The notes below the pieces were generated by a model. The model worked only from the letters and a program-made list of their open reading frames with translations, ran no database searches and was not told the origin of the DNA. Positions 1 to 64,000 of a DNA stretch of 64,000 bases are shown here, in pieces. The stretch is from Bradyrhizobium sp. sBnM-33 (lineage in GTDB: Bacteria; Pseudomonadota; Alphaproteobacteria; Rhizobiales; Xanthobacteraceae), in contig NZ_CP136624.1 in NCBI RefSeq assembly GCF_032917945.1, positions 1,922,001 to 1,986,000 of the forward strand, written 5' to 3'. The translations under genes and the position numbers were made by a program. Position 1 is the first letter of the stretch; each line of letters opens with the position of its first letter.

Positions 1-1103
1 CCGTTTGATCGTGCGAAGATTGGCGTCGGAGCAGTAGCCGGCGTCGGCCGATACTTCGTCGGGATTGGTCCCCAGATTGGCCCTGATCCCGTCGAGCAAC
101 GGCGCCAGTTGCGCCTGATCGAGGAACTGGTCAGCGTCTGCGCCACGATGATCTGATGGGCACCATCGACCGCGGCCTGGGCGTTGTAGCCCTGGATGTA
201 ACCGTCCTTGGTCTTCAGAATGCGGCTTTCCGGGTCGGTGAAATTGCGTTGCGCCTTGCCGTCGGGCTCCGTGTTCGGCGGCGCGGACGTCTTGCCGTTC
301 TTTTTGCCCCCTTCGGCGATGCGGCGCTCCTCGGCTTCGGCCCGCGCCTTGCGCTCCGCCTCGGCTGCGGCCTTGGCTTCGGCCTCCAGCGCGGCCTTGG
401 CCTCGCGGATCTTCTCAAGCCGCTTCTGCTTGTCGGCCACCCAATCGGGCATCTCGTCGCCGCGCTTGTCGCCGTAGAGCTTATCCTCCTGCGCATCGGC
501 GGCCTCCGCCGCCTTGAGCCAGCGGTCGACCTCCGCTGCAAGCTCCGCTTCCCGCTTCTTCATGCGATCATAGCTCATCGCCTTGTGCTTGGACGCGTTC
601 GCCTTTATCTTGGTGCCGTCAAGCGCCACGTGCCCGAGCTTCACCAACCCGGCCTTCTCGGCCAGCTTCAACACCTGCACGAACAGGTCGGCCAGCGCCT
701 TAAGATGCCGCCGCCGGAACTCCGAGATCGTGCGGAAGTCCGCCGGGTCGCCGGCCACGATCATCATGAAATCCGCCCGCTCCACCGCCGCCCTGGCGAT
801 CCGCCGCGACGAGTAGATGCCGCTCGCATAGCCGTGTAGAAGCAGCGCCGTCATCATCCGCGGATCAAACGGCGGCTGACCCAGCCCGCTCCGGTAGCTG
901 CCTAGGATCGCCGATAGATCAAGGCTTTCCTTGACCAGCGACACGATCAACCGCGAAACGTGGTCCTGCGGCACATAGTCCTGCACGCTCGGCGGCAGAA
1001 GCTGGACCTCGTCGATCTTCCAGGGGCGAAATTCCTTGCTCATGGCCACGCAAGAATCAGACTCGCACCCTCTTGACCAGTCACTACTCAGACAGGCTCC
1101 TAG
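1..1103 (-). pseudogene. IS1182-family transposase, partial and frameshifted
   Basis: Nearly base-identical to the complete IS1182-type element at 20547-22006, but it runs off the left window edge. Reading on the minus strand, the frame opens near 1043. Near 119 it lacks four bases (GCTC) that the complete copy has, which shifts the frame, so this copy cannot make a full transposase. The terminal inverted repeat GACAGGCTCCTAG (1091-1103) marks the outer end of the element and abuts the hipA stop codon. The family is a DDE transposase of about 460 residues. High confidence in identity; the rest of the element is outside the window. Confidence 0.9.
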
Positions 1104-2422
1104 GGCACTTTCAATGAACTCAGGCGCTGCATAGCCGCGGTTTTCACCGAATTATGGATTGCCTCGGGAAAGCCCTCTGGCAGCTCGCTTTCAATTTTGC
1201 CGAGCGCAGCTTCAGCGGTAAAGGCGACACGTTCGATTGATTCCTGAACAAGCTTTTTCGGTACGCCCGCCGCTTCGCTTGTCTGCAAGAAATGCCGGCC
1301 GTCTACTTCGGCAATCCTGTATTGATTGTTTGTCCCTACCGACATTGCGAGCTTCATCTGCTTGCGCCGAATTTGACCGGTGTCCAGACTCGGCTGTGCC
1401 GTGAGCACGTCGTAAAGCGGTGTCAGATGGTAGCGGCCGCCGGGCGTGATGAAGATGCTGAAATTCTTCGCATGGCCATCGGTCGCGCCAATCAGCCAAA
1501 AGAAGATTTGCGCTCTGAGCAGCGTCGCCTGATCATCAGCGGGCGTGTCACTGCCTTTGAGCAGATCAAGAAGCTTCACCATGCCGGGACCGCCATCGCT
1601 CTGGTATTTGCGCGTCGGCGGGACCGACAGTGCCTGACAGCAGTCCTCCTGCGGCAGGCGGAGCAGGCGGCCATCCTTCGTCCACCGCCGGTCGAAGCGC
1701 TCGATGACGAGCGCCGTGGTCTTACCGAAAGTCGCAATCTCGGCATGGTTCACCGGCAAGCCGGAAGCGGCGGCAAGTCTCAGGCAGTAGTATTCATTCT
1801 CAACGCTGTTCGAAAGGTCGATGCCGTTGGGCAGTTCCCCGATCTGCGTCTTGAAAATATGGGTCGTCGGCGTGGTGCCGTGCGGCTTGAGCCACTTGCC
1901 GCCGTGCCGCAGCAGCGCCGTTTTCTCCTGCGCTCCTGCCACGGAAATCCGGAAAAGATCGTCGCGCGTAAGCCCGAGCGGAGTCTGGGCAAGCCCGTTG
2001 AGGAGCTTTTCAATCGCTTCGTCATCGACGGCATCGCCGGCGATGGTGCGACCATCGCGATCATCATCATGGTGATCATCATCATCGTCGGCGACGAATT
2101 GCAGGGCGCCGACGCAATCCCTGCCGATAGCAGCGAGCAGGCTGTAGGCGTCGGTCCCGGCGGCGCCGACCCTTTGCGCTACCCGGCGACGGAGCGCGTC
2201 GGAGTCGGGTAGCAGATTGTCGAAGACGGCCGTGACGGCTTCGCCACGGAAGACATCCTCCCGCAGCGGGAGCGAGAGCGAGACGGGCAGGGCATGTTCC
2301 CATCCGAGCCAGTCAGCCTCGTACCGGAATTCAATAGCGCCAGTCGCCGCCTTGCTCATCAGGCCGACGAGGCGGTTGTTGAGGAGCACGCGCAGCGGCT
2401 CATGGCGGCGACGCCGGGGCAT
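1100..2422 (-). CDS. hipA: HipA-like serine/threonine kinase toxin
   Basis: 440 residues, the usual HipA length. HipA toxins phosphorylate a translation target (GltX in E. coli) and cause growth arrest; HipB neutralises them. Visible motifs are the N-terminal HipA domain, the P-loop-like SVAGAQEKTALL near residue 160, the catalytic GATDGHAKNFSIF near 320, and a metal-binding LTPLYDV. An unusual Asp/His-rich stretch lies at about residues 112-124. The start ATG shares one base with the hipB stop (TGATG), so the two are translationally coupled. The stop codon TAG (1100-1102) lies inside the CTAG at the end of the neighbouring IS1182 element, so the last residues may be altered by the insertion. 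Confidence 0.9.
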   Translation of the reverse strand: MPRRRRHEPLRVLLNNRLVGLMSKAATGAIEFRYEADWLGWEHALPVSLSLPLREDVFRGEAVTAVFDNLLPDSDALRRRVAQRVGAAGTDAYSLLAAIGRDCVGALQFVADDDDDHHDDDRDGRTIAGDAVDDEAIEKLLNGLAQTPLGLTRDDLFRISVAGAQEKTALLRHGGKWLKPHGTTPTTHIFKTQIGELPNGIDLSNSVENEYYCLRLAAASGLPVNHAEIATFGKTTALVIERFDRRWTKDGRLLRLPQEDCCQALSVPPTRKYQSDGGPGMVKLLDLLKGSDTPADDQATLLRAQIFFWLIGATDGHAKNFSIFITPGGRYHLTPLYDVLTAQPSLDTGQIRRKQMKLAMSVGTNNQYRIAEVDGRHFLQTSEAAGVPKKLVQESIERVAFTAEAALGKIESELPEGFPEAIHNSVKTAAMQRLSSLKVP

Positions 2423-2673
2423 CAGAAAATGTCCTCAAGGTCGGCGGCTGTGCCTTTGGTGCGCGGGACGATCCGGAACTCAAGGTCTAGGGCCGCGAGT
2501 ACCGCAAGGATGGTTTCAAGCTTGGCTGCCGGATTGCCAGTTTCGATGAGCGAGATTGTCTCCTGCCGCAGGCCCGCTCGCGCGCCGACCTGCGACTGGC
2601 TAAGCCCCCGCTTCTTACGAGTGCGGCGGATCAGGTTGCCGATCTGGTTCGGTGTGCGGGCAAGGCCGGTCAT
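2422..2673 (-). CDS. hipB: HipB-like HTH antitoxin
   Basis: 83 residues with a Cro/C1-type helix-turn-helix (about residues 10-60: IRRTRKKRGLSQSQVG, then AGLRQETISLIETG). It is the cognate antitoxin and autorepressor of the downstream hipA. The gene pair is in the standard hipB-hipA order on the minus strand and overlaps by one base. Inverted repeats in the 2674-2787 intergenic region are plausible HipB operators. Confidence 0.9.
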   Translation of the reverse strand: MTGLARTPNQIGNLIRRTRKKRGLSQSQVGARAGLRQETISLIETGNPAAKLETILAVLAALDLEFRIVPRTKGTAADLEDIF

Positions 2674-2729
2674 TTCTTACTCCGACCTAGTATGTGCTAA
2701 ATCCGATAAAAGCGTAATATAGCAAATGG

Positions 2730-2750
2730 CGCATAAATGGACATTATGCG
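2730..2750. promoter_or_regulatory. Candidate HipB operator (inverted repeat)
   Basis: CGCATAA (2730-2736) and TTATGCG (2744-2750) form a perfect 7-bp inverted repeat with a 7-bp spacer. An outer pair, CCGATAAA (2703-2710) and TTTATCGG (2770-2777), brackets it. The site lies 57 bp upstream of hipB, where HipB-type autorepressors bind. It could also influence the divergent gene at 2788. Binding is inferred from symmetry and position only. Confidence 0.5.
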
Positions 2751-2787
2751 TTGAACTGCATAAAACACGTTTATCGGAATTAAGGCT

Positions 2788-3288
2788 ATGACTTCCCTTA
2801 CAGCGATCGCGTTAGTTGTTGGACTTGGGGTGACTTTGCCACTTTACGCCGGAATGGAAGCGACAATCAGGGAGCACCTTGAGCGCCTTGCTAGAGGCGA
2901 GAGGGTGCCGATGATTGCTATCGGATGTTTTACCGAGATTCAGTTCGCTGCGATCAATGAGGGGCGAGCTGCAATGGAATTACATCTCTTGGAGCAAAAC
3001 GAGATTCTATTCATGGGTAGGCATTTGTATGCCAGCCGCTCTAAAGATGGCTACCAAATAGATGACATCCTCAAGCAGATCATGAGTGCGCTTTGCGACG
3101 ACGCGATAGCTCACTTGGACACATTCGTATCATACGTACAGAACCCGAATACTCGGGATGACGGCTATGGAAACCAGGTGAGTGATCGGGCCGTTTTCGA
3201 AATGACGGCGCGAAAACCACGAGCGGAACTCTATTCGGTAATGCCCAAGGGAGATACGATAAAGCCCAACAAAAAAGGCCGCCGGTGA
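2788..3288 (+). CDS. Hypothetical protein divergent from hipBA
   Basis: 166 residues if read from 2788; family not recognised. The first 22 residues are hydrophobic, and an alternative ATG at about 2854 (MEATIREHLERL) would remove them and give about 144 residues. The body is mixed alpha/beta with an acidic middle and a basic lysine-rich tail (NKKGRR). It shares an upstream region with hipBA and has no clear operon partner. Confidence 0.55.
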   Translation: MTSLTAIALVVGLGVTLPLYAGMEATIREHLERLARGERVPMIAIGCFTEIQFAAINEGRAAMELHLLEQNEILFMGRHLYASRSKDGYQIDDILKQIMSALCDDAIAHLDTFVSYVQNPNTRDDGYGNQVSDRAVFEMTARKPRAELYSVMPKGDTIKPNKKGRR

Positions 3289-3746
3289 GGCAGCCCTTCC
3301 TGTGAAGCGATCTCGGGTAACTAGTTATCCGACGCCCTCGCTTCAGTGCCGGAAGATAGTCCATCCCTCCGAATTGTCAACATTAACTTCGAACCGGCGT
3401 ACACTAACGCGGCTAAGTCCCTGTTGTTCCGGAACTTTTCAAAAACTACGAAACGGCATTAAGTGATCTATGGCCCGCTGAAGGGGCGGTTAACTCCACG
3501 GTTGATTGCCCCTCTTTGCAGGTTCCTACAAAGATACCTACACGGGAACGCGCGGCGCTCCGCTAGCCCTCACGTTACGTGCGCCGAGTTCTGACGAGTT
3601 TGCCGCTTTGGGCGGCTATGGGGAACTCCGAGCCTGCCGGCTGCCCCATACATCGCGGCGCGGCCACCTCTCACGCCACCTTAGATAAGCGCTCGGGGTC
3701 GGAACACAATCCACAAATTCAAAAATCGGCTACTATGGTTTTCGAA
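3289..3746. other. Intergenic, no gene recognised
   Basis: About 460 bp between the hypothetical gene and the IS481 element. Only short open frames without a plausible ribosome site or family resemblance are present. No RNA gene was recognised. Confidence 0.5.
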
Positions 3747-4775
3747 CTAGGGTGTTTAGTCCCGAGCTTTGATGGTGCATTCTTATCGCACGATTCGAAG
3801 GATGCGCTATGGGACAAGTTTTACACGGCTGCGCCACCACGACGGAGGCAGTCCGTCGAGCAATACAGAATAGTCAAGAGAGCCTGAGGGCGCTCGCCAA
3901 GCGCTACGGGATCAACCAGAAGACCGTCGCGAAGTGGAAGGAGCGCGAGACTGTCGCCGATCTCCCGACAGGCCCGAAGGAAGCCAAATCGACCGTGCTT
4001 TCCATCGAGGAGGAGGCGATCATCGTCGCTTTCCGGCGGCATACGCTATTGCCGCTCGATGATTGCCTCTATGCGCTCCAGCCGACCATCCCGCATCTGA
4101 CGCGATCATCCCTGCATCGCTGTCTCCAGCGCCACGGCATCAGCCGATTGCCGGAGGTCGAAGGCAGCAAGCCTCCGAAGAAAAAGTTCAAGGCTTACCC
4201 GATCGGTTATTTCCACATCGACATTGCTGAGCTCCAGACCGCTGAAGGCAAGCTCTACCTCTACGTCGCCATCGATCGCACCAGCAAGTTCGCCTTCGTG
4301 CAACTGGTCAGGAAGACGGGAAGGACCTCCGCCGCGGCCTTCCTCGAAGCTCTGATTGCGGCTGTCCCCTACAAGATCCACACGGTTCTCACCGACAATG
4401 GGATCCAGTTCACTTTCCCGCCGCGCTACGCAGACGGCCCGACGGCAAGATACGTGACACATATGTTCGATATGCGCTGCCAAGAGAATGGCATCGAACA
4501 TCGGCTAACCAAGATCAAGCATCCCTGGACCAATGGCCAGGTCGAGCGCATGAACCGCACGATCAAGGAAGCGACCGTCCAACGCTACCATTACGATCGA
4601 CACGATCAGCTCGAAGCACACCTTGCCGACTTCATTAACGCCTACAACTGCGCTCGGCGGCTGAAGACCCTGAAGGGTCTCACGCCCTACGAATACATCT
4701 GCAAATGCTGGACTTCCCAGCCAGAACGATTCAAACTTAATCCGCTCCAGAAAATGCCGGGACTAAACACCTAGG
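3747..4775 (+). mobile_element. IS481-family insertion sequence, complete
   Basis: The 13-bp inverted repeats GTGTTTAGTCCCG (3752-3764) and CGGGACTAAACAC (4758-4770) bound one transposase gene. The flanks carry CTAGG on both sides (3747-3751 and 4771-4775), a 5-bp target duplication (or 4-bp CTAG). With intact ends and an intact gene, the element looks recent and potentially active. Confidence 0.9.
3809..4774 (+). CDS. IS481-family transposase
   Basis: 321 residues: an N-terminal helix-turn-helix (residues 15-55, ALAKRYGINQKTVAKWKER) followed by an rve/DDE integrase core. The catalytic acids are visible in FHIDIAEL, VLTDNG and QVERMNRTIKEA. The frame is intact. The stop codon falls in the right-hand CTAG flank, as at several other IS genes in this window. 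Confidence 0.93.
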   Translation: MGQVLHGCATTTEAVRRAIQNSQESLRALAKRYGINQKTVAKWKERETVADLPTGPKEAKSTVLSIEEEAIIVAFRRHTLLPLDDCLYALQPTIPHLTRSSLHRCLQRHGISRLPEVEGSKPPKKKFKAYPIGYFHIDIAELQTAEGKLYLYVAIDRTSKFAFVQLVRKTGRTSAAAFLEALIAAVPYKIHTVLTDNGIQFTFPPRYADGPTARYVTHMFDMRCQENGIEHRLTKIKHPWTNGQVERMNRTIKEATVQRYHYDRHDQLEAHLADFINAYNCARRLKTLKGLTPYEYICKCWTSQPERFKLNPLQKMPGLNT

Positions 4776-4950
4776 CCACTGAGGTCGGAAACCGGCCATT
4801 ACCCGAGATTGTTTAGAACATACTATGAACATAACGTCTTGGGCTGCAACTTGCTCGCGATACGAGTGGAAACATCTCTCGGCAGGTCACGAGTTTGAGG
4901 TCGGCTTGATCCATCCTCTGGGATGAAGGCGGTCCAGGGAGCAGCGTTCA

Positions 4951-5745
4951 TTGTCCTTGTTCCGCCATTTGCACGGCAACGCGTTTCTGGTGTTTTCGAG
5001 GACCACGCACCTTTACGCGGCCTGCCTGCTGGATTTGCACGAACGGTTCTTCACGGGGGCCCCGGCATTCCCGACGCCGCGCCGGGTCGTGCACGCGATC
5101 TACGATGTCATGCGCGCCAATCCTTCGCTGTGGAACGAGGGCGACAATTTCGGCGGGCTGCCGGACGTGATCTCGGCGGGCCGCCGCCGGATCCGTAAAG
5201 CCGACCCTCGCTTTCGCATCCGAGAAAGGCGACAAGGCGCTCGGCTTGGCCCGACAACTCAACTCGCGCCTGGTCGATTGGGGAGGGCTCGAGGAAGAGG
5301 AATACGGCCTGCGGGTCACCGTCGACATGGCGATGGGACCCTTGCTGGTGATCCAGCGACTGGCGAGCCTGAACAAGGACCTCTCCCAAAGATTCGGCGG
5401 CCTGATCGTCCAGATTCGTCTGAACCTCGAGGCGATGGAGAAGCTCACGCCCGAGGTGACCGATCGCAAGCAGCGCGAAGCCGCGCTCGCGGTGCGTGGG
5501 GCGCGCAACCAGGCCGACCAGTTCACCAAGAGCCTTCGGGCGATCCTCGCCGACCTCAAGCGGATCAGGCGGACGGTCATGGAGTCGAAGACGCTCGGTA
5601 CCCGCCTGGAGGCCTTCTTCGAGGAATTCGTCGATCAGCTCCCGCTGAAGGATTTCGAGTCCATCCTGGCGGTGAACCATCCCTACCGTTTCCGCGACGC
5701 CATCGTCGACCTGGCGCTCAGGATCTCCTACACGCCGGACACCCT
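4951..5745 (+). pseudogene. Wadjet JetA-like (DUF5716) protein, frameshifted remnant
   Basis: From a TTG at 4951 the frame reads MSLFRHLHGNAFLVF, then LYAACLLDLHERFF, as JetA N-termini do. Near 5180-5190 the reading frame shifts; the continuation contains WGGLEEEEYGLRVTVDMAMG and, near the end, DFESILAVNHPYRFRDAIV, both typical of the JetA family. JetA is the kleisin-like subunit of the JetABCD (Wadjet) plasmid-defence SMC complex. The homologous part stops at about 5745 (SYTPD), and no jetB, jetC or jetD follows, so it is a dead, truncated leftover. Family assignment is from recalled sequence features and has not been searched. Confidence 0.6.
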
Positions 5746-6041
5746 TGTTTTGAAGCTCCAAAAATTAAAGTTATGCCTGCAGCACAATGGTTTCTTGAAT
5801 TTCGTGCCAACTGATCTTTCGGAATTTGTATGGAATTTTTGCAGACGGTTAACCGTTTCTTAACGGGACAGTTCGGCCGATAGGCCGCCAAGCCATAGGA
5901 AGCACGCCAGTGCGTCGGCCGCCGCCGGGCGTCAGTGGTCCGGGCCATGGCGTTTCACGAGACGGGCGCGGCTGGCCCGCCTTGGCGTCGGCCGTCAGCG
6001 CTGCCGCCGTGCATGGAACGGATTTCGCCCGAAAATATTGA
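5746..6041. other. Intergenic, no gene recognised
   Basis: Follows the JetA remnant and precedes the toxin-antitoxin control region. No convincing reading frame or RNA structure seen. Confidence 0.45.
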
Positions 6042-6065
6042 ACCTAGGTCAAGAAAACTTGACCT
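6042..6065. promoter_or_regulatory. Candidate antitoxin operator upstream of the MqsRA-like pair
   Basis: AGGTCAAG-AAAA-CTTGACCT is a perfect 8-bp inverted repeat at 6046-6065. It overlaps AACCTAGGT at 6042-6049, which resembles the AACCT...AGGTT site of MqsA. A TTGACA-like -35 element follows at 6158-6163, before the toxin gene at 6222. Operator function is inferred from symmetry and position. Confidence 0.45.
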
Positions 6066-6221
6066 ATTGTCAATCAATTTGGCGGCCCTATATCCAGATA
6101 TGTTGCTGAAGTGCCACGTTTTGTCTGTTAAGATGCCACGGTAAGGCTGGACAAATAACTTGACATTAGATCAACTAAAGCCCATGGAACGCGCGATCAA
6201 CAACAGCTATGGCATTCGCCG

Positions 6222-6515
6222 ATGGCATTTGAGAACGAGGCCGGTCGCCTGCGTAGAATCGCGCGGCGAGGGACGATCTTCTTCACGAACCACGCTGAGA
6301 TTGAGCGCAAGAAAGATGGCATCGAAAAACTCGATGTCGTCAACATGCTTGGGCGATGTACGGTATCATTGGTGGAGGTGAACAAAGAAAACGGAGAAGA
6401 AGAATGGAGGGCAGAAGGGACTGATAACGACGGGAGGAAAATAACGGCTGTAGTCGTGGCTTACGAGGATGTCGCAGAGGTGAAGATCGTCACGACTTGG
6501 GCGAACAAGAAATGA
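6222..6515 (+). CDS. DUF4258/MqsR-like toxin
   Basis: 97-residue basic protein with FFTNHAEIERKKDGI near residue 20 and a C-terminal beta-rich part ending VKIVTTWANKK, consistent with DUF4258/RelE-like RNase toxins. It lies 16 bp before a zinc-finger/HTH gene of the MqsA type, the toxin-first order typical of MqsRA. The operator-like palindrome at 6042-6065 supports an autoregulated toxin-antitoxin operon. Toxic activity is inferred from family and context. Confidence 0.7.
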   Translation: MAFENEAGRLRRIARRGTIFFTNHAEIERKKDGIEKLDVVNMLGRCTVSLVEVNKENGEEEWRAEGTDNDGRKITAVVVAYEDVAEVKIVTTWANKK

Positions 6516-6531
6516 GTGAAAGGGCTGTCAG

Positions 6532-7062
6532 ATGCGTTGCAAATGCAAGAATGGATTGATGGAGAGAAGTGTGAAGCCAGAGCACGTTGAAGACTTGGGC
6601 GGTTTGGTCGTCAAGGTCTTGAATGCTGTTGTCGTGCAGCGCTGCTCTGCTTGCGGCGACGAAATGATTGGCATACCGGACGTCCAGGGATTGGCCCGCG
6701 CTGCTGCAATGGCGCGCGCCCAGAGTCCTGAGCGTTTGACTGGTAAAGAAGTGAGGTTTATCCGGCGCGCGCTGGACATGAAGCAAACCGATTTTGCGGC
6801 AGCAATGGACCTGTCCGCAGAACATGTGTCCCGTTGGGAGAATGACCATAATGGGGTTGGCGGCGCTAGCGAAAAGCTTGTGCGCCACAACGTCTGCGCG
6901 TTGCTGAGTGATGGCGCGTGCGAGTACGACCCTAAAGCCATTGCGAGTATGGTTTTTGTGCCGTTTCCCGAAGGGGGAATTGCACCGATTGAAATGGTCC
7001 GCGTGCGGACCACGCACCGTACAAATGAAGAAGAAGACACGATGTGGAGTGAGGCCGCTTAA
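6532..7062 (+). CDS. MqsA-like antitoxin (zinc finger plus HTH)
   Basis: 176 residues. An N-terminal metal site pairs CKC (residues 3-5) with CSAC near residue 40, as in YgiT/MqsA proteins. A helix-turn-helix follows at about residues 80-130 (LTGKEVRFIRRALDMKQTD ... SAEHVSRWEN). It probably neutralises the upstream toxin and represses the operon. A strong terminator stands downstream at 7194-7221. Confidence 0.8.
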   Translation: MRCKCKNGLMERSVKPEHVEDLGGLVVKVLNAVVVQRCSACGDEMIGIPDVQGLARAAAMARAQSPERLTGKEVRFIRRALDMKQTDFAAAMDLSAEHVSRWENDHNGVGGASEKLVRHNVCALLSDGACEYDPKAIASMVFVPFPEGGIAPIEMVRVRTTHRTNEEEDTMWSEAA

Positions 7063-7193
7063 TTGCGGCCTCTCTCCATAAGCGTAAACTTGCGCCGCAA
7101 GAGGCAGTTAACTTCGGTAAGCGCCCCATCCCAAGCGACTGTCGCGGCGTGCTGCTGCGGCTAGGCGACGCGGCACGCGCTCTATCGACCTCG

Positions 7194-7221
7194 AAGCCCG
7201 GCAACCATGCCGGGCTTTTTG
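7194..7221 (+). terminator. Rho-independent terminator
   Basis: AAGCCCGGCA and TGCCGGGCTT form a GC-rich stem followed by TTTTT. It ends the toxin-antitoxin transcript before the gene at 7255. Confidence 0.85.
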
Positions 7222-7254
7222 CTGTATAGTCGGGTTTGACGGGGAATTCGCGGA

Positions 7255-7746
7255 ATGACTTTCGACCCAATAGAAGCAATCAAGCTCGTTGGCGGAATTG
7301 GCGGCATACTGTCAACGGCATTCCTGATCTATGACCGGCTTTACAAATCGCAGCCGACGATTTTCTTTCAGCCTCACGACGCGACGGCGTGCCTCGTCAT
7401 CAAGAACACCATGACGGAAACCCTGTTCATCGACGCAATCGACGTGTCACCACGCAAATTAAGCTTCGCATTTGGCGACGACCTTCATTCAACCATCGAA
7501 GCCGTCGTCGGCGCAGCATATGACAGCGGCCCCGACCGGAATTCCCTTATCATCGGCCCGCTTTCCGAACGCTATTGCCGGCTCGTCAAACTGACCGGCT
7601 TCGATGAATTGCCGCCAGAGACACCCTTCACGATTCGATGCGCGTGGCGAAACACCCGACGGCCTTCCTACATGAAACAAACGGTTAAGGTTTCCACGAC
7701 AGCGGACGACCTCACCCGACTTCGCAACGACGCAAATAGGGATTGA
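7255..7746 (+). CDS. Hypothetical protein
   Basis: 163 residues, family not recognised. A hydrophobic stretch at residues 8-26 (IKLVGGIGGILSTAFLIY) could anchor it in the membrane. The rest looks like a beta-sandwich soluble domain. ATG start directly after the terminator; no operon partner, and the following sequence is a pseudogene. Confidence 0.6.
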   Translation: MTFDPIEAIKLVGGIGGILSTAFLIYDRLYKSQPTIFFQPHDATACLVIKNTMTETLFIDAIDVSPRKLSFAFGDDLHSTIEAVVGAAYDSGPDRNSLIIGPLSERYCRLVKLTGFDELPPETPFTIRCAWRNTRRPSYMKQTVKVSTTADDLTRLRNDANRD

Positions 7747-7779
7747 CGCGATGGCGGATGCTTCAGGTTGGCTTCCATC

Positions 7780-8351
7780 ATGCCGCGCCTTTCGGTCGAC
7801 ATCGACCTCACGTACCTGCCGGTCAAGCCGCGCGAAAGAATCTTTAACAGAGATCGACGCGGTGAGACGCAAGTTGTGGAGGGGCGATCTTTACGCAGGT
7901 AAGTTGTTGCAGCGCTCAATCGTCAGCATCCGCGCGATTTATTCGGTATCCGCGACCTGCTGGGAAATAAGGTATCAGCGATGATCTGCGCACTGCCTTC
8001 ATTGTCTACATGCTCAGCCATAATCTCCCAATGGCATGAAGTGCTAGGCGGAGCGAAAAGGATATCAGCCAGGAATTTGTGCGCTGCTTCGAAGGTATGA
8101 CTGCCAAGTCCGTTTCGCGAGATGAGCCGCTGGCCGTACGCAAAACGCTGTCGCGGAGATTGTCGGCAACATGCCAGACAGGCATCGGAAATTCCTGATT
8201 TCATTGAGCGCGGCGATGCTGAATGAGATTTGCTCGGGGCGTTCCCGGTGCCCGCGATTTGCCGGCCGTCAAATGGCGAATGCAGAACCTTGACAGCCTG
8301 CCAGCTGAAAAGAGCGCCGCGCTGGATCTTGAGAAGGTCCTGAGCGAATAA
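7780..8351 (+). pseudogene. AbiEii-type nucleotidyltransferase toxin, degraded
   Basis: Conserved blocks are in different frames. MPRLSVDIDLTYLPVK near 7781 carries the nucleotidyltransferase SVDIDLT motif. NRQHPRDLFGIRDLLGN lies near 7920-7970, then DDLRTAFIVYMLSHN near 7990, and LPAVKWRMQNLDSLPAEK up to a TAA at 8349-8351. AbiEii is the toxin of type IV AbiE phage-abortive systems. Several frameshifts and an internal deletion make it non-functional. It is a different subfamily from the remnant at 28134. Confidence 0.75.
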
Positions 8352-8571
8352 CAGAAACCACGCGCGCGGCCAGATGGCTCTGGATCTGCTGCGATCCGAT
8401 TCCTGAACAGCCAAGCGGTGCCTGATCCCACCAAGCTCGTTGGTCCGATGATCGAGCGGCTTCTCGTTTGCGACGGCGCGCGCCGGACTCCCAAGAAGGT
8501 GAGGCGATCCGGTACTTTGCGCGATTTTTGCAAGGCTGATCGCAGGATGATCAATTGATGGTTCTCTTGTC

Positions 8572-8976
8572 ATGAACGAGCGGCGGACGCAGCCGAATAT
8601 CGCCTATGCAATCTGCGGCTTCAACGATATTCCAAGCCAGCGCGCCATGGGCTTCCACCTCATGATCGTCGACGAAGACGGCAGCCACAGGCCGTGGCCC
8701 ATTGTCGTGGTGCGCTGGGGCAAGCGGGTGTTTGCCTATCTTAACAAATGCCCGCACAATGGCGTCAATCTGGACTGGGAATGCAACCAGTTTTTCGATC
8801 CACGCGGCATCCGGCTGATGTGCGGCAAGCACGGCTCGACCTTCGAGCTCGGCACCGGCCGCTGTGTGGACGGCCGGTGCAAGGGCAGCAGTCTCACGCC
8901 GGTCGCGTTGACGGTGCTGGACGGCGATATCTGCGTTACCGGCGTGCGGCTTGTCGAGGAGGATTCCTCTGGCTAA
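8572..8976 (+). CDS. Rieske-type [2Fe-2S] ferredoxin-like protein (copy A)
   Basis: 134 residues with both Rieske ligand boxes: CPHNGVNL near residue 61 and CGKHGSTFELGTGRC near 85, i.e. two Cys and two His for a [2Fe-2S] cluster. Small soluble Rieske proteins occur in rhizobial nif clusters and are presumed electron carriers. It precedes the NifA-controlled module at 8992-10180. A decayed copy with a 55-bp deletion lies at 38031. A weak sigma-54-like element (CTTTGCGCGATTTTTGC near 8515) has TG rather than GG at -24, so its promoter is uncertain. Confidence 0.85.
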   Translation: MNERRTQPNIAYAICGFNDIPSQRAMGFHLMIVDEDGSHRPWPIVVVRWGKRVFAYLNKCPHNGVNLDWECNQFFDPRGIRLMCGKHGSTFELGTGRCVDGRCKGSSLTPVALTVLDGDICVTGVRLVEEDSSG

Positions 8977-8991
8977 AGCTAAAGCCGGCGC

Positions 8992-9582
8992 TCAGACCGG
9001 CCGGTTCTCGTTACGGTTTCTCACAGGTTCCATCCTCTTCAGCCCGTCTTCATAAGAGATCTCATCATAGGACGCATCGAGATCCTTGGTTGCGTCGAGC
9101 AGGTAGTCGAGCTTGCCGGGCGCGTCGAGCTTCTTGATGTCATTCTTGTCGACCCCGGCCAGGTACATCATTTCCTTCCAAACGGTGGATTCATCGCACG
9201 GCAGCACGTTGAAGGTGATACCACCGAGCTTGATTCGGTATTTCGCCAACAGGTCTATGTTGTTGCAAAACATGAAGTAGCTGCCATCAGGGCTTAGCGC
9301 GCCGTCAAGAACGTTTGCGACATCAGCAAGATAAGCGAAGCAGTGCAGATAGCCGGCCAGCACCGGAATGCTCCTTTCGCCTTCCTGCACGACCGTCAGT
9401 ACCTGCTCGATCGAATAGTGGGGCGGCCGCTTCTCGTCCGCGACCTGGGCCTGGAATTTTAGGGCGATATCGCCGCGAAAGCCGAACCGGCCCTGCTTGG
9501 TGGTCCCGCCTTTGAATATGGCATTGAGCAGGCGCCCCTCCTTCTCGAACCGGCCTAGCGCGGTGTTCTCGATTGCAGTCAT
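8992..9582 (-). CDS. Conserved protein of unknown function, NifA/sigma-54-driven (copy A)
   Basis: 196 residues, family not recognised. It starts MTAIENTALGRFEKEGRLLN and has a hydrophobic centre (VLAGYLHCFAYLADVANVLDG). There is no signal peptide or known metal motif, though a few cysteines are present. A close paralog is intact at 38403-38996. The gene is transcribed away from iscA from a shared regulatory region: a minus-strand -24/-12 promoter at 9641-9655 and a NifA site at 9730-9745. Co-regulation with nif genes and retention in two copies suggest a role in nitrogen fixation or symbiosis. Confidence 0.75.
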   Translation of the reverse strand: MTAIENTALGRFEKEGRLLNAIFKGGTTKQGRFGFRGDIALKFQAQVADEKRPPHYSIEQVLTVVQEGERSIPVLAGYLHCFAYLADVANVLDGALSPDGSYFMFCNNIDLLAKYRIKLGGITFNVLPCDESTVWKEMMYLAGVDKNDIKKLDAPGKLDYLLDATKDLDASYDEISYEDGLKRMEPVRNRNENRPV

Positions 9583-9640
9583 GAAAAATCATCCCTCGAT
9601 CCAAGACAATCGCCGGACACTCCGGCGGCGGGAGACGCAA

Positions 9641-9655
9641 TGCAAATTGTTTGCC
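9641..9655 (-). promoter_or_regulatory. Sigma-54 promoter, minus strand (gene 8992-9582)
   Basis: On the minus strand GGCAAACAATTTGCA has GG and GC exactly 12 bases apart and a good TTGCA -12 box; the -24 box GGCAA deviates slightly from GGCAC. It lies about 60 bp upstream of the start codon and 75 bp from the NifA site. Confidence 0.75.
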
Positions 9656-9729
9656 GCCGCGCTCGTAACGCTCATCGGCGAAATCCATAAAGAAGACACG
9701 CAAAGCCGCCGCAATCCCTCGAAGACCTT

Positions 9730-9745
9730 TGTCAGCAACCCTACA
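9730..9745. promoter_or_regulatory. NifA upstream activator site, shared by divergent genes
   Basis: TGT-CAGCAACCCT-ACA matches the NifA consensus TGT-N10-ACA exactly. It sits between two divergent sigma-54 promoters, 63 bp from the plus -24 box and 75 bp from the minus one, so one site could activate both directions. Confidence 0.85.
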
Positions 9746-9805
9746 CGCGTCGCAAAGCCAACAGGCGCGATTTCGAAAAGGTGAGCAATGTCAAGCTCGG
9801 GCGCG

Positions 9806-9821
9806 CTGGCATGCGACTTGC
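9806..9821 (+). promoter_or_regulatory. Sigma-54 promoter of the iscA-nifS operon
   Basis: CTGGCATGCGACTTGC fits the -24/-12 consensus, with GG at 9808-9809 and GC at 9820-9821. The iscA start codon is 39 bp downstream. Confidence 0.9.
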
Positions 9822-9859
9822 CAATTCCCATGCAAACGACCCAGGCAAAAAGGATAGCC

Positions 9860-10180
9860 ATGATCAATCTGACGGATAGCGCAGTGAATGCGGTCAAGAG
9901 CACGATTTCAGCATCGGCGCAGCCGGCAAGCGGCCTGCGCATCATGGTCGAGGCCAGTGGCTGCGCCGGGTTCAAATACCGGTTGAGCCTGGCCGACGAG
10001 GCTAAGCCTGACGACACCGTGATCGAGCGCGACGGTGTCAAGGTGTTCGTAGACAACAAGAGCCATGACCACCTCGCCGGCACGACCATCGATTTCGTGG
10101 TGGCGCTCGAGGGCTCGGGCTTCACCTTCGACAACCCGAACGCCAAATCGAGCTGCTCTTGCGGCAAATCCTTCAGCTGA
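9860..10180 (+). CDS. iscA: IscA/HesB-family Fe-S carrier
   Basis: 106 residues of the A-type carrier family that accepts Fe-S clusters and passes them to apoproteins such as nitrogenase components. Cluster ligands are visible: one Cys in the SGCAG region near residue 34 and the C-terminal CSCG near residue 100. The ATG at 9860 is preferred over upstream in-frame starts because it follows an AGGATAG ribosome site and lies downstream of the sigma-54 promoter. It heads an operon with the NifU-like and nifS genes. Broken copies occur at 14848, 39285 and 41432. Confidence 0.9.
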   Translation: MINLTDSAVNAVKSTISASAQPASGLRIMVEASGCAGFKYRLSLADEAKPDDTVIERDGVKVFVDNKSHDHLAGTTIDFVVALEGSGFTFDNPNAKSSCSCGKSFS

Positions 10181-10200
10181 TGACAAGAGAAATCGAAGCA

Positions 10201-10476
10201 TGCCGGTCGAACCGGAACAACTGAAGCAACCGCCGAGCATTGAGACCGGTCGGGAGCAACTACGGCGCGAACCAGCCGAATCTGCAACGCGACGGCGGCG
10301 ACTGTCAGCTGGTCGGGATCGAGGGGAGCAAGATCATGGTCAAGCTGACTGGTGCCTGCGTATTCTGCAAGCTTTCAAGCGCGACGCTAGAAGGCATTCA
10401 GGCGCGGCTGGTCGAAAGGCTCGGCGACTTCGTTCGCCTGATCCCGGTCGCCGGCGCCGCCAATGCGCGGCATTGA
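10201..10476 (+). pseudogene. NifU C-terminal-domain (Nfu-like) gene, frameshifted 5' part
   Basis: An ATG at 10200/10201 opens VEPEQLKQPPSIETGREQL, but a small deletion near 10258 (seen against the 41774 copy, which continues IRAVIEEIRPN) shifts the frame. The Nfu-type scaffold core then reads in the other frame from a TTG at 10240: GDCQLVGIEGSKIMVKL, GACVFCKLSSATLEGIQ. The Nfu CxxC (CVFC) is intact. A shortened 78-residue product from 10240 is possible, so function may survive in part. It lies between iscA and nifS, where a NifU-like Fe-S scaffold is expected. Confidence 0.7.
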
Positions 10477-10487
10477 AGGAGGCGTTT

Positions 10488-11672
10488 GTGCCGATCTATC
10501 TCGACAACAATGCGACCACGCGGACAGATCCGTGTGTCTTGCAAGCCATGTTGCCGTTCCTCACGGAGCAGTTCGGCAATGCCTCGTCCACCCATACCTT
10601 CGGCAGCGAGATCGCGGGCGCGGTGGGGGAGGCGCGCCGCAGCCTGCAGGGTTTGCTGGGGGCCGCCCACGATCATGAGATCGTCTTCACCTCCGGCGGG
10701 ACCGAGTCCAACAACGCCGCCATCCTTTCCGCGCTTACGACCCAGGAAGGGCGCGACGAGATCGTCACCACCTCCGTCGAGCATTCCGCCATCCTCACGC
10801 TGGTCGAGCAATTGGCGACAAGGGGCATCAAGACGCACGTGATCCCGGTGGATTCGCGCGGACGGCTCGACGTCGAGGCCTTTCGCTGGGCGCTTGGACC
10901 ACGCACGGCGATTGCGTCGGTTATGTGGGCCAACAACGAGACCGGCACGATTTTCCCGGTGGAGTTTCTGGCCGGGTTAGCGCGTGCGGCAGGCGCGCTG
11001 TTTCACACTGATGCCGTGCAGGCCATAGGCAGGGTGCCCATCGACCTGAAGGACAATGCTATCGACATGCTATCGCTGTCCGCGCACAAGCTGCACGGCC
11101 CCAAGGGGACCGGCGCGCTCTTTTTACGCCAAGGCACAGATTTCAGACCGCTGATCTGGGGCGGGGCACAGGAACGAAGGCGCCGCGGCGGAACCGAGAA
11201 CATCCCCGGCATCATCGGTCTTGGAAAAGCTGCAGAGCTTGCGGCGGAGCGGCTCGAGCCGGATCGCGTTCGCATTGGTGGGTTGCGCGATCGCCTGGAG
11301 CAGGCGATTTTGCACAACGGCCACTGCATGGCGCTCGGCGATGTCAGCAACCGGCTGCCGAACACGGCCAACATTGCCTTCGAGGATCTCGAAGGCGAAG
11401 CAATCATCCACCATCTCAATCGCGCGGGCATTGCCGCTTCGCTGGGATCAGCTTGCAGCTCGTGCTCAATGGACCCGTCGCACGTCCTGCGCGCTATGAA
11501 CGTGCCGGCGAGGAGCCTGCGCGGCGCGGTGCGCTTTTCCTTATCGCATGAAACCACCGTCGAAGAAGTCGACCAGGTCGTCCGCGTACTGTCCGGCATC
11601 GTGGCTCACCTGCGCGCCATGTCACGAGAGCATCCCAATCCCACCAGCAATTCGCCCCGATACACGAGTTGA
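10488..11672 (+). CDS. nifS: Cysteine desulfurase NifS
   Basis: 394 residues; PLP enzyme that releases sulfur from cysteine for nitrogenase Fe-S clusters. Visible are the N-terminal YLDNNATTR, cofactor-binding TSGGTESNN, HTDAVQAIG, the Schiff-base lysine in SLSAHKLHGPKG, and the catalytic Cys loop GSACSSCSMDPS. The GTG at 10488 follows GAAGGAGG and matches family N-termini. An in-frame extension upstream runs through iscA in another frame and is spurious. It is followed 4 bp later by nifT. Confidence 0.96.
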   Translation: MPIYLDNNATTRTDPCVLQAMLPFLTEQFGNASSTHTFGSEIAGAVGEARRSLQGLLGAAHDHEIVFTSGGTESNNAAILSALTTQEGRDEIVTTSVEHSAILTLVEQLATRGIKTHVIPVDSRGRLDVEAFRWALGPRTAIASVMWANNETGTIFPVEFLAGLARAAGALFHTDAVQAIGRVPIDLKDNAIDMLSLSAHKLHGPKGTGALFLRQGTDFRPLIWGGAQERRRRGGTENIPGIIGLGKAAELAAERLEPDRVRIGGLRDRLEQAILHNGHCMALGDVSNRLPNTANIAFEDLEGEAIIHHLNRAGIAASLGSACSSCSMDPSHVLRAMNVPARSLRGAVRFSLSHETTVEEVDQVVRVLSGIVAHLRAMSREHPNPTSNSPRYTS

Positions 11673-11676
11673 TTTC

Positions 11677-11901
11677 ATGAAAGTCATGATTCGCCGCTCT
11701 CCGGAGGCGGGCCTGTCGATTTACGTGCCGAAAAAAGATCTCGAGGAGCCGATCGTTGAATCGGAGCACGAGACGCTGTGGGGCGGCTGGATCAGAATAG
11801 CCAATGGCTGGGTGCTCGATCTGCCCGAAATGGCGAGCGATACGCCGCTGCCGATCACGGTCAATGCCCGAAAGCGCGGCGAGGGCGGCGACGACCGATG
11901 A
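11677..11901 (+). CDS. nifT: NifT/FixU
   Basis: 74 residues, the family length, with the diagnostic MKVMIRR start, [15 protein letters not shown] and the [12 protein letters not shown] core. NifT/FixU is a small, generally non-essential protein of nif operons whose role is unclear. The stop overlaps the ATG of the next gene (ATGA), indicating coupling in the iscA-nifS operon. Confidence 0.93.
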
Positions 11902-12761
11902 AGGCGACCCCGCAAATCGACTTTGTCAACGCGGCCGATGCGGAGGCGATTCTCACTGACGTAGCGGCTAGGCTGCGTGCCGGCAGCATTGTTCCCTATC
12001 TCGGACCTGGTCTCACCGCGTTGTCCAAACCGGAAGCGCCGATGACGCCGGAGGCCTTGGCTGGCTTCTTCGCTACCAAGGTCGCGCTGCCGCGCCGGGC
12101 CAAGGGCAATGTCTGGGCGTCGGCGCAGCACATCGAGAGCAACAAGCATCGCTCCACCGTGACGGCATTGGTGGCGCAGGCCTTTGCTGCGCCGGTCGAG
12201 CCTACACCACTGCATCATCATCTCGCCGCGCTGTCCCTGCCTGTCATGGTCGATGCCTGGTATGACGGCGCGATGCGTGCGGCGCTCGGCAAGCACGAGG
12301 GGTGGGGCGAGGTGCAGGGCATTTGCCGCGCCGGCATCGGCGAGGACCGCTGGTATCGCTTCTATGATGCGGAGGGCAGAGAGGTCGATCGCGCTGTGGC
12401 GCAGAGCTGGACCACGGTCCTCTACAAGCCGCACGGCGGCGTGCTGCCTGCCAGGAACTTCCTGATCTCTGACGCCGACTATGTCGAGGTGCTGACCGAG
12501 ATCGACATTCAGACGCCGATCCCCGATGTGGTGAAAGAGCGGCGCAATGGCAGAAGATTTCTCTTCATCGGCTGCCGATTCAACGATCAGCTGCTGCGAA
12601 CCTATGCGCGGCAGCTCACCAAGCGCTCGGCCGGTGTTCATTACGCCATCGTGGAACCGGATGTGCTGTCCAGGAATGAGCTGCGCTTTCTGGTCGAACA
12701 GGGCCTGACGCCGCTTGCGATCCCGCTCCCGCGCGCGATCGAGATCCTGCTCGCTGCCTGA
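11898..12761 (+). CDS. SIR2-like family protein in the nifS operon
   Basis: 287 residues. The N-terminal half has [11 protein letters not shown] near residue 25, resembling the glycine-rich NAD-binding loop of SIR2-like domains. The C-terminal half has [15 protein letters not shown] and a serine/threonine-rich strand typical of this bacterial group. Zinc-finger cysteines of deacetylase sirtuins are not evident, so enzymatic activity is uncertain. It overlaps nifT by 4 bp and therefore belongs to the same transcript. Such genes recur beside nifS/nifB in Bradyrhizobium. Confidence 0.75.
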
Positions 12762-12870
12762 CAGACCTTGTATATGGGTCGATGTTGCTGGCGTGCCGGC
12801 GCATGCGAGTTGTCTTGCGTTTCGCGCCGGCGAATGACTGCGCTCATCTCCATGTCAGGTTCAAGACGCC

Positions 12871-12886
12871 TGTCACACTTCGAACA
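12871..12886. promoter_or_regulatory. NifA upstream activator site for nifB
   Basis: TGT-CACACTTCGA-ACA, a perfect TGT-N10-ACA, lies 97 bp before the nifB -24 element. Confidence 0.85.
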
Positions 12887-12981
12887 TTTCTAATGTCGTG
12901 CAGAAGGCTTCGCTTCCGCGGCGAACCGCGGCAGGCGGCTCACTTTGTGACTTAGATCAAAACTGCTCGCCATTCCGGCCA

Positions 12982-12997
12982 TGGCACGCGAGTTGCA
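12982..12997 (+). promoter_or_regulatory. Sigma-54 promoter of nifB
   Basis: TGGCACGCGAGTTGCA is a consensus-perfect -24/-12 promoter, with GG at 12983-12984 and GC at 12995-12996. It contains an in-frame ATG at 12981 that would extend nifB, but a start inside the promoter can be excluded. Confidence 0.95.
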
Positions 12998-13037
12998 AAT
13001 CTTCTTTTCAGTTTCCGCCTCCAGGGAGAATGAACGG

Positions 13038-14600
13038 ATGGACGTATCAGCGCTGGACGAAGCAAGCTTGGCAGGGAGCGACGTCGACATCGGCGAGACC
13101 ATGCAGGCGATCGCCGAGCACAAGGGCTGCGGCGCGTCCGGCGGCAGCGGCAAGGCGAGCTGCGGCTCGCAAGCCGGCCAGGGTGATCTGCCGACCGAGA
13201 TCTGGGAGAAGGTCAAGAACCATCCCTGCTACAGCGAAGAAGCGCATCATCACTACGCCCGCATGCATGTTGCGGTTGCGCCCGCCTGCAACATCCAATG
13301 CAATTACTGCAATCGCAAATTTGATTGCGCCAACGAATCGCGCCCGGGCGTGGTGAGCGAAAAACTAACGCCGGAGCAGGCGGCGCAAAAGGTGCTGGCA
13401 GTCGCCTCCACCGTCCCACAGATGACCGTGCTCGGCATCGCTGGGCCCGGTGATCCCCTGGCCAATCCGAAAAAGACGTTCAAGACCTTCGAGCTGGTGG
13501 CCAAGGCCGCTCCCGATATCAAGCTGTGCCTGTCGACCAACGGCCTCATGCTGCCCGACCATGTCGATACGATCGCCCGCTTCAAGATCGACCATGTCAC
13601 CATCACCATCAACATGGTCCACCCCGAAATCGGCGCCAAAATCTATCCGTGGATTTTCTACAACCACAAGCGCCACACCGGCCTCGAAGCCGCAAAGATC
13701 CTCAACGACCGCCAGCTGCAAGGCCTCGAGATGCTCACCGAGCGGGGCATCCTCTGCAAGATCAATTCGGTGATGATCCCGGGCATCAATGACCAGCACC
13801 TCGTCGAGGTCAACAAGGCGGTCAAATCGCGCGGCGCGTTCCTACACAACATCATGCCGCTGATCTCCGCGCCCGAGCACGGCACGGTGTTCGGTCTCAA
13901 CGGTCAGCGGGCTCCGACCGCGCAGGAATTGAAAGCACTGCAGGATGCCTGCGAAGGCGAGATGAACATGATGCGGCACTGCCGCCAGTGCCGCGCCGAT
14001 GCTGTCGGCCTGCTCGGCGAGGACCGTAGCACGGAGTTCACTACCGAGAAGGTTATGGCCATGGATGTCAAATATGACCTCCAGATGCGCAAGGCCTATC
14101 AGGCCAAGGTCGAGGAGGAGCGCGTCGCCAAGGTTGCTGCCGAGCAGGAAGAGCTCGCCGAGCTCGCCAGCGAGATGAGCGACATCAAGCTCTTTGTTGC
14201 AGTGGCGACGAAGGGCACGGGGCTGATTAACGAGCATTTTGGGCATGCCAAGGAGTTCCAAGTGTACGAACTCTCCACTACGGGTGCCAAATTCGTCGGC
14301 CATCGCCGCGTCGATCACTATTGCCGGGGCGGTTATGGCCAGGAGGAGAGCCTTGCCACCATCATCCGCGCCATCAACGACTGCCATGCGGCCTTCGTGG
14401 CCAAGATCGGCGGCTGTCCGAAGAGCAATCTGTTGAAGGCAGGGATCGAGCCGGTCGACCAATACGCCCATGAGTTCATCGAAAAATCAGCGATCGCCTG
14501 GTTCAAGTCCTATCTTGCGAAGGTGCAAAGCGGCGAGATCCAGCATGTTGAGCGGGGCGAGGCGGCGATCCGCCAGGGCGCGCTGATTTCGGCGGCGTAA
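13038..14600 (+). CDS. nifB: FeMo-cofactor biosynthesis radical SAM protein NifB
   Basis: 520 residues. NifB makes NifB-co, the Fe8S9C core of FeMo-co. The radical-SAM CX3CX2C appears in [15 protein letters not shown] near residue 90, with the [14 protein letters not shown]-binding region after it. The C-terminal NifX-like domain starts near 380 ([22 protein letters not shown]). The start at 13038 ([10 protein letters not shown]) was chosen because the longer frame begins inside the promoter. A Cys/Gly-rich N-terminal leader ([12 protein letters not shown]) is typical for rhizobial NifB. It leads an operon with fdxN, TPR, LRV and nifZ. Confidence 0.97.
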
Positions 14601-14611
14601 GGGAGATATCC

Positions 14612-14836
14612 ATGCCGTTCAAGATCATTGCCTCGCAATGCTCCGGCTGCTCGGCTTGCGAGCTCGAATGTCCGAATGTCGCAATCTCGGAGAAAGGCGG
14701 GACGTTCGTCATCGACCCGAAGAAATGCACCGAGTGCATCGGCCATTTCGACGAGCCGCAATGCGTCGCGGTGTGCCCGGTTGATAACACCTGCGTCGTC
14801 GACACCTCATTGCCGCGCTACCAGGCGCGGGCGTAG
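14612..14836 (+). CDS. fdxN: 2[4Fe-4S] ferredoxin FdxN
   Basis: 74 residues with two cluster-binding motifs: [12 protein letters not shown], and [13 protein letters not shown] followed by VAVCP. This ferredoxin type sits immediately downstream of nifB in rhizobia and supplies electrons for NifB or nitrogenase. Eleven bases separate it from nifB, with a GGGAG ribosome site. Confidence 0.94.
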
Positions 14837-14847
14837 GGGGCGAGCCC

Positions 14848-15193
14848 ATGACCATCACGCTCACGCCCGCCGCTGAAAAACTCACGAGTTACGTGCTGCG
14901 CGCCGATGGCACCGTTGGCGCCGGTTTCCGGCTCGCCGTCACGGCAGATGGTTGCTCGGGGTTGTCCGCCCGCCGATATAGGTGTTGCGCCGGCAGCTCG
15001 GCCCGGTCAGCAAGGCGTAGAGCGCAACGGCCTAAAGTTGCTTCTCAATGCCGAGAGCCAGCTAATGCTTGGCTTTGTCACCATCGATTTGACCGACACC
15101 TCTGCGCAGACCGGGCTGATCTTTCCAGAAGCAGGTATGCTGCTCCAGCAACACCGCAAAGGCTGCCCATTAGAAGAGGAAAGCTGCCAATGA
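14848..15193 (+). pseudogene. HesB/IscA-like gene, frameshifted
   Basis: MTITLTPAAEKLTSYVLR and GFRLAVTADGCSGLSA read in one frame to about 14970. The rest (ADIGVAPAARPG, NGLKLLLNAES, VTIDLTDTSAQTG) is in the next frame, ending in TGA that overlaps the TPR start. The usual C-terminal CxC is replaced by an unrelated tail (KGCPLEEESCQ). Intact homologues in this position are nif-associated A-type carriers; this copy cannot produce one. Confidence 0.8.
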
Positions 15194-15726
15194 ACCTCGA
15201 TGGGGCAGGCAATCCGCTGTCCGAGAGCGAGGGGGCGCTGATCGCGCACACGCTACTCGGCGAAGAGCTGCCGCGCGAAGCCGAGGATCATCTGTGGGAG
15301 GCCGGGCTCTCCTATCACCTGGACGAGATCGCGGAAAGACACCTGCACGAAGCGCAGGCGCTGGCGCCGGGCCACGCCGCCGTCCTGATCGGGCTCTACC
15401 GCTTCTATTTCTACAAAGGTCGCTTGGCCGAGGCGTTGGAGGTCGCAAAGCTCTGTATGTGTAAGGCAGCACGTGAAAACAGTCTCGCAGACGATTGGCG
15501 GCGGGTCAGCGCGGGCGACGCTGCTTTCGATCGCTACGAGAACATCCTGCCGCGCTTCTATTTATTTTCCCTGAAAGCCTACGCCTACCTGCAGATGCGG
15601 CTCGGCGATCTGGATGAAGGGCACGCCGCCGCCAACAAGCTTGTGGAGCTCGACCCGACCGACAAGATCGGCGCCAAGGTGCTCCTGGACGTGCTGGAGC
15701 GGATGGGGCAGGACGATGACGGATGA
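15190..15726 (+). CDS. TPR-repeat protein of the nifB operon
   Basis: 178 residues, all-helical, with at least two tetratricopeptide-like units (AERHLHEAQALAPGHAAVLI..., AYLQMRLGDLDEGHAAANKL). The ATG overlaps the end of the broken iscA-like frame (ATGA). The gene is conserved between nifB/fdxN and the LRV protein in related nif clusters. TPRs suggest a protein-assembly role; the partner is unknown. Confidence 0.8.
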   Translation: MNLDGAGNPLSESEGALIAHTLLGEELPREAEDHLWEAGLSYHLDEIAERHLHEAQALAPGHAAVLIGLYRFYFYKGRLAEALEVAKLCMCKAARENSLADDWRRVSAGDAAFDRYENILPRFYLFSLKAYAYLQMRLGDLDEGHAAANKLVELDPTDKIGAKVLLDVLERMGQDDDG

Positions 15727-16489
15727 CATCGATAAGGCCCGCGACTGGCTGGGCAACGAGGTCGACTGCGGCACCTGCACGCATCTCGGGCTCAGGGCCA
15801 GCGGCGGCTGCCGCTTGATGCACGCCTGCGTCAACGACCGCTACGCCCGCTGCATCGACCGCTTCTTCAACTGGAATCCGGTGCTGGCCGACGCTTACGT
15901 CACACATCCGCATTTCGAGGTGCGCGCAATCGCGGCCAACCACGCCAATGTGTTCCTGCTGCCGATGCTGCTCGACGATGCTGAGGAAACCGTGCGCTGG
16001 AACGCGGCGCGCCGCCTGCCCAAGCGCTTTGTGCTGCGGCTGCGCAGCGACCCGCATCGGGAGGTGAGGATGCGGGTTGCGACCTTGCTGGACGGCGAGG
16101 AGCTGGCGCCGATGATGTCGGACCAGGACTATTACGTCCGCCTGGTGGTGGCGAGCCGGATCGCGCCGGCGCTGCTTGGGCGTCTCATGAGCGATGACGA
16201 GCCCGAGGTGCGCCGCGTGGTCGCGCTCCGCATTCCCCATGACTGGCTGCTCGGCATGGTCACTGATCCCGATGGCACCGTGCGGCTCGAGACCGCACGG
16301 CGGCTGTCTCCGGATTCGCTCAGCCTGCTGCGCCGCGATCCGGATTGGCGCGTCCGCTATGAGGTGGCAAGCCGCATTACGGCGGCCGAGCTGGCGGAGT
16401 TGACCGAGGACGGGGACTCGATGGTGCAGGAAGCCGCCCGCGCGCGCGTGGCCATCCGGCCCGAACTTCCGAGGGAGAGTGGGACATGA
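15716..16489 (+). CDS. Leucine-rich variant (LRV) 4Fe-4S protein
   Basis: 257 residues. An N-terminal cysteine cluster (VDCGTCTHL, GGCRLMHACVNDRYARC) binds a [4Fe-4S] cluster in the family prototype from the Azotobacter nifB region. It is followed by about seven leucine-rich-variant helical repeats with RLP, RVA and VASRI motifs. The start overlaps the preceding gene by 11 bp and the stop overlaps nifZ by 4 bp, so it is tightly coupled in the operon. Function is unproven. Confidence 0.88.
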   Translation: MTDDIDKARDWLGNEVDCGTCTHLGLRASGGCRLMHACVNDRYARCIDRFFNWNPVLADAYVTHPHFEVRAIAANHANVFLLPMLLDDAEETVRWNAARRLPKRFVLRLRSDPHREVRMRVATLLDGEELAPMMSDQDYYVRLVVASRIAPALLGRLMSDDEPEVRRVVALRIPHDWLLGMVTDPDGTVRLETARRLSPDSLSLLRRDPDWRVRYEVASRITAAELAELTEDGDSMVQEAARARVAIRPELPRESGT

Positions 16490-16806
16490 GCAACATCGTT
16501 CGCGACAGCGAGGTGGTCGAGCTGACCGGGCCGCCTTTCTTCAGCTTTGGCGAAAAGGTGCGGGCCAACCGCACTATCCGCAATGACGGAACCTATGCCG
16601 GCAAGGAAGTCGGCGAGATCCTCGCCAAAAAGGGGGAGGTGGGTTACGTCGTTTCAATCGGCACTTTCCTGCAGCAGTTCTACATCTATGGCGTCGAATT
16701 TCTCGAAGGCGGCAACCGCGTCGGCATGAAGCGCAAGGAGCTCGTGCCGGCGGTGGCGCGCGAGGAGTTTGAGGACCTGCCGTTGCCGGAAGAGGCCGCG
16801 TCATGA
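16486..16806 (+). CDS. nifZ: NifZ
   Basis: 106 residues with the NifZ signature FFSFGEKVRANRTIRNDGTY and GEVGYVVSIGTFLQQFYIY. NifZ helps form the P-cluster of the MoFe protein. Overlaps both neighbours by 4 bp. Confidence 0.94.
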   Translation: MSNIVRDSEVVELTGPPFFSFGEKVRANRTIRNDGTYAGKEVGEILAKKGEVGYVVSIGTFLQQFYIYGVEFLEGGNRVGMKRKELVPAVAREEFEDLPLPEEAAS

Positions 16807-17042
16807 TCGACCAGAGGCTGCCGAAGTACCAATGGGGCCAGCGCGTCAAGGCGGCGATCGACCTCATTAACGACGGCTCCTTTCCGGATGCACCGGCCGA
16901 TGGACTATTGATGGGCGCCGGAGGGATCGGCGAGATCGTGCAGGTCGGCAGGCATACCGAAGCGAACGTGCCAATCTATCTCGTCGAGTTCGGCCAGCGG
17001 CTGGTCGTCGGCTGTCTTGAAGAAGAAATTGCAGTGCTTTGA
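16803..17042 (+). CDS. Second NifZ-like protein
   Basis: 79 residues. KYQWGQRVKAAIDLINDGS and GGIGEIVQVGRH follow the same SH3-like plan as NifZ, shortened at both ends, with a C-terminal EEEIAVL. It overlaps nifZ by 4 bp. Tandem nifZ-like genes are common in rhizobia; whether this one duplicates the NifZ role is unknown. Confidence 0.85.
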   Translation: MIDQRLPKYQWGQRVKAAIDLINDGSFPDAPADGLLMGAGGIGEIVQVGRHTEANVPIYLVEFGQRLVVGCLEEEIAVL

Positions 17043-17057
17043 GGGTGCTGGTTCGCG

Positions 17058-17417
17058 ATGAATGCTGCGGTGATGAGAAAACTAGCGATCGGAATGATCC
17101 CTCACCCGAACGAGCTCGATCGCAAGCGGATCGAGCGCGCCTTGGGCTCGCGCAAGCGCTATCGCTTTGTGTCGCCGAATGTGAAGCCGGTGAGGGGTGG
17201 CTATCTGATCGAGAGTCCCTGCTGCTCTCGCAATATCGACAAGGACGGCGGCCTGATCGATGTCGCGCTGATCCACTATGACATGGTGAGCGGGATGTGG
17301 AAGCTGTTTCGCATGAACCACGCGCAGGGGATCTGGGAGTTTTACAGCATTTACCTCCGGCTGACCTCAGCGATCGAGGATTTGAACACGGATCCAGAGC
17401 GGCGGTTCTGGCAATGA
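17058..17417 (+). CDS. Conserved hypothetical protein of the nif operon
   Basis: 119 residues, no named family recognised. It is basic, with SPCCSRN near residue 53 and aromatic WKLFRMNHAQGIWEFY near 80. Genes with this pattern follow nifZ in Bradyrhizobium-like clusters. Spacing of 15 bp from the preceding gene supports the same operon. Confidence 0.75.
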   Translation: MNAAVMRKLAIGMIPHPNELDRKRIERALGSRKRYRFVSPNVKPVRGGYLIESPCCSRNIDKDGGLIDVALIHYDMVSGMWKLFRMNHAQGIWEFYSIYLRLTSAIEDLNTDPERRFWQ

Positions 17418-17438
17418 AGCTGATTTGGGACTAGTTAT

Positions 17439-17720
17439 ATGGGAGCCGCGATGGCGCTTGGCACAGACCAACTGATCGAAATAGAACGGGTGCTTGCGGC
17501 GGCGGAGGCCGATGCAAGCCCATTCCTCGAGCTGCGGCGCCGTTTTCCGCGCCTCGCCTTCACGCGCTGTGATGCGTCTGACGTGACGGAGCGGCCGTTC
17601 CGAAGCTTTCCGCGTTTCGACCTGCATCTGATCGGTGGCTGCGATCGCTGCGTGCAGATCACGGCCGATCCGGCACGCGCGATTGGTATCCTGCTGGCGG
17701 CAAGGAGTACTGGGCGGTGA
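17439..17720 (+). CDS. Small conserved nif-cluster protein
   Basis: 93 residues; possibly the DUF6129 group of nif-associated proteins, but I am not certain. It contains RRRFPRLAFTRCDASDV and DLHLIGGCDRCVQIT with a CxxC. The C-terminus overlaps the start of the next gene by 4 bp (GTGA). Confidence 0.7.
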   Translation: MGAAMALGTDQLIEIERVLAAAEADASPFLELRRRFPRLAFTRCDASDVTERPFRSFPRFDLHLIGGCDRCVQITADPARAIGILLAARSTGR

Positions 17721-18913
17721 CCGGCATTGCACTCGCAGAGGATCACGACGGCACCGAAGCGATCGAGGCCGTATGCTTCATTCCGCTGTCCGATCCCGAT
17801 ATCACCTCCGCCGAGCTCTCTGCCGTGGAAGCGCTGCTATGTTCGCCGCGAATCTCCAATGGGCCGATCACTGACGCCTTCGAGAAAGCCTTTGCCGCCT
17901 ATCTTGGCCGCAAATATGCCGTTGCCGTCCCCAGCGGCACGATCGGGCTTCTGCTTGCGCTAAAAGCGCTAGGCATCGGGCCCGGGCAGGAGGTGATCGC
18001 CTCGCCTTATTCGTTTCGCGAGACGGTGCATGCTATCAGTCTCGTGGGCGCGAGGGCCGTATTTGCCGACGTCGACTATTGGTCGGGAGCCTTGGCTCCG
18101 GCGAAGGTCGAAGAGCGTGTCACGGCCAACACGCGGGCGATTATTGGTGGCAACCCCAATGGCCATCCGGCGCCATGGTCGGAGCTGCGCGCGATCGCGC
18201 AGCGCCATCAGCTGCCGCTCCTGGAGGATTCGACCGAAGCGATCGGATCGCGATACAAGGGCGAACTCGTCGGCCGCTTTGGCGATATCGCCGTGTTCGA
18301 CTTCGCTCAGCCACTGGCCCTGACCTGCGGCGAAGGCGGCATGGTGGTGACCGACGACATCGACTTGGCCGGCGGCTTGCGTCGCCATCGCGCACATCGG
18401 CTGGATGAGCGCTCCTCCGTTGTCGTCAGCAGCGCAGCGCCCCACCAGGCCGGCATGAGCGATCTCACAGCCGCGCTGGGCCTTGCGCAGCTAAGGCGCC
18501 TCGACGAAATCCTGGAGCGACGCCGGCTCGCCGAACAGCTCTACAATGCGCATATGCAATCCTTCGAAGGTATCAAGCCGCCCTATGTGGCTCCCGAAGC
18601 GACCGAGGTGAACTGGTTCCTCTATCTCGTCCATCTCGGGACGCGCTTCACGCGCTCCAGCCGCGATGCCATCGTCGATGACCTGCGCATCGAGCAGGTC
18701 GAGGCCGCCTCCTATTGCCACCCGTTGCATTTGCAGCGGCACTATTTCGAACGCGGCTATCGGCATGGCGATTTCCTGGTCACGGAAAAGATCGCCGATC
18801 GAGCCTTGGCACTGCCGTTTCACACCCACCTCACCGATGACCAGATCGAGTTCATCGTGGAGACGATGAAGGATGCGTCAATCAACATCGGCGCTGGCGC
18901 TGCAATTTATTAG
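17717..18913 (+). CDS. DegT/DnrJ/EryC1-fold protein lacking the PLP lysine
   Basis: 398 residues with the fold of sugar aminotransferases: VPSGTIGLLLALKALGIG near 72, the cofactor-ring aspartate in LLEDSTEAIGSRYKG near 171, and the CGEGGMVV loop near 204. The position that normally holds the Schiff-base lysine (five residues before GEGG) is leucine 200 in FDFAQPLALTCGEGG. A normal aminotransferase reaction is therefore unlikely. It starts with an overlapping GTG at 17717 at the end of the nifB-nifZ operon. Role in nitrogen fixation unknown. Confidence 0.85.
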   Translation: MTGIALAEDHDGTEAIEAVCFIPLSDPDITSAELSAVEALLCSPRISNGPITDAFEKAFAAYLGRKYAVAVPSGTIGLLLALKALGIGPGQEVIASPYSFRETVHAISLVGARAVFADVDYWSGALAPAKVEERVTANTRAIIGGNPNGHPAPWSELRAIAQRHQLPLLEDSTEAIGSRYKGELVGRFGDIAVFDFAQPLALTCGEGGMVVTDDIDLAGGLRRHRAHRLDERSSVVVSSAAPHQAGMSDLTAALGLAQLRRLDEILERRRLAEQLYNAHMQSFEGIKPPYVAPEATEVNWFLYLVHLGTRFTRSSRDAIVDDLRIEQVEAASYCHPLHLQRHYFERGYRHGDFLVTEKIADRALALPFHTHLTDDQIEFIVETMKDASINIGAGAAIY

Positions 18914-18953
18914 AGCCGAGGAATCATCAATGGGACGCAAAAGGAGGGCTTGA

Positions 18954-19226
18954 ATGTCGACAGCCACGGCCTCACCATGGGGCAAGATGATCGAGGTCAT
19001 TCAGGCCACATCACTCTTGGCGGTGCTGCAGAACCCGGAGATGGGCAATGCCAAACAAATGCAAGTGCAGACCAAACGCGGATCCTCCGACATTTCGTCC
19101 GGCAAGGCCGCAAGGAACTCTCGAGGGTGGCGCGCAAAGAGAATGAGAAGCTCAATACGATCGGAGGAGGCGCCTCCAAGTTGCGGCTCGCCTGCGAAGT
19201 CAAGTTGCTCCGAACCGGTAGCATGA
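18954..19226 (+). CDS. Unrecognised ORF with strong ribosome site
   Basis: 90 residues from an ATG 8 bp after AAAGGAGGG. The first 40 residues (ASPWGKMIEVIQATSLLAVL) look coding. The second half is Arg/Ser-rich and may be read out of frame after a frameshift, because an overlapping frame continues to 19312. No family recognised. It lies between the DegT-like gene and a Rieske gene, so it may be a decayed nif-cluster gene. Confidence 0.4.
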   Translation: MSTATASPWGKMIEVIQATSLLAVLQNPEMGNAKQMQVQTKRGSSDISSGKAARNSRGWRAKRMRSSIRSEEAPPSCGSPAKSSCSEPVA

Positions 19227-19493
19227 TCATCGAGCTCTTCGGCTTCGGCTCGGGTTTCTTCAAGCTTGGGCGGGAAGGCACATGGATTTCGCAACACGTC
19301 ATTGTTCCCTGAACGAGACAGTGGTGGAGCTTGACGAGCGCCCTCACGCCGCACCAATGGTTAGATTTTTTCAGCGGCCGTCGATGCCCTCCCAGGAGCT
19401 GGCCGGTGGAATTGGCGTGCTTCGGCTGACCCGTGCCGCCGTCGATGCCTTGGCAGGAAAACGCAACGACCGCATGAGAAGGAGCACCGCGAC

Positions 19494-19943
19494 ATGGGCA
19501 GCCAAGAGATCGAGGTGTTCGCCGTCTGTCGCGCCGATGCAATCGAGCGGGGCGGCGCGAAGGGTTTTAGCCTGTCGCGGATCGACGAGAGCGGCGAGAG
19601 CCGGCCGTTTCCGATTGTCGTGGTGCGGACCTTCGGAAACGACTACCACGGCTATGTTAACCGCTGCCCGCATGACGGCGCCTGGCTCAACATCGGCTCC
19701 GGAGAGTTTTTCTCGTCGGACCGCGGCTTTATCAGATGCGGCCGGCACGGTGCGACCTTCGAGATCGATAGCGGGTTTTGCATCGATGGCCCCTGCAGCG
19801 GAAAAGCCCTTGAGCCGGTCGCGCTCGCCATGGTCGATGGCGACGTCTGCCTGTGTGGCGTGAAGCTGGTGGAGGACAACGGGTTTCCCGATCCGTTCGA
19901 GGACGGCGAGGAAACCATGGACATCATGGTCCATCCGGATTAA
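19494..19943 (+). CDS. Rieske-type [2Fe-2S] protein
   Basis: 149 residues with both ligand boxes, CPHDGAWLNIGSGEFF near residue 62 and CGRHGATFEIDSGFC near 83. The N-terminus (EIEVFAVCRADAI) and acidic C-terminus (PFEDGEETMDI) differ from the 8572 copy, so this is a diverged paralog. It is presumed to carry electrons and is the last clear gene of this nif block. Confidence 0.85.
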   Translation: MGSQEIEVFAVCRADAIERGGAKGFSLSRIDESGESRPFPIVVVRTFGNDYHGYVNRCPHDGAWLNIGSGEFFSSDRGFIRCGRHGATFEIDSGFCIDGPCSGKALEPVALAMVDGDVCLCGVKLVEDNGFPDPFEDGEETMDIMVHPD

Positions 19944-20546
19944 CAGGGATGATCGCATGACCGTAGCTCAGGAGTCTTTCGGTAAAGCGCCGTCGTTCTC
20001 ATGAACATTGGCGCAGGCCCGCGCCTTCGCTGCTTTCGAACTCGTGAGAGATCAAGGGCCGGGCACGGCGGCCGAAGTCATCCAGTAGCCCGGCATGTAT
20101 GAATGGTACGGGGACAGTCGAACAGCAAGACGCGCAGCCATTTCGGTGTTCGAGCCGCATTGGCGGCTTTGTGAGGACCGATCGGCCGGTCGACAGCTCT
20201 TGGCACGCATGGATGAATTGCCTGAAGCGGAGATCATTCGCGCCGTGCATCCGGCTGATGTCGGGGGCACCAAGGAGGTGTTCAAGTGCTATCTCGCCGA
20301 GCCAAAAATCTATACTTCCGAGAAGGGCCATGCCAGCGGCCGCGCCAGAGCCATCTAAGTTTTCTCATCGGCGGCGCCGAGCTCGACCCGCTGGCTCGCC
20401 TACATGTGCGGCGTATTGCAGGAGACGATTGCTAACGAAACCGCGCGTGCCGAACTCGACCTTGCGCTGTCAACGCTCGACGGCGCAACCAGGCCGGTAT
20501 GATGAAAGACCGCGGCGCATCCTAAAGAGAAGGTGGCAGCGCTCCC
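19944..20546. other. Decayed or intergenic DNA before the IS1182 element
   Basis: Contains a short peptide frame at 19957 (ending TCATGA) and an 87-residue frame at 20095-20358 (MYEWYGDSRTARR..., EVFKCYLAEPKIY). The latter reads like a coding fragment, but I recognise no family and see no ribosome site. The region is probably a remnant truncated by later insertions. Confidence 0.35.
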
Positions 20547-22006
20547 CTAGGAGCCTGTCCAGTTAGCATCGGGAAGCCGGTTTTATCCGAATGATAGCGG
20601 CTCATGCGGCCCTCGCTAGCTTGACGAGGTTGTGAGCGGTGCAAATCAGGGCCCATTCGGGCTTCACTTTGTCGATGCCGCGCAGCAGGAATTGCCTGAA
20701 CCCTCTTGCCTGTTTGATCTGTCCGAACACGGGTTCGACGATCTGCTTGCGCAAGCGGTAGCGACTTCGGTAGCCGGCGCGCTTGAGCTTGGTGCTCATC
20801 CTGGCGATCAGCGAGCCGGCTCTTGAAGGCTTTTCCGCGGTGGCGGACTTGGTGCCGTGCTTCTGCCTTCCGGTGGCGATGTAGCCCTCGATGCGCCGCC
20901 GTTTGATCGTGCGAAGATTGGCGGCGGAGCAGTAGCCGGCGTCGGCCGACACTTCGTCGGGATTGGTCCCCAGATTGGCCCTGATCCCGTCGAGCAACGG
21001 CGCCAGTTGCGCCTGATCGCTCGAGGAACTGGTCAGCGTCTGCGCCACGATGATCTGATGGGCACCATCGACCGCGGCCTGGGTGTTGTAGCCCTGGATG
21101 TAACCGTCCTTGGTCTTCAAGATGCGGCTTTCCGGGTCGGTGAAATTGCGTTGCGCCTTGCCGTCGGGCTCCGTGTTCGGCGGCGCGGACGTCTTGCCGT
21201 TCTTTTTGCCGCCTTCGGCGATCCGGCGCTCCTCGGCTTCGGCCCGCGCCTTGCGCTCCGCCTCGGCTGCGGCCTTGGCTTCGGCCTCCAGCGCGGCCTT
21301 GGCCTCGCGGATCTTCTCAAGCCGCTTCTGCTTGTCGGCCACCCAATCGGGCATCTCGTCGCCGCGCTTGTCGCCGTAGAGCTTATCCTCCTGCGCATCG
21401 GCGGCCTCCGCCGCCTTGAGCCAGCGGTCGACCTCCGCTGCAAGCTCCGCTTCCCGCTTCTTCATGCGATCATAGCTCATCGCCTTGTGCTTGGACGCGT
21501 TCGCCTTGATCTTGGTGCCGTCGAGCGCAACGTGCCCGAGCTTCACCAACCCGGCCTTCTCGGCGAGCTTCAACACCTGCACGAACAGGTCGGCCAGCGC
21601 CTTCAGGTGCCGCCGCCGGAACTCTGAGATCGTGCGGAAGTCCGGCGCATCGCCCGCCACGATCATCATGAAATCCGCCCGCTCCACCGCCGCCCTGGCG
21701 ATCCGCCGCGACGAGTAGATACCGCTCGCATAGCCGTGCAGAAGCAGCGCCGTCATCATCCGCGGATCGAACGGCGGCTGACCCAGCCCGCTCCGGTAGC
21801 TGCCTAGGATCGCCGATAGATCAAGGCTTTCCTTGACCAGCGACACGATCAACCGCGAAACGTGGTCCCTCGGCACATAATCCTGCACGCTCGGCGGCAG
21901 AAGCTGGGTCTCGTCGATCTTCCAGGGGCGAAATTCCTTGCTCATGGCCACGCAAGGAATCAGACTCGCACCCTCTTGACCAGTCACTACTCAGACAGGC
22001 TCCTAG
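20547..22006 (-). mobile_element. IS1182-family insertion sequence, complete
   Basis: Terminal inverted repeats CTAGGAGCCTGTC (20547-20559) and GACAGGCTCCTAG (21994-22006) bound one intact transposase gene. The outermost CTAG on each side may be a palindromic target duplication. The right end abuts the IS701 element at 22007 directly. A defective copy is at 1-1103. Confidence 0.92.
20602..21945 (-). CDS. IS1182-family transposase
   Basis: About 447 residues from MSKEFRPWKIDETQLLPP; upstream in-frame codons extend into the terminal repeat and are disregarded. The DUF772-type N-terminus (RDHVSRLIVSLVKESLDLSA), an Ala/Glu/Lys-rich coiled region (about residues 180-260) and the C-terminal DDE part (ALDGTKIKANAS, SADAGYCSAANL, VEPVFGQIKQARG) are intact. 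Confidence 0.92.
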   Translation of the reverse strand: MSKEFRPWKIDETQLLPPSVQDYVPRDHVSRLIVSLVKESLDLSAILGSYRSGLGQPPFDPRMMTALLLHGYASGIYSSRRIARAAVERADFMMIVAGDAPDFRTISEFRRRHLKALADLFVQVLKLAEKAGLVKLGHVALDGTKIKANASKHKAMSYDRMKKREAELAAEVDRWLKAAEAADAQEDKLYGDKRGDEMPDWVADKQKRLEKIREAKAALEAEAKAAAEAERKARAEAEERRIAEGGKKNGKTSAPPNTEPDGKAQRNFTDPESRILKTKDGYIQGYNTQAAVDGAHQIIVAQTLTSSSSDQAQLAPLLDGIRANLGTNPDEVSADAGYCSAANLRTIKRRRIEGYIATGRQKHGTKSATAEKPSRAGSLIARMSTKLKRAGYRSRYRLRKQIVEPVFGQIKQARGFRQFLLRGIDKVKPEWALICTAHNLVKLARAA

Positions 22007-23456
22007 CTAGCACTACTTTGGCACTTTAGTCGTCGCGATATCTGCAAGGAACATGTCGCAGTGAGGACATTGTCGGGGTGGAGGTCGTGCGAAGAGGTCG
22101 AGGATGGCTTGCCTGATGGCCGGCATGCTTGGTTGTGGTGGCGGTCCTGAGATTCTTTTTTTTCCGTCCCGCTGCTTTGAGGCGGCGGGATTGGAGGAAG
22201 GCGTAGGCGATCATCGTCATCAACGCGTGTCGATGTAATCCCGTCCAGGATCTACCTTCGAAGTGGTCGAGCCCAAGCTCCTCCTTGAGCTGCTGGTGGG
22301 CCTGTTCACAGACCCACCTGGCCTTGATCGTGGCAGCGAGCGTCTTGATGGTGGCATCGGCCGGCAGGTTCGACACATAGTATTTTTGCTCCCCGGTCGA
22401 CCGCCGCTCGCCGACGAGCCAGACCTCGTCGCCAGGCATGCACTGCATACGGTTATTGATCATCCGGTGCTTATGGCCATCCGCAACGCGGACACGGCGG
22501 GCCGTGAAGAGACATGTCAGCCGACCTTTGGTGCCCCGCCGCCAGCTGACCCTTTGCCATTTGCCTTTGGCCAATAACGCTTCAGCAGAGACCGGTGGCT
22601 GATCAGGGATGTGGTATTTGCGGGGCTTTCCGGTCTTCGCGATGGGGAAGATCAGGGCAATGTCGGCGGGATAGACGTTCTGGCGCCGCGACAGACCCAC
22701 CGCCCACAGCAGACCGCGCTCGCTCAAAGCCTGACGGAAAGGCCCGCTGGAGCCGTACCCTGAATCGGCAAGCACACAGCCGAAACGCACACCGGAGGCG
22801 ATGACGCGGTCGATCTCCTCGATCGCAATCTCCGGCTTTGTCAGAGCAGTCTGTCTATCCTTCGGCACACCCGCCCGCGCCATGCGCTCAGGATCATTTG
22901 TCCAGTTCTCGGGCAGGAACAGCCGCAGGCCCACCATCACCGGCACTTCCCGCGACGCCAACGTTAGCGAGACTAGCGACTGACAGTTAGCAGTCTTTCC
23001 GAGCGACGAGGCATATTGTGGCGCGACGCCAATCGAGTGACGTCCCTTCTTGGGCAACGCCGTATCATCGATGACAAGAAAACCCGCATCATCGCCAACC
23101 AATCTGTCTGCCTCCTTCAGCAGGGCAGCCTCGAGTGGAGCACTGTCCCAAACTCCGGCAGCGACGAAATGATGGAGCTGATCGTAACCGACCCCACTGG
23201 CGCGTGCCGCCATCGGTTGAACGCTCTTGCGGTCTCCTGGACCAATCAAACCCGCGACGTAGAGAGGGCACATCCGGGCCCGCGTCTTGTGCCCTAGCGC
23301 CGCGACAAACGGCGCAAGCCAGCGATCGAGATCGGCTTGCCAGTCCACGTCCATAGATCGGCCCTCCATAAGCCGACCTCTCATGAATCATTGAAAACCT
23401 GATTCGGGAATCCTGTTGCGACGATCAATCCAATAAATCTGCCAAAGTAGTGCTAG
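22007..23456 (-). mobile_element. IS701-family insertion sequence (copy 1)
   Basis: A 1442-bp element (22011-23452) flanked by CTAG on both sides (22007-22010, 23453-23456), matching the YTAR 4-bp duplication of the family. Inverted repeat CACTACTTTGGCA. An inverted copy with an identical protein and identical length is at 51164-52613. It sits exactly between the IS1182 and IS630 elements. Confidence 0.93.
22026..23384 (-). CDS. IS701-family transposase (copy 1)
   Basis: 452 residues if read from 23384; MDVDWQADLDRWL at 23354 is the more family-like start. Typical blocks are VIDDTALPKKGRHSIGVA, VLADSGYGSSGPFRQAL and CEQAHQQLKEELGLDHFEGRS. Protein identical to the copy at 51236, so the duplication is very recent. 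Confidence 0.92.
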   Translation of the reverse strand: MRGRLMEGRSMDVDWQADLDRWLAPFVAALGHKTRARMCPLYVAGLIGPGDRKSVQPMAARASGVGYDQLHHFVAAGVWDSAPLEAALLKEADRLVGDDAGFLVIDDTALPKKGRHSIGVAPQYASSLGKTANCQSLVSLTLASREVPVMVGLRLFLPENWTNDPERMARAGVPKDRQTALTKPEIAIEEIDRVIASGVRFGCVLADSGYGSSGPFRQALSERGLLWAVGLSRRQNVYPADIALIFPIAKTGKPRKYHIPDQPPVSAEALLAKGKWQRVSWRRGTKGRLTCLFTARRVRVADGHKHRMINNRMQCMPGDEVWLVGERRSTGEQKYYVSNLPADATIKTLAATIKARWVCEQAHQQLKEELGLDHFEGRSWTGLHRHALMTMIAYAFLQSRRLKAAGRKKKNLRTATTTKHAGHQASHPRPLRTTSTPTMSSLRHVPCRYRDD

Positions 23457-24615
23457 TGTTCTGACTCATTCATTTGCATCCCGCTTTTGCGATGGCGAGC
23501 GCTTTTTTGGCTCGGCGGTGCTTTGCGAGGATGGATTTGGCGCTGGCGGTCCACCTGAAGGGCTATGGGTTTTGGTTTCGATGCTCGATCCACTCGGCAA
23601 TCGCGGTCTTGAGTTCGGTGACGTCGTTGAAGGTTCCTCGCCGGATGCGCTGGCGAGTGATTTCGGCGAAGAGCCGCTCGACGAGGTTGAGCCAGGAACA
23701 GGATGTCGGCGTGAAGTGCAGCGTGAAGCGTTTGTGTCGCGCCAACCAGCGCTTCACGGCCGGCGTCTTGTGGGTGGCATAGTTGTCGAGGATCAGATGC
23801 AGATTGAGATGTGCGGGCGTCTCGCGGTCGATTGTTTTCAGAAGCGACAGGAACTCGTCTGCCCGATGGCGTGCCAGACATTCGCCGATGACGGTACCGG
23901 CCGCCACATCGAGCGCGGCGAAGAGTGTTGTGGTGCCGTTGCGCTTGTAATCATGGGTCATCGTGCCGGCACGGCCCTTTTTCAAGGGCAAACCCGGCTG
24001 CGTGCGGTCGAGTGCCTGGATTTGACTCTTTTCATCGACGGAAAGCACCAGCGCCTTCTCCGGCGGATCGACGTAAAGGCCGACGATGTCCTCGACCTTC
24101 GCGATGAAGTCGGGATCGTTGGAGATCTTGAAGCTGCGCAGGAGATGCGGCCTGAGGCCGTGTTCGGCCCAGATGCGCTGCACGCTCGTGTGGCTGATGC
24201 CCATTTCTTCCGCCATCGACCGCACGCTCCAGTGCGTGGCATTAGCCGGACGCTCCTTCACGGTCTTCTCGACGACATTGAGCTTCATGGCAGCGCTGAG
24301 CGGCTTTCGGCCAGGCGGCTTGGAGCGGCCTTTGATCAGACCATCGACGCCGGCCTCGACAAAATAGTCCTGCCAGCGCCAGACGGAGGTCTTCGAAACC
24401 CCAACCTCACGCATAATCGCCACGACGCCATGACCGGCCGCCGTCATCAGCACGATCCTCGCTCGCTTGGCGATCTTCTGAGCCGTGTTTCCATCGGTGA
24501 GCAATTGCTCCAGTTCCCTGCGAGCCTTGCGATCAAGTACAATCAAGTCGTTTCCCATGCCGCGACTGAATCATGTTCGCGACAAGTTGGGATTCAAATG
24601 TCAGTGACAGAACTA
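23454..24615 (-). mobile_element. IS630-family element (a)
   Basis: Ends GTTCTG...CATTTGCATCCC on the left and GGGATTCAAATG...CAGAAC on the right, with TA at 23454-23455 and 24614-24615 as expected of the family. The left TA is part of the CTAG into which IS701 inserted. Confidence 0.8.
23563..24558 (-). CDS. IS630-family transposase, C-terminal nonsense codon
   Basis: 331 residues: HTH (TAQKIAKRARIVL, VSKTSVWRWQDYF), then a DDE core (VLSVDEKSQIQALDR, LHLILDNYATHK, TSCSWLNLVERLFAEI). Reading stops at HRNQNP, but the same frame continues past the TAG as PFRWTASAKSILAKH and another 20 residues, so the family C-terminus has been lost through one Lys-to-stop change. All catalytic acids remain. 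Confidence 0.85.
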   Translation of the reverse strand: MGNDLIVLDRKARRELEQLLTDGNTAQKIAKRARIVLMTAAGHGVVAIMREVGVSKTSVWRWQDYFVEAGVDGLIKGRSKPPGRKPLSAAMKLNVVEKTVKERPANATHWSVRSMAEEMGISHTSVQRIWAEHGLRPHLLRSFKISNDPDFIAKVEDIVGLYVDPPEKALVLSVDEKSQIQALDRTQPGLPLKKGRAGTMTHDYKRNGTTTLFAALDVAAGTVIGECLARHRADEFLSLLKTIDRETPAHLNLHLILDNYATHKTPAVKRWLARHKRFTLHFTPTSCSWLNLVERLFAEITRQRIRRGTFNDVTELKTAIAEWIEHRNQNP

Positions 24616-24725
24616 CGCTGATCGAAGCCTGGGCTTCACAGAAGAGCTTTCGCCCCAAGGATGGCAGCGGCGACGATGATAACGGCGCCAATTTCCACGC
24701 CACCATGGAGAACCGGCATGGGCTG
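24616..24725 (+). pseudogene. IS5-type transposase fragment
   Basis: LIEAWASQKSFRPKDGSG and ATMENRHGLAVAG are conserved IS5-type blocks that are normally about 50 residues apart. Here they are joined after an internal deletion. Only about 110 bp survive, directly beside the IS630 end. Confidence 0.65.
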
Positions 24726-25031
24726 GCGGTGGCCGGCAGGGTACGCCGCCAATGGCACCGCCGATCATGTCGCCAATCTTCCCGCTATCAAAGCCGTACC
24801 CGCCGCCCGGGGCCCTCACGAGCGTGATGACGCAGTTGATCCTCGACCATGCAGCGTTGGCAGCGATGCCGCCTGCGAAAGCGTAATGGCGGCCAATGGC
24901 AAAGTTCAGAGGGCTATTTTGTCCTCCTTGTCGGAGATGCACCCTCGACCGAGGGCTGGTTTGAGCGCTGCGAGTTGATCGTGCGGATATCCTGGCGGCA
25001 CGCGGAGCGATTGCGGCATTTTAGCGAGGCT
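24726..25031. other. No gene recognised
   Basis: About 300 bp between the IS5 fragment and the small minus-strand gene. A Gly-rich minus-strand frame (KIGDMIGGAIGGVP) hints at a decayed membrane peptide but is too weak to call. Confidence 0.35.
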
Positions 25032-25307
25032 TCAACTTTGCTGGGAAGTGGAATCAGTGTCGTCCTTCAGGTAATTCAGCATAGTGTTGCAGGCGTCCTC
25101 GGCCTCAGCGAAACTTTGGAGGGGCAAGCCGAGAACCCTGATCGCGCCACGGCCCTGGTGAAGCGGACGCCACGACGCGACGTAGCCCAACCTTCCGCGA
25201 AAGCCAGGACCGGTTGGGCTCTGGAAGCTGATCACGAACGAATAGTGGTCGCTGCTTGCGCTCCATATCTCCATGTCTTCGACGGCACGATGGAATTGCA
25301 GGGGCAT
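25032..25307 (-). CDS. Hypothetical protein, small
   Basis: 91 residues from MPLQFHRAVEDMEIW. Compact basic protein with FVISFQSPTGPGF, YVASWRPLHQGRGAIRV and a helical AEAEDACNTMLNYL C-terminus. The pattern looks coding and similar small proteins seem common in Bradyrhizobium, but I know no function. Codons upstream of the chosen ATG overlap the C48 remnant and are not convincing. Confidence 0.55.
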   Translation of the reverse strand: MPLQFHRAVEDMEIWSASSDHYSFVISFQSPTGPGFRGRLGYVASWRPLHQGRGAIRVLGLPLQSFAEAEDACNTMLNYLKDDTDSTSQQS

Positions 25308-25380
25308 CAGGGTCCGTTCGCTGGGCCGGCCCGAGAACCAAACTGCTGGGGGCCGGCGCCGGGCAGGGTCAATACAGCGC

Positions 25381-25757
25381 GATAGGAATGGTAACGATAC
25401 AGCCGACTTCCTGTTCTTGCTGGTGAACGATGCCAGCGCTACGGACATCATTCGCCGCGGCTCCCATTGGTCGTTGCTGCTGGTGGACCGCCGCGATCGC
25501 GAAAGGCCGGTTGCCTACCACTACGACCCGCCCGGGGACACAATGACAGACCTGCAGCAATGCTCGCAGCACGGGTGGGAGCCAACCTGCAAGACGCCCC
25601 CATAAGCCAGCAGAGGAACGGCTATGATTGCGGCGTCTTCGTGGTGGACGGTACGCGGGCGCTGGTTAGGCGATTGGCGGGAAGACGGCAGGCAGACCTG
25701 AACCTCGAGAACCTCGTCGTCGATCGGCAGGCACTGCAGAGCCGACTGAGGGGCTGA
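25381..25757 (+). pseudogene. C48 (Ulp1/XopD/NopD-like) SUMO-protease effector, remnant
   Basis: The frame around 25400 reads FLFLLVNDASATDIIRRG, then SHWSLLLVDRRDRERPVAY with the catalytic His. Around 25555 it shifts to VGANLQDAPISQQRNGYDCGVFVVDGTRA, which has the catalytic Cys motif YDCGVFV. These are the C48 peptidase signatures of rhizobial and Xanthomonas type III effectors that cleave plant SUMO. The N-terminal secretion region is missing and the frame is broken, so it is a dead fragment. No tts box seen. Confidence 0.7.
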
Positions 25758-25799
25758 TGCCGGCTTCGACTGATAGGGCGCGCCGAGCTGGACTCGTTC

Positions 25800-26581
25800 T
25801 TGCGGTAGGGTCGGCAACGCGTGAACACAATGTTCGCCTGCTCACAATACGCTTTCAGCGTTTCGTTTATGAACACGGTATCATTGTCAGCATCGATGCC
25901 CTGCAACGAGAACGGCAGCTGTCGGCGAAGTTCTGTCAACACGGTGCTCAGGAGCGTTTGCTCGCGCACCAGCAACGGCGCACACTCCGTCCAACCGGTC
26001 GCAATATCCGTGAGCACCAGCGTCTGGATAAAACTGCCGCGCCCCGAGGGCCCGCTGTGGGCGACCAGATCGGCTTCGACAAAGCCCAGCGCCGGATCCT
26101 TCCAGTCGGCGGACGACCGTACCGGGATGCTCCGTCGCAATGCGCTCGCCACCGGCCGGCGCCGCTGGCGTGCACCCTCCTGTCGGATCTTCCCCAGCGC
26201 CCGATCGATCGTCGACGCGCTCGCCGCCAGCAGCTTCGCGCGGATTTCAGGCGCCAGGCCCATGTGGCCGTTCCGTTCCATCGACTCGATCAGGAGCAGC
26301 AGCAGCGCTTTCAGTCTCTTGCTGCAAATCCGGTCCGATGCCTCCCAAAGAACTACCAGCGCATTTCGTTCAGCTTCCTCGTAAATCCGCCGACGGGTGC
26401 GCCGAACCCGGGATTTCTCCATATCGCCTCGGAGCAGGCGCATCGAATGCTTTCGATGGAAGCCCGTCACCACCACAAACTCGTTGAGAATTCGCGCCTT
26501 CTCCGCGCGGCTCGCCTCTCTGTAGCGCTGCCCCACAGCGGCCGTCAGCTCTCTTCGAGTCGCCATGCTCAGTTGCCTCAT
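25800..26581 (-). pseudogene. ISNCY/IS1202-like transposase, 3'-truncated
   Basis: From MRQLSMATRRELTAAVGQ the product has the HTH region (VVTGFHRKHSMRLLRG) and the start of an rve core (ALGFVEADLVAHSG, LVLTDIATGWTE). Homology ends at TRCRPYRKN, just before the final catalytic glutamate, where the frame runs into the C48 effector remnant. The shared terminal-like sequence TTCCCATCCAGATTG also occurs near 37257, inside the IS1 pseudogene. Confidence 0.7.
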
Positions 26582-26786
26582 TATCGCCCCCAGTCCCATC
26601 TCACTGGGGAGCAAATTACGTGAGGCAACGGCCTAGCATTCAGGAACATTTCAGGCGACGCAATGCGGCTTCCCATCCAGATTGATTGTCGCGCTATAGA
26701 ATTGTGGGCTATTTCACAATGCTGATATTTGAAGTGGGGTAGATAAGCGTTCGCCAAGGGCCAAATATCGATTTGGGGGGCAGCAG

Positions 26787-26987
26787 ATGGAACGCAAGCT
26801 ATCATCATTGGAGCAACAGGCTGCCGACGCTCTCCGTCGTGCAAGAAGCTTACCTATTGGTGCGGACCGCAACGACCTACGGCAACTTGCCCGAGGGCTT
26901 CTGTGGCTGCACCGCAACGGCATGGATGCGTTGATGAACGAACGTAGTAGCAATTGGTTAGAGAAGCCGGTGCTAACTGCCGCCTGA
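26787..26987 (+). CDS. Small conserved hypothetical protein
   Basis: 66 residues: MERKLSSLEQQAADALRRA, then PIGADRNDLRQLARGLLWLH. A helical, charge-patterned peptide of a type frequent in Bradyrhizobium genomes; function unknown. Confidence 0.55.
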   Translation: MERKLSSLEQQAADALRRARSLPIGADRNDLRQLARGLLWLHRNGMDALMNERSSNWLEKPVLTAA

Positions 26988-27306
26988 TTGTTGCACTTGG
27001 CCAATGGATGTCTGGCCAGGAGGCGATGACATATCCGCCTCTCGTCATTCATGGTTGACCGGTCAAGTCCGTGGAATCCGCTTAGATATTCGGCTCGCAC
27101 CAAGGCTGTTCAGCCGTGGGGGCCGCAAACAGATGGATAGGCCAAGCCTTCGCTGAGCAAGTTCTGGCCCTCGACCGTCGGGGATCATCTCGCATCGTGT
27201 TGAAAAACGGACAGTCAATTTACGAATATATAGCTGTATGAATAAAGCATCATTGAATAAAGCATCATATTGAAAAATGGATGATTTCCGTCTATAATTC
27301 AATGCA
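26988..27306. other. Intergenic, no gene recognised
   Basis: AT-richer than its surroundings near 27220-27300 and probably holds the promoter of the abiEi remnant. A repeated AATAAAGCATCA(T) occurs twice at 27240-27270. No gene seen. Confidence 0.4.
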
Positions 27307-28137
27307 ATGCTAGATGCTCCTGTCACCCATTCTGCGTACACGACCCGCCTCCAGGCCGCGGGCAAAATCTCCTTTACCCGCGACGAAGCGATGCGTGTTT
27401 TGGACTGTCTAAAGCCGCTTTCTTGAAGAGCGCGAAACGTCTGGAGCAAAAACAGCAACTCGTAAGTCCTCGAAACGGCTTCTGTGTAATCGTGCCGCCG
27501 CAATATCTCTCATTGGGGCGCGCCGCCTCCGACCTGGTACATTGACCAACTGATGCGCCACGATAACCGACCGTACTATGTCGGACCGCTCAAGGCCGCG
27601 GAACTGCAAGGCGCCTCACATCATGCGGTGATGGAATTTCAGATCATCACCAACAAGCAGATCCCAAGATGCGGGTCGGGCGCTCCATGCTCGTATTCTA
27701 CTATCGCAAGGATTTTTCGCAGGTCTCGAACGCATTACAGGATTTCAAAACCGACGCTGGCACGATGAAACTTTCGTCGCCCGAACTTACCGCGTTGGAT
27801 CTCCTGCGGTATCTGCACGTAGCTGGTAGCATCGACGCGATCGCGACGGTATTGAGCGATCTCGCGACGCGTATGAAAGCAGACAAGCTTGCATCCCTGG
27901 CGCGGCAATTCGAGCGCACGGTCATCCAACGTCTCGGTTATTTATTGGAGCGCCTTGGTCACGAGCAGGTAGCAGGTCCCTTGGAAAGCTATCTCCATGA
28001 AAACTATAAACCTCTGCCCTGGGTAATGCTGGAGCCGCAGAACCGCAAAGAGCACGCTCAAGAAAGCGAACCTCCGCTCGTACGCAGCACGCGTTTGGCA
28101 CGTCATCGTCCATCGTTACCCCGAGATTGACGAATGA
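27307..28137 (+). pseudogene. AbiEi antitoxin/transcriptional regulator, frameshifted
   Basis: Starts MLDAPVTHSAYTTRLQ with TRDEAMRVLD. The frame shifts near 27412, then LKSAKRLEQKQQLVSPRNG and FCVIVPPQYLSLG. It shifts again near 27515 to APPPTWYIDQLMRHDNRPY, and near 27665 to MRVGRSMLVFYYRKDF and LELTALDLLRYLHVAG-type blocks. The end WHVIVHRYPEIDE and its TGA overlap the abiEii ATG. AbiEi is the antitoxin and repressor of the type IV AbiE abortive-infection system. At least three frameshifts. Confidence 0.8.
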
Positions 28138-29003
28138 TTCCGGCCCCTCAACATTGTCGCATGGTCGCAGACAACGCCATGGGTCGAACAACGGCAGGTC
28201 GAGCAAGACCTGATCATCAGCCGAGCGCTGGTCGCGCTCTTTTCGGATGAGTTCTTGAAGGCGGAACTCGGAGGGACCGCGCTCAACAACCTGCATTTTC
28301 CAAAGCCGTTGCGCTACTCCGAAGACATCGACCTCGTGTACCACGGCAGGCCCGATAGGGCCGGTGTTGACCGCGTTCGCGAAGTTCTGAATCCGTGGTT
28401 TGGCGAACCGCAATTCGTACAAAGCGAAATTGCGCCCAAGCTCAAATACTCGGTCGAAGCCGAAGACAAGAGCAACCCTGCGCCAATCCGTTTGAAGATC
28501 GAAATCAACACGCGGGAGCGTACTGCCTACGACACACCGCAATCTCTGCCATTTAAAGTCGAAAACGCGTGGTTTGGTTTACAGGCACCGCCGACATATC
28601 GACGTTTTCAAACGAAGAATTACTCTCGACCAAGCCTCGCGCGCTGCTCCAATGCCATAAGGGGCGGGACCTGATCGACATTGCGCACGCTCTCGATATC
28701 TTCGAGGGATTTGATGCGAGCACGACCGTAGAAGTCTTGGGCAAATACCTCGCGGCTGGCGGGACATCGATATCCCGCGCTGAAGCCGAAAAGCGCATGT
28801 TCACGAAACTCAACAATCCAAACTTCATGGCTGATGTTCGCCCGCTGCTGTCCGCAGACGAGGCGGAGGATTTCGACGACGATGCGGCGAAGGCTGCGTT
28901 CGTCAAGGTCTTCAGTAAGATCATCCGTCTGATGCCGGGCGAGGCCTGGTCCAAGACGGAGAAGATGATCGAACAGTCTGGACTTATTGATCAGTTCGAA
29001 TAA
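28134..29003 (+). pseudogene. AbiEii nucleotidyltransferase toxin, frameshifted
   Basis: The ATG overlaps the abiEi stop. After a frameshift within the first five codons it reads IVAWSQTTPWVEQRQVEQDL and the nucleotidyltransferase blocks GGTALNNLHFPKP and RYSEDIDLVYHG. A second frameshift near 28570 leads into TFSNEELLSTKPRALLQ, GRDLIDIAHALDIFEG and a normal C-terminus (QSGLIDQFE). Three residues before GGTALN also seem missing. Order and overlap with abiEi show an ancestral abiE operon, now inactive. Confidence 0.85.
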
Positions 29004-29289
29004 AGTCGATGGTCAGAAGCCCAACCGAAGCGTTTTTCGGTGAATGCCCTTGGCCATGAGATGGCGAAATCGCGAGCGAAGCAGGTTTTGAGCTGACAGT
29101 TTACAAGCCGCTTGAAGTTACGAAGGGTTGTTTGCACTTTTCGAGCAAAAGCTCCCAGACTTCGCACAGCAGATTTTCAGCGTCGCGCACATCCCAAGGC
29201 ATTAGTGACATTCCATTAACATTAACAGTGCGAACGGCCCATCTCGGTCAGCTTTCGATCCCGCGGCACTTTTGAAACAAGGTAACCTT
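29004..29289. other. Intergenic, no gene recognised
   Basis: About 290 bp between the abiEii remnant and the IS3 fragment; nothing recognised. Confidence 0.4.
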
Positions 29290-29890
29290 GCCCCACGGGC
29301 TTATTCCAGTTTGAAATTCGTTCTGGCCCTGATCCGCTACCGCTCCACCCGCCCTCCAGACGCGGCTCTGCGCGGCCGGTTGCGCGATCTCGCCAACGAG
29401 CGGCGGCGTTTCGGCTATCGCCGGCTGTTCATCCTGCTGCGGCGGGAGGGAGAGCCGTCGGGATCAACCGGATCTACCGGCTTTATCGGGAGGAAGGGCT
29501 CGCCGTCCGCAAGCGGCGTGGCCGCCGCAAGGCTGTGGGGACGCGGGCGCCGAGCCTGGAAGCGACGCCGAATGCACGCTGGTCGTTGGATTTCGTCCAC
29601 GACCAGTTCGCCAATGGCCGACGCTTCCGTATCCTCAACATCGTCGACGATGTCACCAAAGAGTGCCTGGGGCTATTCCAGATACGTCGATCTCAGGACG
29701 GCGCGTTGCCCGCGAACTGACGGCGATCGTCGAGCGACGCGGCAAGCCCGGAAGATCGTACCCGACCATGGCACCGAGTTCACCTGCAATGTCATGCTCG
29801 CCTGGAGCAAGGACACAGTCATCGACTGGCACTTCATCGCGCCGGGGAAACCGATGCAGAACGGTTTCATCGAGAGCTTCGTGTATAGAC
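29290..29890 (+). pseudogene. IS3-family OrfB transposase, degraded
   Basis: Blocks in three frames: LRDLANERRRFGYRRLF, then INRIYRLYREEGLAVRKRRG, PNARWSLDFVHDQFANGRRF and NIVDDVTKECLG, then DHGTEFTCNVMLAW and FIAPGKPMQNGFIESF. These are the DDE-domain motifs of IS3/IS407-type OrfB. Internal deletions and frameshifts; no OrfA or ends seen. Confidence 0.8.
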
Positions 29891-30138
29891 GGCCCCGCGG
29901 GTGCAAGGGATTTCGACAGCGTTTTGGAGATCGGTCGGGTGCGTTCATGTATACGGCCTGTTGGTGCGACCGATATCATGGCCGCTGGCCCTGATGGAGA
30001 TCGCGGATCGAGGCCTCATCAACGGGTTCGCGCTTGTTGCGCTTAAAGCTCTTCGGGTTTTCTCGATCCCCAGCTCCGCCGGTTTCCATCATGCTGTCAT
30101 CTGCCCTCACACCTAAAGTGGCAAGCCTGCTTGGCAGT
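29891..30138. other. No gene recognised
   Basis: Junction between the IS3 and IS110 remnants, about 250 bp, without a supportable gene. Confidence 0.35.
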
Positions 30139-30515
30139 TCACCCCGCAGCCTTCGGCCGATAGAACTCACCGGTCGTCATCATCGCCCAGATGATCCGAG
30201 CTTCTTAACTTGTTGGCAACGGCGATTGCAACGACTATGGGGCGACGTCACTCAAGTAGTGCGTCGATCCAGGCCGCTCCGACCCGTGATCGCGCCTTTG
30301 GGTACCGGACGACGTTGCGTGCCCCAATAATCAGCAAGTGCCGGAGATGGGCGTCCCCCTGCTTCCTTATATGGCCGAGCCTTTCCTTCCCACACGTGGA
30401 GTTCTGCCTTGGCGTCAGGCCGAGCCGAGCCAGGCAGCGAACTCCCGACCGGAGCGGAACATGGCGGGGTCTGAGACAGTGGCCGCGACGGCCGTGGCCG
30501 TAAAGACGATAACAA
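30139..30515 (-). pseudogene. IS110/IS1111-type transposase, 3' fragment
   Basis: On the minus strand: TVSDPAMFRSGREFAAWLG, a frameshift, LTPRQNSTCGKERLGHI, YLRHLL-type block HLRHLLIIGARNVVRYPKA, another frameshift, then IIWAMMTTGEFYRPKAAG and a stop at 30139. These are the IS116/IS110/IS902 C-terminal signatures. Confidence 0.8.
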
Positions 30516-30584
30516 AATATGGGGCGTGTGCGCGAGCGACTTGCCGAGTGAATGGCCGAGCGCCGCCACAACGGCGACCAAGAA

Positions 30585-30640
30585 AAAAGGCCGCTTGAAC
30601 GAACAAGCGGCCCAAGTCTAGGGAGGAAACGCCCAAGAGG
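30585..30640. repeat. Dispersed hairpin repeat, copy 1
   Basis: GGCCGCTTG-AACGAA-CAAGCGGCC forms a 9-bp stem (30589-30597 with 30604-30612), preceded by a run of A and followed by CAAGTCTAGGGAGGAAACG. Related copies are at 42232 and, inverted, at 49437. The stem followed by T (on the minus strand) could act as a terminator. Confidence 0.65.
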
Positions 30641-31028
30641 GCAGCGATAGCGCATGGCGCCACCGCACTGCGGTAGATGCGTTGGCGGGGCATAAAACGC
30701 AAGAGGTTGACTTCCGGATCGATGTCAAAGTGCGCCTTTTTCCAGCCTTGCTTACTGAGCGTTCGGGCAATGATGTTTTGGCAAGACCAACAATCGCGAT
30801 CAGGAGTATGTGGCGCTGTTGAGATCACTACAAAGACAGGTTTGTTCCACCATCACTTTACGATGAGGCCGACAAATCGCGTCCCAGATCACAAAAGCAA
30901 AGGACCGCCATAATCTGGTCGGTCAATTCAAATCCGGTGACAATAGCCGGGCGATTTCCTCGGGCTCTCCGACTTACCGCAGCACGAGTTTTCCGCTCGC
31001 AATCGGCCGTGTCGCGCTGTGCCAAATC

Positions 31029-31433
31029 TCCAGAGCATCGTTCGCGACATTCGCCGAGAACCGGCCGCGGTTGTTGCGCCGAATCAATGAGTTGGCGGGC
31101 CGCGAGCTCGCCCGGGCACAGGAACATATGGTCTTGCTCGGACGGCACTCCGCCGAAGAGAAGGTGGCGAGCTTCCTGATCGGCTGCCGCGACCGACTCA
31201 GTGGAATTGAATGTGGTGGAGAAATTCTGCCGCTGCCGATGAAACAGCTGGACATCGCGGATTATCTGGGGCTCACCACCGAAATGGTGAGTCGTACCTT
31301 CACGAAGCTCGAACGTGATGGCGTGATCCGCACCTTTACGCGTGGCGTCGTCCTGTTGGATGCCGCGCGCCGAAGCGCTGTCTGCGGGCGTAAGTTGAAG
31401 CGCGTCGCGTCTGGTTCTTTTGCCCTCATTTGA
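31029..31433 (+). pseudogene. FixK/Fnr-family regulator, N-terminally truncated
   Basis: From about 31029 the frame reads LLRRINELAGRELARAQEHM and LLGRHSAEEKVASFL, then the HTH LDIADYLGLTTEMVSRTFTK with LERDGVIRTF. This matches the C-terminal dimerisation helix and DNA-binding domain of FixK2/Fnr-type regulators. The cyclic-nucleotide-like sensory domain is missing, so it probably cannot respond to a signal. A start at TTG 31071 would give 120 residues. A FixK-like box follows at 31430. Confidence 0.75.
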
Positions 31434-31443
31434 TCAAGGTCAA
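31430..31443. promoter_or_regulatory. FixK/Fnr box
   Basis: TTGAT-CAAG-GTCAA differs at one position from the TTGAT-N4-ATCAA consensus. It lies 55 bp before the small membrane-protein start at 31498 and just after the FixK-like stop codon. A second, similar site, TCGAT-CTCG-ATCAA, lies at 31706-31719. Confidence 0.6.
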
Positions 31444-31497
31444 AGACGCGTCTCTTGAAACGGCGATATATTCGCATCAGCTTCAATGGAGATCGTC

Positions 31498-31695
31498 ATG
31501 CGCACCGATTCGCTCTTGGCTTCCGCAGCCGTCATCTCGGTCTTCGTTATTTTCGTCGCTGCCCTTGCTTGGGTCAATGTGCAATCCCCAGGGTGCATCA
31601 GGCGCCACCCGAGGGGGCGCGCAAGCGTCGTCCTTTCTGATTCCTTCAGGCAGCCGCTGGACCTGATGGAAAACTCCCTCCGGTGGTGTGGATAG
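31498..31695 (+). CDS. Small single-span membrane peptide
   Basis: 65 residues. Residues 5-28 (LLASAAVISVFVIFVAALAW) form a clear transmembrane helix. The tail is Arg-rich and may be out of frame, since the natural peptide probably ended soon after the helix. The start has a GGAG ribosome site 7 bp upstream and a FixK box further upstream, suggesting low-oxygen expression. Function unknown. Confidence 0.45.
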   Translation: MRTDSLLASAAVISVFVIFVAALAWVNVQSPGCIRRHPRGRASVVLSDSFRQPLDLMENSLRWCG

Positions 31696-31705
31696 CTGAT
31701 CGGGG

Positions 31706-31719
31706 TCGATCTCGATCAA
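31706..31719. promoter_or_regulatory. Second FixK/Fnr-like box
   Basis: TCGAT-CTCG-ATCAA, one mismatch to consensus, upstream of the truncated nifE-nifN block. It might give that block an oxygen-responsive promoter in place of its lost NifA promoter; this is inference. Confidence 0.5.
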
Positions 31720-31825
31720 GGACAATGCAGCGTGGCCCGGGCTGATGGGGCAGACGCCCATGCAAAGAGAATCAAACATGCAGCAAGCTCAATCCGCGAA
31801 GTGGATGACCCATGGCGGAAAGCGG

Positions 31826-32253
31826 CGATGCCCTGGCTCGACATCAACCAGGAGCGCTACCACGCTTATATGGGCTATGTCGGTATGGTGAAGCTGGTCG
31901 AGGAGATCGACAGAGCGCTGTTCAACCCGATCTGGGAGCAACTGCGCCGGCCGGTGCCGTGGGACGAAGTCGCCAATAACTGGCGGGCCAAGGCCATTGC
32001 GCAAATGGACGCGCAGGCCGCCGAGGTCGCCGCCGATCCGGAGACGACCCGGCGCGCGAAAAAGGTCTGCTTCTGCAAGGAAGTCGATCTCGGCACCCTC
32101 GAGGACGCAATCCGCTCGCATGGCCTGACCAGCGTCGAGGCAGTCAGGCAGCACACCAACGCGTTCGGTGGCTGCTGTAAGAGGCGTATCGAGGACATCC
32201 TGGCCACCATGCCGGTGTCCTCGCCGCCTGCCATGCTGCAGGCCGCGGAATAG
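31826..32253 (+). pseudogene. nifE: nifE, 3' end only, with Fe-S C-terminal extension
   Basis: From AAMPWLDINQERYHAY the frame matches the last part of NifE (GYVGMVKLVEEID, NPIWEQLRRPVPWDE). It is followed by a C-terminal extension with CFCKEVDL and FGGCCKRRIEDIL, a BFD-like [2Fe-2S] motif known from bradyrhizobial NifE. Roughly the first 400 residues, with P-cluster-like and cofactor-binding sites, are absent. An in-frame extension starts at 31732 but is unrelated. The downstream nifN follows 9 bp after the stop, the normal nifEN order. Confidence 0.85.
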
Positions 32254-32262
32254 GACGGCGTC

Positions 32263-33669
32263 ATGGCCATCGTCACCACGCCGAAGAAGGCCTGCGCGGT
32301 CAACCCGCTGAAGATGAGTCAGCCGATCGGCGGCGCATTCGCCTTCATGGGCCTGCGTGGGGCGATGCCGCTTCTGCACGGCTCGCAAGGGTGCACATCC
32401 TTCGGACTCACGCTGTTCGTGCGGCATTTCAAGGAGGCGGTGCCGCTGCAGACGACTGCGATGAGCGAGGTGGCGACCGTGCTCGGCGGTTATGAAAATG
32501 TCGAGAAGGCTATCCTCAACATATACAATCGTGCCAAGCCGGAGATCATCGGGATCTGCTCGACCGGAGTGACCGAAACCAATGGCGATGACGTCGACGG
32601 CTACATCAAGCTGATCCGCGAGCAGCATCCGCAGCTCGCCAAATTTCCTCTTGTCTTTGTCTCCACGCCCGATTTCAAGGACGCCTTCCAGGACGGGTGG
32701 GGAAAGACAGTGGCATGCATGGTCGAGGTACTGGTGGAGGCGCCGGCGGTCGGGGCGGAGCGTGATCCCGCGCGGGTGAATGTCCTCCCCGGATGTCACC
32801 TGACGCCGGGTGACCTCGACGAACTTAGGACGATCCTGGAGGATTTCGGCCTGAAGCCATCCTTCCTGCCTGATCTCGCGGGATCGCTGGACGGGCATAT
32901 CCCGGACGAGTTTACGCCAACGACCATTGGTGGCATCGGGGTTGACGAAGTCGCGGGCATGGGCCGGTCCAGCTGGACCATTGCCATCGGTGCGCAGATG
33001 CGGCGGGCGGCAGAAGCCATGCAGGCGAAGTCTGGGGTGCCGTTTCGCTTGTTCGAGCGGCTGTGCGGCCTCATCCCCAACGATGAATTCATCGCTTTCC
33101 TGAGCGACATCAGTGGCCGCCCTGTGCCAGCAAAATATCGGCGCCAGCGCGGCCAGCTCAGCGATGCGATGCTGGACGCGCATTTCCATGTCGGCGGCCG
33201 CAAGCTCGCGATCGGTGCCGAGCCTGACCTCCTGTTCGACCTGTCCAGCATGCTTCACGAGATGGGCGCGCAGGTGACGGCGGCCGTGACGACCACGCCG
33301 TCGCCGGTGCTGGAGCGGATCGGGACCAAGGAGGTGCTGATCGGCGATCTCGAGGATCTGGAAGAGCTTGCTAGGACGAGGAATTGCGATCTGCTGATTA
33401 CGCATTCGCATGGCCGCCAAGCGGCGGCGCGGCTGAAGATTCCGTTTTATCGCGCGGGATTTCCGATGTTCGATCGGATCGGCGCGGGACACCAGCTATC
33501 CGTCGGCTATCGCGGCACGCGCGATGTGATCTTCAATATCGCCAATCTCGTGATCGCCGACCGAGAGGAAAATCATCAGCCGACGCCCGATAGCTGGCGG
33601 ACCTCGAGACGGCCCTTAAAGCCCGGCCGCCGTAGCTTCATCGACGCAACAGAGGGGTCGATTGCATGA
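32263..33669 (+). CDS. nifN: FeMo-cofactor scaffold subunit NifN
   Basis: 468 residues, full length. NifN pairs with NifE as the scaffold on which NifB-co matures to FeMo-co. Diagnostic blocks are NPLKMSQPIGGAFAFMG near 15, GSQGCTSFGLTLFVRHF near 41, GICSTGVTETNGDDV near 97 and LPGCHLTPGDLDELR near 174. The stop overlaps nifX by 4 bp. Without NifE in cis it needs a partner encoded elsewhere. Confidence 0.95.
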   Translation: MAIVTTPKKACAVNPLKMSQPIGGAFAFMGLRGAMPLLHGSQGCTSFGLTLFVRHFKEAVPLQTTAMSEVATVLGGYENVEKAILNIYNRAKPEIIGICSTGVTETNGDDVDGYIKLIREQHPQLAKFPLVFVSTPDFKDAFQDGWGKTVACMVEVLVEAPAVGAERDPARVNVLPGCHLTPGDLDELRTILEDFGLKPSFLPDLAGSLDGHIPDEFTPTTIGGIGVDEVAGMGRSSWTIAIGAQMRRAAEAMQAKSGVPFRLFERLCGLIPNDEFIAFLSDISGRPVPAKYRRQRGQLSDAMLDAHFHVGGRKLAIGAEPDLLFDLSSMLHEMGAQVTAAVTTTPSPVLERIGTKEVLIGDLEDLEELARTRNCDLLITHSHGRQAAARLKIPFYRAGFPMFDRIGAGHQLSVGYRGTRDVIFNIANLVIADREENHQPTPDSWRTSRRPLKPGRRSFIDATEGSIA

Positions 33670-34070
33670 AGGTCGCATTCGCTACCCAAGACTTGAGGCG
33701 CGTCGATGCGCACTTTGGCTGGGCCAAGTACATCGCGATCTATGATGTTGGGCCGGGCGGGCACGTATTTCTGAAGGCGGTTCAGTTCTACGGCGATCTC
33801 AAGGAAGACGGCAACGAGGACAAGCTCGCGCCCAAGATCGAGGCAATCAAGGATTGCGCCATTCTCTATGTCGCTGCCATCGGCGGCTCCGGTGCCGCGC
33901 GGGTAGTGGCGAACAATATACATCCCATCAAGGTGAACAAGCCCGAGAACATTCTGGCGCTGGTCGAAGCTTCAGCACGTGCTGAAGGGTACGCCGCCAC
34001 CCTGGCTGCGCAAGGCGCTGGCAAAGGACCAGGAGCGCACGCTCGATTTCGAAGAATGAGGACGACATGA
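33666..34070 (+). CDS. nifX: NifX, FeMo-cofactor carrier
   Basis: 134 residues with [20 protein letters not shown] and [22 protein letters not shown], the NifX/NafY fold also found at the C-terminus of NifB. It stores and transfers cofactor intermediates. It overlaps both nifN and the DUF269 gene by 4 bp. Confidence 0.95.
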
Positions 34071-34537
34071 CTGAAGCCGCGGATATCGTGCAAACCGATC
34101 GCGCGCTCGATGCGCCATTCGTGAGGGAACTGATCAAGATCTGGCGCGCCCAGGACGTCCATGGCGCCTGGGACGGCAAGAGCGATCTCGATCTCCTCGA
34201 ACCCTATATTCTGGACAAGGAGAAACGGCGCGCGCTGCCGATCGTCGGCGATCCCGATCCGGATACGGTCTGGCGGCTGGAGCTGTTCTTCAATGCGGTC
34301 GCGCTCTCGATCGAGAAGGCGACCGGTGTGATGATCCAGCCGATGCTGAAGATGCACCAGGAAGGCTTTGGCCGCATGGTGCTGATCGGCGGCCGGCTGA
34401 TCGTGGTGAACAAGCAGCTGCGCGATGTGCATCGCTTCGGCTTCGACAATCTCGCAAAGCTCGCCACCGAGGGTGACAAATACGTCGAAGGCGGCATCGA
34501 GATGACCCGGAAATTTCCCGACGTGGCCAACTATTGA
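34067..34537 (+). CDS. NifX-associated protein (DUF269)
   Basis: 156 residues. [20 protein letters not shown] near 20 and [19 protein letters not shown] near 104 identify the NifX-associated family. Conserved after nifX in most alphaproteobacterial nif clusters; biochemical role not established. Confidence 0.93.
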
Positions 34538-34546
34538 GAGCAGCTC

Positions 34547-34747
34547 ATGAGCGACCTTGAAATGCTGAAAGGGGAAATAAGAAAGCTGTCGGTCAAGGCG
34601 ACGAAGGCCAAGATGGATCTGCACGATTTGTCGGAGGAACTTCCCATCAACTGGACCTCGATCATGGCGGTGGCGCAGAAGGCGCACGATGCCTTTGCCG
34701 AACTCGAGCGCAAGCGCGAGGATCTCAAGGCGCTGGAAAAGGCCTAA
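34547..34747 (+). CDS. DUF683 / CCE_0567-family small protein
   Basis: 66 residues forming a helical hairpin: EMLKGEIRKLSVKATKAKMD, DLSEELPINWTSI. The family is a small putative metal-binding protein found between the DUF269 gene and fdxB. 9 bp separate it from its upstream neighbour. Confidence 0.9.
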   Translation: MSDLEMLKGEIRKLSVKATKAKMDLHDLSEELPINWTSIMAVAQKAHDAFAELERKREDLKALEKA

Positions 34748-34762
34748 AAAGGGTATCCGATC

Positions 34763-35062
34763 ATGTCATTTGCAACGCGCGACGGCCGCGACTGGGCGCC
34801 AAACTACCTGATCTCAATTGATCCCAAGAAGTGCATCGGTTGTGGCCGCTGTTTCAAGGTCTGCGGTCGCGACGTCATGACATTGAAGGGGATCAATGAG
34901 GAGGGCGATCTTGTCGATCTCGACGATGACGAAGACGGTGAGATCGAAAAGAAGATTATGGTGATGAATGACCGGGGCGCTTGTATCGGCTGCGGCGCCT
35001 GCGCCCGGGTTTGTCCGACCAACTGCCAGACCCACCAGCCCGCCGCAGCGGAAGCCGCTTGA
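34763..35062 (+). CDS. fdxB: nif-specific ferredoxin III (FdxB)
   Basis: 99 residues with two [4Fe-4S] motifs, CIGCGRCFKVCGRD and CIGCGACARVCP, separated by an acidic loop (DLDDDEDGEIEKK) as in FdxB. It ends the nifN-nifX operon. A short hairpin (CCCGCAAGCAAGCGGG) stands about 15 bp after the stop. Confidence 0.94.
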   Translation: MSFATRDGRDWAPNYLISIDPKKCIGCGRCFKVCGRDVMTLKGINEEGDLVDLDDDEDGEIEKKIMVMNDRGACIGCGACARVCPTNCQTHQPAAAEAA

Positions 35063-35659
35063 CAGCGCCTCTGTCCGCCTTTCCCGCAAGCAAGCGGGAG
35101 TTGGACGGCGAAGCCTCGCTGAAGGGACTCTCCGTGTGCTGCGCTCGGGGATAGAGTCCCTCGGCGCCGACCGGCGCGAAGGACTTGGTTGATTAGTGGT
35201 CGAAGCGGGCGGCCGTCGTCTGCAAGATGCGTGACAAAGTAGTCCGCCCTGACAGCAGCATGAAGGGCCGGTCGACGGACGGTAGTTCAAATCCCGCTCC
35301 CATCGAAATGAGATCGGCCGGAGCCAGCGCGTCGTTCATAGGATGGGACTCTATGCGCCGCGACAGCATCACAAAATGGTTGGCATTGCAGGGCCCTGCC
35401 GCGGATGGGCGTCGTAATAGTGCCGGCTCCGGCAAGCTGGCCTTCGGGAATGTTCGGTGACCTTCACCAGTGACTGCTCCCGCGAAGTCGGTCATCCTGC
35501 TCGGCCATTCCCACCAGCTTGCTGGCTCCGAGTCGCCGTCCCCGGGTAGAATCATGCGTCGTCGGCCGCAAGCATCTGAATTCTGCGAAAATGCCGGTTC
35601 GGATGGTTCATAATGTCTGCTGCCACTATGGGATCGGATGTTGGCAATCCTCAATAACT
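35063..35659. other. Decayed region after fdxB
   Basis: A minus-strand frame (35193-35663) ends with coding-like ADLISMGAGFELPSVDRP, FMLLSGRTTLSRILQ, but I recognise no family and its N-terminal half looks non-coding. A short plus frame after fdxB is unassigned. Confidence 0.35.
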
Positions 35660-36066
35660 TCATTCCGCTGTCGCGAACGAGTTCGTTAGGCGCGTGACCA
35701 CCTCGAGCAGACGTTCGGGCTCCTGGAAGAACTCAACCGGCCCTTACGCGTGGACGGCGATGTAATTCCATGTCGGCACCACCTTCCCGGTTTCTTGCTT
35801 GGTCGCGAACCATGAGGGTGTCACGTAGGCTTCCGGACCCATGAAGATCGCCAGAGCTTCGCCGGTCGGAGCCGAACGCCATTGTGGATTGGCCTTCGCC
35901 AAGTGCCCGTACAGCACTCCGTGCTCTCCTTCGGTCTCATCGAGGAAGAGCGTGTCGCAATCGGTCCGTCCGCGGTGGCCGTGACCAGGTTGGCGAGGCC
36001 GGCGGAGCAAATGGTCGCGCGGATGCTTTCGACCTCGTCATCTCTAAAGGCGGGGGGCACATACAT
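35660..36066 (-). pseudogene. PaiB-like FMN-binding regulator, frameshifted
   Basis: Starts MYVPPAFRDDEVESIR and ICSAGLANLVTATADG. The frame shifts near 35960 to FLDETEGEHGVLYGHLAKAN, then AIFMGPEAYVTPSW and KVVPTWNYIAVHA. An in-frame stop interrupts the C-terminal GPVEFFQEPERLLEVV block. The family is FMN-binding split-barrel repressors such as PaiB. Non-functional. Confidence 0.85.
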
Positions 36067-36409
36067 GGCGGTTCTCCGTTCTCGTTCCTGAGATAGACCG
36101 AGCCTGGTACGGTTAGAACTGCCAGTTATCACTGATTTTGATGGTCCAGTTGGAGGGGCATGCGACTAGGACAATCGCCGCGAACGAAGCTGATCGACCG
36201 CTTGAGCCAGAAGCTGACAGCCGCGCTCGATCTGGCGCGCCTCCAGTGCGGCGTAACCCATGCTTCGGACGTTTGGGGCAGATCGCGAAACCAGACCACC
36301 ACATGCAAGCCAGCGGCTGCGCCGTCGGATCTCGCGCATAGGGAAGGCTGCACGCAATCCGTCTTCAGCGGCCATGGGCAACCTGGTCGATGCGAAACGG
36401 CAGGCGGAC

Positions 36410-37363
36410 GGTGTATGGGCCTCATCCAGCCCTTTGCCGCGCGGCCCCGGGGCATTCCGCGCGCCGATGATCTCAACAACAAGGCTTTCCATTTTCATGA
36501 TACGATCCGTCACGGCAGCGACCATAGCCGGGGTGACGCCAAGTGTCTTGTGGACGCGGCAGAAGTTGTAGAAAAAGAAGTAGAGTGCCAACGCGTGGAA
36601 ATGGTTTTCAAACTTCTTGCTGAACGCATTGGTGAAGCGGGTAAGCCGCCTCATTGACATGCGCATGGTCAGGTTCTGCCGCTCAACAAATGAGGTGCTG
36701 TTAGGCTTCGGATCGGGGTTGCCCATGATGGCTTCCTTGATCGCGCCAATGCACTTGGGCGGGCTATAGCGGCCAGGACGGCATAGTCAGTCGCGAATAT
36801 CTTGTTCAGCATCGCGTAGTCAGCGTTGAAATCGACCGCAGATACGGCCTTGAGATAGGCTTTGTGGCCATCTGTGATGAGCTGGACGCGGTTGGCAAGA
36901 CGCGCCTCCAAGTCTCCTAGGAAGACAATGCCGTTGTCTTGGCTGCGGTCGCCAACGTGCCATGACAGGATCAGCTTGGAGTCGGCGTCCAGGCCCGTCC
37001 ACGTCCAGATGTCGCCAGCAGCGGCCGGAGCCGCTCAGCAAATTTGACATTCTTCTGCTTGGCGTAGCTGAACGACCAAACCTCAACGCATTGGATGCGG
37101 ATGGCGGGGACATGGCGGACCTTCTCATCGTGGAAGGCGGCGCAGGCCAAACCAGCGTCCACCAAGAGCTTAGTCACGGTATTGATCGACACCCCGTGCG
37201 GCGCGGCAATCAGGATGGAAGTGCGTATTGCCTCATGGAGGAATGTTCCCGAAGACTTCCCATCCAGATTGTCGCGCTATAACCCCGGTAATCCGGCTGA
37301 GCTGCTGCCCTCACAGAGCATCGTCAGAATCTGGACGCGGGTTTGTAGGGGCAGCTTGTTCAT
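36410..37363 (-). pseudogene. IS1-family transposase, degraded
   Basis: MNKLPLQTRVQILTMLCEGSS opens at 37363. An insertion of about 100 bp near 37208-37315 interrupts it, and SINTVTKLLVDAGLACAAFH, VWSFSYAKQKNV, ANRVQLITDGHKAYL, FVERQNLTMRMSMRRLTRF and FYNFCRVHKTLG follow in changing frames. The insertion contains TTCCCATCCAGATTG, also found at the ISNCY-like end near 26670. Confidence 0.85.
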
Positions 37364-37940
37364 AGCGCTCATCCCACCGATGCGGAAAGCATTCCAATGA
37401 CTGCTCCCACCAAGAGAGGCTGCTTCGGGGCACTTTTCCGTATGATGACGAACCGGAAGCAATTTGACAGCGGTGATCTTCACCGGTGAGCCTTTCGAGC
37501 AGGACACTTCGGCGAATTTGATCTCGTAGTTGCCAGGGCCTGCGGAAAAAACCGGAACCATCGTGCCATCCGCCTGACGGGCACGGGCAAGCCCAGGCCG
37601 GCGGCCGAAACCGGATTGGCCGCGAGGAGCGGCTGGTTCACGCCACCCTCCGCGGGCCGAAGGCCGGCGTGCCAACGCTGAAAATCACGAGAATCCCGCC
37701 TGATCGACAGCGCAATCTGCCGTAATCGGGCGCGTGACCGAATAGATGGTCAGCATGCCACGATCGAGCATTGCCGTCAGCTCGTCCAGCGAGCAGCCGG
37801 CAAAGTCGGACGCGAAGAGATCAATTTTTTGTAGCAGCCGCGGAGATGCGCGTTGTGAGCCCCGTAAAGCGACAGTGCTCGCGCGAACCCGTCGATCGTG
37901 CACGGGTCGCACCTAGTGGTGGTGCGCTTGCGACGCCGCG
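37364..37940. other. Decayed DNA with two minus-strand coding fragments
   Basis: Fragment 1 (about 37420-37560, minus): GTMVPVFSAGPGNYEIKFAE, PVKITAVKLLPV. Fragment 2 (about 37685-37850, minus): DLFASDFAGCSLDELTAMLD and a C-terminus at 37685. Both look like real coding sequence that has lost its start; no family recognised. Confidence 0.35.
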
Positions 37941-38030
37941 CGTCGAATTCCCCAGAAGGTGAGGCGATCCAGCACCCTGCGCGATTCTTGCAGGGCTGGT
38001 CGCAGGGTGATTAATGAAAGGCATCTTGTC

Positions 38031-38434
38031 ATGAACGAGCAATGGATGCAGCCGAATACCGCCTATGCGATCTGCGGCTTCTACGACATCCCAAGCCGTG
38101 GTCCATTGTTGTGGTGCGCTGGGGCAAGCGGGTGTTTGGCTATCTCAATAAATGCCCGCATAACCGGGTCAACCTGGACTGGGAACGTAACCAGTTCCTC
38201 GATCCCAAGGGCATCCGGCTGATGTGCAGTAAGCACGGCTCGACCTTCGAGCTCGGCACCGGCCGCTGCGTTGATGGCCCGTGCAAGGGCAGCGGGCTCA
38301 CGCCGGTCGCGTTGACGGTGCTGGACGGCGACATCTGCGTCACCGGCGTGCGGCTTGTTGTAGGACGAGAACGGATCCCACCGGCGAGGGCTGGACCAGC
38401 GCTCAGACCGGCCGGTTCTCGTTGCGGTTTTTGA
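38031..38434 (+). pseudogene. Rieske-type protein gene, copy B, internal deletion
   Basis: Homologous to the Rieske gene at 8572 from its upstream region onward. Between CCAAGCC and GTGG a 55-bp segment present in copy A is missing, which shifts the frame after residue 22. The rest, including CPHNRVNLDW and CSKHGSTFELGTGRC, reads in the other frame. The C-terminus also diverges (VVGRERIPPARAG). Confidence 0.85.
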
Positions 38435-38996
38435 CGGGCCCCATCCTCTTCAGCCCGTCTTCGTAGGAGATTTCGTCATAGGATGCATCGACATTCCTGG
38501 CCGCGTCGAGCAAGTAATCGAGCCTGCCGCCCGCATCGAGCTTCTTGAGGCCGTTCTTGTTGACCCCGACCAGGTCCATCATCTCCTTCCAGATGACAGT
38601 GGATTCATCGCACGGCAGCACGTGGAAGGTGATATCACCGAGTTTGGTTCGGTATTTCGCCAACAGGTCTATGTTGTTGCAAAACATGAAGTAGCTGCCA
38701 CCAGGGCTTAGCGCGCCGTCAAGAACGTTTGCGATATCAGCAAGATAAGCGAAGCAGTGCAGATAGCCGGCCAGCACCGGAATGGTGCTTTCGCCTTCCT
38801 GCGCGACCATCAGCACCTGCTCGATCGAATAGTCGGGCGGCCGCTCCTCGTCCGCGACCTGGGTCTGGAATTTTAGTGCGATATCGCCGCGAAAGCCGAA
38901 CCGGCCCGGCTTGGTGGTCCCGCCCTTGAATATGGCATTGAGCAGGCGCCCCTCCTTGTCCAGCCGGCCGAGCGCGGTGTTCTCGATTGCAGTCAT
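38403..38996 (-). CDS. Conserved protein of unknown function, NifA/sigma-54-type promoter (copy B)
   Basis: 197 residues and clearly paralogous to the protein at 8992-9582 along its whole length (same MTAIENTALGRL start and NRNENRPV end; I estimate near 85-90% identity by eye). The frame is intact even though the adjacent Rieske and iscA copies are broken, which argues for selection. A minus-strand sigma-54 promoter is at 39056-39070; the NifA site upstream is damaged. Confidence 0.75.
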   Translation of the reverse strand: MTAIENTALGRLDKEGRLLNAIFKGGTTKPGRFGFRGDIALKFQTQVADEERPPDYSIEQVLMVAQEGESTIPVLAGYLHCFAYLADIANVLDGALSPGGSYFMFCNNIDLLAKYRTKLGDITFHVLPCDESTVIWKEMMDLVGVNKNGLKKLDAGGRLDYLLDAARNVDASYDEISYEDGLKRMGPVKNRNENRPV

Positions 38997-39055
38997 GAAA
39001 ATCGTCCTCGATCTAAGCTCATCACCGGACACCTCGGCCGGCGCAACATGTGCAA

Positions 39056-39070
39056 TGCAAATTGTTTGCC
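39056..39070 (-). promoter_or_regulatory. Sigma-54 promoter, minus strand (copy B)
   Basis: GGCAAACAATTTGCA, identical to the copy A promoter. It lies 60 bp before the start of the gene 38403-38996. Confidence 0.75.
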
Positions 39071-39145
39071 GCCGCGACTGGAATGGTTCATCCGCGTAAC
39101 ACTTAAAGAAAACACGCAAGCGCGTCGCGATCCCTCGAAGAGCCT

Positions 39146-39161
39146 CGTCAGGAACCCGACA
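39146..39161. promoter_or_regulatory. Degenerate NifA site (copy B)
   Basis: CGT-CAGGAACCCG-ACA aligns with the intact TGT-N10-ACA site of copies A and C but has lost the first T. Activation of the copy B promoter may therefore be weak. Confidence 0.5.
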
Positions 39162-39217
39162 CGGGTCGCAAAGCCACTCTGAGCGATTCGAAAAAGACGG
39201 GAACTATCAAGCGCGCG

Positions 39218-39233
39218 CTGGCATGCAGCTTGC
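39218..39233 (+). promoter_or_regulatory. Orphan sigma-54 promoter (copy B)
   Basis: CTGGCATGCAGCTTGC keeps GG/GC spacing of 12, but the iscA gene it should drive is reduced to a 60-bp fragment at 39285. Confidence 0.65.
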
Positions 39234-39284
39234 GAATTCGCAAGCAACCGACTTATGCAAGGGAAGGGTGAGCCACAAGCAACC

Positions 39285-39345
39285 TGGATGCAGTCAAGAC
39301 CGCGATCTCAACGTCGGCGCAGCCGGCGAGCGGGCAGTCATTGTT
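39285..39345 (+). pseudogene. iscA fragment (copy B)
   Basis: GGATGCAGTCAAGACCGCG and the following CGGCGCAGCCGGCGAGCGGG match codons 10-25 of iscA at 9860. The remainder is lost. No function possible. Confidence 0.7.
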
Positions 39346-39476
39346 GCTTCGGCCTCGTCGTGGCGGTTCGCGTTCACGAACCGCCTCGCTGCTCATCAGT
39401 CATAGACGCGTCGTCGACACCCGGCGCATGCGGGAGTTGGCGCAGCCCTTGGCGGGTGATCTTCTTCCCTTCGCCT

Positions 39477-41153
39477 TCATTCAGACCCCGCAGCCATCGC
39501 TCCGGCCCCACCCAAGAGCTTCACGTTGAGGCGGCCGCCGGTGAACAGCATGTCGTCGAGCGCTTCCTCGATGTCAGCTGTGGTCACTGAGTTTCCGCCG
39601 TTACGAGCGATGCATGATTGCGCAATGCGCCGCATCAGCTCCTTAATGAAAGCGGCGCTGACGCCCTCAGTGCGGCGCACCGTCTCGGCTACGATCTCCG
39701 CCTCAAGCGGCAGGCCCATGCCGTAAAGCCGGATCAGCTTGTCGCGGCCGGTCGTATCAGGCAGCGGCATCTCGATCGCCTGGTCGATGCGGCCGGGACG
39801 ACCGGCCAGGGCGCCCTCGAGTTGTTCGGGGCGGTTGGTGGTGAGCACGAAGAGGATGTCAGCGTCTTCCTTCAAGCCGTCCATTTCATTTAGGAGCTTG
39901 TTCAGCGCGGCCTCCTCACATGTTGTCAAGTCGTCGCGCTTGCTGGCGATCAGATCGACATCCTCGATCACCACCATGGTAGGCTGCAGCAGGCGCGCGA
40001 GCGCCATATAGGCGCTCAGCTCACCGACCTCTTCGGCGGTGATGATTAGCGTGGTGTGTCCCGGTAGGTTGGTGGCGAGATAGCGGATGGTGTGGGTCTT
40101 ACCGGTGCCCGGCGGGCCATAGAGCAGGATGCCCTTGCGGGTCGACTGGCCGAATCGGCGGAGTGCGCCGCGCGTGGCGACAAAACTCAACACGTTGCGA
40201 TCGAGCAATTTGATAGCCTGTTCCCGCAGGATCACCTCCTCGCGCCTCACTGGTGCCACTCGATGCACCGTGATGCCTCTTGAGCGGCCGCTGTAATCCG
40301 CACCTTTCTCAAATGAGAGGATCTTGCCGCGATAAGAACGTGCCGCGTGCACCGCCCGTTCCAGTTCGTCAAAGCTGCGCTGAACAAAGGCTTCGCCGCC
40401 AGACCCCGCAGGGGCAACGATTTCAATCCGGATCCTCGGCTCTTGCTTGAACTCGAACTCAGTAGAGAGCACGACGGCATAGAAAAATTCGCTCGCCCGG
40501 CAAAGCCACAGTCCATTGCACAGGCATTTGACCGGCGCCGTTTCGCCAGTATCAACGTGGTGATATTGCGGCGGCACCAGCGAAATCGCATTCCGTCCAC
40601 GCTGTTTGATCCGAGCGAATGAAAGCGTCTCGTACCTATGTTGTTCATAGACGCCGAAGAAGCGGACCGGATCGGCGAATAGCTTATCGATCGCGACCTG
40701 AACATCGGCCTGCATGTGGCCCGGGAATCGCCGCACAGTAGTGGCGAGTTCGCTCGGCGGTATGTTGGTGAAGTGCCACTCAAGCGCTTCGAAGGCATAT
40801 TCGAATTGCACGTCGGACAGGTCGGGGCCGTCCGGTTCGCCCGCGGCTTCGCCCGTGATCAGCAGGGGACATCCTTCAGCTCGGATACGCTCTTGCGCCG
40901 CCTCGAGGAGCGCCTTTGCGACTGAGGGAGGATAGCGTCCGCAGACGGCCTTGCCATGCTGCAAGACGAGTTCGGCGAGCGCAATGGCATCCCGCTCCTG
41001 TTTGTCGAATACCTCGCGCAGCAGGCGTACCACGAAACCGAGAGTCGTCTTGTCGTCATTGTGCAAAACAAGCTGAATGGGCGCACCGCCTGCGGAGATC
41101 TTGTCGACAAAGACCCCCGGTGCGTGTTCTAGTTGTTCGGTAGTGTTCGTCAT
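39477..41153 (-). CDS. ClpS-domain/AAA+ ATPase fusion under NifA/sigma-54 control
   Basis: 558 residues from MTNTTEQLEHAPG; upstream in-frame codons overlap the promoter. Residues about 22-105 form a ClpS adaptor domain (IQLVLHNDDKTTLGFVV, HGKAVCGRY), the module that delivers N-degron substrates to ClpAP. A linker domain of about 230 residues with no recognised family follows. Residues about 330-540 are a Cdc48/FtsH-like AAA+ module: Walker A GPPGTGKT at 346-353, Walker B VVIEDVD at 394-400, sensor TTN at 438-440, arginine-finger-like GRPGRID. There is no protease domain. Minus-strand sigma-54 promoter at 41212-41226 and a perfect NifA site at 41302. It probably remodels or unfolds a specific protein during nitrogen fixation; substrate unknown. 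Confidence 0.88.
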   Translation of the reverse strand: MTNTTEQLEHAPGVFVDKISAGGAPIQLVLHNDDKTTLGFVVRLLREVFDKQERDAIALAELVLQHGKAVCGRYPPSVAKALLEAAQERIRAEGCPLLITGEAAGEPDGPDLSDVQFEYAFEALEWHFTNIPPSELATTVRRFPGHMQADVQVAIDKLFADPVRFFGVYEQHRYETLSFARIKQRGRNAISLVPPQYHHVDTGETAPVKCLCNGLWLCRASEFFYAVVLSTEFEFKQEPRIRIEIVAPAGSGGEAFVQRSFDELERAVHAARSYRGKILSFEKGADYSGRSRGITVHRVAPVRREEVILREQAIKLLDRNVLSFVATRGALRRFGQSTRKGILLYGPPGTGKTHTIRYLATNLPGHTTLIITAEEVGELSAYMALARLLQPTMVVIEDVDLIASKRDDLTTCEEAALNKLLNEMDGLKEDADILFVLTTNRPEQLEGALAGRPGRIDQAIEMPLPDTTGRDKLIRLYGMGLPLEAEIVAETVRRTEGVSAAFIKELMRRIAQSCIARNGGNSVTTADIEEALDDMLFTGGRLNVKLLGGAGAMAAGSE

Positions 41154-41211
41154 GAAAGTGGTCTCCGATCTAAGCTCATCACCGGACACTTCGGCCGGCT
41201 TAGACACGCAA

Positions 41212-41226
41212 TGCAAATTGCTTGCC
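41212..41226 (-). promoter_or_regulatory. Sigma-54 promoter of the ClpS-AAA+ gene
   Basis: GGCAAGCAATTTGCA on the minus strand, GG/GC spacing 12, located 59 bp before the ATG. Homologous to the minus-strand promoters of copies A and B. Confidence 0.75.
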
Positions 41227-41301
41227 GCCGCGTTCCTTACGCTTTATCGGCGGAATCCATAAAGAAGACACGCAAAGCCGCCGCAATCCCTCGAAGACCT
41301 T

Positions 41302-41317
41302 TGTCAGCAACCCTACA
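41302..41317. promoter_or_regulatory. NifA upstream activator site (copy C, bidirectional)
   Basis: TGT-CAGCAACCCT-ACA, identical to the copy A site, between divergent sigma-54 promoters. Confidence 0.85.
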
Positions 41318-41376
41318 CGCTCGCAAAGCCAACAGGCGCGATTTCGAAAAGGTGAGCAATGTCAAGCTCGGGCGCG

Positions 41377-41392
41377 CTGGCATGCGACTTGC
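41377..41392 (+). promoter_or_regulatory. Sigma-54 promoter of the broken iscA (copy C)
   Basis: CTGGCATGCGACTTGC, identical to the copy A promoter at 9806; drives only a pseudogene here. Confidence 0.85.
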
Positions 41393-41431
41393 CAATTCCC
41401 ATGCAAACGACTCGGGAAAATAAAGGGTGCC

Positions 41432-41753
41432 ATGATCAATCTGACGGATAGCGCAGTGAATGCGCTCAAGAGCGCGATCTCGGCTTCGGCGCAGCCGACG
41501 AGCGGCCTGCGCATCATGGTCGAGGCCGGTGGCTGCGACGGGTTCAAATACCGGATGAAGCCTGGCCGACGAGGCTCAGCCTGACGACACCGTGATCGAG
41601 CGCGACGGCGTCAAGGTGTTCGTCGACAATAAGAGCCATGAACACCTCGCCGGCACGACGATCGATTTCGTGGTGGCGCTGTAGGGCTCGGGCTTCACCT
41701 TCGACAACCCAAACGCCAAATCGAGCTGCTCTTGCGGCAAATCCTTCAGCTGA
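41432..41753 (+). pseudogene. iscA, copy C, frameshift and nonsense codon
   Basis: MINLTDSAVNALKSAISA reads correctly to KYRM near residue 43, then an extra base shifts the frame. Codons further on (DTVIERDGVKVFVDNKSHEH) match iscA until GAG has become TAG in the VVAL-stop-GSGFTF region. The C-terminal CSCG remains in the sequence but is not translated. Confidence 0.88.
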
Positions 41754-41773
41754 TGACAAGAGAAATCGAACCA

Positions 41774-41885
41774 TGCTGGTGGAACCAGAACAACTGAAGC
41801 AACCGCCGAGCATTGAGACCGGTCGGGAGCAACTCATTCGCGCCGTGATCGAGGAGATCCGGCCCAATCCGCAACGCTGCCTGGG
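41774..41885 (+). pseudogene. NifU C-terminal-like gene, 5' fragment (copy C)
   Basis: MLVEPEQLKQPPSIETGREQ, then LIRAVIEEIRPNPQR, which is the correct frame that copy A has lost. Homology ends near 41880, and the sequence after it is unrelated. Together, copies A and C show the ancestral protein. Confidence 0.75.
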
Positions 41886-42700
41886 TCCTTGCTGTCGGCG
41901 GCAGAAACCTGCCTGGATCGCTCCCGCCGGATGATCTTCGAAGTGAATTGGGCGAGGAGTTCGGTCGTGCTTTCCGTGCTGCTGACGGGCACCAATTCCA
42001 GTTTCCCAGACGAGTGGCGTGTCCATCAGCACTGGAACGAATCCTTACGGGATCCAAAAGGTCCATGCCCAAAACATAATCCCCAGCACAAGGCACAGGA
42101 GGCGCTCGCAGAGCATGCCAACTCAGGCGACCCTGGCGTCCAAGTCGTTGATCGCGGTCTGTATCCTTCCGCATCAAACGCGAATCCTGAGTCTCGCATA
42201 CCCGATCCAAAATGCTCGGATTGATGGGCAAGCAAAAAGGACGCTTAACTGACAAGCGGCACAAGTCTAGGGAGGAAACGTCCAAGGAGGACAGCGACAG
42301 CCCGAGACGCCGCCGTGGTTGACTCGATACGTTTTGTGTTCGATGCCATTGGCGGAAAGCAAGGCGAGAGAACTATATTGCTACGGATCACCTCGATGGT
42401 ATGGACATCTTCATTCGTGACGCCAGTCAATTTTCTCTTCCCGACTTTCTGAGCATCTTGATATCCCCGGCACACCATCTGAGGATGTCTGCGTCAACGC
42501 CTTCCGGTGGGTGCCCTCACACGAGAGTGAAACGGCGTACGCGCCACAGGCGTCTGGTATCAGGAAGATTGTCGGCTCCGAACCAAATGTCGACAATGCG
42601 ACGCATGCAGATACTGCGTGCAGACTCAATCTTCTTTGTTGCGGCACGGCGCTTGCTTCTTTAGCATTGGCATCTCCGATGAGGCATGGACGGTGATGTC
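41886..42700. other. Decayed region with hairpin repeat copy 2
   Basis: No gene recognised. At 42232-42300 it holds the second copy of the dispersed repeat (AGGACGCTTAACTGACAAGCGG, shortened stem, then CAAGTCTAGGGAGGAAACG), which is more diverged than the others. Confidence 0.45.
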
Positions 42701-42710
42701 TAGTGGTTCA

Positions 42711-43019
42711 TCATAGTGATTTTGACGTTTTGATACCGAGCCATTCGAGGATGGGCAAGTTTTCCGGTGGCAAGAGAATCTCGATGCTTCTGGGGACGCC
42801 GGGTTGACGTCGGATGAAGCCGTTCCGTTCGAGGGTGACGATCATCTGGTGGACAGTCGGCGGGCTGACGCGGAAATGGCGCTGGATGTCGGCTTCGGCG
42901 GGCGGCTGTCCGAACATGTACGAATAGGTATGGATGAAAGCGAGGTAGTGCCCCTGCTTTTCGGTGAAACGCGCGCCTGATTTTTGCCTCATCGTTGGAT
43001 TGGCCCCGGCCTCCGCCAA
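42711..43019 (-). CDS. LexA-like winged-HTH protein carried by IS630 element (b)
   Basis: 102 residues. FTEKQGHYLAFIHTYSYM, then PPAEADIQRHFRVSPPTVHQ and MIVTLERNGFIRRQPG match the LexA N-terminal DNA-binding domain; the LexA protease domain is absent. It is divergent from the transposase with 11 bp between start codons, so it probably represses transposase transcription. Accessory genes are unusual for IS630. Confidence 0.8.
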   Translation of the reverse strand: MAEAGANPTMRQKSGARFTEKQGHYLAFIHTYSYMFGQPPAEADIQRHFRVSPPTVHQMIVTLERNGFIRRQPGVPRSIEILLPPENLPILEWLGIKTSKSL

Positions 43020-43030
43020 GGAGGCAAAGC

Positions 43031-44161
43031 ATGAATGTACGTTATCGGGTCGAATTGAGCCAAGCCGAGCGCGATGAACTGACGGCGATGCTCGGCAGCG
43101 GCAAGCACGCCGCCCGCAAGCTCAAGCGGGCGCAGATTTTGCTGGCGGCCGATCGGGGCCGCCGTGACGAGGAGATTGCCCGGACCGTGAGTGTCAGCCT
43201 CTCCACCGTCGGCCGGACCAAGCGCCGCTTCGTGGAAGGCAATCTGGAGCGGGCCTTGAGCGAGGAGCCGCGTCCGGGCGCGGAACGCAAGCTGACGGGC
43301 AAGGAAGAGGCCCTGCTGGTCGCGACCGCATGCGCCAAGCCGCCCGCCGGCCGCAAACGCTGGACGCTGACGCTGCTGGCCGACACGATGGTCAAGCTCA
43401 CCGATCACGACAGCCTGTCGGGCGAGACCGTGCGTCGCCGGCTGGCCGAGAACGACCTCAAGCCATGGTGCAGGGACATGTGGTGCATTCCCCATGTCGA
43501 CGGCGAATACGTCGCCCGCATGGAGGACGTGCTCGATCTCTATTCCGAGGCGCCGGATCCCGAGCGGCCGCTGGTCTGCTTCGACGAGACCCCCGTCCAG
43601 CTCATCAGCGAGGTGCGTCAGCCGATCCCGGCCAGGCCCGGACAGCGCGAGCGCTACGATTACGAGTACCGCCGCAACGGCACCGTCAATCTCTTCGTCA
43701 CCTTCGATCCGCATCGCGGCTGGCGCAACGTCAAGATAACAGACCGCCGCGCCGCCGTGGACTACGCCCACTGCATGCGTGAACTCGTCGACGTCCATTA
43801 TCCCGATGCCGCCTGTATCCGTGTCGTGCAGGACAATCTGTCGATCCACACCGCCGGCGCGCTGTATCAAGCATTTGCGCCCGCCGAGGCCCGTCGCATC
43901 CTGCGTCGCCTCGAATTCCACTACACCCCGAAGCACGCCAGTTGGCTCAATATGGTCGAGTGCGAGATCAGCGTGCTACAGCGCCAGTGTCTCGGCCGCC
44001 GCATCGACGATCCCAAACGGCTCCGAAAAGAGATCGCAGCATGGCAACGGCAGCGAAACAAAGCACGAGACCGCATCAAATGGATGTTCACAACCGACAA
44101 AGCCCGCGCCAAACTCGGCCGCGCATATCCAACCATCGCCAAAGAGTCAAAATTACTGTGA
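43031..44161 (+). CDS. IS630-family transposase (element b)
   Basis: 376 residues from an ATG after AAGGAGG. N-terminal HTH (SQAERDELTAMLGSG, VSLSTVGRTKRRFV), then the DDE core LVCFDETPVQLISEV, RVVQDNLSIHTAGALYQ and PKHASWLNMVECEISVLQ. The in-frame extension to 42995 lies before the ribosome site. Confidence 0.92.
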   Translation: MNVRYRVELSQAERDELTAMLGSGKHAARKLKRAQILLAADRGRRDEEIARTVSVSLSTVGRTKRRFVEGNLERALSEEPRPGAERKLTGKEEALLVATACAKPPAGRKRWTLTLLADTMVKLTDHDSLSGETVRRRLAENDLKPWCRDMWCIPHVDGEYVARMEDVLDLYSEAPDPERPLVCFDETPVQLISEVRQPIPARPGQRERYDYEYRRNGTVNLFVTFDPHRGWRNVKITDRRAAVDYAHCMRELVDVHYPDAACIRVVQDNLSIHTAGALYQAFAPAEARRILRRLEFHYTPKHASWLNMVECEISVLQRQCLGRRIDDPKRLRKEIAAWQRQRNKARDRIKWMFTTDKARAKLGRAYPTIAKESKLL

Positions 44162-45133
44162 TGAACCACTAGCACTATGCTCCTGGAGCTGCTTAAGGCT
44201 GGTGAAGGAAGCGCCGCTAAGCGACTGCCCCTGCAAGACCGAAAACCAAACCTCGACCTGATTGAGCCAGGATGCGCTTGTCGGCGTGAAATGAAATGTC
44301 ACATTGGGGTGGGCCTTTAGCCAGTGCTCGTTCTTCTTGTGGGTGTTGAGGTTGTCGAGGATGACGTGAAGCTGGCGGTCCGGAAAAGCCGAGGTGACGC
44401 TGTCCATGAAGTCGAGGAACTCGACACGGCGCCGCCGTTTTGAATGCGTCGCGATGATCTTTCCGGTCGCAACCTCGAGCGCCGCAAACAGCGTTGTCGT
44501 GCCATGCCGCGTGTAGTCGTGGCTCTGACCGGTCAAGGCGCGACCATTGGGCAACTTCAGATAACCTTGCGCTCGCTCCAAAGCCTGGATTGAAGGCTTT
44601 TCGTCCACGCATAGCACGATAGCCTTCTCGGGCGGGGCGACGTAGAGGCCGACAACATCGGCGGCTTTGGCCGTGAAGTTCGGGTCGTTGCTCTCGCACC
44701 AGGACTTGCGAGCCACGAGGTCGATCTGGTGGTTGCGCAGGAACCGCCAGACATATTGGACGTCAACATCGCCCAGCGCCTCGGCCAGCAGCGGCCCGGT
44801 CCAGCGCGCAAACCCTTCCGGTGGCTGCTTGTCCAACAGCCGCAGAATCCGCTTGTCGGTGGCCTTCGTATAGATCGGCTGCTTGCCAGGCCGCGGCCTC
44901 TCCTGCAGCCCTGCAAGGCCAAGGTCGGCATAGCGATGCCGCCACAGGCTGACAATCCGAGGCTGGACCCCGACTTCCTTGGCTATCGACCGCGTGCTGC
45001 GCCCGGCCGCCGCCAACAAAACTATCCGCGCCCGCTTCAAATCGCGCTGCAATGTCGCCGGCGAACGACAACGCGCCTCCAGGACCTTGCGATCCTTCCT
45101 CGAAAGGTGAACTTCTCTTGCCTCGGGTATCAT
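44153..45133 (-). pseudogene. IS630-family transposase (c), C-terminally truncated
   Basis: 326 residues from MIPEAREVHLSRKDRKVLEA, the correct family start, with HTH, VLCVDEKPSIQALERAQ, LHVILDNLNTHKKNEHW and SASWLNQVEVWFSVLQGQS. It ends LQEHSASGSSQ where the complete relative continues about 35 residues further. Catalytic acids are present, but the DNA end is lost, so it is not mobile by itself. Confidence 0.85.
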
Positions 45134-45178
45134 CCCGATCTTGAATCACGACTCACCCTCTAAGGAGGGTGGGTACTA
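44172..45178 (-). mobile_element. IS630-family element (c), 3'-truncated
   Basis: Its right end GGGTAC (45171-45176) with TA (45177-45178) matches the left end of the complete relative at 50049. The opposite end is missing: sequence identity stops near 44178 next to element (b). Confidence 0.85.
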
Positions 45179-45922
45179 GCTGCTCGTGATGGCAACGCCG
45201 AATGCACCCAGTGGGAGGAGCTGCTGCGCAAGCTGCGCTGCATATGTTCAGGCTCTCATGCTCGAGTTGGTACGCCGCTATGGCGACCCCTGGCAGTGGT
45301 TGCAAACACCTCTTCCGGTTGCACACGCTGCAACGCGCCCGCTCGATCAGGCAAGCCGATCGAATTGGGGTAGAGCTTCCATCGGTAAACCTTCGTATAG
45401 CAGGTCCCCTCTTTTCTATACCGATCGCCCACCTCCGTACAATTGAACATGTCATCGACCTCCGTCAGCTATCGGGAGCCGTAGAATGTAGATGGAAAAT
45501 GCCTCCGCTATCGCCGAATGAATTGATTGCGCGATGCAAAGCTGGAGCAGCGAAGTGCCTTTCATAATAGGTGGCCGGCAGCTTATACCTATGTTCGGCA
45601 GCTCGGCCTATCTCTCCTGAGATGGTCAGCGCCTTGCTCACCTTGTTCAAGTATAACCGGCACATCATGAAACTTGGCCCTAAGCAACTAGTCAGAGGTA
45701 TGTTTTCTTCTCGGTCTCCCCAGGTCGGGGACGACGCTCGCACGTTTGCTCCAGCAGCACTCCGATATTGCACCCCGCCTGAACCGCTGCCTAATGCTGG
45801 CACTTGAACCGTTCGGAGAGTGGACCGCGACATCTGGCAGGAATGCCTTTGATGCTGGCCGGGACCCCCGAATTAATGACCATGATGAGCCGCTGTTTTT
45901 CTGATGCAGCTTGCACTAGTAC
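45179..45922. other. No gene recognised
   Basis: About 740 bp between IS630 (c) and the acyltransferase. Only short frames on either strand; I found no convincing nod box or sigma-54 element. Confidence 0.4.
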
Positions 45923-47110
45923 TTGGTCGCAGCGGGTGTTCCCAGTCAAGCGGGTGTCCGGCTCATCGGAACAAGGGATATCGAGAGGTTTGATACATTG
46001 CCAAAAATAACTGGATCGACTGTGCCCGGGGCGCGCACGCCGGAGGCAAACGATCGAGATCTAGGTTTAGATTTCGCGAAAGGAGTGCTCATCACTTTGG
46101 TGATCGTCGGTCACCTGATCCAATATGTCGTCTACCGAGATGAAGGCTTCTGGGAGTCGCCATGTTTCAAATGGATCTACATGTTCCACATGCCACTCTT
46201 TATGGCGATAAGCGGATATCTTTCTTGGCGAGCGCTCTTGCGAAAGTCATTCACTCAAGCCATCGGTGATCGTGCGATGCAGCTCTTGTTGCCCATGCTG
46301 TTTTGGTACGCTCTCCTAGAGACAGCCAAGTTGGCCGCATTTAGCTCGTCTGCAAGCCAACCAGGCAGCGTTTTGCAGTTTCTAAACGATTCCGCGGGCA
46401 CATACTGGTTCATCTGGGCTGCTTTTGTTTCTTTCCTTCTAGTCAAAATTCTTTCGATTTTCAATCGTCGGTCGCCCTGGATCCTATTCGTATCAGTCAT
46501 ACTAGTCTCACTTGCACCTGTGACATTTTCCATATCACCTCTCATAAGGTATACTTTCCCGTTTTTCTGCCTAGGAGTCTCTTTTGCTCAGTCGAGAGAA
46601 TGGTGGACGAGCATAACGCGATCTCACAAGCCGCTCTTAATCACGTTTCTCTCCATAGCGGCTTTGGTGTGCTTTCTAGCCTGGCGCAAAGACACTTACA
46701 TCTACAACAATCTCGCCCTAGTGCACGATATGCAGTCGGCAAAAAACGTACTTCTGATGCTTCTTGGCTCCGCAGCGGCCTCAGCGATCGTGATCGTGCT
46801 CGTCCTCCAATGCTGGAAAGTTGGCCGCTCAAATCGAGTGACCCGCTTTATCACCGTGGAACTGGGACAGAGCACGCTGCTGCTATACTTGATACAAGGT
46901 ACGGTCTTTCGTCTCATGGATTCGATACAATACGGGGAACTTTGGGATCTCACGACCAGGTTGGCCGTCGCGGGAATTCTTGGGGGAGCGATTGTTGCCG
47001 TCGCGCTAATGGTACGCTGGATCGTGCGCGACATTCCCTATCTATCTCAGCTCGTTCTTGGAGCGCCACCACGCTCGGCTTGTCTAAAGTATCAGCCCGC
47101 AGATAATTAG
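45923..47110 (+). CDS. Acyltransferase-3 family membrane protein
   Basis: 395 residues from TTG 45923; the true start is uncertain and may lie nearer LGLDFAKGVLI at about residue 48. The AT3 signature HLIQYV...W-X-YMFHMPLFMAISGY near residues 70-98 and about ten transmembrane helices are visible. The family transfers acetyl or other acyl groups to cell-surface or signalling sugars; NolL and NodX of rhizobia belong to it. Lower GC than its neighbours suggests separate transfer. Assignment to NolL is possible but unproven. Confidence 0.8.
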   Translation: MVAAGVPSQAGVRLIGTRDIERFDTLPKITGSTVPGARTPEANDRDLGLDFAKGVLITLVIVGHLIQYVVYRDEGFWESPCFKWIYMFHMPLFMAISGYLSWRALLRKSFTQAIGDRAMQLLLPMLFWYALLETAKLAAFSSSASQPGSVLQFLNDSAGTYWFIWAAFVSFLLVKILSIFNRRSPWILFVSVILVSLAPVTFSISPLIRYTFPFFCLGVSFAQSREWWTSITRSHKPLLITFLSIAALVCFLAWRKDTYIYNNLALVHDMQSAKNVLLMLLGSAAASAIVIVLVLQCWKVGRSNRVTRFITVELGQSTLLLYLIQGTVFRLMDSIQYGELWDLTTRLAVAGILGGAIVAVALMVRWIVRDIPYLSQLVLGAPPRSACLKYQPADN

Positions 47111-47214
47111 CTGCAGCCGAGATCTGAATCCTGGAGAGCCCGACTCCTGGTTGGTCTCCTCGCAGCTTCTGCCATTGGTTGTGGTGACGTGATGGACCTT
47201 GTTGACGTGTGTCG

Positions 47215-47355
47215 TCATGCCGCTGGAGCGGAGATCGCTGATGCTGGCGTCCAATTCCAGGGCAGGAGCTCGTCCAGCCGATGAGCCGGATGGGCGGGGA
47301 TGCGGGCAAGGACATCGGCCAGCCAGGCTTGCGAATCAACGCCGTTAATTCTTGC
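47215..47355 (-). pseudogene. IS66-family transposase, 3' fragment
   Basis: Minus strand INGVDSQAWLADVLARIPAH, then RLDELLPWNWTPA and a TGA; this is the standard C-terminal block of IS66 TnpC. About 45 codons remain. Confidence 0.8.
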
Positions 47356-47471
47356 CGTTTATGCCGCCCGCCGAACTATGCCGAACGGGTTTGGTATGGG
47401 CACGCCGTTGTCACGCTGGCACCGTCGATCGCGTGCACGGCAGCCCCATTCCATTCGGCTAGTCTGGTCGT

Positions 47472-47700
47472 TCAGAGCGCTTCCAGAAAGGCGAGCAGGC
47501 GGTCGTTCGGCTGGAAGCGGGTTCGCTTGCCGCGCTCGTACGGCTTGAGCTTCGCCAGGGCAGCTTCCTTGAGGGCGAGGTGGGCGTGCAGGTACGTCTG
47601 CGTCGTCTCGACCGATTCATGACCGAGCCACGGCGCGATCACGGAACGGTCGACGCCGGCTTGCAGCGGTTCCATCGCAGCGCTGTGCCTCCTATGTCTT
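47472..47700 (-). pseudogene. Tyrosine recombinase, C-terminal fragment
   Basis: RHSAAMEPLQAGVDRSVIAP, WLGHESVETTQTYLHAHLAL and a C-terminus at 47472. The H-x-x-R and H/W plus catalytic Tyr motifs of XerC/D-type integrases are visible, but the catalytic core upstream is missing. Confidence 0.75.
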
Positions 47701-47796
47701 GGTCGATATAGCAGGCACTGGACTAAACCGCTCCGCGGTAGGCAGCGATGACGGCGGCCTGAAGAAGGAAGCGGCACAGAGTGCGCGGCAGCGGCA

Positions 47797-48030
47797 TTAA
47801 CGATCCTTCGCTGTGCGTCGCGCCGTCCGACCCGTGGCCTCGCTGAACAGGTGGCGGGGGATGTTGATTATCGCAAAACGTCGCCGTTCTTCCGGGTGCG
47901 TTTCAAAATCTGCCTCCACAAAAATCTCGACGGTCTCCTCACTGGCATGAACTTCGACGCGTACCGGCGCGTCTTCAAACTCCACTTCATATCGACGACC
48001 ATTCTTTCCTCGGATAATCGTGTGCGCCAT
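47797..48030 (-). CDS. Small conserved hypothetical protein
   Basis: 77 residues, beta-rich, acidic centre (YEVEFEDAPVRVEVHASEE). It lies 7 bp after the gene at 48038-48370, so the two form an operon. Function not recognised. Confidence 0.55.
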   Translation of the reverse strand: MAHTIIRGKNGRRYEVEFEDAPVRVEVHASEETVEIFVEADFETHPEERRRFAIINIPRHLFSEATGRTARRTAKDR

Positions 48031-48037
48031 TTCTATG

Positions 48038-48370
48038 CTACCTCCGGCCCTGCTTCTTGAGCTTCTTCACTCGGTGCTTCTGATAATCCAGAACGGCCGC
48101 TGCAAGTGGCATCGAGCGCGGCACGCGCACATGTGTGAGGGAGACGACAAGCGCTCTGCCTGTTTCTTCCGAGCGAGACAAATGGCAGATGATACCGCCC
48201 TCGTCACCGGCGTATGACAAATCCCAGACGACGTGGTGCATCCGATCAGCATCGGCAACATTCTCGGCTTGCAGATATTCGATCAACGATGGTGCCAGTT
48301 CAACGTCAAATGGCGCAGCTGCCTTGAGTGCGGCGAGCAGCCGGGTGGTCTTCTCCGGATTGTCGAGCAT
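48038..48370 (-). CDS. Small conserved hypothetical protein
   Basis: 110 residues. LAALKAAAPFDVELAPSLIE, HHVVWDLSYAGDEGGIICHL and a basic KHRVKKLKKQGRR tail. It is paired with the downstream gene at 47797; the small size and pairing would fit a two-gene accessory module, but nothing shows a toxin or antitoxin motif. Confidence 0.6.
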   Translation of the reverse strand: MLDNPEKTTRLLAALKAAAPFDVELAPSLIEYLQAENVADADRMHHVVWDLSYAGDEGGIICHLSRSEETGRALVVSLTHVRVPRSMPLAAAVLDYQKHRVKKLKKQGRR

Positions 48371-48705
48371 AGGTCGTCCATCTTTAACGGGCGAATCAGA
48401 GAGCCGACGATCAGCGATGATAGGGAATATAGCTCAACAGAGCCATATTCGCTATCCGTCGCACAACCCGCCTTCCTCCCATTGCTGGTTGACCCGATCC
48501 AATAGCGACGACCTCACGGGCATTACCCCGCTTCCTCGCTAATACAACACAGTCCGCCCCTCTCCGGCGCATCACCGCTTCGCGGTAGGCGACTCGTGGC
48601 AAGCTTCGGTACCACCATCTGATCTTCCTGCATTCCCGACGAAGTTCGATTGCGAGATGCTGGAGGCGCTGCTTGCAGCGCTTTCATATCGCAAAGGAGC
48701 TTCCC

Positions 48706-49137
48706 ATGACGGTTCTTCGACAACGGATGACTGAGGACATGCAGGTGCGGAATCTGTCGCCGCATACACAGGCATCGCATCTCCAACAGGTATCGCTGTT
48801 TGCACGTTACTTCCGTATGTCGCCGGATGCGCTGACCCCCGAGCACATCCGGACTTATCAAATCTACCTCACGAACGAGAAGAGGTTGGCCCCCAATTCA
48901 ATCCATACGGCTGTCGCGGCGCTTCGGTTCCTTTACAGGATTACGCTCAAGAAGGACTGGACCTTTGGAGAAGACATCCCGCTTCCAAAAAAGCCGCAGA
49001 GCCGCGCGGGTCGGTACCGCTCTCCCGCACGATGCAGAAGCCCCGGGCATACACCCCCGCAACGAAAGGACCGAAGTACGCGACAGCTCAAGTACGCGGG
49101 TGATGCCGCCCGCCGCTCCGCGGAAAGCGCCAAATGA
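48706..49137 (+). pseudogene. Tyrosine recombinase, N-terminal SAM-like domain only
   Basis: From an ATG after AAAGGAG: RMTEDMQVRNLSPHTQASHL, FARYFRMSPDALTPEHIRTY, HTAVAALRFLYRITLKKDW. This is the core-binding domain of XerD-like or IS91-associated integrases. Homology stops near 48997 (PKKPQ), and the rest is phage-like sequence in an unrelated frame. Confidence 0.75.
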
Positions 49138-49265
49138 GCTACAAGGCCGGCTTTGCCAACGGCGGCCGCGTGAAGGCATACCCCAAGATGTAGTATGGCG
49201 CCGGCAGCGGCGAGGGCCTTCTCGAGAAGACAAAGTACGGCGACAAGGCCAACCTGCGGAAATGA
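49134..49265 (+). pseudogene. Small phage-type peptide gene with nonsense codon
   Basis: MSYKAGFANGGRVKAYPKM, stop, YGAGSGEGLLEKTKYGDK. A short peptide of this pattern is recurrent in prophage-like regions of Bradyrhizobium. The in-frame TAG splits it. Precedes the GroES-like phage remnant. Confidence 0.5.
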
Positions 49266-49429
49266 TCCTGGTGCGGCATATGGCGGCCGATGCCGGCGGC
49301 GAGCGGCGATTTTGGCGTTGCCCTTGCCGATCTCGACATAAACCTTCGTATCGTTCCGTCGCACCTTTGGATGCTCGACGATTACCTGCGTTCAATTGAG
49401 CTGCTGATGGCTTTCATCCTAGGTTGCAT

Positions 49430-49495
49430 CCTGCCCTCCTTGGGCGTTTCCTCCCTAGACTTCGGCCGCTTGTGGCAACGCAGGCGGCCTTTTCC
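49430..49495. repeat. Dispersed hairpin repeat, copy 3 (inverted)
   Basis: GGCGTTTCCTCCCTAGACTT, then GGCCGCTTGTGGCAACGCAGG and GCGGCC followed by T-runs; inverted relative to the copies at 30585 and 42232. Confidence 0.6.
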
Positions 49496-49865
49496 TTGTC
49501 CGATGCGCCTGATTCGCATGGCGCTCCTGCAATTGGCTCGGAAACAAGTGGGCGGGCTGTAAATGAGCGTCACCATCGCCATCAAGCTGGCCGAACGTCT
49601 TCAGGCCCAAGCTTGATGAGCTGGATAGGTGATCGATGCCATCACGTCGGATAATCTCAAAGATTGGGGCCGGTATCAGCGCAAGGTGGTGCCGCAAGGC
49701 GCCCGCCGACGCGCGCACGGTGCTCGCTGAGACGATGGAAGACATCCTGAAAGAGTAGGAGGAGAGGGAAGGGATGGTATGCGTTTCGACACGGGAACGG
49801 CGCTCGGAGTCGGAGGACCAGAAGACCGAGCTTATGAAGCTCATTGGCGATCTGTGCAGCATCGA

Positions 49866-50048
49866 GCTGCTGAACAACAAAGGTCTTGGTCGGCATCTAC
49901 ATCGAGCCGGAGAAGACCAAGGGCGGGCTCATCCTGTCGACCGGCGCGATCAAGGAATCAGTCTGGCAGGGCACCGTCGGCCTGGTGCTCAAGAAGCGCA
50001 AGACCGCCTTCAACGATGAGCCGAAACCGGCACCTATTTCCACGGCTA
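49866..50048 (+). pseudogene. Phage GroES-fold-like protein, 5' part (split by IS elements)
   Basis: VGIYIEPEKTKGGLILSTGA and IKESVWQGTVGLVLKKRKTA, then a frame change towards YFHG. The remaining codons lie at 52614-52752, on the far side of the IS630 and IS701 insertions. The beta-barrel pattern resembles phage-encoded co-chaperonin-like proteins. Confidence 0.6.
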
Positions 50049-51166
50049 GTACCCACTTTCCTTAGAGGGTGAGTCGTGATTCAAGATCGGGATGATACCC
50101 GAGGCAAGAGAAGTTCACCTTTCGAGGAAGGATCGCAAGGTCCTGGAGGCGCGTGTCGTTCGCCGGCGACATTGCAGCGCGATTTGAAGCGGGCGCGGAT
50201 AGTTTTGTTGGCGGCGGCCGGGCGCAGCACGCGGTCGATAGCCAAGGAAGTCGGGGTCCAGCCTCGGATTGTCAGCCTGTGGCGGCATCGCTATGCCGAC
50301 CTTGGCCTTGAAGGGCTGCAGGAGAGGCCGCGGCCTGGCAAGCAGCCGATCTATACGAAGGCCACCGACAAGCGGATTCTGCGGCTGTTGGACAAGCAGC
50401 CACCGGAAGGGTTTGCGCGCTGGACCGGGCCCCTGCTGGCCGAGGCGCTGGGCGATGTTGACGTCCAATATGTCTGCCGGTTCCTGCGCAACCACAAGAT
50501 CGACCTCGTGGCTCGCAAGTCCTGGTGCGAGAGCAACGACCCGAACTTCACGGCCAAAGCCGCCGATGTTGTCGGCCTCTACGTCGCCCCGCCGGAGAAG
50601 GCCATCGTGCTATGTGTGGACGAAAAGCCTTCGATCCAGGCTTTGGAGCGAGCGCAGGGCTATCTGAAGCTGCCCAATGGCCGCGCCTTGACCGGTCAGA
50701 GCCACGACTACACGCGGCATGGCACGACAACGCTGTTTGCGGCGCTCGAGGTTGCGACCGGAAAGATCGTCGCGACGCATTCAAAACGGCGGCACCGTGT
50801 CGAGTTCCTCGACTTCATGGACAGCGTCACCTCGGCTTTTCCGGACCGCCAGCTTCACGTCATCCTCGACAACCTCAACACCCACAAGAAGAACGAGCAC
50901 TGGCTAAAGGCCCACCCCAATGTGCAATTTCATTTCACGCCGACAAGCGCGTCCTGGCTCAATCAGGTCGAGGTTTGGTTTTCGATCCTGCAGGGGCAGT
51001 CGCTCAGCGGCGCTTCCTTCACCAGCCTTAAGCAGCTCCAGGAGCATATCGATGCCTACATCAACGCATACAACGAAAACGCTGAGCCCTTCGTCTGGAC
51101 CAAGAAAAAGTCCGTCAACGCAGATTCAAAGGCCGCCGTATCACTCAGCTTTGATTCCGGGTACTA
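50047..51166 (+). mobile_element. IS630-family element (c'), complete ends
   Basis: Element 50049-51164 with ends GTACCC... and ...GGGTAC and TA duplicated at 50047-50048 and 51165-51166. The original target was CTAG inside the phage gene. IS701 copy 2 later inserted at the right-hand CTAG. Confidence 0.88.
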
Positions 51167-51167
51167 G
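50076..51167 (+). CDS. IS630-family transposase (c'), altered N-terminus
   Basis: 363 residues. The normal start MIPEAREVHLSRK (ATG near 50092) is out of frame because one T is missing near 50153 relative to element (c). Reading from a GTG at 50076 restores the frame with a foreign N-terminus of about 25 residues. HTH and DDE motifs (VLCVDEKPSIQALER, LHVILDNLNTHKKNEHW, SASWLNQVEVWFS) are complete. The stop TAG is supplied by the duplicated TA plus flanking G. Activity uncertain. Confidence 0.8.
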   Translation: MIQDRDDTRGKRSSPFEEGSQGPGGACRSPATLQRDLKRARIVLLAAAGRSTRSIAKEVGVQPRIVSLWRHRYADLGLEGLQERPRPGKQPIYTKATDKRILRLLDKQPPEGFARWTGPLLAEALGDVDVQYVCRFLRNHKIDLVARKSWCESNDPNFTAKAADVVGLYVAPPEKAIVLCVDEKPSIQALERAQGYLKLPNGRALTGQSHDYTRHGTTTLFAALEVATGKIVATHSKRRHRVEFLDFMDSVTSAFPDRQLHVILDNLNTHKKNEHWLKAHPNVQFHFTPTSASWLNQVEVWFSILQGQSLSGASFTSLKQLQEHIDAYINAYNENAEPFVWTKKKSVNADSKAAVSLSFDSGY

Positions 51168-52613
51168 CACTACTTTGGCAGATTTATTGGATTGATCGTC
51201 GCAACAGGATTCCCGAATCAGGTTTTCAATGATTCATGAGAGGTCGGCTTATGGAGGGCCGATCTATGGACGTGGACTGGCAAGCCGATCTCGATCGCTG
51301 GCTTGCGCCGTTTGTCGCGGCGCTAGGGCACAAGACGCGGGCCCGGATGTGCCCTCTCTACGTCGCGGGTTTGATTGGTCCAGGAGACCGCAAGAGCGTT
51401 CAACCGATGGCGGCACGCGCCAGTGGGGTCGGTTACGATCAGCTCCATCATTTCGTCGCTGCCGGAGTTTGGGACAGTGCTCCACTCGAGGCTGCCCTGC
51501 TGAAGGAGGCAGACAGATTGGTTGGCGATGATGCGGGTTTTCTTGTCATCGATGATACGGCGTTGCCCAAGAAGGGACGTCACTCGATTGGCGTCGCGCC
51601 ACAATATGCCTCGTCGCTCGGAAAGACTGCTAACTGTCAGTCGCTAGTCTCGCTAACGTTGGCGTCGCGGGAAGTGCCGGTGATGGTGGGCCTGCGGCTG
51701 TTCCTGCCCGAGAACTGGACAAATGATCCTGAGCGCATGGCGCGGGCGGGTGTGCCGAAGGATAGACAGACTGCTCTGACAAAGCCGGAGATTGCGATCG
51801 AGGAGATCGACCGCGTCATCGCCTCCGGTGTGCGTTTCGGCTGTGTGCTTGCCGATTCAGGGTACGGCTCCAGCGGGCCTTTCCGTCAGGCTTTGAGCGA
51901 GCGCGGTCTGCTGTGGGCGGTGGGTCTGTCGCGGCGCCAGAACGTCTATCCCGCCGACATTGCCCTGATCTTCCCCATCGCGAAGACCGGAAAGCCCCGC
52001 AAATACCACATCCCTGATCAGCCACCGGTCTCTGCTGAAGCGTTATTGGCCAAAGGCAAATGGCAAAGGGTCAGCTGGCGGCGGGGCACCAAAGGTCGGC
52101 TGACATGTCTCTTCACGGCCCGCCGTGTCCGCGTTGCGGATGGCCATAAGCACCGGATGATCAATAACCGTATGCAGTGCATGCCTGGCGACGAGGTCTG
52201 GCTCGTCGGCGAGCGGCGGTCGACCGGGGAGCAAAAATACTATGTGTCGAACCTGCCGGCCGATGCCACCATCAAGACGCTCGCTGCCACGATCAAGGCC
52301 AGGTGGGTCTGTGAACAGGCCCACCAGCAGCTCAAGGAGGAGCTTGGGCTCGACCACTTCGAAGGTAGATCCTGGACGGGATTACATCGACACGCGTTGA
52401 TGACGATGATCGCCTACGCCTTCCTCCAATCCCGCCGCCTCAAAGCAGCGGGACGGAAAAAAAAGAATCTCAGGACCGCCACCACAACCAAGCATGCCGG
52501 CCATCAGGCAAGCCATCCTCGACCTCTTCGCACGACCTCCACCCCGACAATGTCCTCACTGCGACATGTTCCTTGCAGATATCGCGACGACTAAAGTGCC
52601 AAAGTAGTGCTAG
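51164..52613 (+). mobile_element. IS701-family insertion sequence (copy 2)
   Basis: Element 51168-52609 (1442 bp) between CTAG duplications at 51164-51167 and 52610-52613. Same length and ends as copy 1, opposite orientation. It is nested at the end of IS630 (c'). Confidence 0.94.
51236..52594 (+). CDS. IS701-family transposase (copy 2)
   Basis: 452 residues, identical in sequence to the copy 1 product. All family blocks intact. MDVDWQADLDRWL at 51266 is a likely start. Confidence 0.93.
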   Translation: MRGRLMEGRSMDVDWQADLDRWLAPFVAALGHKTRARMCPLYVAGLIGPGDRKSVQPMAARASGVGYDQLHHFVAAGVWDSAPLEAALLKEADRLVGDDAGFLVIDDTALPKKGRHSIGVAPQYASSLGKTANCQSLVSLTLASREVPVMVGLRLFLPENWTNDPERMARAGVPKDRQTALTKPEIAIEEIDRVIASGVRFGCVLADSGYGSSGPFRQALSERGLLWAVGLSRRQNVYPADIALIFPIAKTGKPRKYHIPDQPPVSAEALLAKGKWQRVSWRRGTKGRLTCLFTARRVRVADGHKHRMINNRMQCMPGDEVWLVGERRSTGEQKYYVSNLPADATIKTLAATIKARWVCEQAHQQLKEELGLDHFEGRSWTGLHRHALMTMIAYAFLQSRRLKAAGRKKKNLRTATTTKHAGHQASHPRPLRTTSTPTMSSLRHVPCRYRDD

Positions 52614-52752
52614 GACGTCAAGATCGCCAATTGGGTTGTATTCCAGTCCGGCGACGCTCGCGCGTCCGGATCAATGGCGGGATTAACGGATGGTCGAGGA
52701 CACGCTGCTCGACATGGTGGTCGAGAACCCCGACGTGATCACACACCCATGA
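52614..52752 (+). pseudogene. Phage GroES-fold-like protein, 3' part
   Basis: VKIANWVVFQSGDARA, then in the next frame VEDTLLDMVVENPDVITHP and TGA. It continues the remnant at 49866-50048. Removing the IS DNA and one CTAG/TA rejoins the sequence as GGC-TA-GGACGTC. Confidence 0.6.
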
Positions 52753-53124
52753 TAGTGATACGGTTTGGCAGAGCCTTCGGGCGCACTGAACGAGAGCGCC
52801 CCGTTTGGCAGCTTTGAGACCAATGTCCGCGACTTGACGCTACACACACCCAGTACGAAGCGACTGTAGAACCTCCAACTTTCAAAATCGGCACGCCGCT
52901 TGCTTCATTCGGGGCACCATCACCGGTCGGAGGCGGGGCGGTGCTGTAAGGGCGGACTCGGCAGTTCCTCCGTGGCGTCCGGCCGCCCCGCCAATTTGCT
53001 GTGAGGCGACATGAAACAGCATGTTCGGGCGGCTGCAACTGCGGTCGCAGCCGCTCACGCTCCGCCGTGATGTCCTTAGCGTGTCCGAACACGAAACCAC
53101 CAACTTTTCCTCCGGGGTTCACCG
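52753..53124. other. Intergenic, no gene recognised
   Basis: About 370 bp upstream of the MFS remnant; short frames only. Confidence 0.35.
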
Positions 53125-53720
53125 ATGATGTCCGTCGATCGCCTGGCCACCCGGCTCGCGACGCGCCTTGCATTTTTTGTCGCCGGCTTCGGCATTGCGG
53201 CCTGGGTGCCGCTGGTGCCGTTCGCGAAGGAGCGGCTGGCGGTCGATGATGGAGTTCTCGGTTTTCTGCTGCTCTGCTTGGGCGTCGGCTTGGTCGTCTC
53301 GATGATTTTGAGCGATTTGTTGTGCGCGCGCTACGGCAGCAAACCGATCATCCTGATCGGCGGCTTCGGAATTGCGCTCATCCTGCCGTGGCTCGCGGTT
53401 GCCAGTACGCCTCTGGAGCTCGGGGCCGCGCTGGTTGCCTTCGGCGCCTCGCTCGGCTCGATCGATGTCGCTGCGAATGTCAATGCGGTCGAACTGGAAC
53501 GTGCAGCGAAGCGTCCGCTGATGTCCGGCTTTCACGCGCAATTCAGCATCGGCGAATTTGCCGGCTTCGACGCGATGACCGCATTGGCTGGCTGCACGTT
53601 GGAGCTTTTTCATCAACCCTAATGTGCTAGGCCATCGTGTCGATCGCGACGGCGCTGACCTGGCCGCGACTGCCGCAAGCGCGCAGCAGGGATCGCTGTT
53701 CGTCATGCCGCATCGGCCCA
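53125..53720 (+). pseudogene. MFS transporter, truncated and frameshifted
   Basis: FVAGFGIAAWVPLVPFAKER, SDLLCARYGSKPIILIGGFG and several hydrophobic helices match the N-terminal half of an MFS permease. The frame shifts near 53575 (after FSIGEFAG), and the next frame holds GAFSSTLMC, IATALTWPRLPQARSRD before homology ends. The C-terminal six helices are absent. Confidence 0.75.
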
Positions 53721-54002
53721 TTCCCGCAGGTAGGCGATAACGGAAGCCTGGTCACGACACTGCGGTCGTCGCTGACCCCAGTTCTGGGCGCCCGCATATC
53801 GAGCTTTCATCTGGCTCGCGCTCCTGGTTTGAGACGGCGCCAGCTGAATCGCTTCGCGGCGCGCATCGCCGGATTCCGAGTTTAGCTCTAATCCGCCATA
53901 GAAGAGCGTGTCACAAATTCTGGGGTTCTCTCGATAACGACCGAGTAACTTTGGAGTCACGTACACGGCGCGCAGGTGCGAGCGCTTGCGAAGCGTCTCC
54001 AT
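53703..54002 (-). pseudogene. Unidentified coding fragment
   Basis: 99-residue minus-strand frame with coding-like RREAIQLAPSQTRSASQMKA and QRRPQCRDQASVIAYLREWA. No family recognised; probably a remnant. Confidence 0.3.
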
Positions 54003-54484
54003 GGAATAATGACCCTCGGTTGATGCATGTCAATGCGACAGACCGCAGCGCACGAGTAGAAGCAAGAATCGCCGAACGATCAAGGATAGATTTGATGATC
54101 GATTTCGCTGTCCGTCGCGATTTGCCAACTGCGGCGCTGCTTGCGTGTGGCCGCGGACCACAATGCAAAACGCGGAGATTTCAATGACCGGCGGGATCAA
54201 CTGCGGTCTCAACGATGAGGCTGAATGGTAACACCTGCAAGAAAAATGCGGTGCATCGCGCGGTCATTTCGGATACCTGTTTCATGATGCAGCCTTGTAG
54301 TCTGTTAGTCGCTGAATTAGGCGCAACGACTTCGATGCTGGCGGCGGCGTCGCGCGCTCGACGGGCAGCGAACATTCACGTGGCCGCGCTTTGAATGAGA
54401 CCGTGACGTTTCCGACGGAGACTAGCAGATGCGCTTGATGAGCTTTGCCACGCCTGCCGATACAATAGGCGAACCGAGCGCCGC
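54003..54484. other. Intergenic, no gene recognised
   Basis: About 480 bp; short open frames only on both strands. Confidence 0.4.
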
Positions 54485-55003
54485 ATGAGTTCATTTTTTC
54501 GGCGGCAGCTTGCCGACTATGTTGAGTATCATCGCGCCCCTTGGAATTGCGCCATGCATGTCTTCGGTATCGTGTTCCTGTTCCTGGCTGCCGTTCTTCC
54601 GCTCAGCCAATTGTCCATCGCCGCGTTCGGGATCCAAACCAGTGTGGCGGCCATCGCTACCATACCGGTGCTCATCTATTGGTTCCTGCTTGACTTCGCG
54701 CTTGGAGCCGCGATCCTTAGGGCTGCGATCGTATTGCTTTCAGCCGCCGCCATTTTCGTGGTTCAGGCAAATACTGTCCGAATGTGGTCGCTTACCGCTA
54801 TCCTGATTGTGATTGGCAGTGCATCGCAGGTTATTGGGCACCAGGTGTTCGAACGTCGCCGACCGGCACTGGTCGACAATCCGATCCATCTGTTGCTCGG
54901 ACCGATGTTTTTAATGGCGAAATTGTTTATCGTGCTCGGATTTCGGCGCGATCTGGCCGTCATCATCGACGAGCGTCCGCAAGGCCCTTTGAGTTCGCCG
55001 TGA
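54485..55003 (+). CDS. Mpo1/DUF962-like membrane protein
   Basis: 172 residues. The N-terminal FFRRQLADYVEYHRAPWNCAM and HVFGIV motif, four transmembrane helices and a C-terminal GHQVFERRRPALVDNPIHLL identify the DUF962/Mpo1-like family; yeast Mpo1 is an Fe(II)-dependent dioxygenase of 2-hydroxy fatty acids. The His residues of HR...H, H near 115 (GHQ) and NP-H near 135 are conserved. Inner-membrane localisation expected; substrate unknown. Confidence 0.85.
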   Translation: MSSFFRRQLADYVEYHRAPWNCAMHVFGIVFLFLAAVLPLSQLSIAAFGIQTSVAAIATIPVLIYWFLLDFALGAAILRAAIVLLSAAAIFVVQANTVRMWSLTAILIVIGSASQVIGHQVFERRRPALVDNPIHLLLGPMFLMAKLFIVLGFRRDLAVIIDERPQGPLSSP

Positions 55004-55004
55004 A

Positions 55005-55290
55005 CCGATATGCGCGACGTTGCCGAAGGTCTCATCGTTGCCGTGGGGCGCGGACGGGCTGGACATCGCTCATGCTCGGTGGCGAAGCGATCCCGCTGAA
55101 ACAGATTCTCGAACTCATGGCGGCGATCAGAGGCCGTCGCGCTCGGCGGCTTGAGGTGGCCGGCCGAGTTGCCGAGATTGGCGCTGCAGTGCTGGAATTT
55201 ATCGCCGATCACGTGACGCGCCGATCTCATTCCGATAAGGCCGAAGGCGTTCGTATCACATTGCGTGCGAAGGCTATCGAGCAGAAAGGC
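55005..55290 (+). pseudogene. NAD-dependent sugar epimerase-like fragment (HpnA-like)
   Basis: DMRDVAEGLIVAVGRGR, a frameshift, then MLGGEAIPLKQILELMAAIR, RRLEVAGRVAEIGAAVLEF. The DVRDVAEG...LGGE pattern resembles the C-terminal part of hopanoid-associated sugar epimerases (HpnA). The Rossmann domain is missing. Confidence 0.5.
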
Positions 55291-55369
55291 GCAGGCCGAT
55301 GCGCGCATTTCTCCACCGCAGAATGCTGTGCTGTGCTAGTTGGGCACCTCGCAGGGGGGAATAGGACAC

Positions 55370-55590
55370 CTATCAGACGCCTGCAACAGCATCGCCCGCA
55401 GCAGCTTCTCCGGCGGGATCAACGACCGCCCAATCGGCGAATAGAGCGACGCAAGCTCGCGCTATAGCGCCGACAGCGCCTCGCTCCCGATGGATGATCG
55501 CAGCGCGTGATCACGCCGCACCCGCGCCTCCAGGTCAACGTAGCTGAACAGCTCGCCAGTTGATTGTCGCCGCCGCGCACGCACGATCTC
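55370..55590 (-). pseudogene. IS5/IS1182-type transposase, 5' fragment
   Basis: Minus strand GELFSYVDLEARVRRDHALR, ALSAL-stop-REFASLYSPIG, RSSLPPEKLLRAMLLQA. The typical N-terminus of IS5/IS1182-type transposases, with an internal stop. Confidence 0.7.
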
Positions 55591-55971
55591 CGTATCTCAT
55601 CGGAGGCAATGAATCCCGCTCGCCGGTAGGCGGCGAGCGCCTTTTTCAAAGCATGCTAGACTGGTACCTCAACACAGAAGTCTTGACTGGTCGGTTTGGC
55701 ATTTCCAAGAGGGATAGCTGCTCAGGAGCGACCAGCATTTCGTTGCTGCGCGGCGAGCCGGGCTGCCGCGTCATGAGACCCGCTCGTTTCAGGGGCAAGA
55801 CCATCTGGTGGACCGAAAGTGGGACCCCGAAGTGCCGTTGAATATTCCAAATGTACGCGCGTGTAGAGCCCCGACAGCCTTCAGCGAGCTTTGCTCCTCG
55901 CGCCCGTCAAGAATGGGGAGCGGAGGAAACTTCGCTCCTTTCCCTCTCGGTGGAACTACGCGCTCTGCAGC
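55591..55971. other. Intergenic, no gene recognised
   Basis: About 380 bp; no supportable gene. Confidence 0.35.
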
Positions 55972-56385
55972 TCACCCGCTCGAGCAGTGTCCCCCGGTTT
56001 CCTCGCGCGAGCATCGCTCGACATCATCTTGCATGCTCCGCCCAACCAGCGACAGCACGGGCCCATGATCGAATCCGGCGCATCTTGCGCCATCGGCGTT
56101 GATCAGCGGGCGCCTTATCAGGAGCGGATCACTCAGCATCAGCGCGAGTGCGCTCGCCGCGTCGCTTGTTTCGGGATTAATTTCGCCTGACTTAATACGC
56201 CGCGCGGCGCGGTTGAACCAGGATGCGACCGGCGTATTGCCGAAGAAGCGGCGCAGTTCCTCCGCACGCCACGGCTCCTTCAAGATATCCTTGGCAATCA
56301 CGTGGTGGCCCGCGGCCTTCAGCGCCTGCATCTGGCGCGCGTTGGTGGCGCAGCCGGGTTTGTGATAGAAAATGATCGTCGTCAT
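55972..56385 (-). CDS. ArsC/Spx-like nitrogenase-associated protein
   Basis: 137 residues: IFYHKPGCATNARQMQALKA near the N-terminus (thioredoxin-fold Cys 13 in GC), LKEPWRAEELRRFFG, and LIRRPLINADGARCAGF near 90. This is the nitrogenase-associated branch of the arsenate-reductase/Spx fold. Only one active-site Cys is in the CX2-4 position. It lies 10 bp after the response-regulator remnant, in an operon read away from nifH. The last about 20 residues (DDVERCSREETGG) may be a divergent tail. Confidence 0.85.
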   Translation of the reverse strand: MTTIIFYHKPGCATNARQMQALKAAGHHVIAKDILKEPWRAEELRRFFGNTPVASWFNRAARRIKSGEINPETSDAASALALMLSDPLLIRRPLINADGARCAGFDHGPVLSLVGRSMQDDVERCSREETGGHCSSG

Positions 56386-56394
56386 GGCGCGGGC

Positions 56395-56827
56395 CTATTT
56401 GAGCACACTGAGCTGCACGACCGGCGTGACGCCGCCGCGTTCGAGAATGGTATCGGCCTTCTTGCGAATGGTTTCCAAGGTCAGCGGCTTGACCAGAACG
56501 CCGTGTGCGCCGGCCTTGACGGCTTCGACCGCGTCGGCCTCGTCGGATTTGTCGCGATGATCAGGATCTGAGCGTCGGGAAAATAGGCCGCCAATTCGCC
56601 GATCACGCCGGCCCCTCTTGCTTAAAATAAGAGGCTCCGAGCAACACCACATGCGGTTTTAACCAATCGATGCCCCTGGCAAAGGCCTCTTCTGGCGTTG
56701 CAAGCTCATGCGTCTCGATCTCATCATGCAGCATGAATTGCAATGCCGCGCGGGTGATCTCGTTATCGTCGACCACGAACACCCGTCGCAGGTCCACTGC
56801 TTTCGACGTTTCGACACCAATCTGCAC
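56395..56827 (-). pseudogene. CheY-like response regulator, frameshifted
   Basis: From a GTG at 56827 (ribosome site GGAGAG): ETSKAVDLRRVFVVDDNEIT with the acidic pair DD. The phospho-acceptor aspartate region, IDWLKPHVVLLGASYF, has no obvious Asp. A frameshift near 56615 leads to VIGELAAYFPDAQIL, and another near 56560 to DKSDEADAVEAVKAGAHGVL with VKPLTLETIRKKAD. Two frameshifts make the product unlikely. Confidence 0.75.
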
Positions 56828-56877
56828 TGTTGCTCTCCTGAAAATCCGCTCCGACAAAGCGGCTTGCAAGAGCGTTA

Positions 56878-56891
56878 GCAATTTCTGTTCC
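56878..56891 (-). promoter_or_regulatory. Candidate sigma-54 promoter, minus strand (regulator/ArsC-like operon)
   Basis: On the minus strand GGAACAGAAATTGCT: correct 12-base GG/GC spacing and a perfect TTGCT, but GGAAC instead of GGCAC at -24. It is 51 bp before the GTG at 56827 and 67-96 bp from the two NifA sites. Confidence 0.55.
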
Positions 56892-56957
56892 GTGCATGAA
56901 TGCATTGAAATGGCTCGCGCTAAGCCGGCGTTTTCCCGTTTTGATGCTAGCGATCCT

Positions 56958-56973
56958 TGTCCGGCTTCTGACA
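56958..56973. promoter_or_regulatory. NifA site 1 of the nifH region
   Basis: TGT-CCGGCTTCTG-ACA, perfect consensus. Centre is 29 bp from site 2, so the sites are not on exactly the same helix face. Confidence 0.85.
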
Positions 56974-56986
56974 GCGGCACGAATCC

Positions 56987-57002
56987 TGTCACGTTCAAAA
57001 CA
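56987..57002. promoter_or_regulatory. NifA site 2 of the nifH region
   Basis: TGT-CACGTTCAAA-ACA, perfect consensus, 71 bp before the nifH -24 box. Confidence 0.87.
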
Positions 57003-57071
57003 CCTGGTTTCATCCACCGGCTCCCGAATTTTTCAAAGTGTAATCAGAAACTTAGAGAGCGTGGCCAGGGT

Positions 57072-57087
57072 TGGCACGGCGGTTGCT
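57072..57087 (+). promoter_or_regulatory. Sigma-54 promoter of nifH
   Basis: TGGCACGGCGGTTGCT matches the -24/-12 consensus perfectly (GG 57073-57074, GC 57085-57086). The leader to the nifH ATG is about 150 nt. Confidence 0.96.
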
Positions 57088-57108
57088 ATCAGGATGCAGC
57101 AACACTGA

Positions 57109-58134
<1,026 letters not shown>

Positions 58135-58262
58135 AGGACACACCGACGGAGGCCGGCCTTCCCAATGCTCAATAAGGAGGTCGGCGTTCCGGCGAAAAAT
58201 GTCGTGACCAGCATCACGATGCAGCGAAGCATACTTGATCACTGTGGAAAGATCGGCAACCC

Positions 58263-58979
58263 ATGTTCGAAGCGCAATTGTTTCCGCTTATGGCTGCCAG
58301 AGCGACTGAAGCGAACGGTGAGCGGCATAGGGGAATTGCGACCTACCGCCTGCTCACTGGGGCAGACCCCGCAGATGTCGACATAACCAGTGACAGCAAT
58401 TTCGATCGCCACGTGCTGGCGTCCATTCTGGCGGCCGCCACGATGGATGGTGGTCTGGTTTCCGAGAAGGTCGGTCTGACCAGCCACGAGCTAGCCGCGT
58501 TGCTGGAGCAGTACTTCCCGTCGATCCGGATAAACCGCGAGGAGTTGCTCTTGCGTGTCAAGCGCAATGAGAGCGACGAGGCGGCAATGTTGCGTGATCT
58601 CCTGCTCGCGCAACGCTCGACCGAAGGGGACATCGGCAACTGGCTAGCTGGGATGATCGCGCGTCGCGCAATCGAGCCAAATCACTTGTGGGAAGATCTC
58701 GGATTGCGCGGTCGTGGCGAACTATCCCGGCTGCTAGGCCGCCATTTCGCGCCGCTAGCCGCGCGCAATACCAATAATATGCGCTGGAAGCGCTTCTTCT
58801 ATCGCACGCTGTGCGAGGACGACGGCCTTGTCATGTGCACGACGCCGGTGTGCACGCAATGCAACGACTTCAACCTCTGCTTCGGCGATGAAAGCGGCGA
58901 GAGCCGCATGGCCGAGCGCCGGCGCGAGGTTCTGCTGCAGGCGGCTGTCCCGGTTGCGGCCGGCACCTGGCCAATGTGA
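58263..58979 (+). CDS. nifQ: NifQ, molybdenum donor for FeMo-co
   Basis: 238 residues. The C-terminal CTTPVCTQCNDFNLC (C-X4-C-X2-C-X5-C) is the NifQ Fe-S/Mo motif; NHLWEDLGLRGRGELSRLL and RWKRFFYRTLCE are also diagnostic. NifQ carries a Mo-Fe-S cluster and feeds Mo to NifEN. It follows nifH after about 130 bp, probably co-transcribed. Confidence 0.95.
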   Translation: MFEAQLFPLMAARATEANGERHRGIATYRLLTGADPADVDITSDSNFDRHVLASILAAATMDGGLVSEKVGLTSHELAALLEQYFPSIRINREELLLRVKRNESDEAAMLRDLLLAQRSTEGDIGNWLAGMIARRAIEPNHLWEDLGLRGRGELSRLLGRHFAPLAARNTNNMRWKRFFYRTLCEDDGLVMCTTPVCTQCNDFNLCFGDESGESRMAERRREVLLQAAVPVAAGTWPM

Positions 58980-58989
58980 GCGACTTCGG

Positions 58990-59466
58990 ATGGATCGTCC
59001 GTTGGCCAGACTTCCGGACGCCGGGGATCGCGCGGACTTCGACGAGGTGCAGGTGGGACCGGCCTCTGCCCATCTCAGCGGGCGATGTCCCGACGCCGGC
59101 TGGAAGGATGTGTTGCTCAAGGCCGGGCTGCGACCGACGCGCCGGCGCCTGATCTTAAGCGAGCTGTTGTTTGCCAGAGGCGCCCAGCATGTCACCGCAG
59201 AGATGCTATTTGCCGAGGCGCGCGAGACCGGGTTTCCGATCTCATCGTCTACCGTCTACAACACTTTGAACCAGTTCACCCAAGCCGGCCTGTTGCGCCG
59301 GATTTGTCTTGATGGGTCGCGATCGTTGTACGACACCAACACCTCGCCGCATCCGCATTATTATCTGCACGGCGAGGATATCCTGCTCGATATTCCCGAT
59401 GCGGATCTCCTGCTTGTGAATGTGCCGAGCCGCTGCCAGACCACGAAGTCTCCTGCGTCGATCTGA
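58990..59466 (+). pseudogene. Fur/Irr-family regulator, C-terminal frameshift
   Basis: 158 residues as read. Winged helix: LLKAGLRPTRRRLILSELLF, VTAEMLFAEARETGFPISSS, TVYNTLNQFTQAGLLRRI, followed by a His-rich SPHPHYYLHGED. Near 59425 a G is missing: after NVP the frame should continue EPLPDHEVSCVDLIIHLSRK to a TGA at 59495. The last 15 residues are therefore replaced. DNA-binding and most metal-ligand residues remain, so partial activity is possible. It sits in the nifH-nifQ operon, suggesting a link of iron status to nitrogenase. Confidence 0.75.
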
Positions 59467-59543
59467 TCATCCATCTGAGCCGCAAGCGGAGTTGATGCCA
59501 TCCCATCGCGCCGTGACGTAAGCGGACGCGTCGACTTCGCCAC

Positions 59544-59559
59544 TGTCGCGTTTGCGACA
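59544..59559. promoter_or_regulatory. NifA site for nifV
   Basis: TGT-CGCGTTTGCG-ACA, perfect consensus and itself nearly palindromic; 73 bp before the -24 box. Confidence 0.85.
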
Positions 59560-59616
59560 ATCCGGCTGGTGCCGAAAAATGTGCGCTTGTCCAACGGCTT
59601 GTGGCGGGTGCCGGCG

Positions 59617-59632
59617 TGGCATGCGCATTGCT
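59617..59632 (+). promoter_or_regulatory. Sigma-54 promoter of nifV
   Basis: TGGCATGCGCATTGCT, GG 59618-59619 and GC 59630-59631; the nifV ATG follows 38 bp after. Confidence 0.92.
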
Positions 59633-59669
59633 CAGGCCTTGCTTTGCCAAAGCCAACAAGGAGCCTCCC

Positions 59670-61817
59670 ATGATCGAAGCCGCCTCTGCCAAACAGTCAT
59701 GGTCCGAGACGGCATGGGGAAGTCCGATCGTGCTCAACGACACGACGCTGCGCGACGGCGAACAAGCGCCTGGCGTTGCCTTCACCACCGACGAAAAGGT
59801 GGCGATCGCGCAAGCGCTGGCGCGGGCCGGAGTCACCAAGATCGAAGCGGGGACGCCCGCGATGGGCAGTGAGGAGATCGCCGCCAGCCGCGCCATCGTT
59901 GATGCCGGTCTCCCGCTCACCACCATCGGCTGGTGCCGGATGCGTGAAGCCGATGTCGATGCGGCAATCGAGGCCAAGGTGCCGATGGTCAATGTCTCGA
60001 TTCCTGCTTCTGGCGTGCAGATTGCCGCCAAGCTTGGCGATAACCGCGAACTAGCGCTGGAGCAGGTGAGGCGGGTGGTCAGTTATGCGCGCGAGCGTAG
60101 GCTTGAGGTTGCCGTCGGCGGCGAGGACTCCTCCCGCGCTGACGTCGATTTTCTCATCAAGCTGATCGCCACCGCAAAAGCCGCCGGCGCACGGCGCTTT
60201 CGTATTGCCGATACGCTCAGTGTGCTCGATCCGGACTCCACCTATGCGCTGACGGCTCGTTTGCGCGCGACCACCGGTCTCGAGCCCGAATTTCACGGCC
60301 ATGACGATCTCGGGCTTGCGACCGCCAATACGCTCGCCGCCATCAAGGGTGGCGCGAGCCACGCCTCGGTGACCGTCATCGGGCTCGGCGAGCGGGCCGG
60401 CAATGCGCCGCTGGAAGAAGTCGCGGTCGCGCTCAAACAGCTCTACGGGCGTGACACCGGCATCGTGCTGCCGGAACTCGAGAATGTCGCCGCGTTGGTG
60501 GCAGCCGCGGCTGCACGCACGGTTCCTCTGAACAAGGCGATCGTCGGTGAACATGTATTGACCCACGAATCCGGCATTCATGTCAATGGCCTAATGAAGG
60601 ATCAACGCACGTATCAGTCGCTCGACCCCAATTTGCTCGGTCGATCCAACCGTATTGTGATCGGCAAGCATTCCGGGCTGTCGTCGATCACCACCCTACT
60701 TGACGAATTGCAGCTCGCCGCCAGCGCCGAGGACGCAAGACAGATCCTGTCGCGGGTGCGGAAACATGCCATCGAGCACAAGCGGCCGGTAGCGTGCGAG
60801 ACGGTGGTGGCGATCTGGCGCGACGTCTGCGAGCGCTCGTTGACCAATGGTGCGTGGGGCGGCCATGGTCGGCATCATTACCGCCGAAACCGCCGGCGTC
60901 CCGCGCAAGCCCTCGCAGACATAGGCCATGGAGGCGATATGCAGCGCCGCCTACGCGAAGCAGCGTCGCAAGGAGATGACCAGCCGGAGCCGGGTCCCGA
61001 CCACAGGCCGGTCGACCTAACCCAAAGGAGATTTTTCGATGAGCAACACACAGGCGGCAGTCGGCATCCTGGATCGGCTCAACAAGGCCTGCTCGGCCGA
61101 AGATTTTTTTGCGCTGCTTGGCGTCGATTACGACCCCAAGATCGTCAATGTCGCGCGCCTGCACATCTTAAAGCGCATGGGACAATATCTCGCCAAGGAA
61201 GTATTCGAAGGTGGCGCGGAGGCCGAGGTCACGGCGCGGTGCAAGGCGGTGCTGGAGCAGGCTTATGCCGACTTCGTGGCGTCCTCGCCGATCGACCAGC
61301 GGGTGTTCAAGGTCTTGAAGGATGCGGTCGCGGAGCCCAAGAAACCGGCGGCCTTCGTGCCGTTGAGCTCGCTGAAATAGCCTCATACATCAGTTCAGAT
61401 CTGCCTCAAGCCATGTCGGCGCGGCGCGTTGTGCCATCTTCCTCTTCATGCAGATCAACTCTGTACAGCAATGCGCGAAGCGGCGCTGTCGCATTCGCGA
61501 CGTATGTCGGAATTGTACTGTCGGCGATGTTAACGGCCAGTCTTTATTTTCTCAAGTCATTGAATGGACGTCTAATTTTTGATGGCCCCAACTGGTACGG
61601 CACTTGCTGTTCTCTGGCCAAGTCCGTCATTGGTGCCGACTACACAGAATTGTTGCCCTCCGAGATGAGATATGGAGCAAGACCGATCATGTTGCCGTTA
61701 CTGCTCGCCGCTCGCGCCGGCATCATCCTATGGGTCACGCTCGCGTTAATGCCGTTCGAAGTTGTCTTTGACGCCATTGACGCTGGGATTGACCGTGAGA
61801 TGGCCGCCAATGGATAA
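59670..61817 (+). CDS. nifV: Homocitrate synthase NifV, read-through C-terminus
   Basis: NifV condenses acetyl-CoA and 2-oxoglutarate to homocitrate, the organic ligand of FeMo-co. The first about 390 residues are normal: [17 protein letters not shown] near 21, [16 protein letters not shown] near 210, [14 protein letters not shown], and [14 protein letters not shown] near 300. NifV is usually about 380-400 residues, but this frame has no stop until 61817 (715 residues) and passes through nifW in another frame; the last 320 residues are non-homologous. The native stop was evidently lost by a frameshift near 60840-60900. The ATG after AAGGAG is well supported. Confidence 0.88.
61039..61380 (+). 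CDS. nifW: NifW, nitrogenase stabilising/protective protein
   Basis: 113 residues. [21 protein letters not shown] and [20 protein letters not shown] block ([18 protein letters not shown]) identify NifW, which protects or stabilises the MoFe protein under oxygen stress. The ATG follows AAAGGAG at 61024. It lies inside the artefactual nifV extension, supporting the view that nifV should end before it. Confidence 0.94.
61487..61502. promoter_or_regulatory. Degenerate NifA site upstream of the fix genes
   Basis: TGT-CGCATTCGCG-ACG, one base off TGT-N10-ACA and very like the nifV site; about 107 bp before the promoter at 61592. Confidence 0.5.
61592..61608 (+). promoter_or_regulatory. Sigma-54 promoter for fixBC
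   Basis: CTGGTACGGCACTTGCT: correct 12-base spacing (GG 61594-61595, GC 61606-61607), with T in place of C in GGCAC. The transcript would have a long leader (about 790 nt) containing the broken fixA before fixB. Confidence 0.65.
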
Positions 61818-61847
61818 CTCGCGTTCCACGCTACTTCTGGAGAAGGC

Positions 61848-62391
61848 ATGCACAGTATCGTTTGCACCAAGCAGGTTCCCGATTCCGCGCAGATTCGCGG
61901 TCTATCCCGTGACCAACGCCATCGTGCGTCAGGGGGCGAGCATCATCAACCGATACGCCTTGTTCGCGCTCGAGGCCGCGCTCCAATCGCGTGACAAGTT
62001 CGGCGGCGAGATCGCCGCGCTCACCACGGTGGACGCGGAGCGCCGCGCCGAACGCGGCGTGCAGATGTTGCGCACAAAGCTGCCCTGCCTGGTCAGCCAC
62101 GGCGGAAGCAACCAGCCAGATTTGCAGCGCCGTGATGACCGCCGCCCTGCGCGCGGCGCTAGGGCCGGTTGTAAAATGGAGCGCGCAGGAGGCCGGCGTC
62201 GAGGAGTCTCGAAATGCGTCGTGCCCGGCTCGCCGACCATCGTCAAGCGCGCCTTTGCGCCGTCGCCACGCGCCGAGAGGGCGGGGCTGGTGGAAGCCGC
62301 CAAGCATCCGACGGAGGTGCTGATGAAAGCCATCTTGAAGGGTCAACCCAAGCTACAGACCAACCTTGTGGCGCAGGCGCGCAGGTTCTGA
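61848..62391 (+). pseudogene. fixA: fixA (ETF beta-like), deleted and frameshifted
   Basis: MHSIVCTKQVPDSAQI opens in frame. After a frameshift: VYPVTNAIVRQGASIINRYA, LFALEAALQSRDKFGGEIAA. Then about 120-140 codons are missing: the sequence jumps to ERGVQMLRTKLPCLVS. Further shifts lead to GPVVKWSAQEAGVE and GSPTIVKRAFAPSPRAER with the C-terminal ARRF stop. The FAD/AMP-binding centre of FixA is gone. A functional fixA must be elsewhere; in Bradyrhizobium it is known to lie next to nifA. Confidence 0.92.
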
Positions 62392-62406
62392 GGGGAATTC
62401 AACGCT

Positions 62407-63516
62407 ATGAGCAACATCACCAAAGCTCCTACGCCGGCCGCGGGCGGCCGCGCAGGAATCAAAAAAGAATTGCCCGAGCACTTTAAGGCCTACAAGCACA
62501 TCTGGGTCTTCGTCGAGCAGGAGCGCGGCCAGGTGCATCCCGTCTCCTGGGAACTCATGGGTGCGGGCCGCAAGCTTGCCGACAAGCTGAAGGTTGATCT
62601 CGCCGCGGTCGTCATCGGCCCGGAGGCCGAGACCACGCGCAACGCCGCGCTCGAATCCTTCTGCTACGGCGCAGACCTAACCTATCTCGTGACCGAGAAT
62701 GTGCTTTCGGAGTATCGTAACGAGTCCTACACCAAGGCGCTGACCGATCTCGTCAACACCTACAAGCCAGAGATCCTGCTGTTGGGCGCCACCACGCTCG
62801 GTCGCGATCTTGCAGGCTCGGTAGCTACTACGCTACTGACGGGTCTCACCGCCGACTGCACGGAGCTCGACGTCGACGCGGATGGTTCGCTTGCGGCCAC
62901 GCGTCCGACCTTTGGCGGATCGCTGCTTTGCACGATCTACACCTTGAATTACCGGCCGCAGATGGCAACCGTCCGCCCGCGCGTGATGCCGATGCCAGAG
63001 CGTGTCGCGCGCGATGCCGCCCGCATTATCATGCATCCGCTCCGCCTGCTCGAAGAAGACATCGTCACCAAGGTGCTGTCCTTTGTGCCGGACCGTGATT
63101 CGGCCAAATCCAATCTCGCCTATGCCGACGTTGTCGTCGCCGGCGGGCTGGGGTTGGGCTCGCCTGAGAGTTTCCAGCTGGTACGGCAGCTCGCCGCCGT
63201 GCTCGGCGCCGAATATGGCTGTTCGCGTCCGCTGGTACAAAAGGGCTGGGTCACCTCGGACCGGCAGATCGGCCAGACGGGCAAGACCATCCGGCCAAAG
63301 CTCTATATCGCCGCAGGCATTTCCGGCGCGATCCAGCATCGGGTCGGCGTGGAGGGCGCCGATCTAATCGTCGCCATCAATACCGATAAGAACGCGCCAA
63401 TCTTTGACTTTGCCCATATCGGCGTCGTCAACGACGCTATGCACCTGTTACCAGCGCTGACGGCCGCATTTCGTGCACGGCTTTCACCGCATTCGCGCGA
63501 CCGGATCGCGAGCTAG
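62407..63516 (+). CDS. fixB: FixB, electron transfer flavoprotein alpha-like subunit
   Basis: 369 residues. N-terminal [20 protein letters not shown], central [18 protein letters not shown], and the C-terminal FAD-binding [46 protein letters not shown]. With FixA, FixC and FixX it forms the flavin-based electron-bifurcating complex that supplies low-potential electrons to nitrogenase. Starts 15 bp after the fixA remnant. Confidence 0.96.
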
Positions 63517-63527
63517 AGGAGGTTGTT

Positions 63528-64000
63528 GTGATCGAGGAGAAGTTCGATGCAATCGTGGTCGGCGCCGGCATGTCGGGCAACGCGGCGGCTCTGGCCATGG
63601 CTCAACGCGGCATGAAGGTGCTGCAGCTCGAGCGCGGTGAATATGCCGGATCGAAGAATGTTCAGGGCGCAATCCTCTATGCCGACATGCTCGAAAAGCT
63701 GATCCCGGACTTCCGCGATGACGCGCCGCTCGAACGTCATCTCGTCGAGCAACGGTTCTGGATAATGGACGATCGCTCCCATCTCGGCGTGCACTACCGC
63801 TCCGAAGACTTCAACGAGGAGCGGCCGAACCGGTACACGATCATCCGCGCGCAGTTCGACAAATGGTTCTCCTCGAAAGTGCGCGAGGCCGGCGCGACCG
63901 TGCTGTGCGAGACCACCGTCACTGAGCTCGCGCGGGACGCCCATGGGAAAGTCATCGGTGTTCGTACGGATCGCCGCGACGGCGAAATCCACGCAGATGT
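63528..64000 (+). CDS. fixC: FixC flavoprotein, 5' part (window edge)
   Basis: At least 157 residues from a GTG preceded by AGAGGA, 11 bp after fix[21 protein letters not shown] is the Rossmann GxGxx[21 protein letters not shown] is characteristic of FixC, an ETF-quinone oxidoreductase-like subunit. The gene continues past the window end. Confidence 0.95.

What the first reader, a model, noticed from the sequence alone, without database searches (positions are those of the whole stretch)
39477..41410. Nif-regulated ClpS-AAA+ fusion protein
A single intact 558-residue protein joins a ClpS N-degron adaptor domain (residues about 22-105, HNDDKTT and HGKAVCGRY) through an unassigned domain to a Cdc48/FtsH-like AAA+ module with complete Walker A, Walker B, sensor and arginine-finger motifs. 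It has no protease domain. ClpS is normally a separate small protein that feeds ClpAP. The gene has a minus-strand sigma-54 promoter and a perfect TGT-N10-ACA NifA site, so it should be made with nitrogenase. That suggests a dedicated unfoldase or remodelling factor that recognises N-degrons during nitrogen fixation.
Basis: partly seen in the sequence, partly recalled or inferred. Interest (0 to 1): 0.85.

Follow-up and report, generated by a model that had tools for sequence, protein, structure and literature searches.

The report
Nif-cluster ClpS–AAA+ fusion chaperone
A nitrogen-fixing soil bacterium carries, under what looks like a nitrogenase-type switch, a protein that joins a piece of the Clp protein-degradation system to a ring-type ATP-driven machine, and cousins of that machine sit in nitrogen-fixation regions of other rhizobia, which points to an unstudied protein-handling helper for nitrogen fixation.

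The parts
39477..41153 (-). ClpS-AAA+ fusion gene, 558 aa plus stop
40839..41090 (-). ClpS-fold domain, residues 22-105
40254..40820 (-). middle alpha/beta domain, residues 112-300, no named family
39495..40247 (-). classic AAA+ module, residues 303-553
40095..40118 (-). Walker A GPPGTGKT, residues 346-353
   Evidence: K352 and T353 in 202 of 202 rows
41213..41227 (-). sigma-54 -24/-12 box of the fusion gene, CGGCAAGCAATTTGC
   Evidence: box present in 17 of 17 nif-type copies (16, window)
41302..41317 (.). NifA-type site TGT-N10-ACA shared by both divergent promoters
41378..41392 (+). divergent sigma-54 box TGGCATGCGACTTGC of the hesB gene
41432..41747 (+). second hesB/iscA copy (block B), frame broken; nifU fragment follows
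   Evidence: tblastn in two pieces, residues 1-42 and 44-105
38403..38996 (-). conserved unknown protein (197 aa; paralogue of 8992-9582) downstream of the fusion gene on the same strand
   Evidence: no Pfam family at E<=1 and no NCBIfam family for it above a chance-level hit, none for the 196-aa paralogue
39090..39164 (.). decayed copy of the shared leader between the fusion gene and the 197-aa gene (77% to the reference copy; its UAS reads CGT..ACA)
   Evidence: family D6
38042..38434 (+). small Rieske [2Fe-2S] protein gene of the same block
   Evidence: naming from an annotated relative
8465..10261 (.). paralogous block A: Rieske, 196-aa gene, shared promoter, hesB, without the fusion gene

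Best explanation
The protein is an AAA+ ATPase, presumably ring-forming, that works as a chaperone or remodeller rather than as a threading unfoldase. Its ClpS-fold domain is an N-terminal substrate- or partner-docking module that has lost key parts of the N-degron pocket; the middle domain and the AAA+ module form a Bcs1/YjoB-like body without the pore-loop grip. In an ancestor of two Bradyrhizobium symbiotic lineages a copy of the chromosomal family was placed between a conserved unknown nif-cluster gene and the divergent NifA/sigma-54 promoter of hesB-nifUS, so that it is now made with nitrogenase and its Fe-S assembly proteins. Shown: the predicted fold, the motifs, the promoter elements and their conservation, the single clade, the nif-cluster position. 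Inferred: transcription by NifA/RpoN, ring assembly, chaperone action. Not known: the client; I suspect a nif-expressed or Fe-S protein.
Against: No expression, binding or ATPase data. The middle domain alone gives only middling fold matches and no Bcs1 or YjoB row, so the likeness may rest mostly on the AAA+ module and layout; whole-model superpositions are poor (rmsd 7.9-14.9 in the Bcs1 and YjoB rows). A paper passage says aromatic pore-1 loops are typical of remodelling machines as well as unfoldases (PMC9663308), so their absence is unusual for a remodeller too; another describes a loop at the pore-loop-1 place in Bcs1 that touches its client (PMC12219900). The nif-type copy is in only 17 of the 159 genomes with nifH, so most fix nitrogen without it. 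Constraint is weaker than on nifN and nifB (0.13 each; nifS 0.25) and four chromosomal pairs (0.07-0.12). Six of 18 nif-type rows have lost a conserved arginine (Cys) of the arginine-finger region and have Walker B D-D. Of the 10 nif-linked cousins, two are annotated as two ORFs and one is a relic.
Confidence: 0.42

Rival explanations
1. One reading: an N-degron-specific unfoldase. The ClpS domain binds destabilising N-termini and hands the protein to its own AAA+ ring, which unfolds it.
For: ClpS fold at 0.7 A rmsd to a ClpS-peptide complex; Asn34, Asp35 and Thr38 positions kept in 18 of 18 nif-type rows, Leu/Val at Met40; Walker A and sensor 1 kept.
Against: His66 position is Leu/Trp in nif-type rows and Glu/Asp in 151 of 184 others, His in only 6; Pro39 lost in 12 of 18 and Met62 in 18 of 18 nif-type rows; pore loop 1 absent. 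The roles of these ClpS residues are recalled, not taken from a passage read here.
Confidence: 0.12
2. A passenger: the copy was trapped under a strong nif promoter, is expressed, but has little or no function in fixation and is slowly decaying.
For: Higher dN/dS than nifN, nifB and chromosomal pairs; 0.27-1.29 among nine very close nif-type pairs, on few changes; loss of an arginine and altered Walker B in 6 of 18 rows; only 17 of 159 nifH genomes have it; the neighbouring hesB copy is broken.
Against: No stop inside and near full-length match in 17 of 17 nif-type copies, while the adjacent duplicate hesB matches in two pieces or in part in several loci; sigma-54 box kept in 17 of 17 and UAS in place in 14 of 16, including copies only 68-71% identical; dN/dS 0.31 at dS 0.58 is clearly below 1.
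Confidence: 0.28
3. A general stress or defence AAA+ protein (for example kin of the anti-phage ATPase family IteA) that merely lies near nif genes because symbiosis islands and plasmids collect mobile genes.
For: NCBIfam IteA match 62 bits; 8 of 18 cousin loci show no nif or fix gene in the flank seen; no conserved neighbour of the family, at most 22 of 80 loci share one.
Against: IteA match is far below its cut-off of 510 bits; the nif-type copies and three of eight scanned ClpS-less cousins carry UAS plus sigma-54 boxes.
Confidence: 0.1
4. An adaptor-ATPase that feeds a separate protease: the ClpS-AAA+ protein delivers nif proteins to ClpP or another peptidase.
For: ClpS ancestry; a CxxC...CxxC insert in 132 of 184 other rows, weakly like the ClpX zinc finger (Pfam zf-C4_ClpX E 1e-4 and 1.8e-3, below cut-off, in 2 of 7 proteins scanned, 5 of which have the insert), suggests a tie to the Clp system.
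Against: No protease domain, no widely shared neighbour gene, no pore-loop grip; the insert is absent from 18 of 18 nif-type rows. A ClpP-docking motif was not tested.
Confidence: 0.08

Closest known systems
Bcs1 (mitochondrial AAA translocase of the folded Rieske protein)
   Same: Middle domain plus one AAA+ module; best full-length Foldseek match; said to lack the conserved pore loop (PMC11143374, passages). Walker B E-D in Bcs1 is recalled.
   Different: Bcs1 has an N-terminal membrane segment (PMC11143374, passage) and no ClpS domain; sequence identity 15-19%; middle-domain likeness not shown.
Bacillus subtilis YjoB (7w42, 7w46)
   Different: No ClpS domain; identity 17-20%, 22-27% over the parts aligned; known from Bacilli (recalled).
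ClpS adaptor of ClpAP
   Different: Fused, not stand-alone; His66, Pro39 and Met62 replaced.
Cdc48/p97, FtsH and PAN AAA+ modules
   Same: Closest by sequence for the AAA+ part (a Cdc48-type chain E 1.3e-55 with the profile; 106 bits to the PAN model).
   Different: No pore loop 1, Walker B E-D, one AAA+ module, no protease domain.
ClpX zinc-binding domain
   Same: CxxC...CxxC insert after ClpS in 132 of 184 other rows.
   Different: Missing in the window's protein; Pfam scores below cut-off.
NifA-RpoN regulon genes (hesB, nifH and others)
   Same: UAS plus -24/-12 geometry; PMC4999443 (passage) names hesB in Rhizobiales among genes with candidate NifA sites.
   Different: Main-text word searches of four regulon or bacteroid papers gave no such ATPase: no ATPase at all in three, a cation-transporting ATPase in the fourth; supplements were not searched.

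Membership tests
ClpS | ClpS fold | tested here: met
ClpS | N-degron pocket residues (Asn34, Asp35, His66, Met40, Met62, Val65; roles recalled) | tested here: not met
   Asn34, Asp35, Val65 kept; His66 to Leu, Met62 to Ala, Met40 to Leu, Pro39 to Thr
ClpS | stand-alone adaptor docking on ClpA with an N-terminal extension | tested here: not met
   fused to its own AAA+ module; docking itself not testable
classic AAA+ unfoldase (FtsH/Cdc48 type) | Walker A, sensor 1, arginine fingers | tested here: met
   GPPGTGKT, LTTNRP, GRPGRID in the window
classic AAA+ unfoldase (FtsH/Cdc48 type) | pore loop 1 with aromatic-hydrophobic-Gly | tested here: not met
   nine alignment columns with FVG in two FtsH-like proteins of the own genome are gaps in 32 of 34 family rows; two rows have three residues there
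Bcs1 | Bcs1-specific middle domain | tested here: inconclusive
   full-length matches rank Bcs1 first, the part-model without AAA+ does not list it
Bcs1 | N-terminal transmembrane segment | not tested
   no membrane predictor was run; in the model a low-confidence 21-residue N-terminus and the ClpS domain stand there
Bcs1 | heptamer moving a folded Rieske protein | not testable with these tools
   a Rieske gene is the next gene but one but is also in a cluster without the fusion
YjoB | N-domain plus AAA+ body of YjoB | tested here: inconclusive
   329 residues at rmsd 5.6; no YjoB row for the part-model
NifA-RpoN regulon | TGT-N10-ACA site upstream of a -24/-12 box at usual spacing, conserved in orthologues | tested here: met
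NifA-RpoN regulon | transcription dependent on NifA and RpoN | not testable with these tools
   no transcript data held
IteA anti-phage ATPase | curated NCBIfam score | tested here: not met
   62 bits against a cut-off of 510

The most novel reading that the evidence does not exclude
Rhizobia have a dedicated, NifA-controlled, non-threading AAA+ remodeller for nitrogenase or its Fe-S assembly proteins (a nitrogenase counterpart to Bcs1 or Rubisco activase), present as ClpS-less forms in Rhizobium, Sinorhizobium, Mesorhizobium and Paraburkholderia nif/fix regions and independently recruited in Bradyrhizobium as a ClpS fusion whose N-degron pocket was reshaped for a new client.
Probability: 0.18. 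Interest if true: 0.85.

Novelty: new variant of a known kind. Interest (0 to 1): 0.62.

Why it matters
ClpS is known as a separate adaptor. Here it is fused to its own AAA+ module in a family that is common in Bradyrhizobium (125 of 265 genomes) and, as far as my searches show, unstudied, and one branch has been wired to a nitrogenase-type promoter. If the protein services nitrogenase or Fe-S assembly proteins, fixation would have a mechanical helper that standard lists of nif genes omit; the gene is intact in cultured strains and can be deleted. It also warns that database labels ('ATP-dependent Clp protease adaptor ClpS') are misleading for this family.

Tried and rejected
Considered and rejected: (1) that the sigma-54 promoter faces only hesB. 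At first the + strand box (41378) looked like the sole promoter; the upstream scan showed a second box at 41227-41213 in usual geometry. (2) Fusion by assembly error: rejected. (3) A conserved operon partner that would betray function: none (the most frequent neighbour is in 22 of 80 loci, nif-type loci included, some contigs ending early). (4) IteA-type defence ATPase: score far below cut-off. (5) Bcs1 membership via the neighbouring Rieske gene: tempting, but a Rieske gene is also in a cluster without the fusion, and the part-model lists neither Bcs1 nor YjoB. (6) pNGR234a: looked for a recalled AAA gene (y4kL) in 215-265 kb; not seen in that stretch. (7) Literature: the listings show no paper on this fusion or on a nif-linked AAA+ chaperone; passages only were read of PMC11143374, PMC12219900, PMC9663308, PMC1779556, PMC4999443, PMC6421345, PMC6274998 and PMC8461304; word searches in PMC3538637 and PMC7888657 returned nothing. 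The passage of PMC8461304 names an AAA family ATPase gene only as a homologue grouped with nifH and calls such genes non-symbiotic. (8) A sequence family for the middle domain: none. (9) Close nif-type pairs are too similar for firm dN/dS values.

Rows dropped or weak before counts: L078 and L080 (short or broken frames) were left out of the tree and residue counts but counted among the 69 loci, where their upstream stretch was taken from a wrong start; 80 of 117 confirmed genome loci were kept by the tool; 17 of 44 plasmid records with ClpS-less cousins were opened, plus genome G350, with flanks of 5-12 kb; L139 has an 8-kb flank, while its close relative L122 shows fixLJ only at about 9 kb; promoters were scanned in eight of the 18, not in L127, L139-L146 or L147. 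Named loci and G genomes overlap, and the 18 nif-type rows include near-identical ones, so these counts are not independent.

Full report
What is there. The window lies in a 9.18-Mb single-contig genome (G000); its relatives by this protein are Bradyrhizobium. It carries nifS, nifB, nifN, nifH and nifV over their NCBIfam cut-offs, an ETF-alpha (fixB-like) gene, nolL and several transposases. The gene of the finding runs on the minus strand from ATG 41153 to the stop at 39477, 558 codons. Pfam finds ClpS and AAA; no peptidase is among the 25 of 27 families shown. The AAA+ part is nearest by sequence to Cdc48, PAN and FtsH modules.

Does it bind N-degrons and unfold? In 202 rows (18 nif-type, 184 others) the Asn34, Asp35 and Thr38 positions are kept in 18/18 nif-type rows. 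The His66 position is Leu in 12 and Trp in 6 nif-type rows, and Glu or Asp in 151 of 184 others, His in 6. Met62 is Ala in 18/18 nif-type rows; Pro39 is kept in 6/18. A stand-alone ClpS of this genome (C1:4913535) keeps NDDYTPMEF and the histidine; a second one (C1:3536652) was not read. So the pocket has been altered; the functional weight of these residues is recalled. In the AAA+ module about nine residues that hold the FVG motif in two FtsH-like proteins of the genome are absent in ClpS-fused and ClpS-less members, and Walker B reads E-D in 195 of 202 rows. A passage of PMC9663308 says aromatic pore-1 loops serve both unfoldases and protein-remodelling machines; PMC11143374 (passages) says Bcs1 lacks the conserved pore loop and carries a folded 2Fe-2S protein; PMC12219900 (passage) still describes a loop at that place in Bcs1 that touches its client. 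A threading unfoldase is therefore unlikely; a Bcs1-like chaperone or remodeller fits better.

The family. 125 of 265 genomes of the genus have a member at E <= 1e-60; G018, G037, G041, G042, G060, G063 and G064 have one (in part short) but no nifH, so the family as a whole is not tied to fixation. No neighbour gene is widely shared. 132 of 184 other rows have a CxxC...CxxC insert after ClpS; 0 of 18 nif-type rows do; the Pfam ClpX zinc finger scores below cut-off in 2 of 7 proteins scanned, 5 of which have the insert. In this genome the other family member is frame-broken (C1:8795223-8796943).

The nif-type branch. Ten named genomes carry a 93-100% copy and B. macuxiense a 71% copy. With P0001, P0018, P0019 and the window they form one clade with SH-aLRT 100 in an 87-row tree (quick method). 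Among the 265 genomes 17 have it (13 at 93-100%, 4 at 68-71%), all 17 with nifH, against 159 of 265 overall. The sigma-54 box is in 17/17; the UAS is at -158 to -165 in 14 of 16 with sequence (G093 is cut by a contig end; G079 has none; G073 has sites at -217 and -118 only). Of 80 named loci, 11/11 nif-type have the box and 10/11 the UAS (the eleventh cut), and 0 of 69 others have both; five of the 69 have one or the other. Background: 2 of 13348 overlapping windows. The two genome sets overlap.

How it got there. In Bradyrhizobium sp. BWA-3-5 and sp. 187 the unknown 196-aa gene directly faces hesB. In B. macuxiense the fusion gene lies between them, inside one nif cluster. In the window there are two blocks: A (8465-10261) without and B (37925-41834) with the fusion; in block B hesB is frame-broken and nifU truncated, a decayed copy of the leader lies behind the fusion gene, and in four of twelve relatives a hesB 5' remnant is seen there (L009, L012, L015, L017). 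The simplest story is that the fusion gene took over the leader of the unknown gene. Its frame is open in 17 of 17 genomes. dN/dS (own NG86 script) window vs B. macuxiense: fusion 0.31, nifN 0.13, nifB 0.13, nifS 0.25, unknown gene 0.16-0.21; four chromosomal pairs 0.07-0.12; nine very close nif-type pairs 0.27-1.29 on few changes: selected, but less tightly. In the 68-71% group, the six rows of 18 have Cys for a conserved arginine near the arginine finger and Walker B D-D, which speaks for altered or fading ATPase there.

Cousins without ClpS. 44 plasmid records encode the middle plus AAA+ part at 37-57% identity. I opened 17 of them plus genome G350. Ten of these 18 have nif or fix genes within the flank seen (5-12 kb): Rhizobium bangladeshense, R. 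leguminosarum Norway and R. binae (aspartate transaminase - AAA - fixAB and following - nifA), R. lentis and R. hidalgonense (facing nifHDKE), two Mesorhizobium (beside fdxB), Paraburkholderia sprentiae (nifHDK - AAA - nifEN), Sinorhizobium garamanticum (fixLJ about 9 kb off), and a relic in S. meliloti M270 pSymA directly before fixABC-nifA. Two of the ten are annotated as two ORFs and one is a relic. Eight of 18 show no nif or fix gene. UAS plus sigma-54 box stands before three of eight scanned (L122, at -528/-405, L123 and L125); two have a box only at about -120 (L118, L121), one a box at -269 (L119), two neither (L120, L126). The records come mostly from nodule strains, and symbiotic plasmids are dense in nif genes, so linkage is suggestive only. 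In a sample of 397 genomes of the order, 10 had the part, 2 of them outside the genus. In a 34-row tree the ClpS-less rows form one side of a fully supported branch.

Judgement. Identity and architecture are firm (about 0.95). NifA/sigma-54 control is well supported by conserved DNA, unproven by expression (about 0.85). The mechanism - a non-threading AAA+ chaperone/remodeller with a repurposed ClpS docking domain, serving nif-expressed proteins - is inference (0.42); the passenger model is the main rival (0.28).

Noticed in passing
8465-10261 and 37925-41834: Duplicated nif blocks A and B, 77-99% alike piece by piece; the hesB copy in block B is frame-broken and its nifU truncated.
   Followed up: yes
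8992-9582 and 38403-38996, minus strand: Conserved 196/197-aa protein of unknown family in Bradyrhizobium nif clusters, facing hesB across the shared NifA/sigma-54 promoter.
   Followed up: partly
G000:C1:8795223-8796943 (L002, L003, L005): The other ClpS-AAA paralogue of this genome is frame-broken near Walker A; breaks in the AAA+ part (query about 345-391) are also seen in G238, G094 and G259.
   Followed up: partly
P0053, P0082, L081 and others: Weakly ClpX-like CxxC...CxxC insert between ClpS and the middle domain in 132 of 184 other rows.
   Followed up: yes
L143, L144, L145: A cytochrome P450 gene follows the ClpS-less AAA gene directly in three Rhizobium plasmids.
   Followed up: no
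L127, 8001-9063: Relic of the AAA gene before fixABC-nifA in S. meliloti M270 pSymA.
   Followed up: partly
L122, L139, L126: Pairs of pitrilysin-family peptidase genes lie near the AAA gene on Sinorhizobium plasmids, with groESL in two of them.
   Followed up: no
L123 and L142: A TIR / caspase-family gene set lies a few kb upstream of the AAA gene in R. bangladeshense and R. binae.
   Followed up: no
56958-57002: Two TGT-N10-ACA sites 13 bp apart upstream of a -24/-12 box without mismatch (57072) before nifH (57160).
   Followed up: no
22026-23384 and 51236-52594: Two IS701-family transposase ORFs of equal length with identical scores, in opposite orientation.
   Followed up: no
38042-38434 and 19596-19871: Small Rieske [2Fe-2S] gene beside the unknown 197-aa gene; a more distant Rieske-like match (45%) at 19596-19871.
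   Followed up: partly
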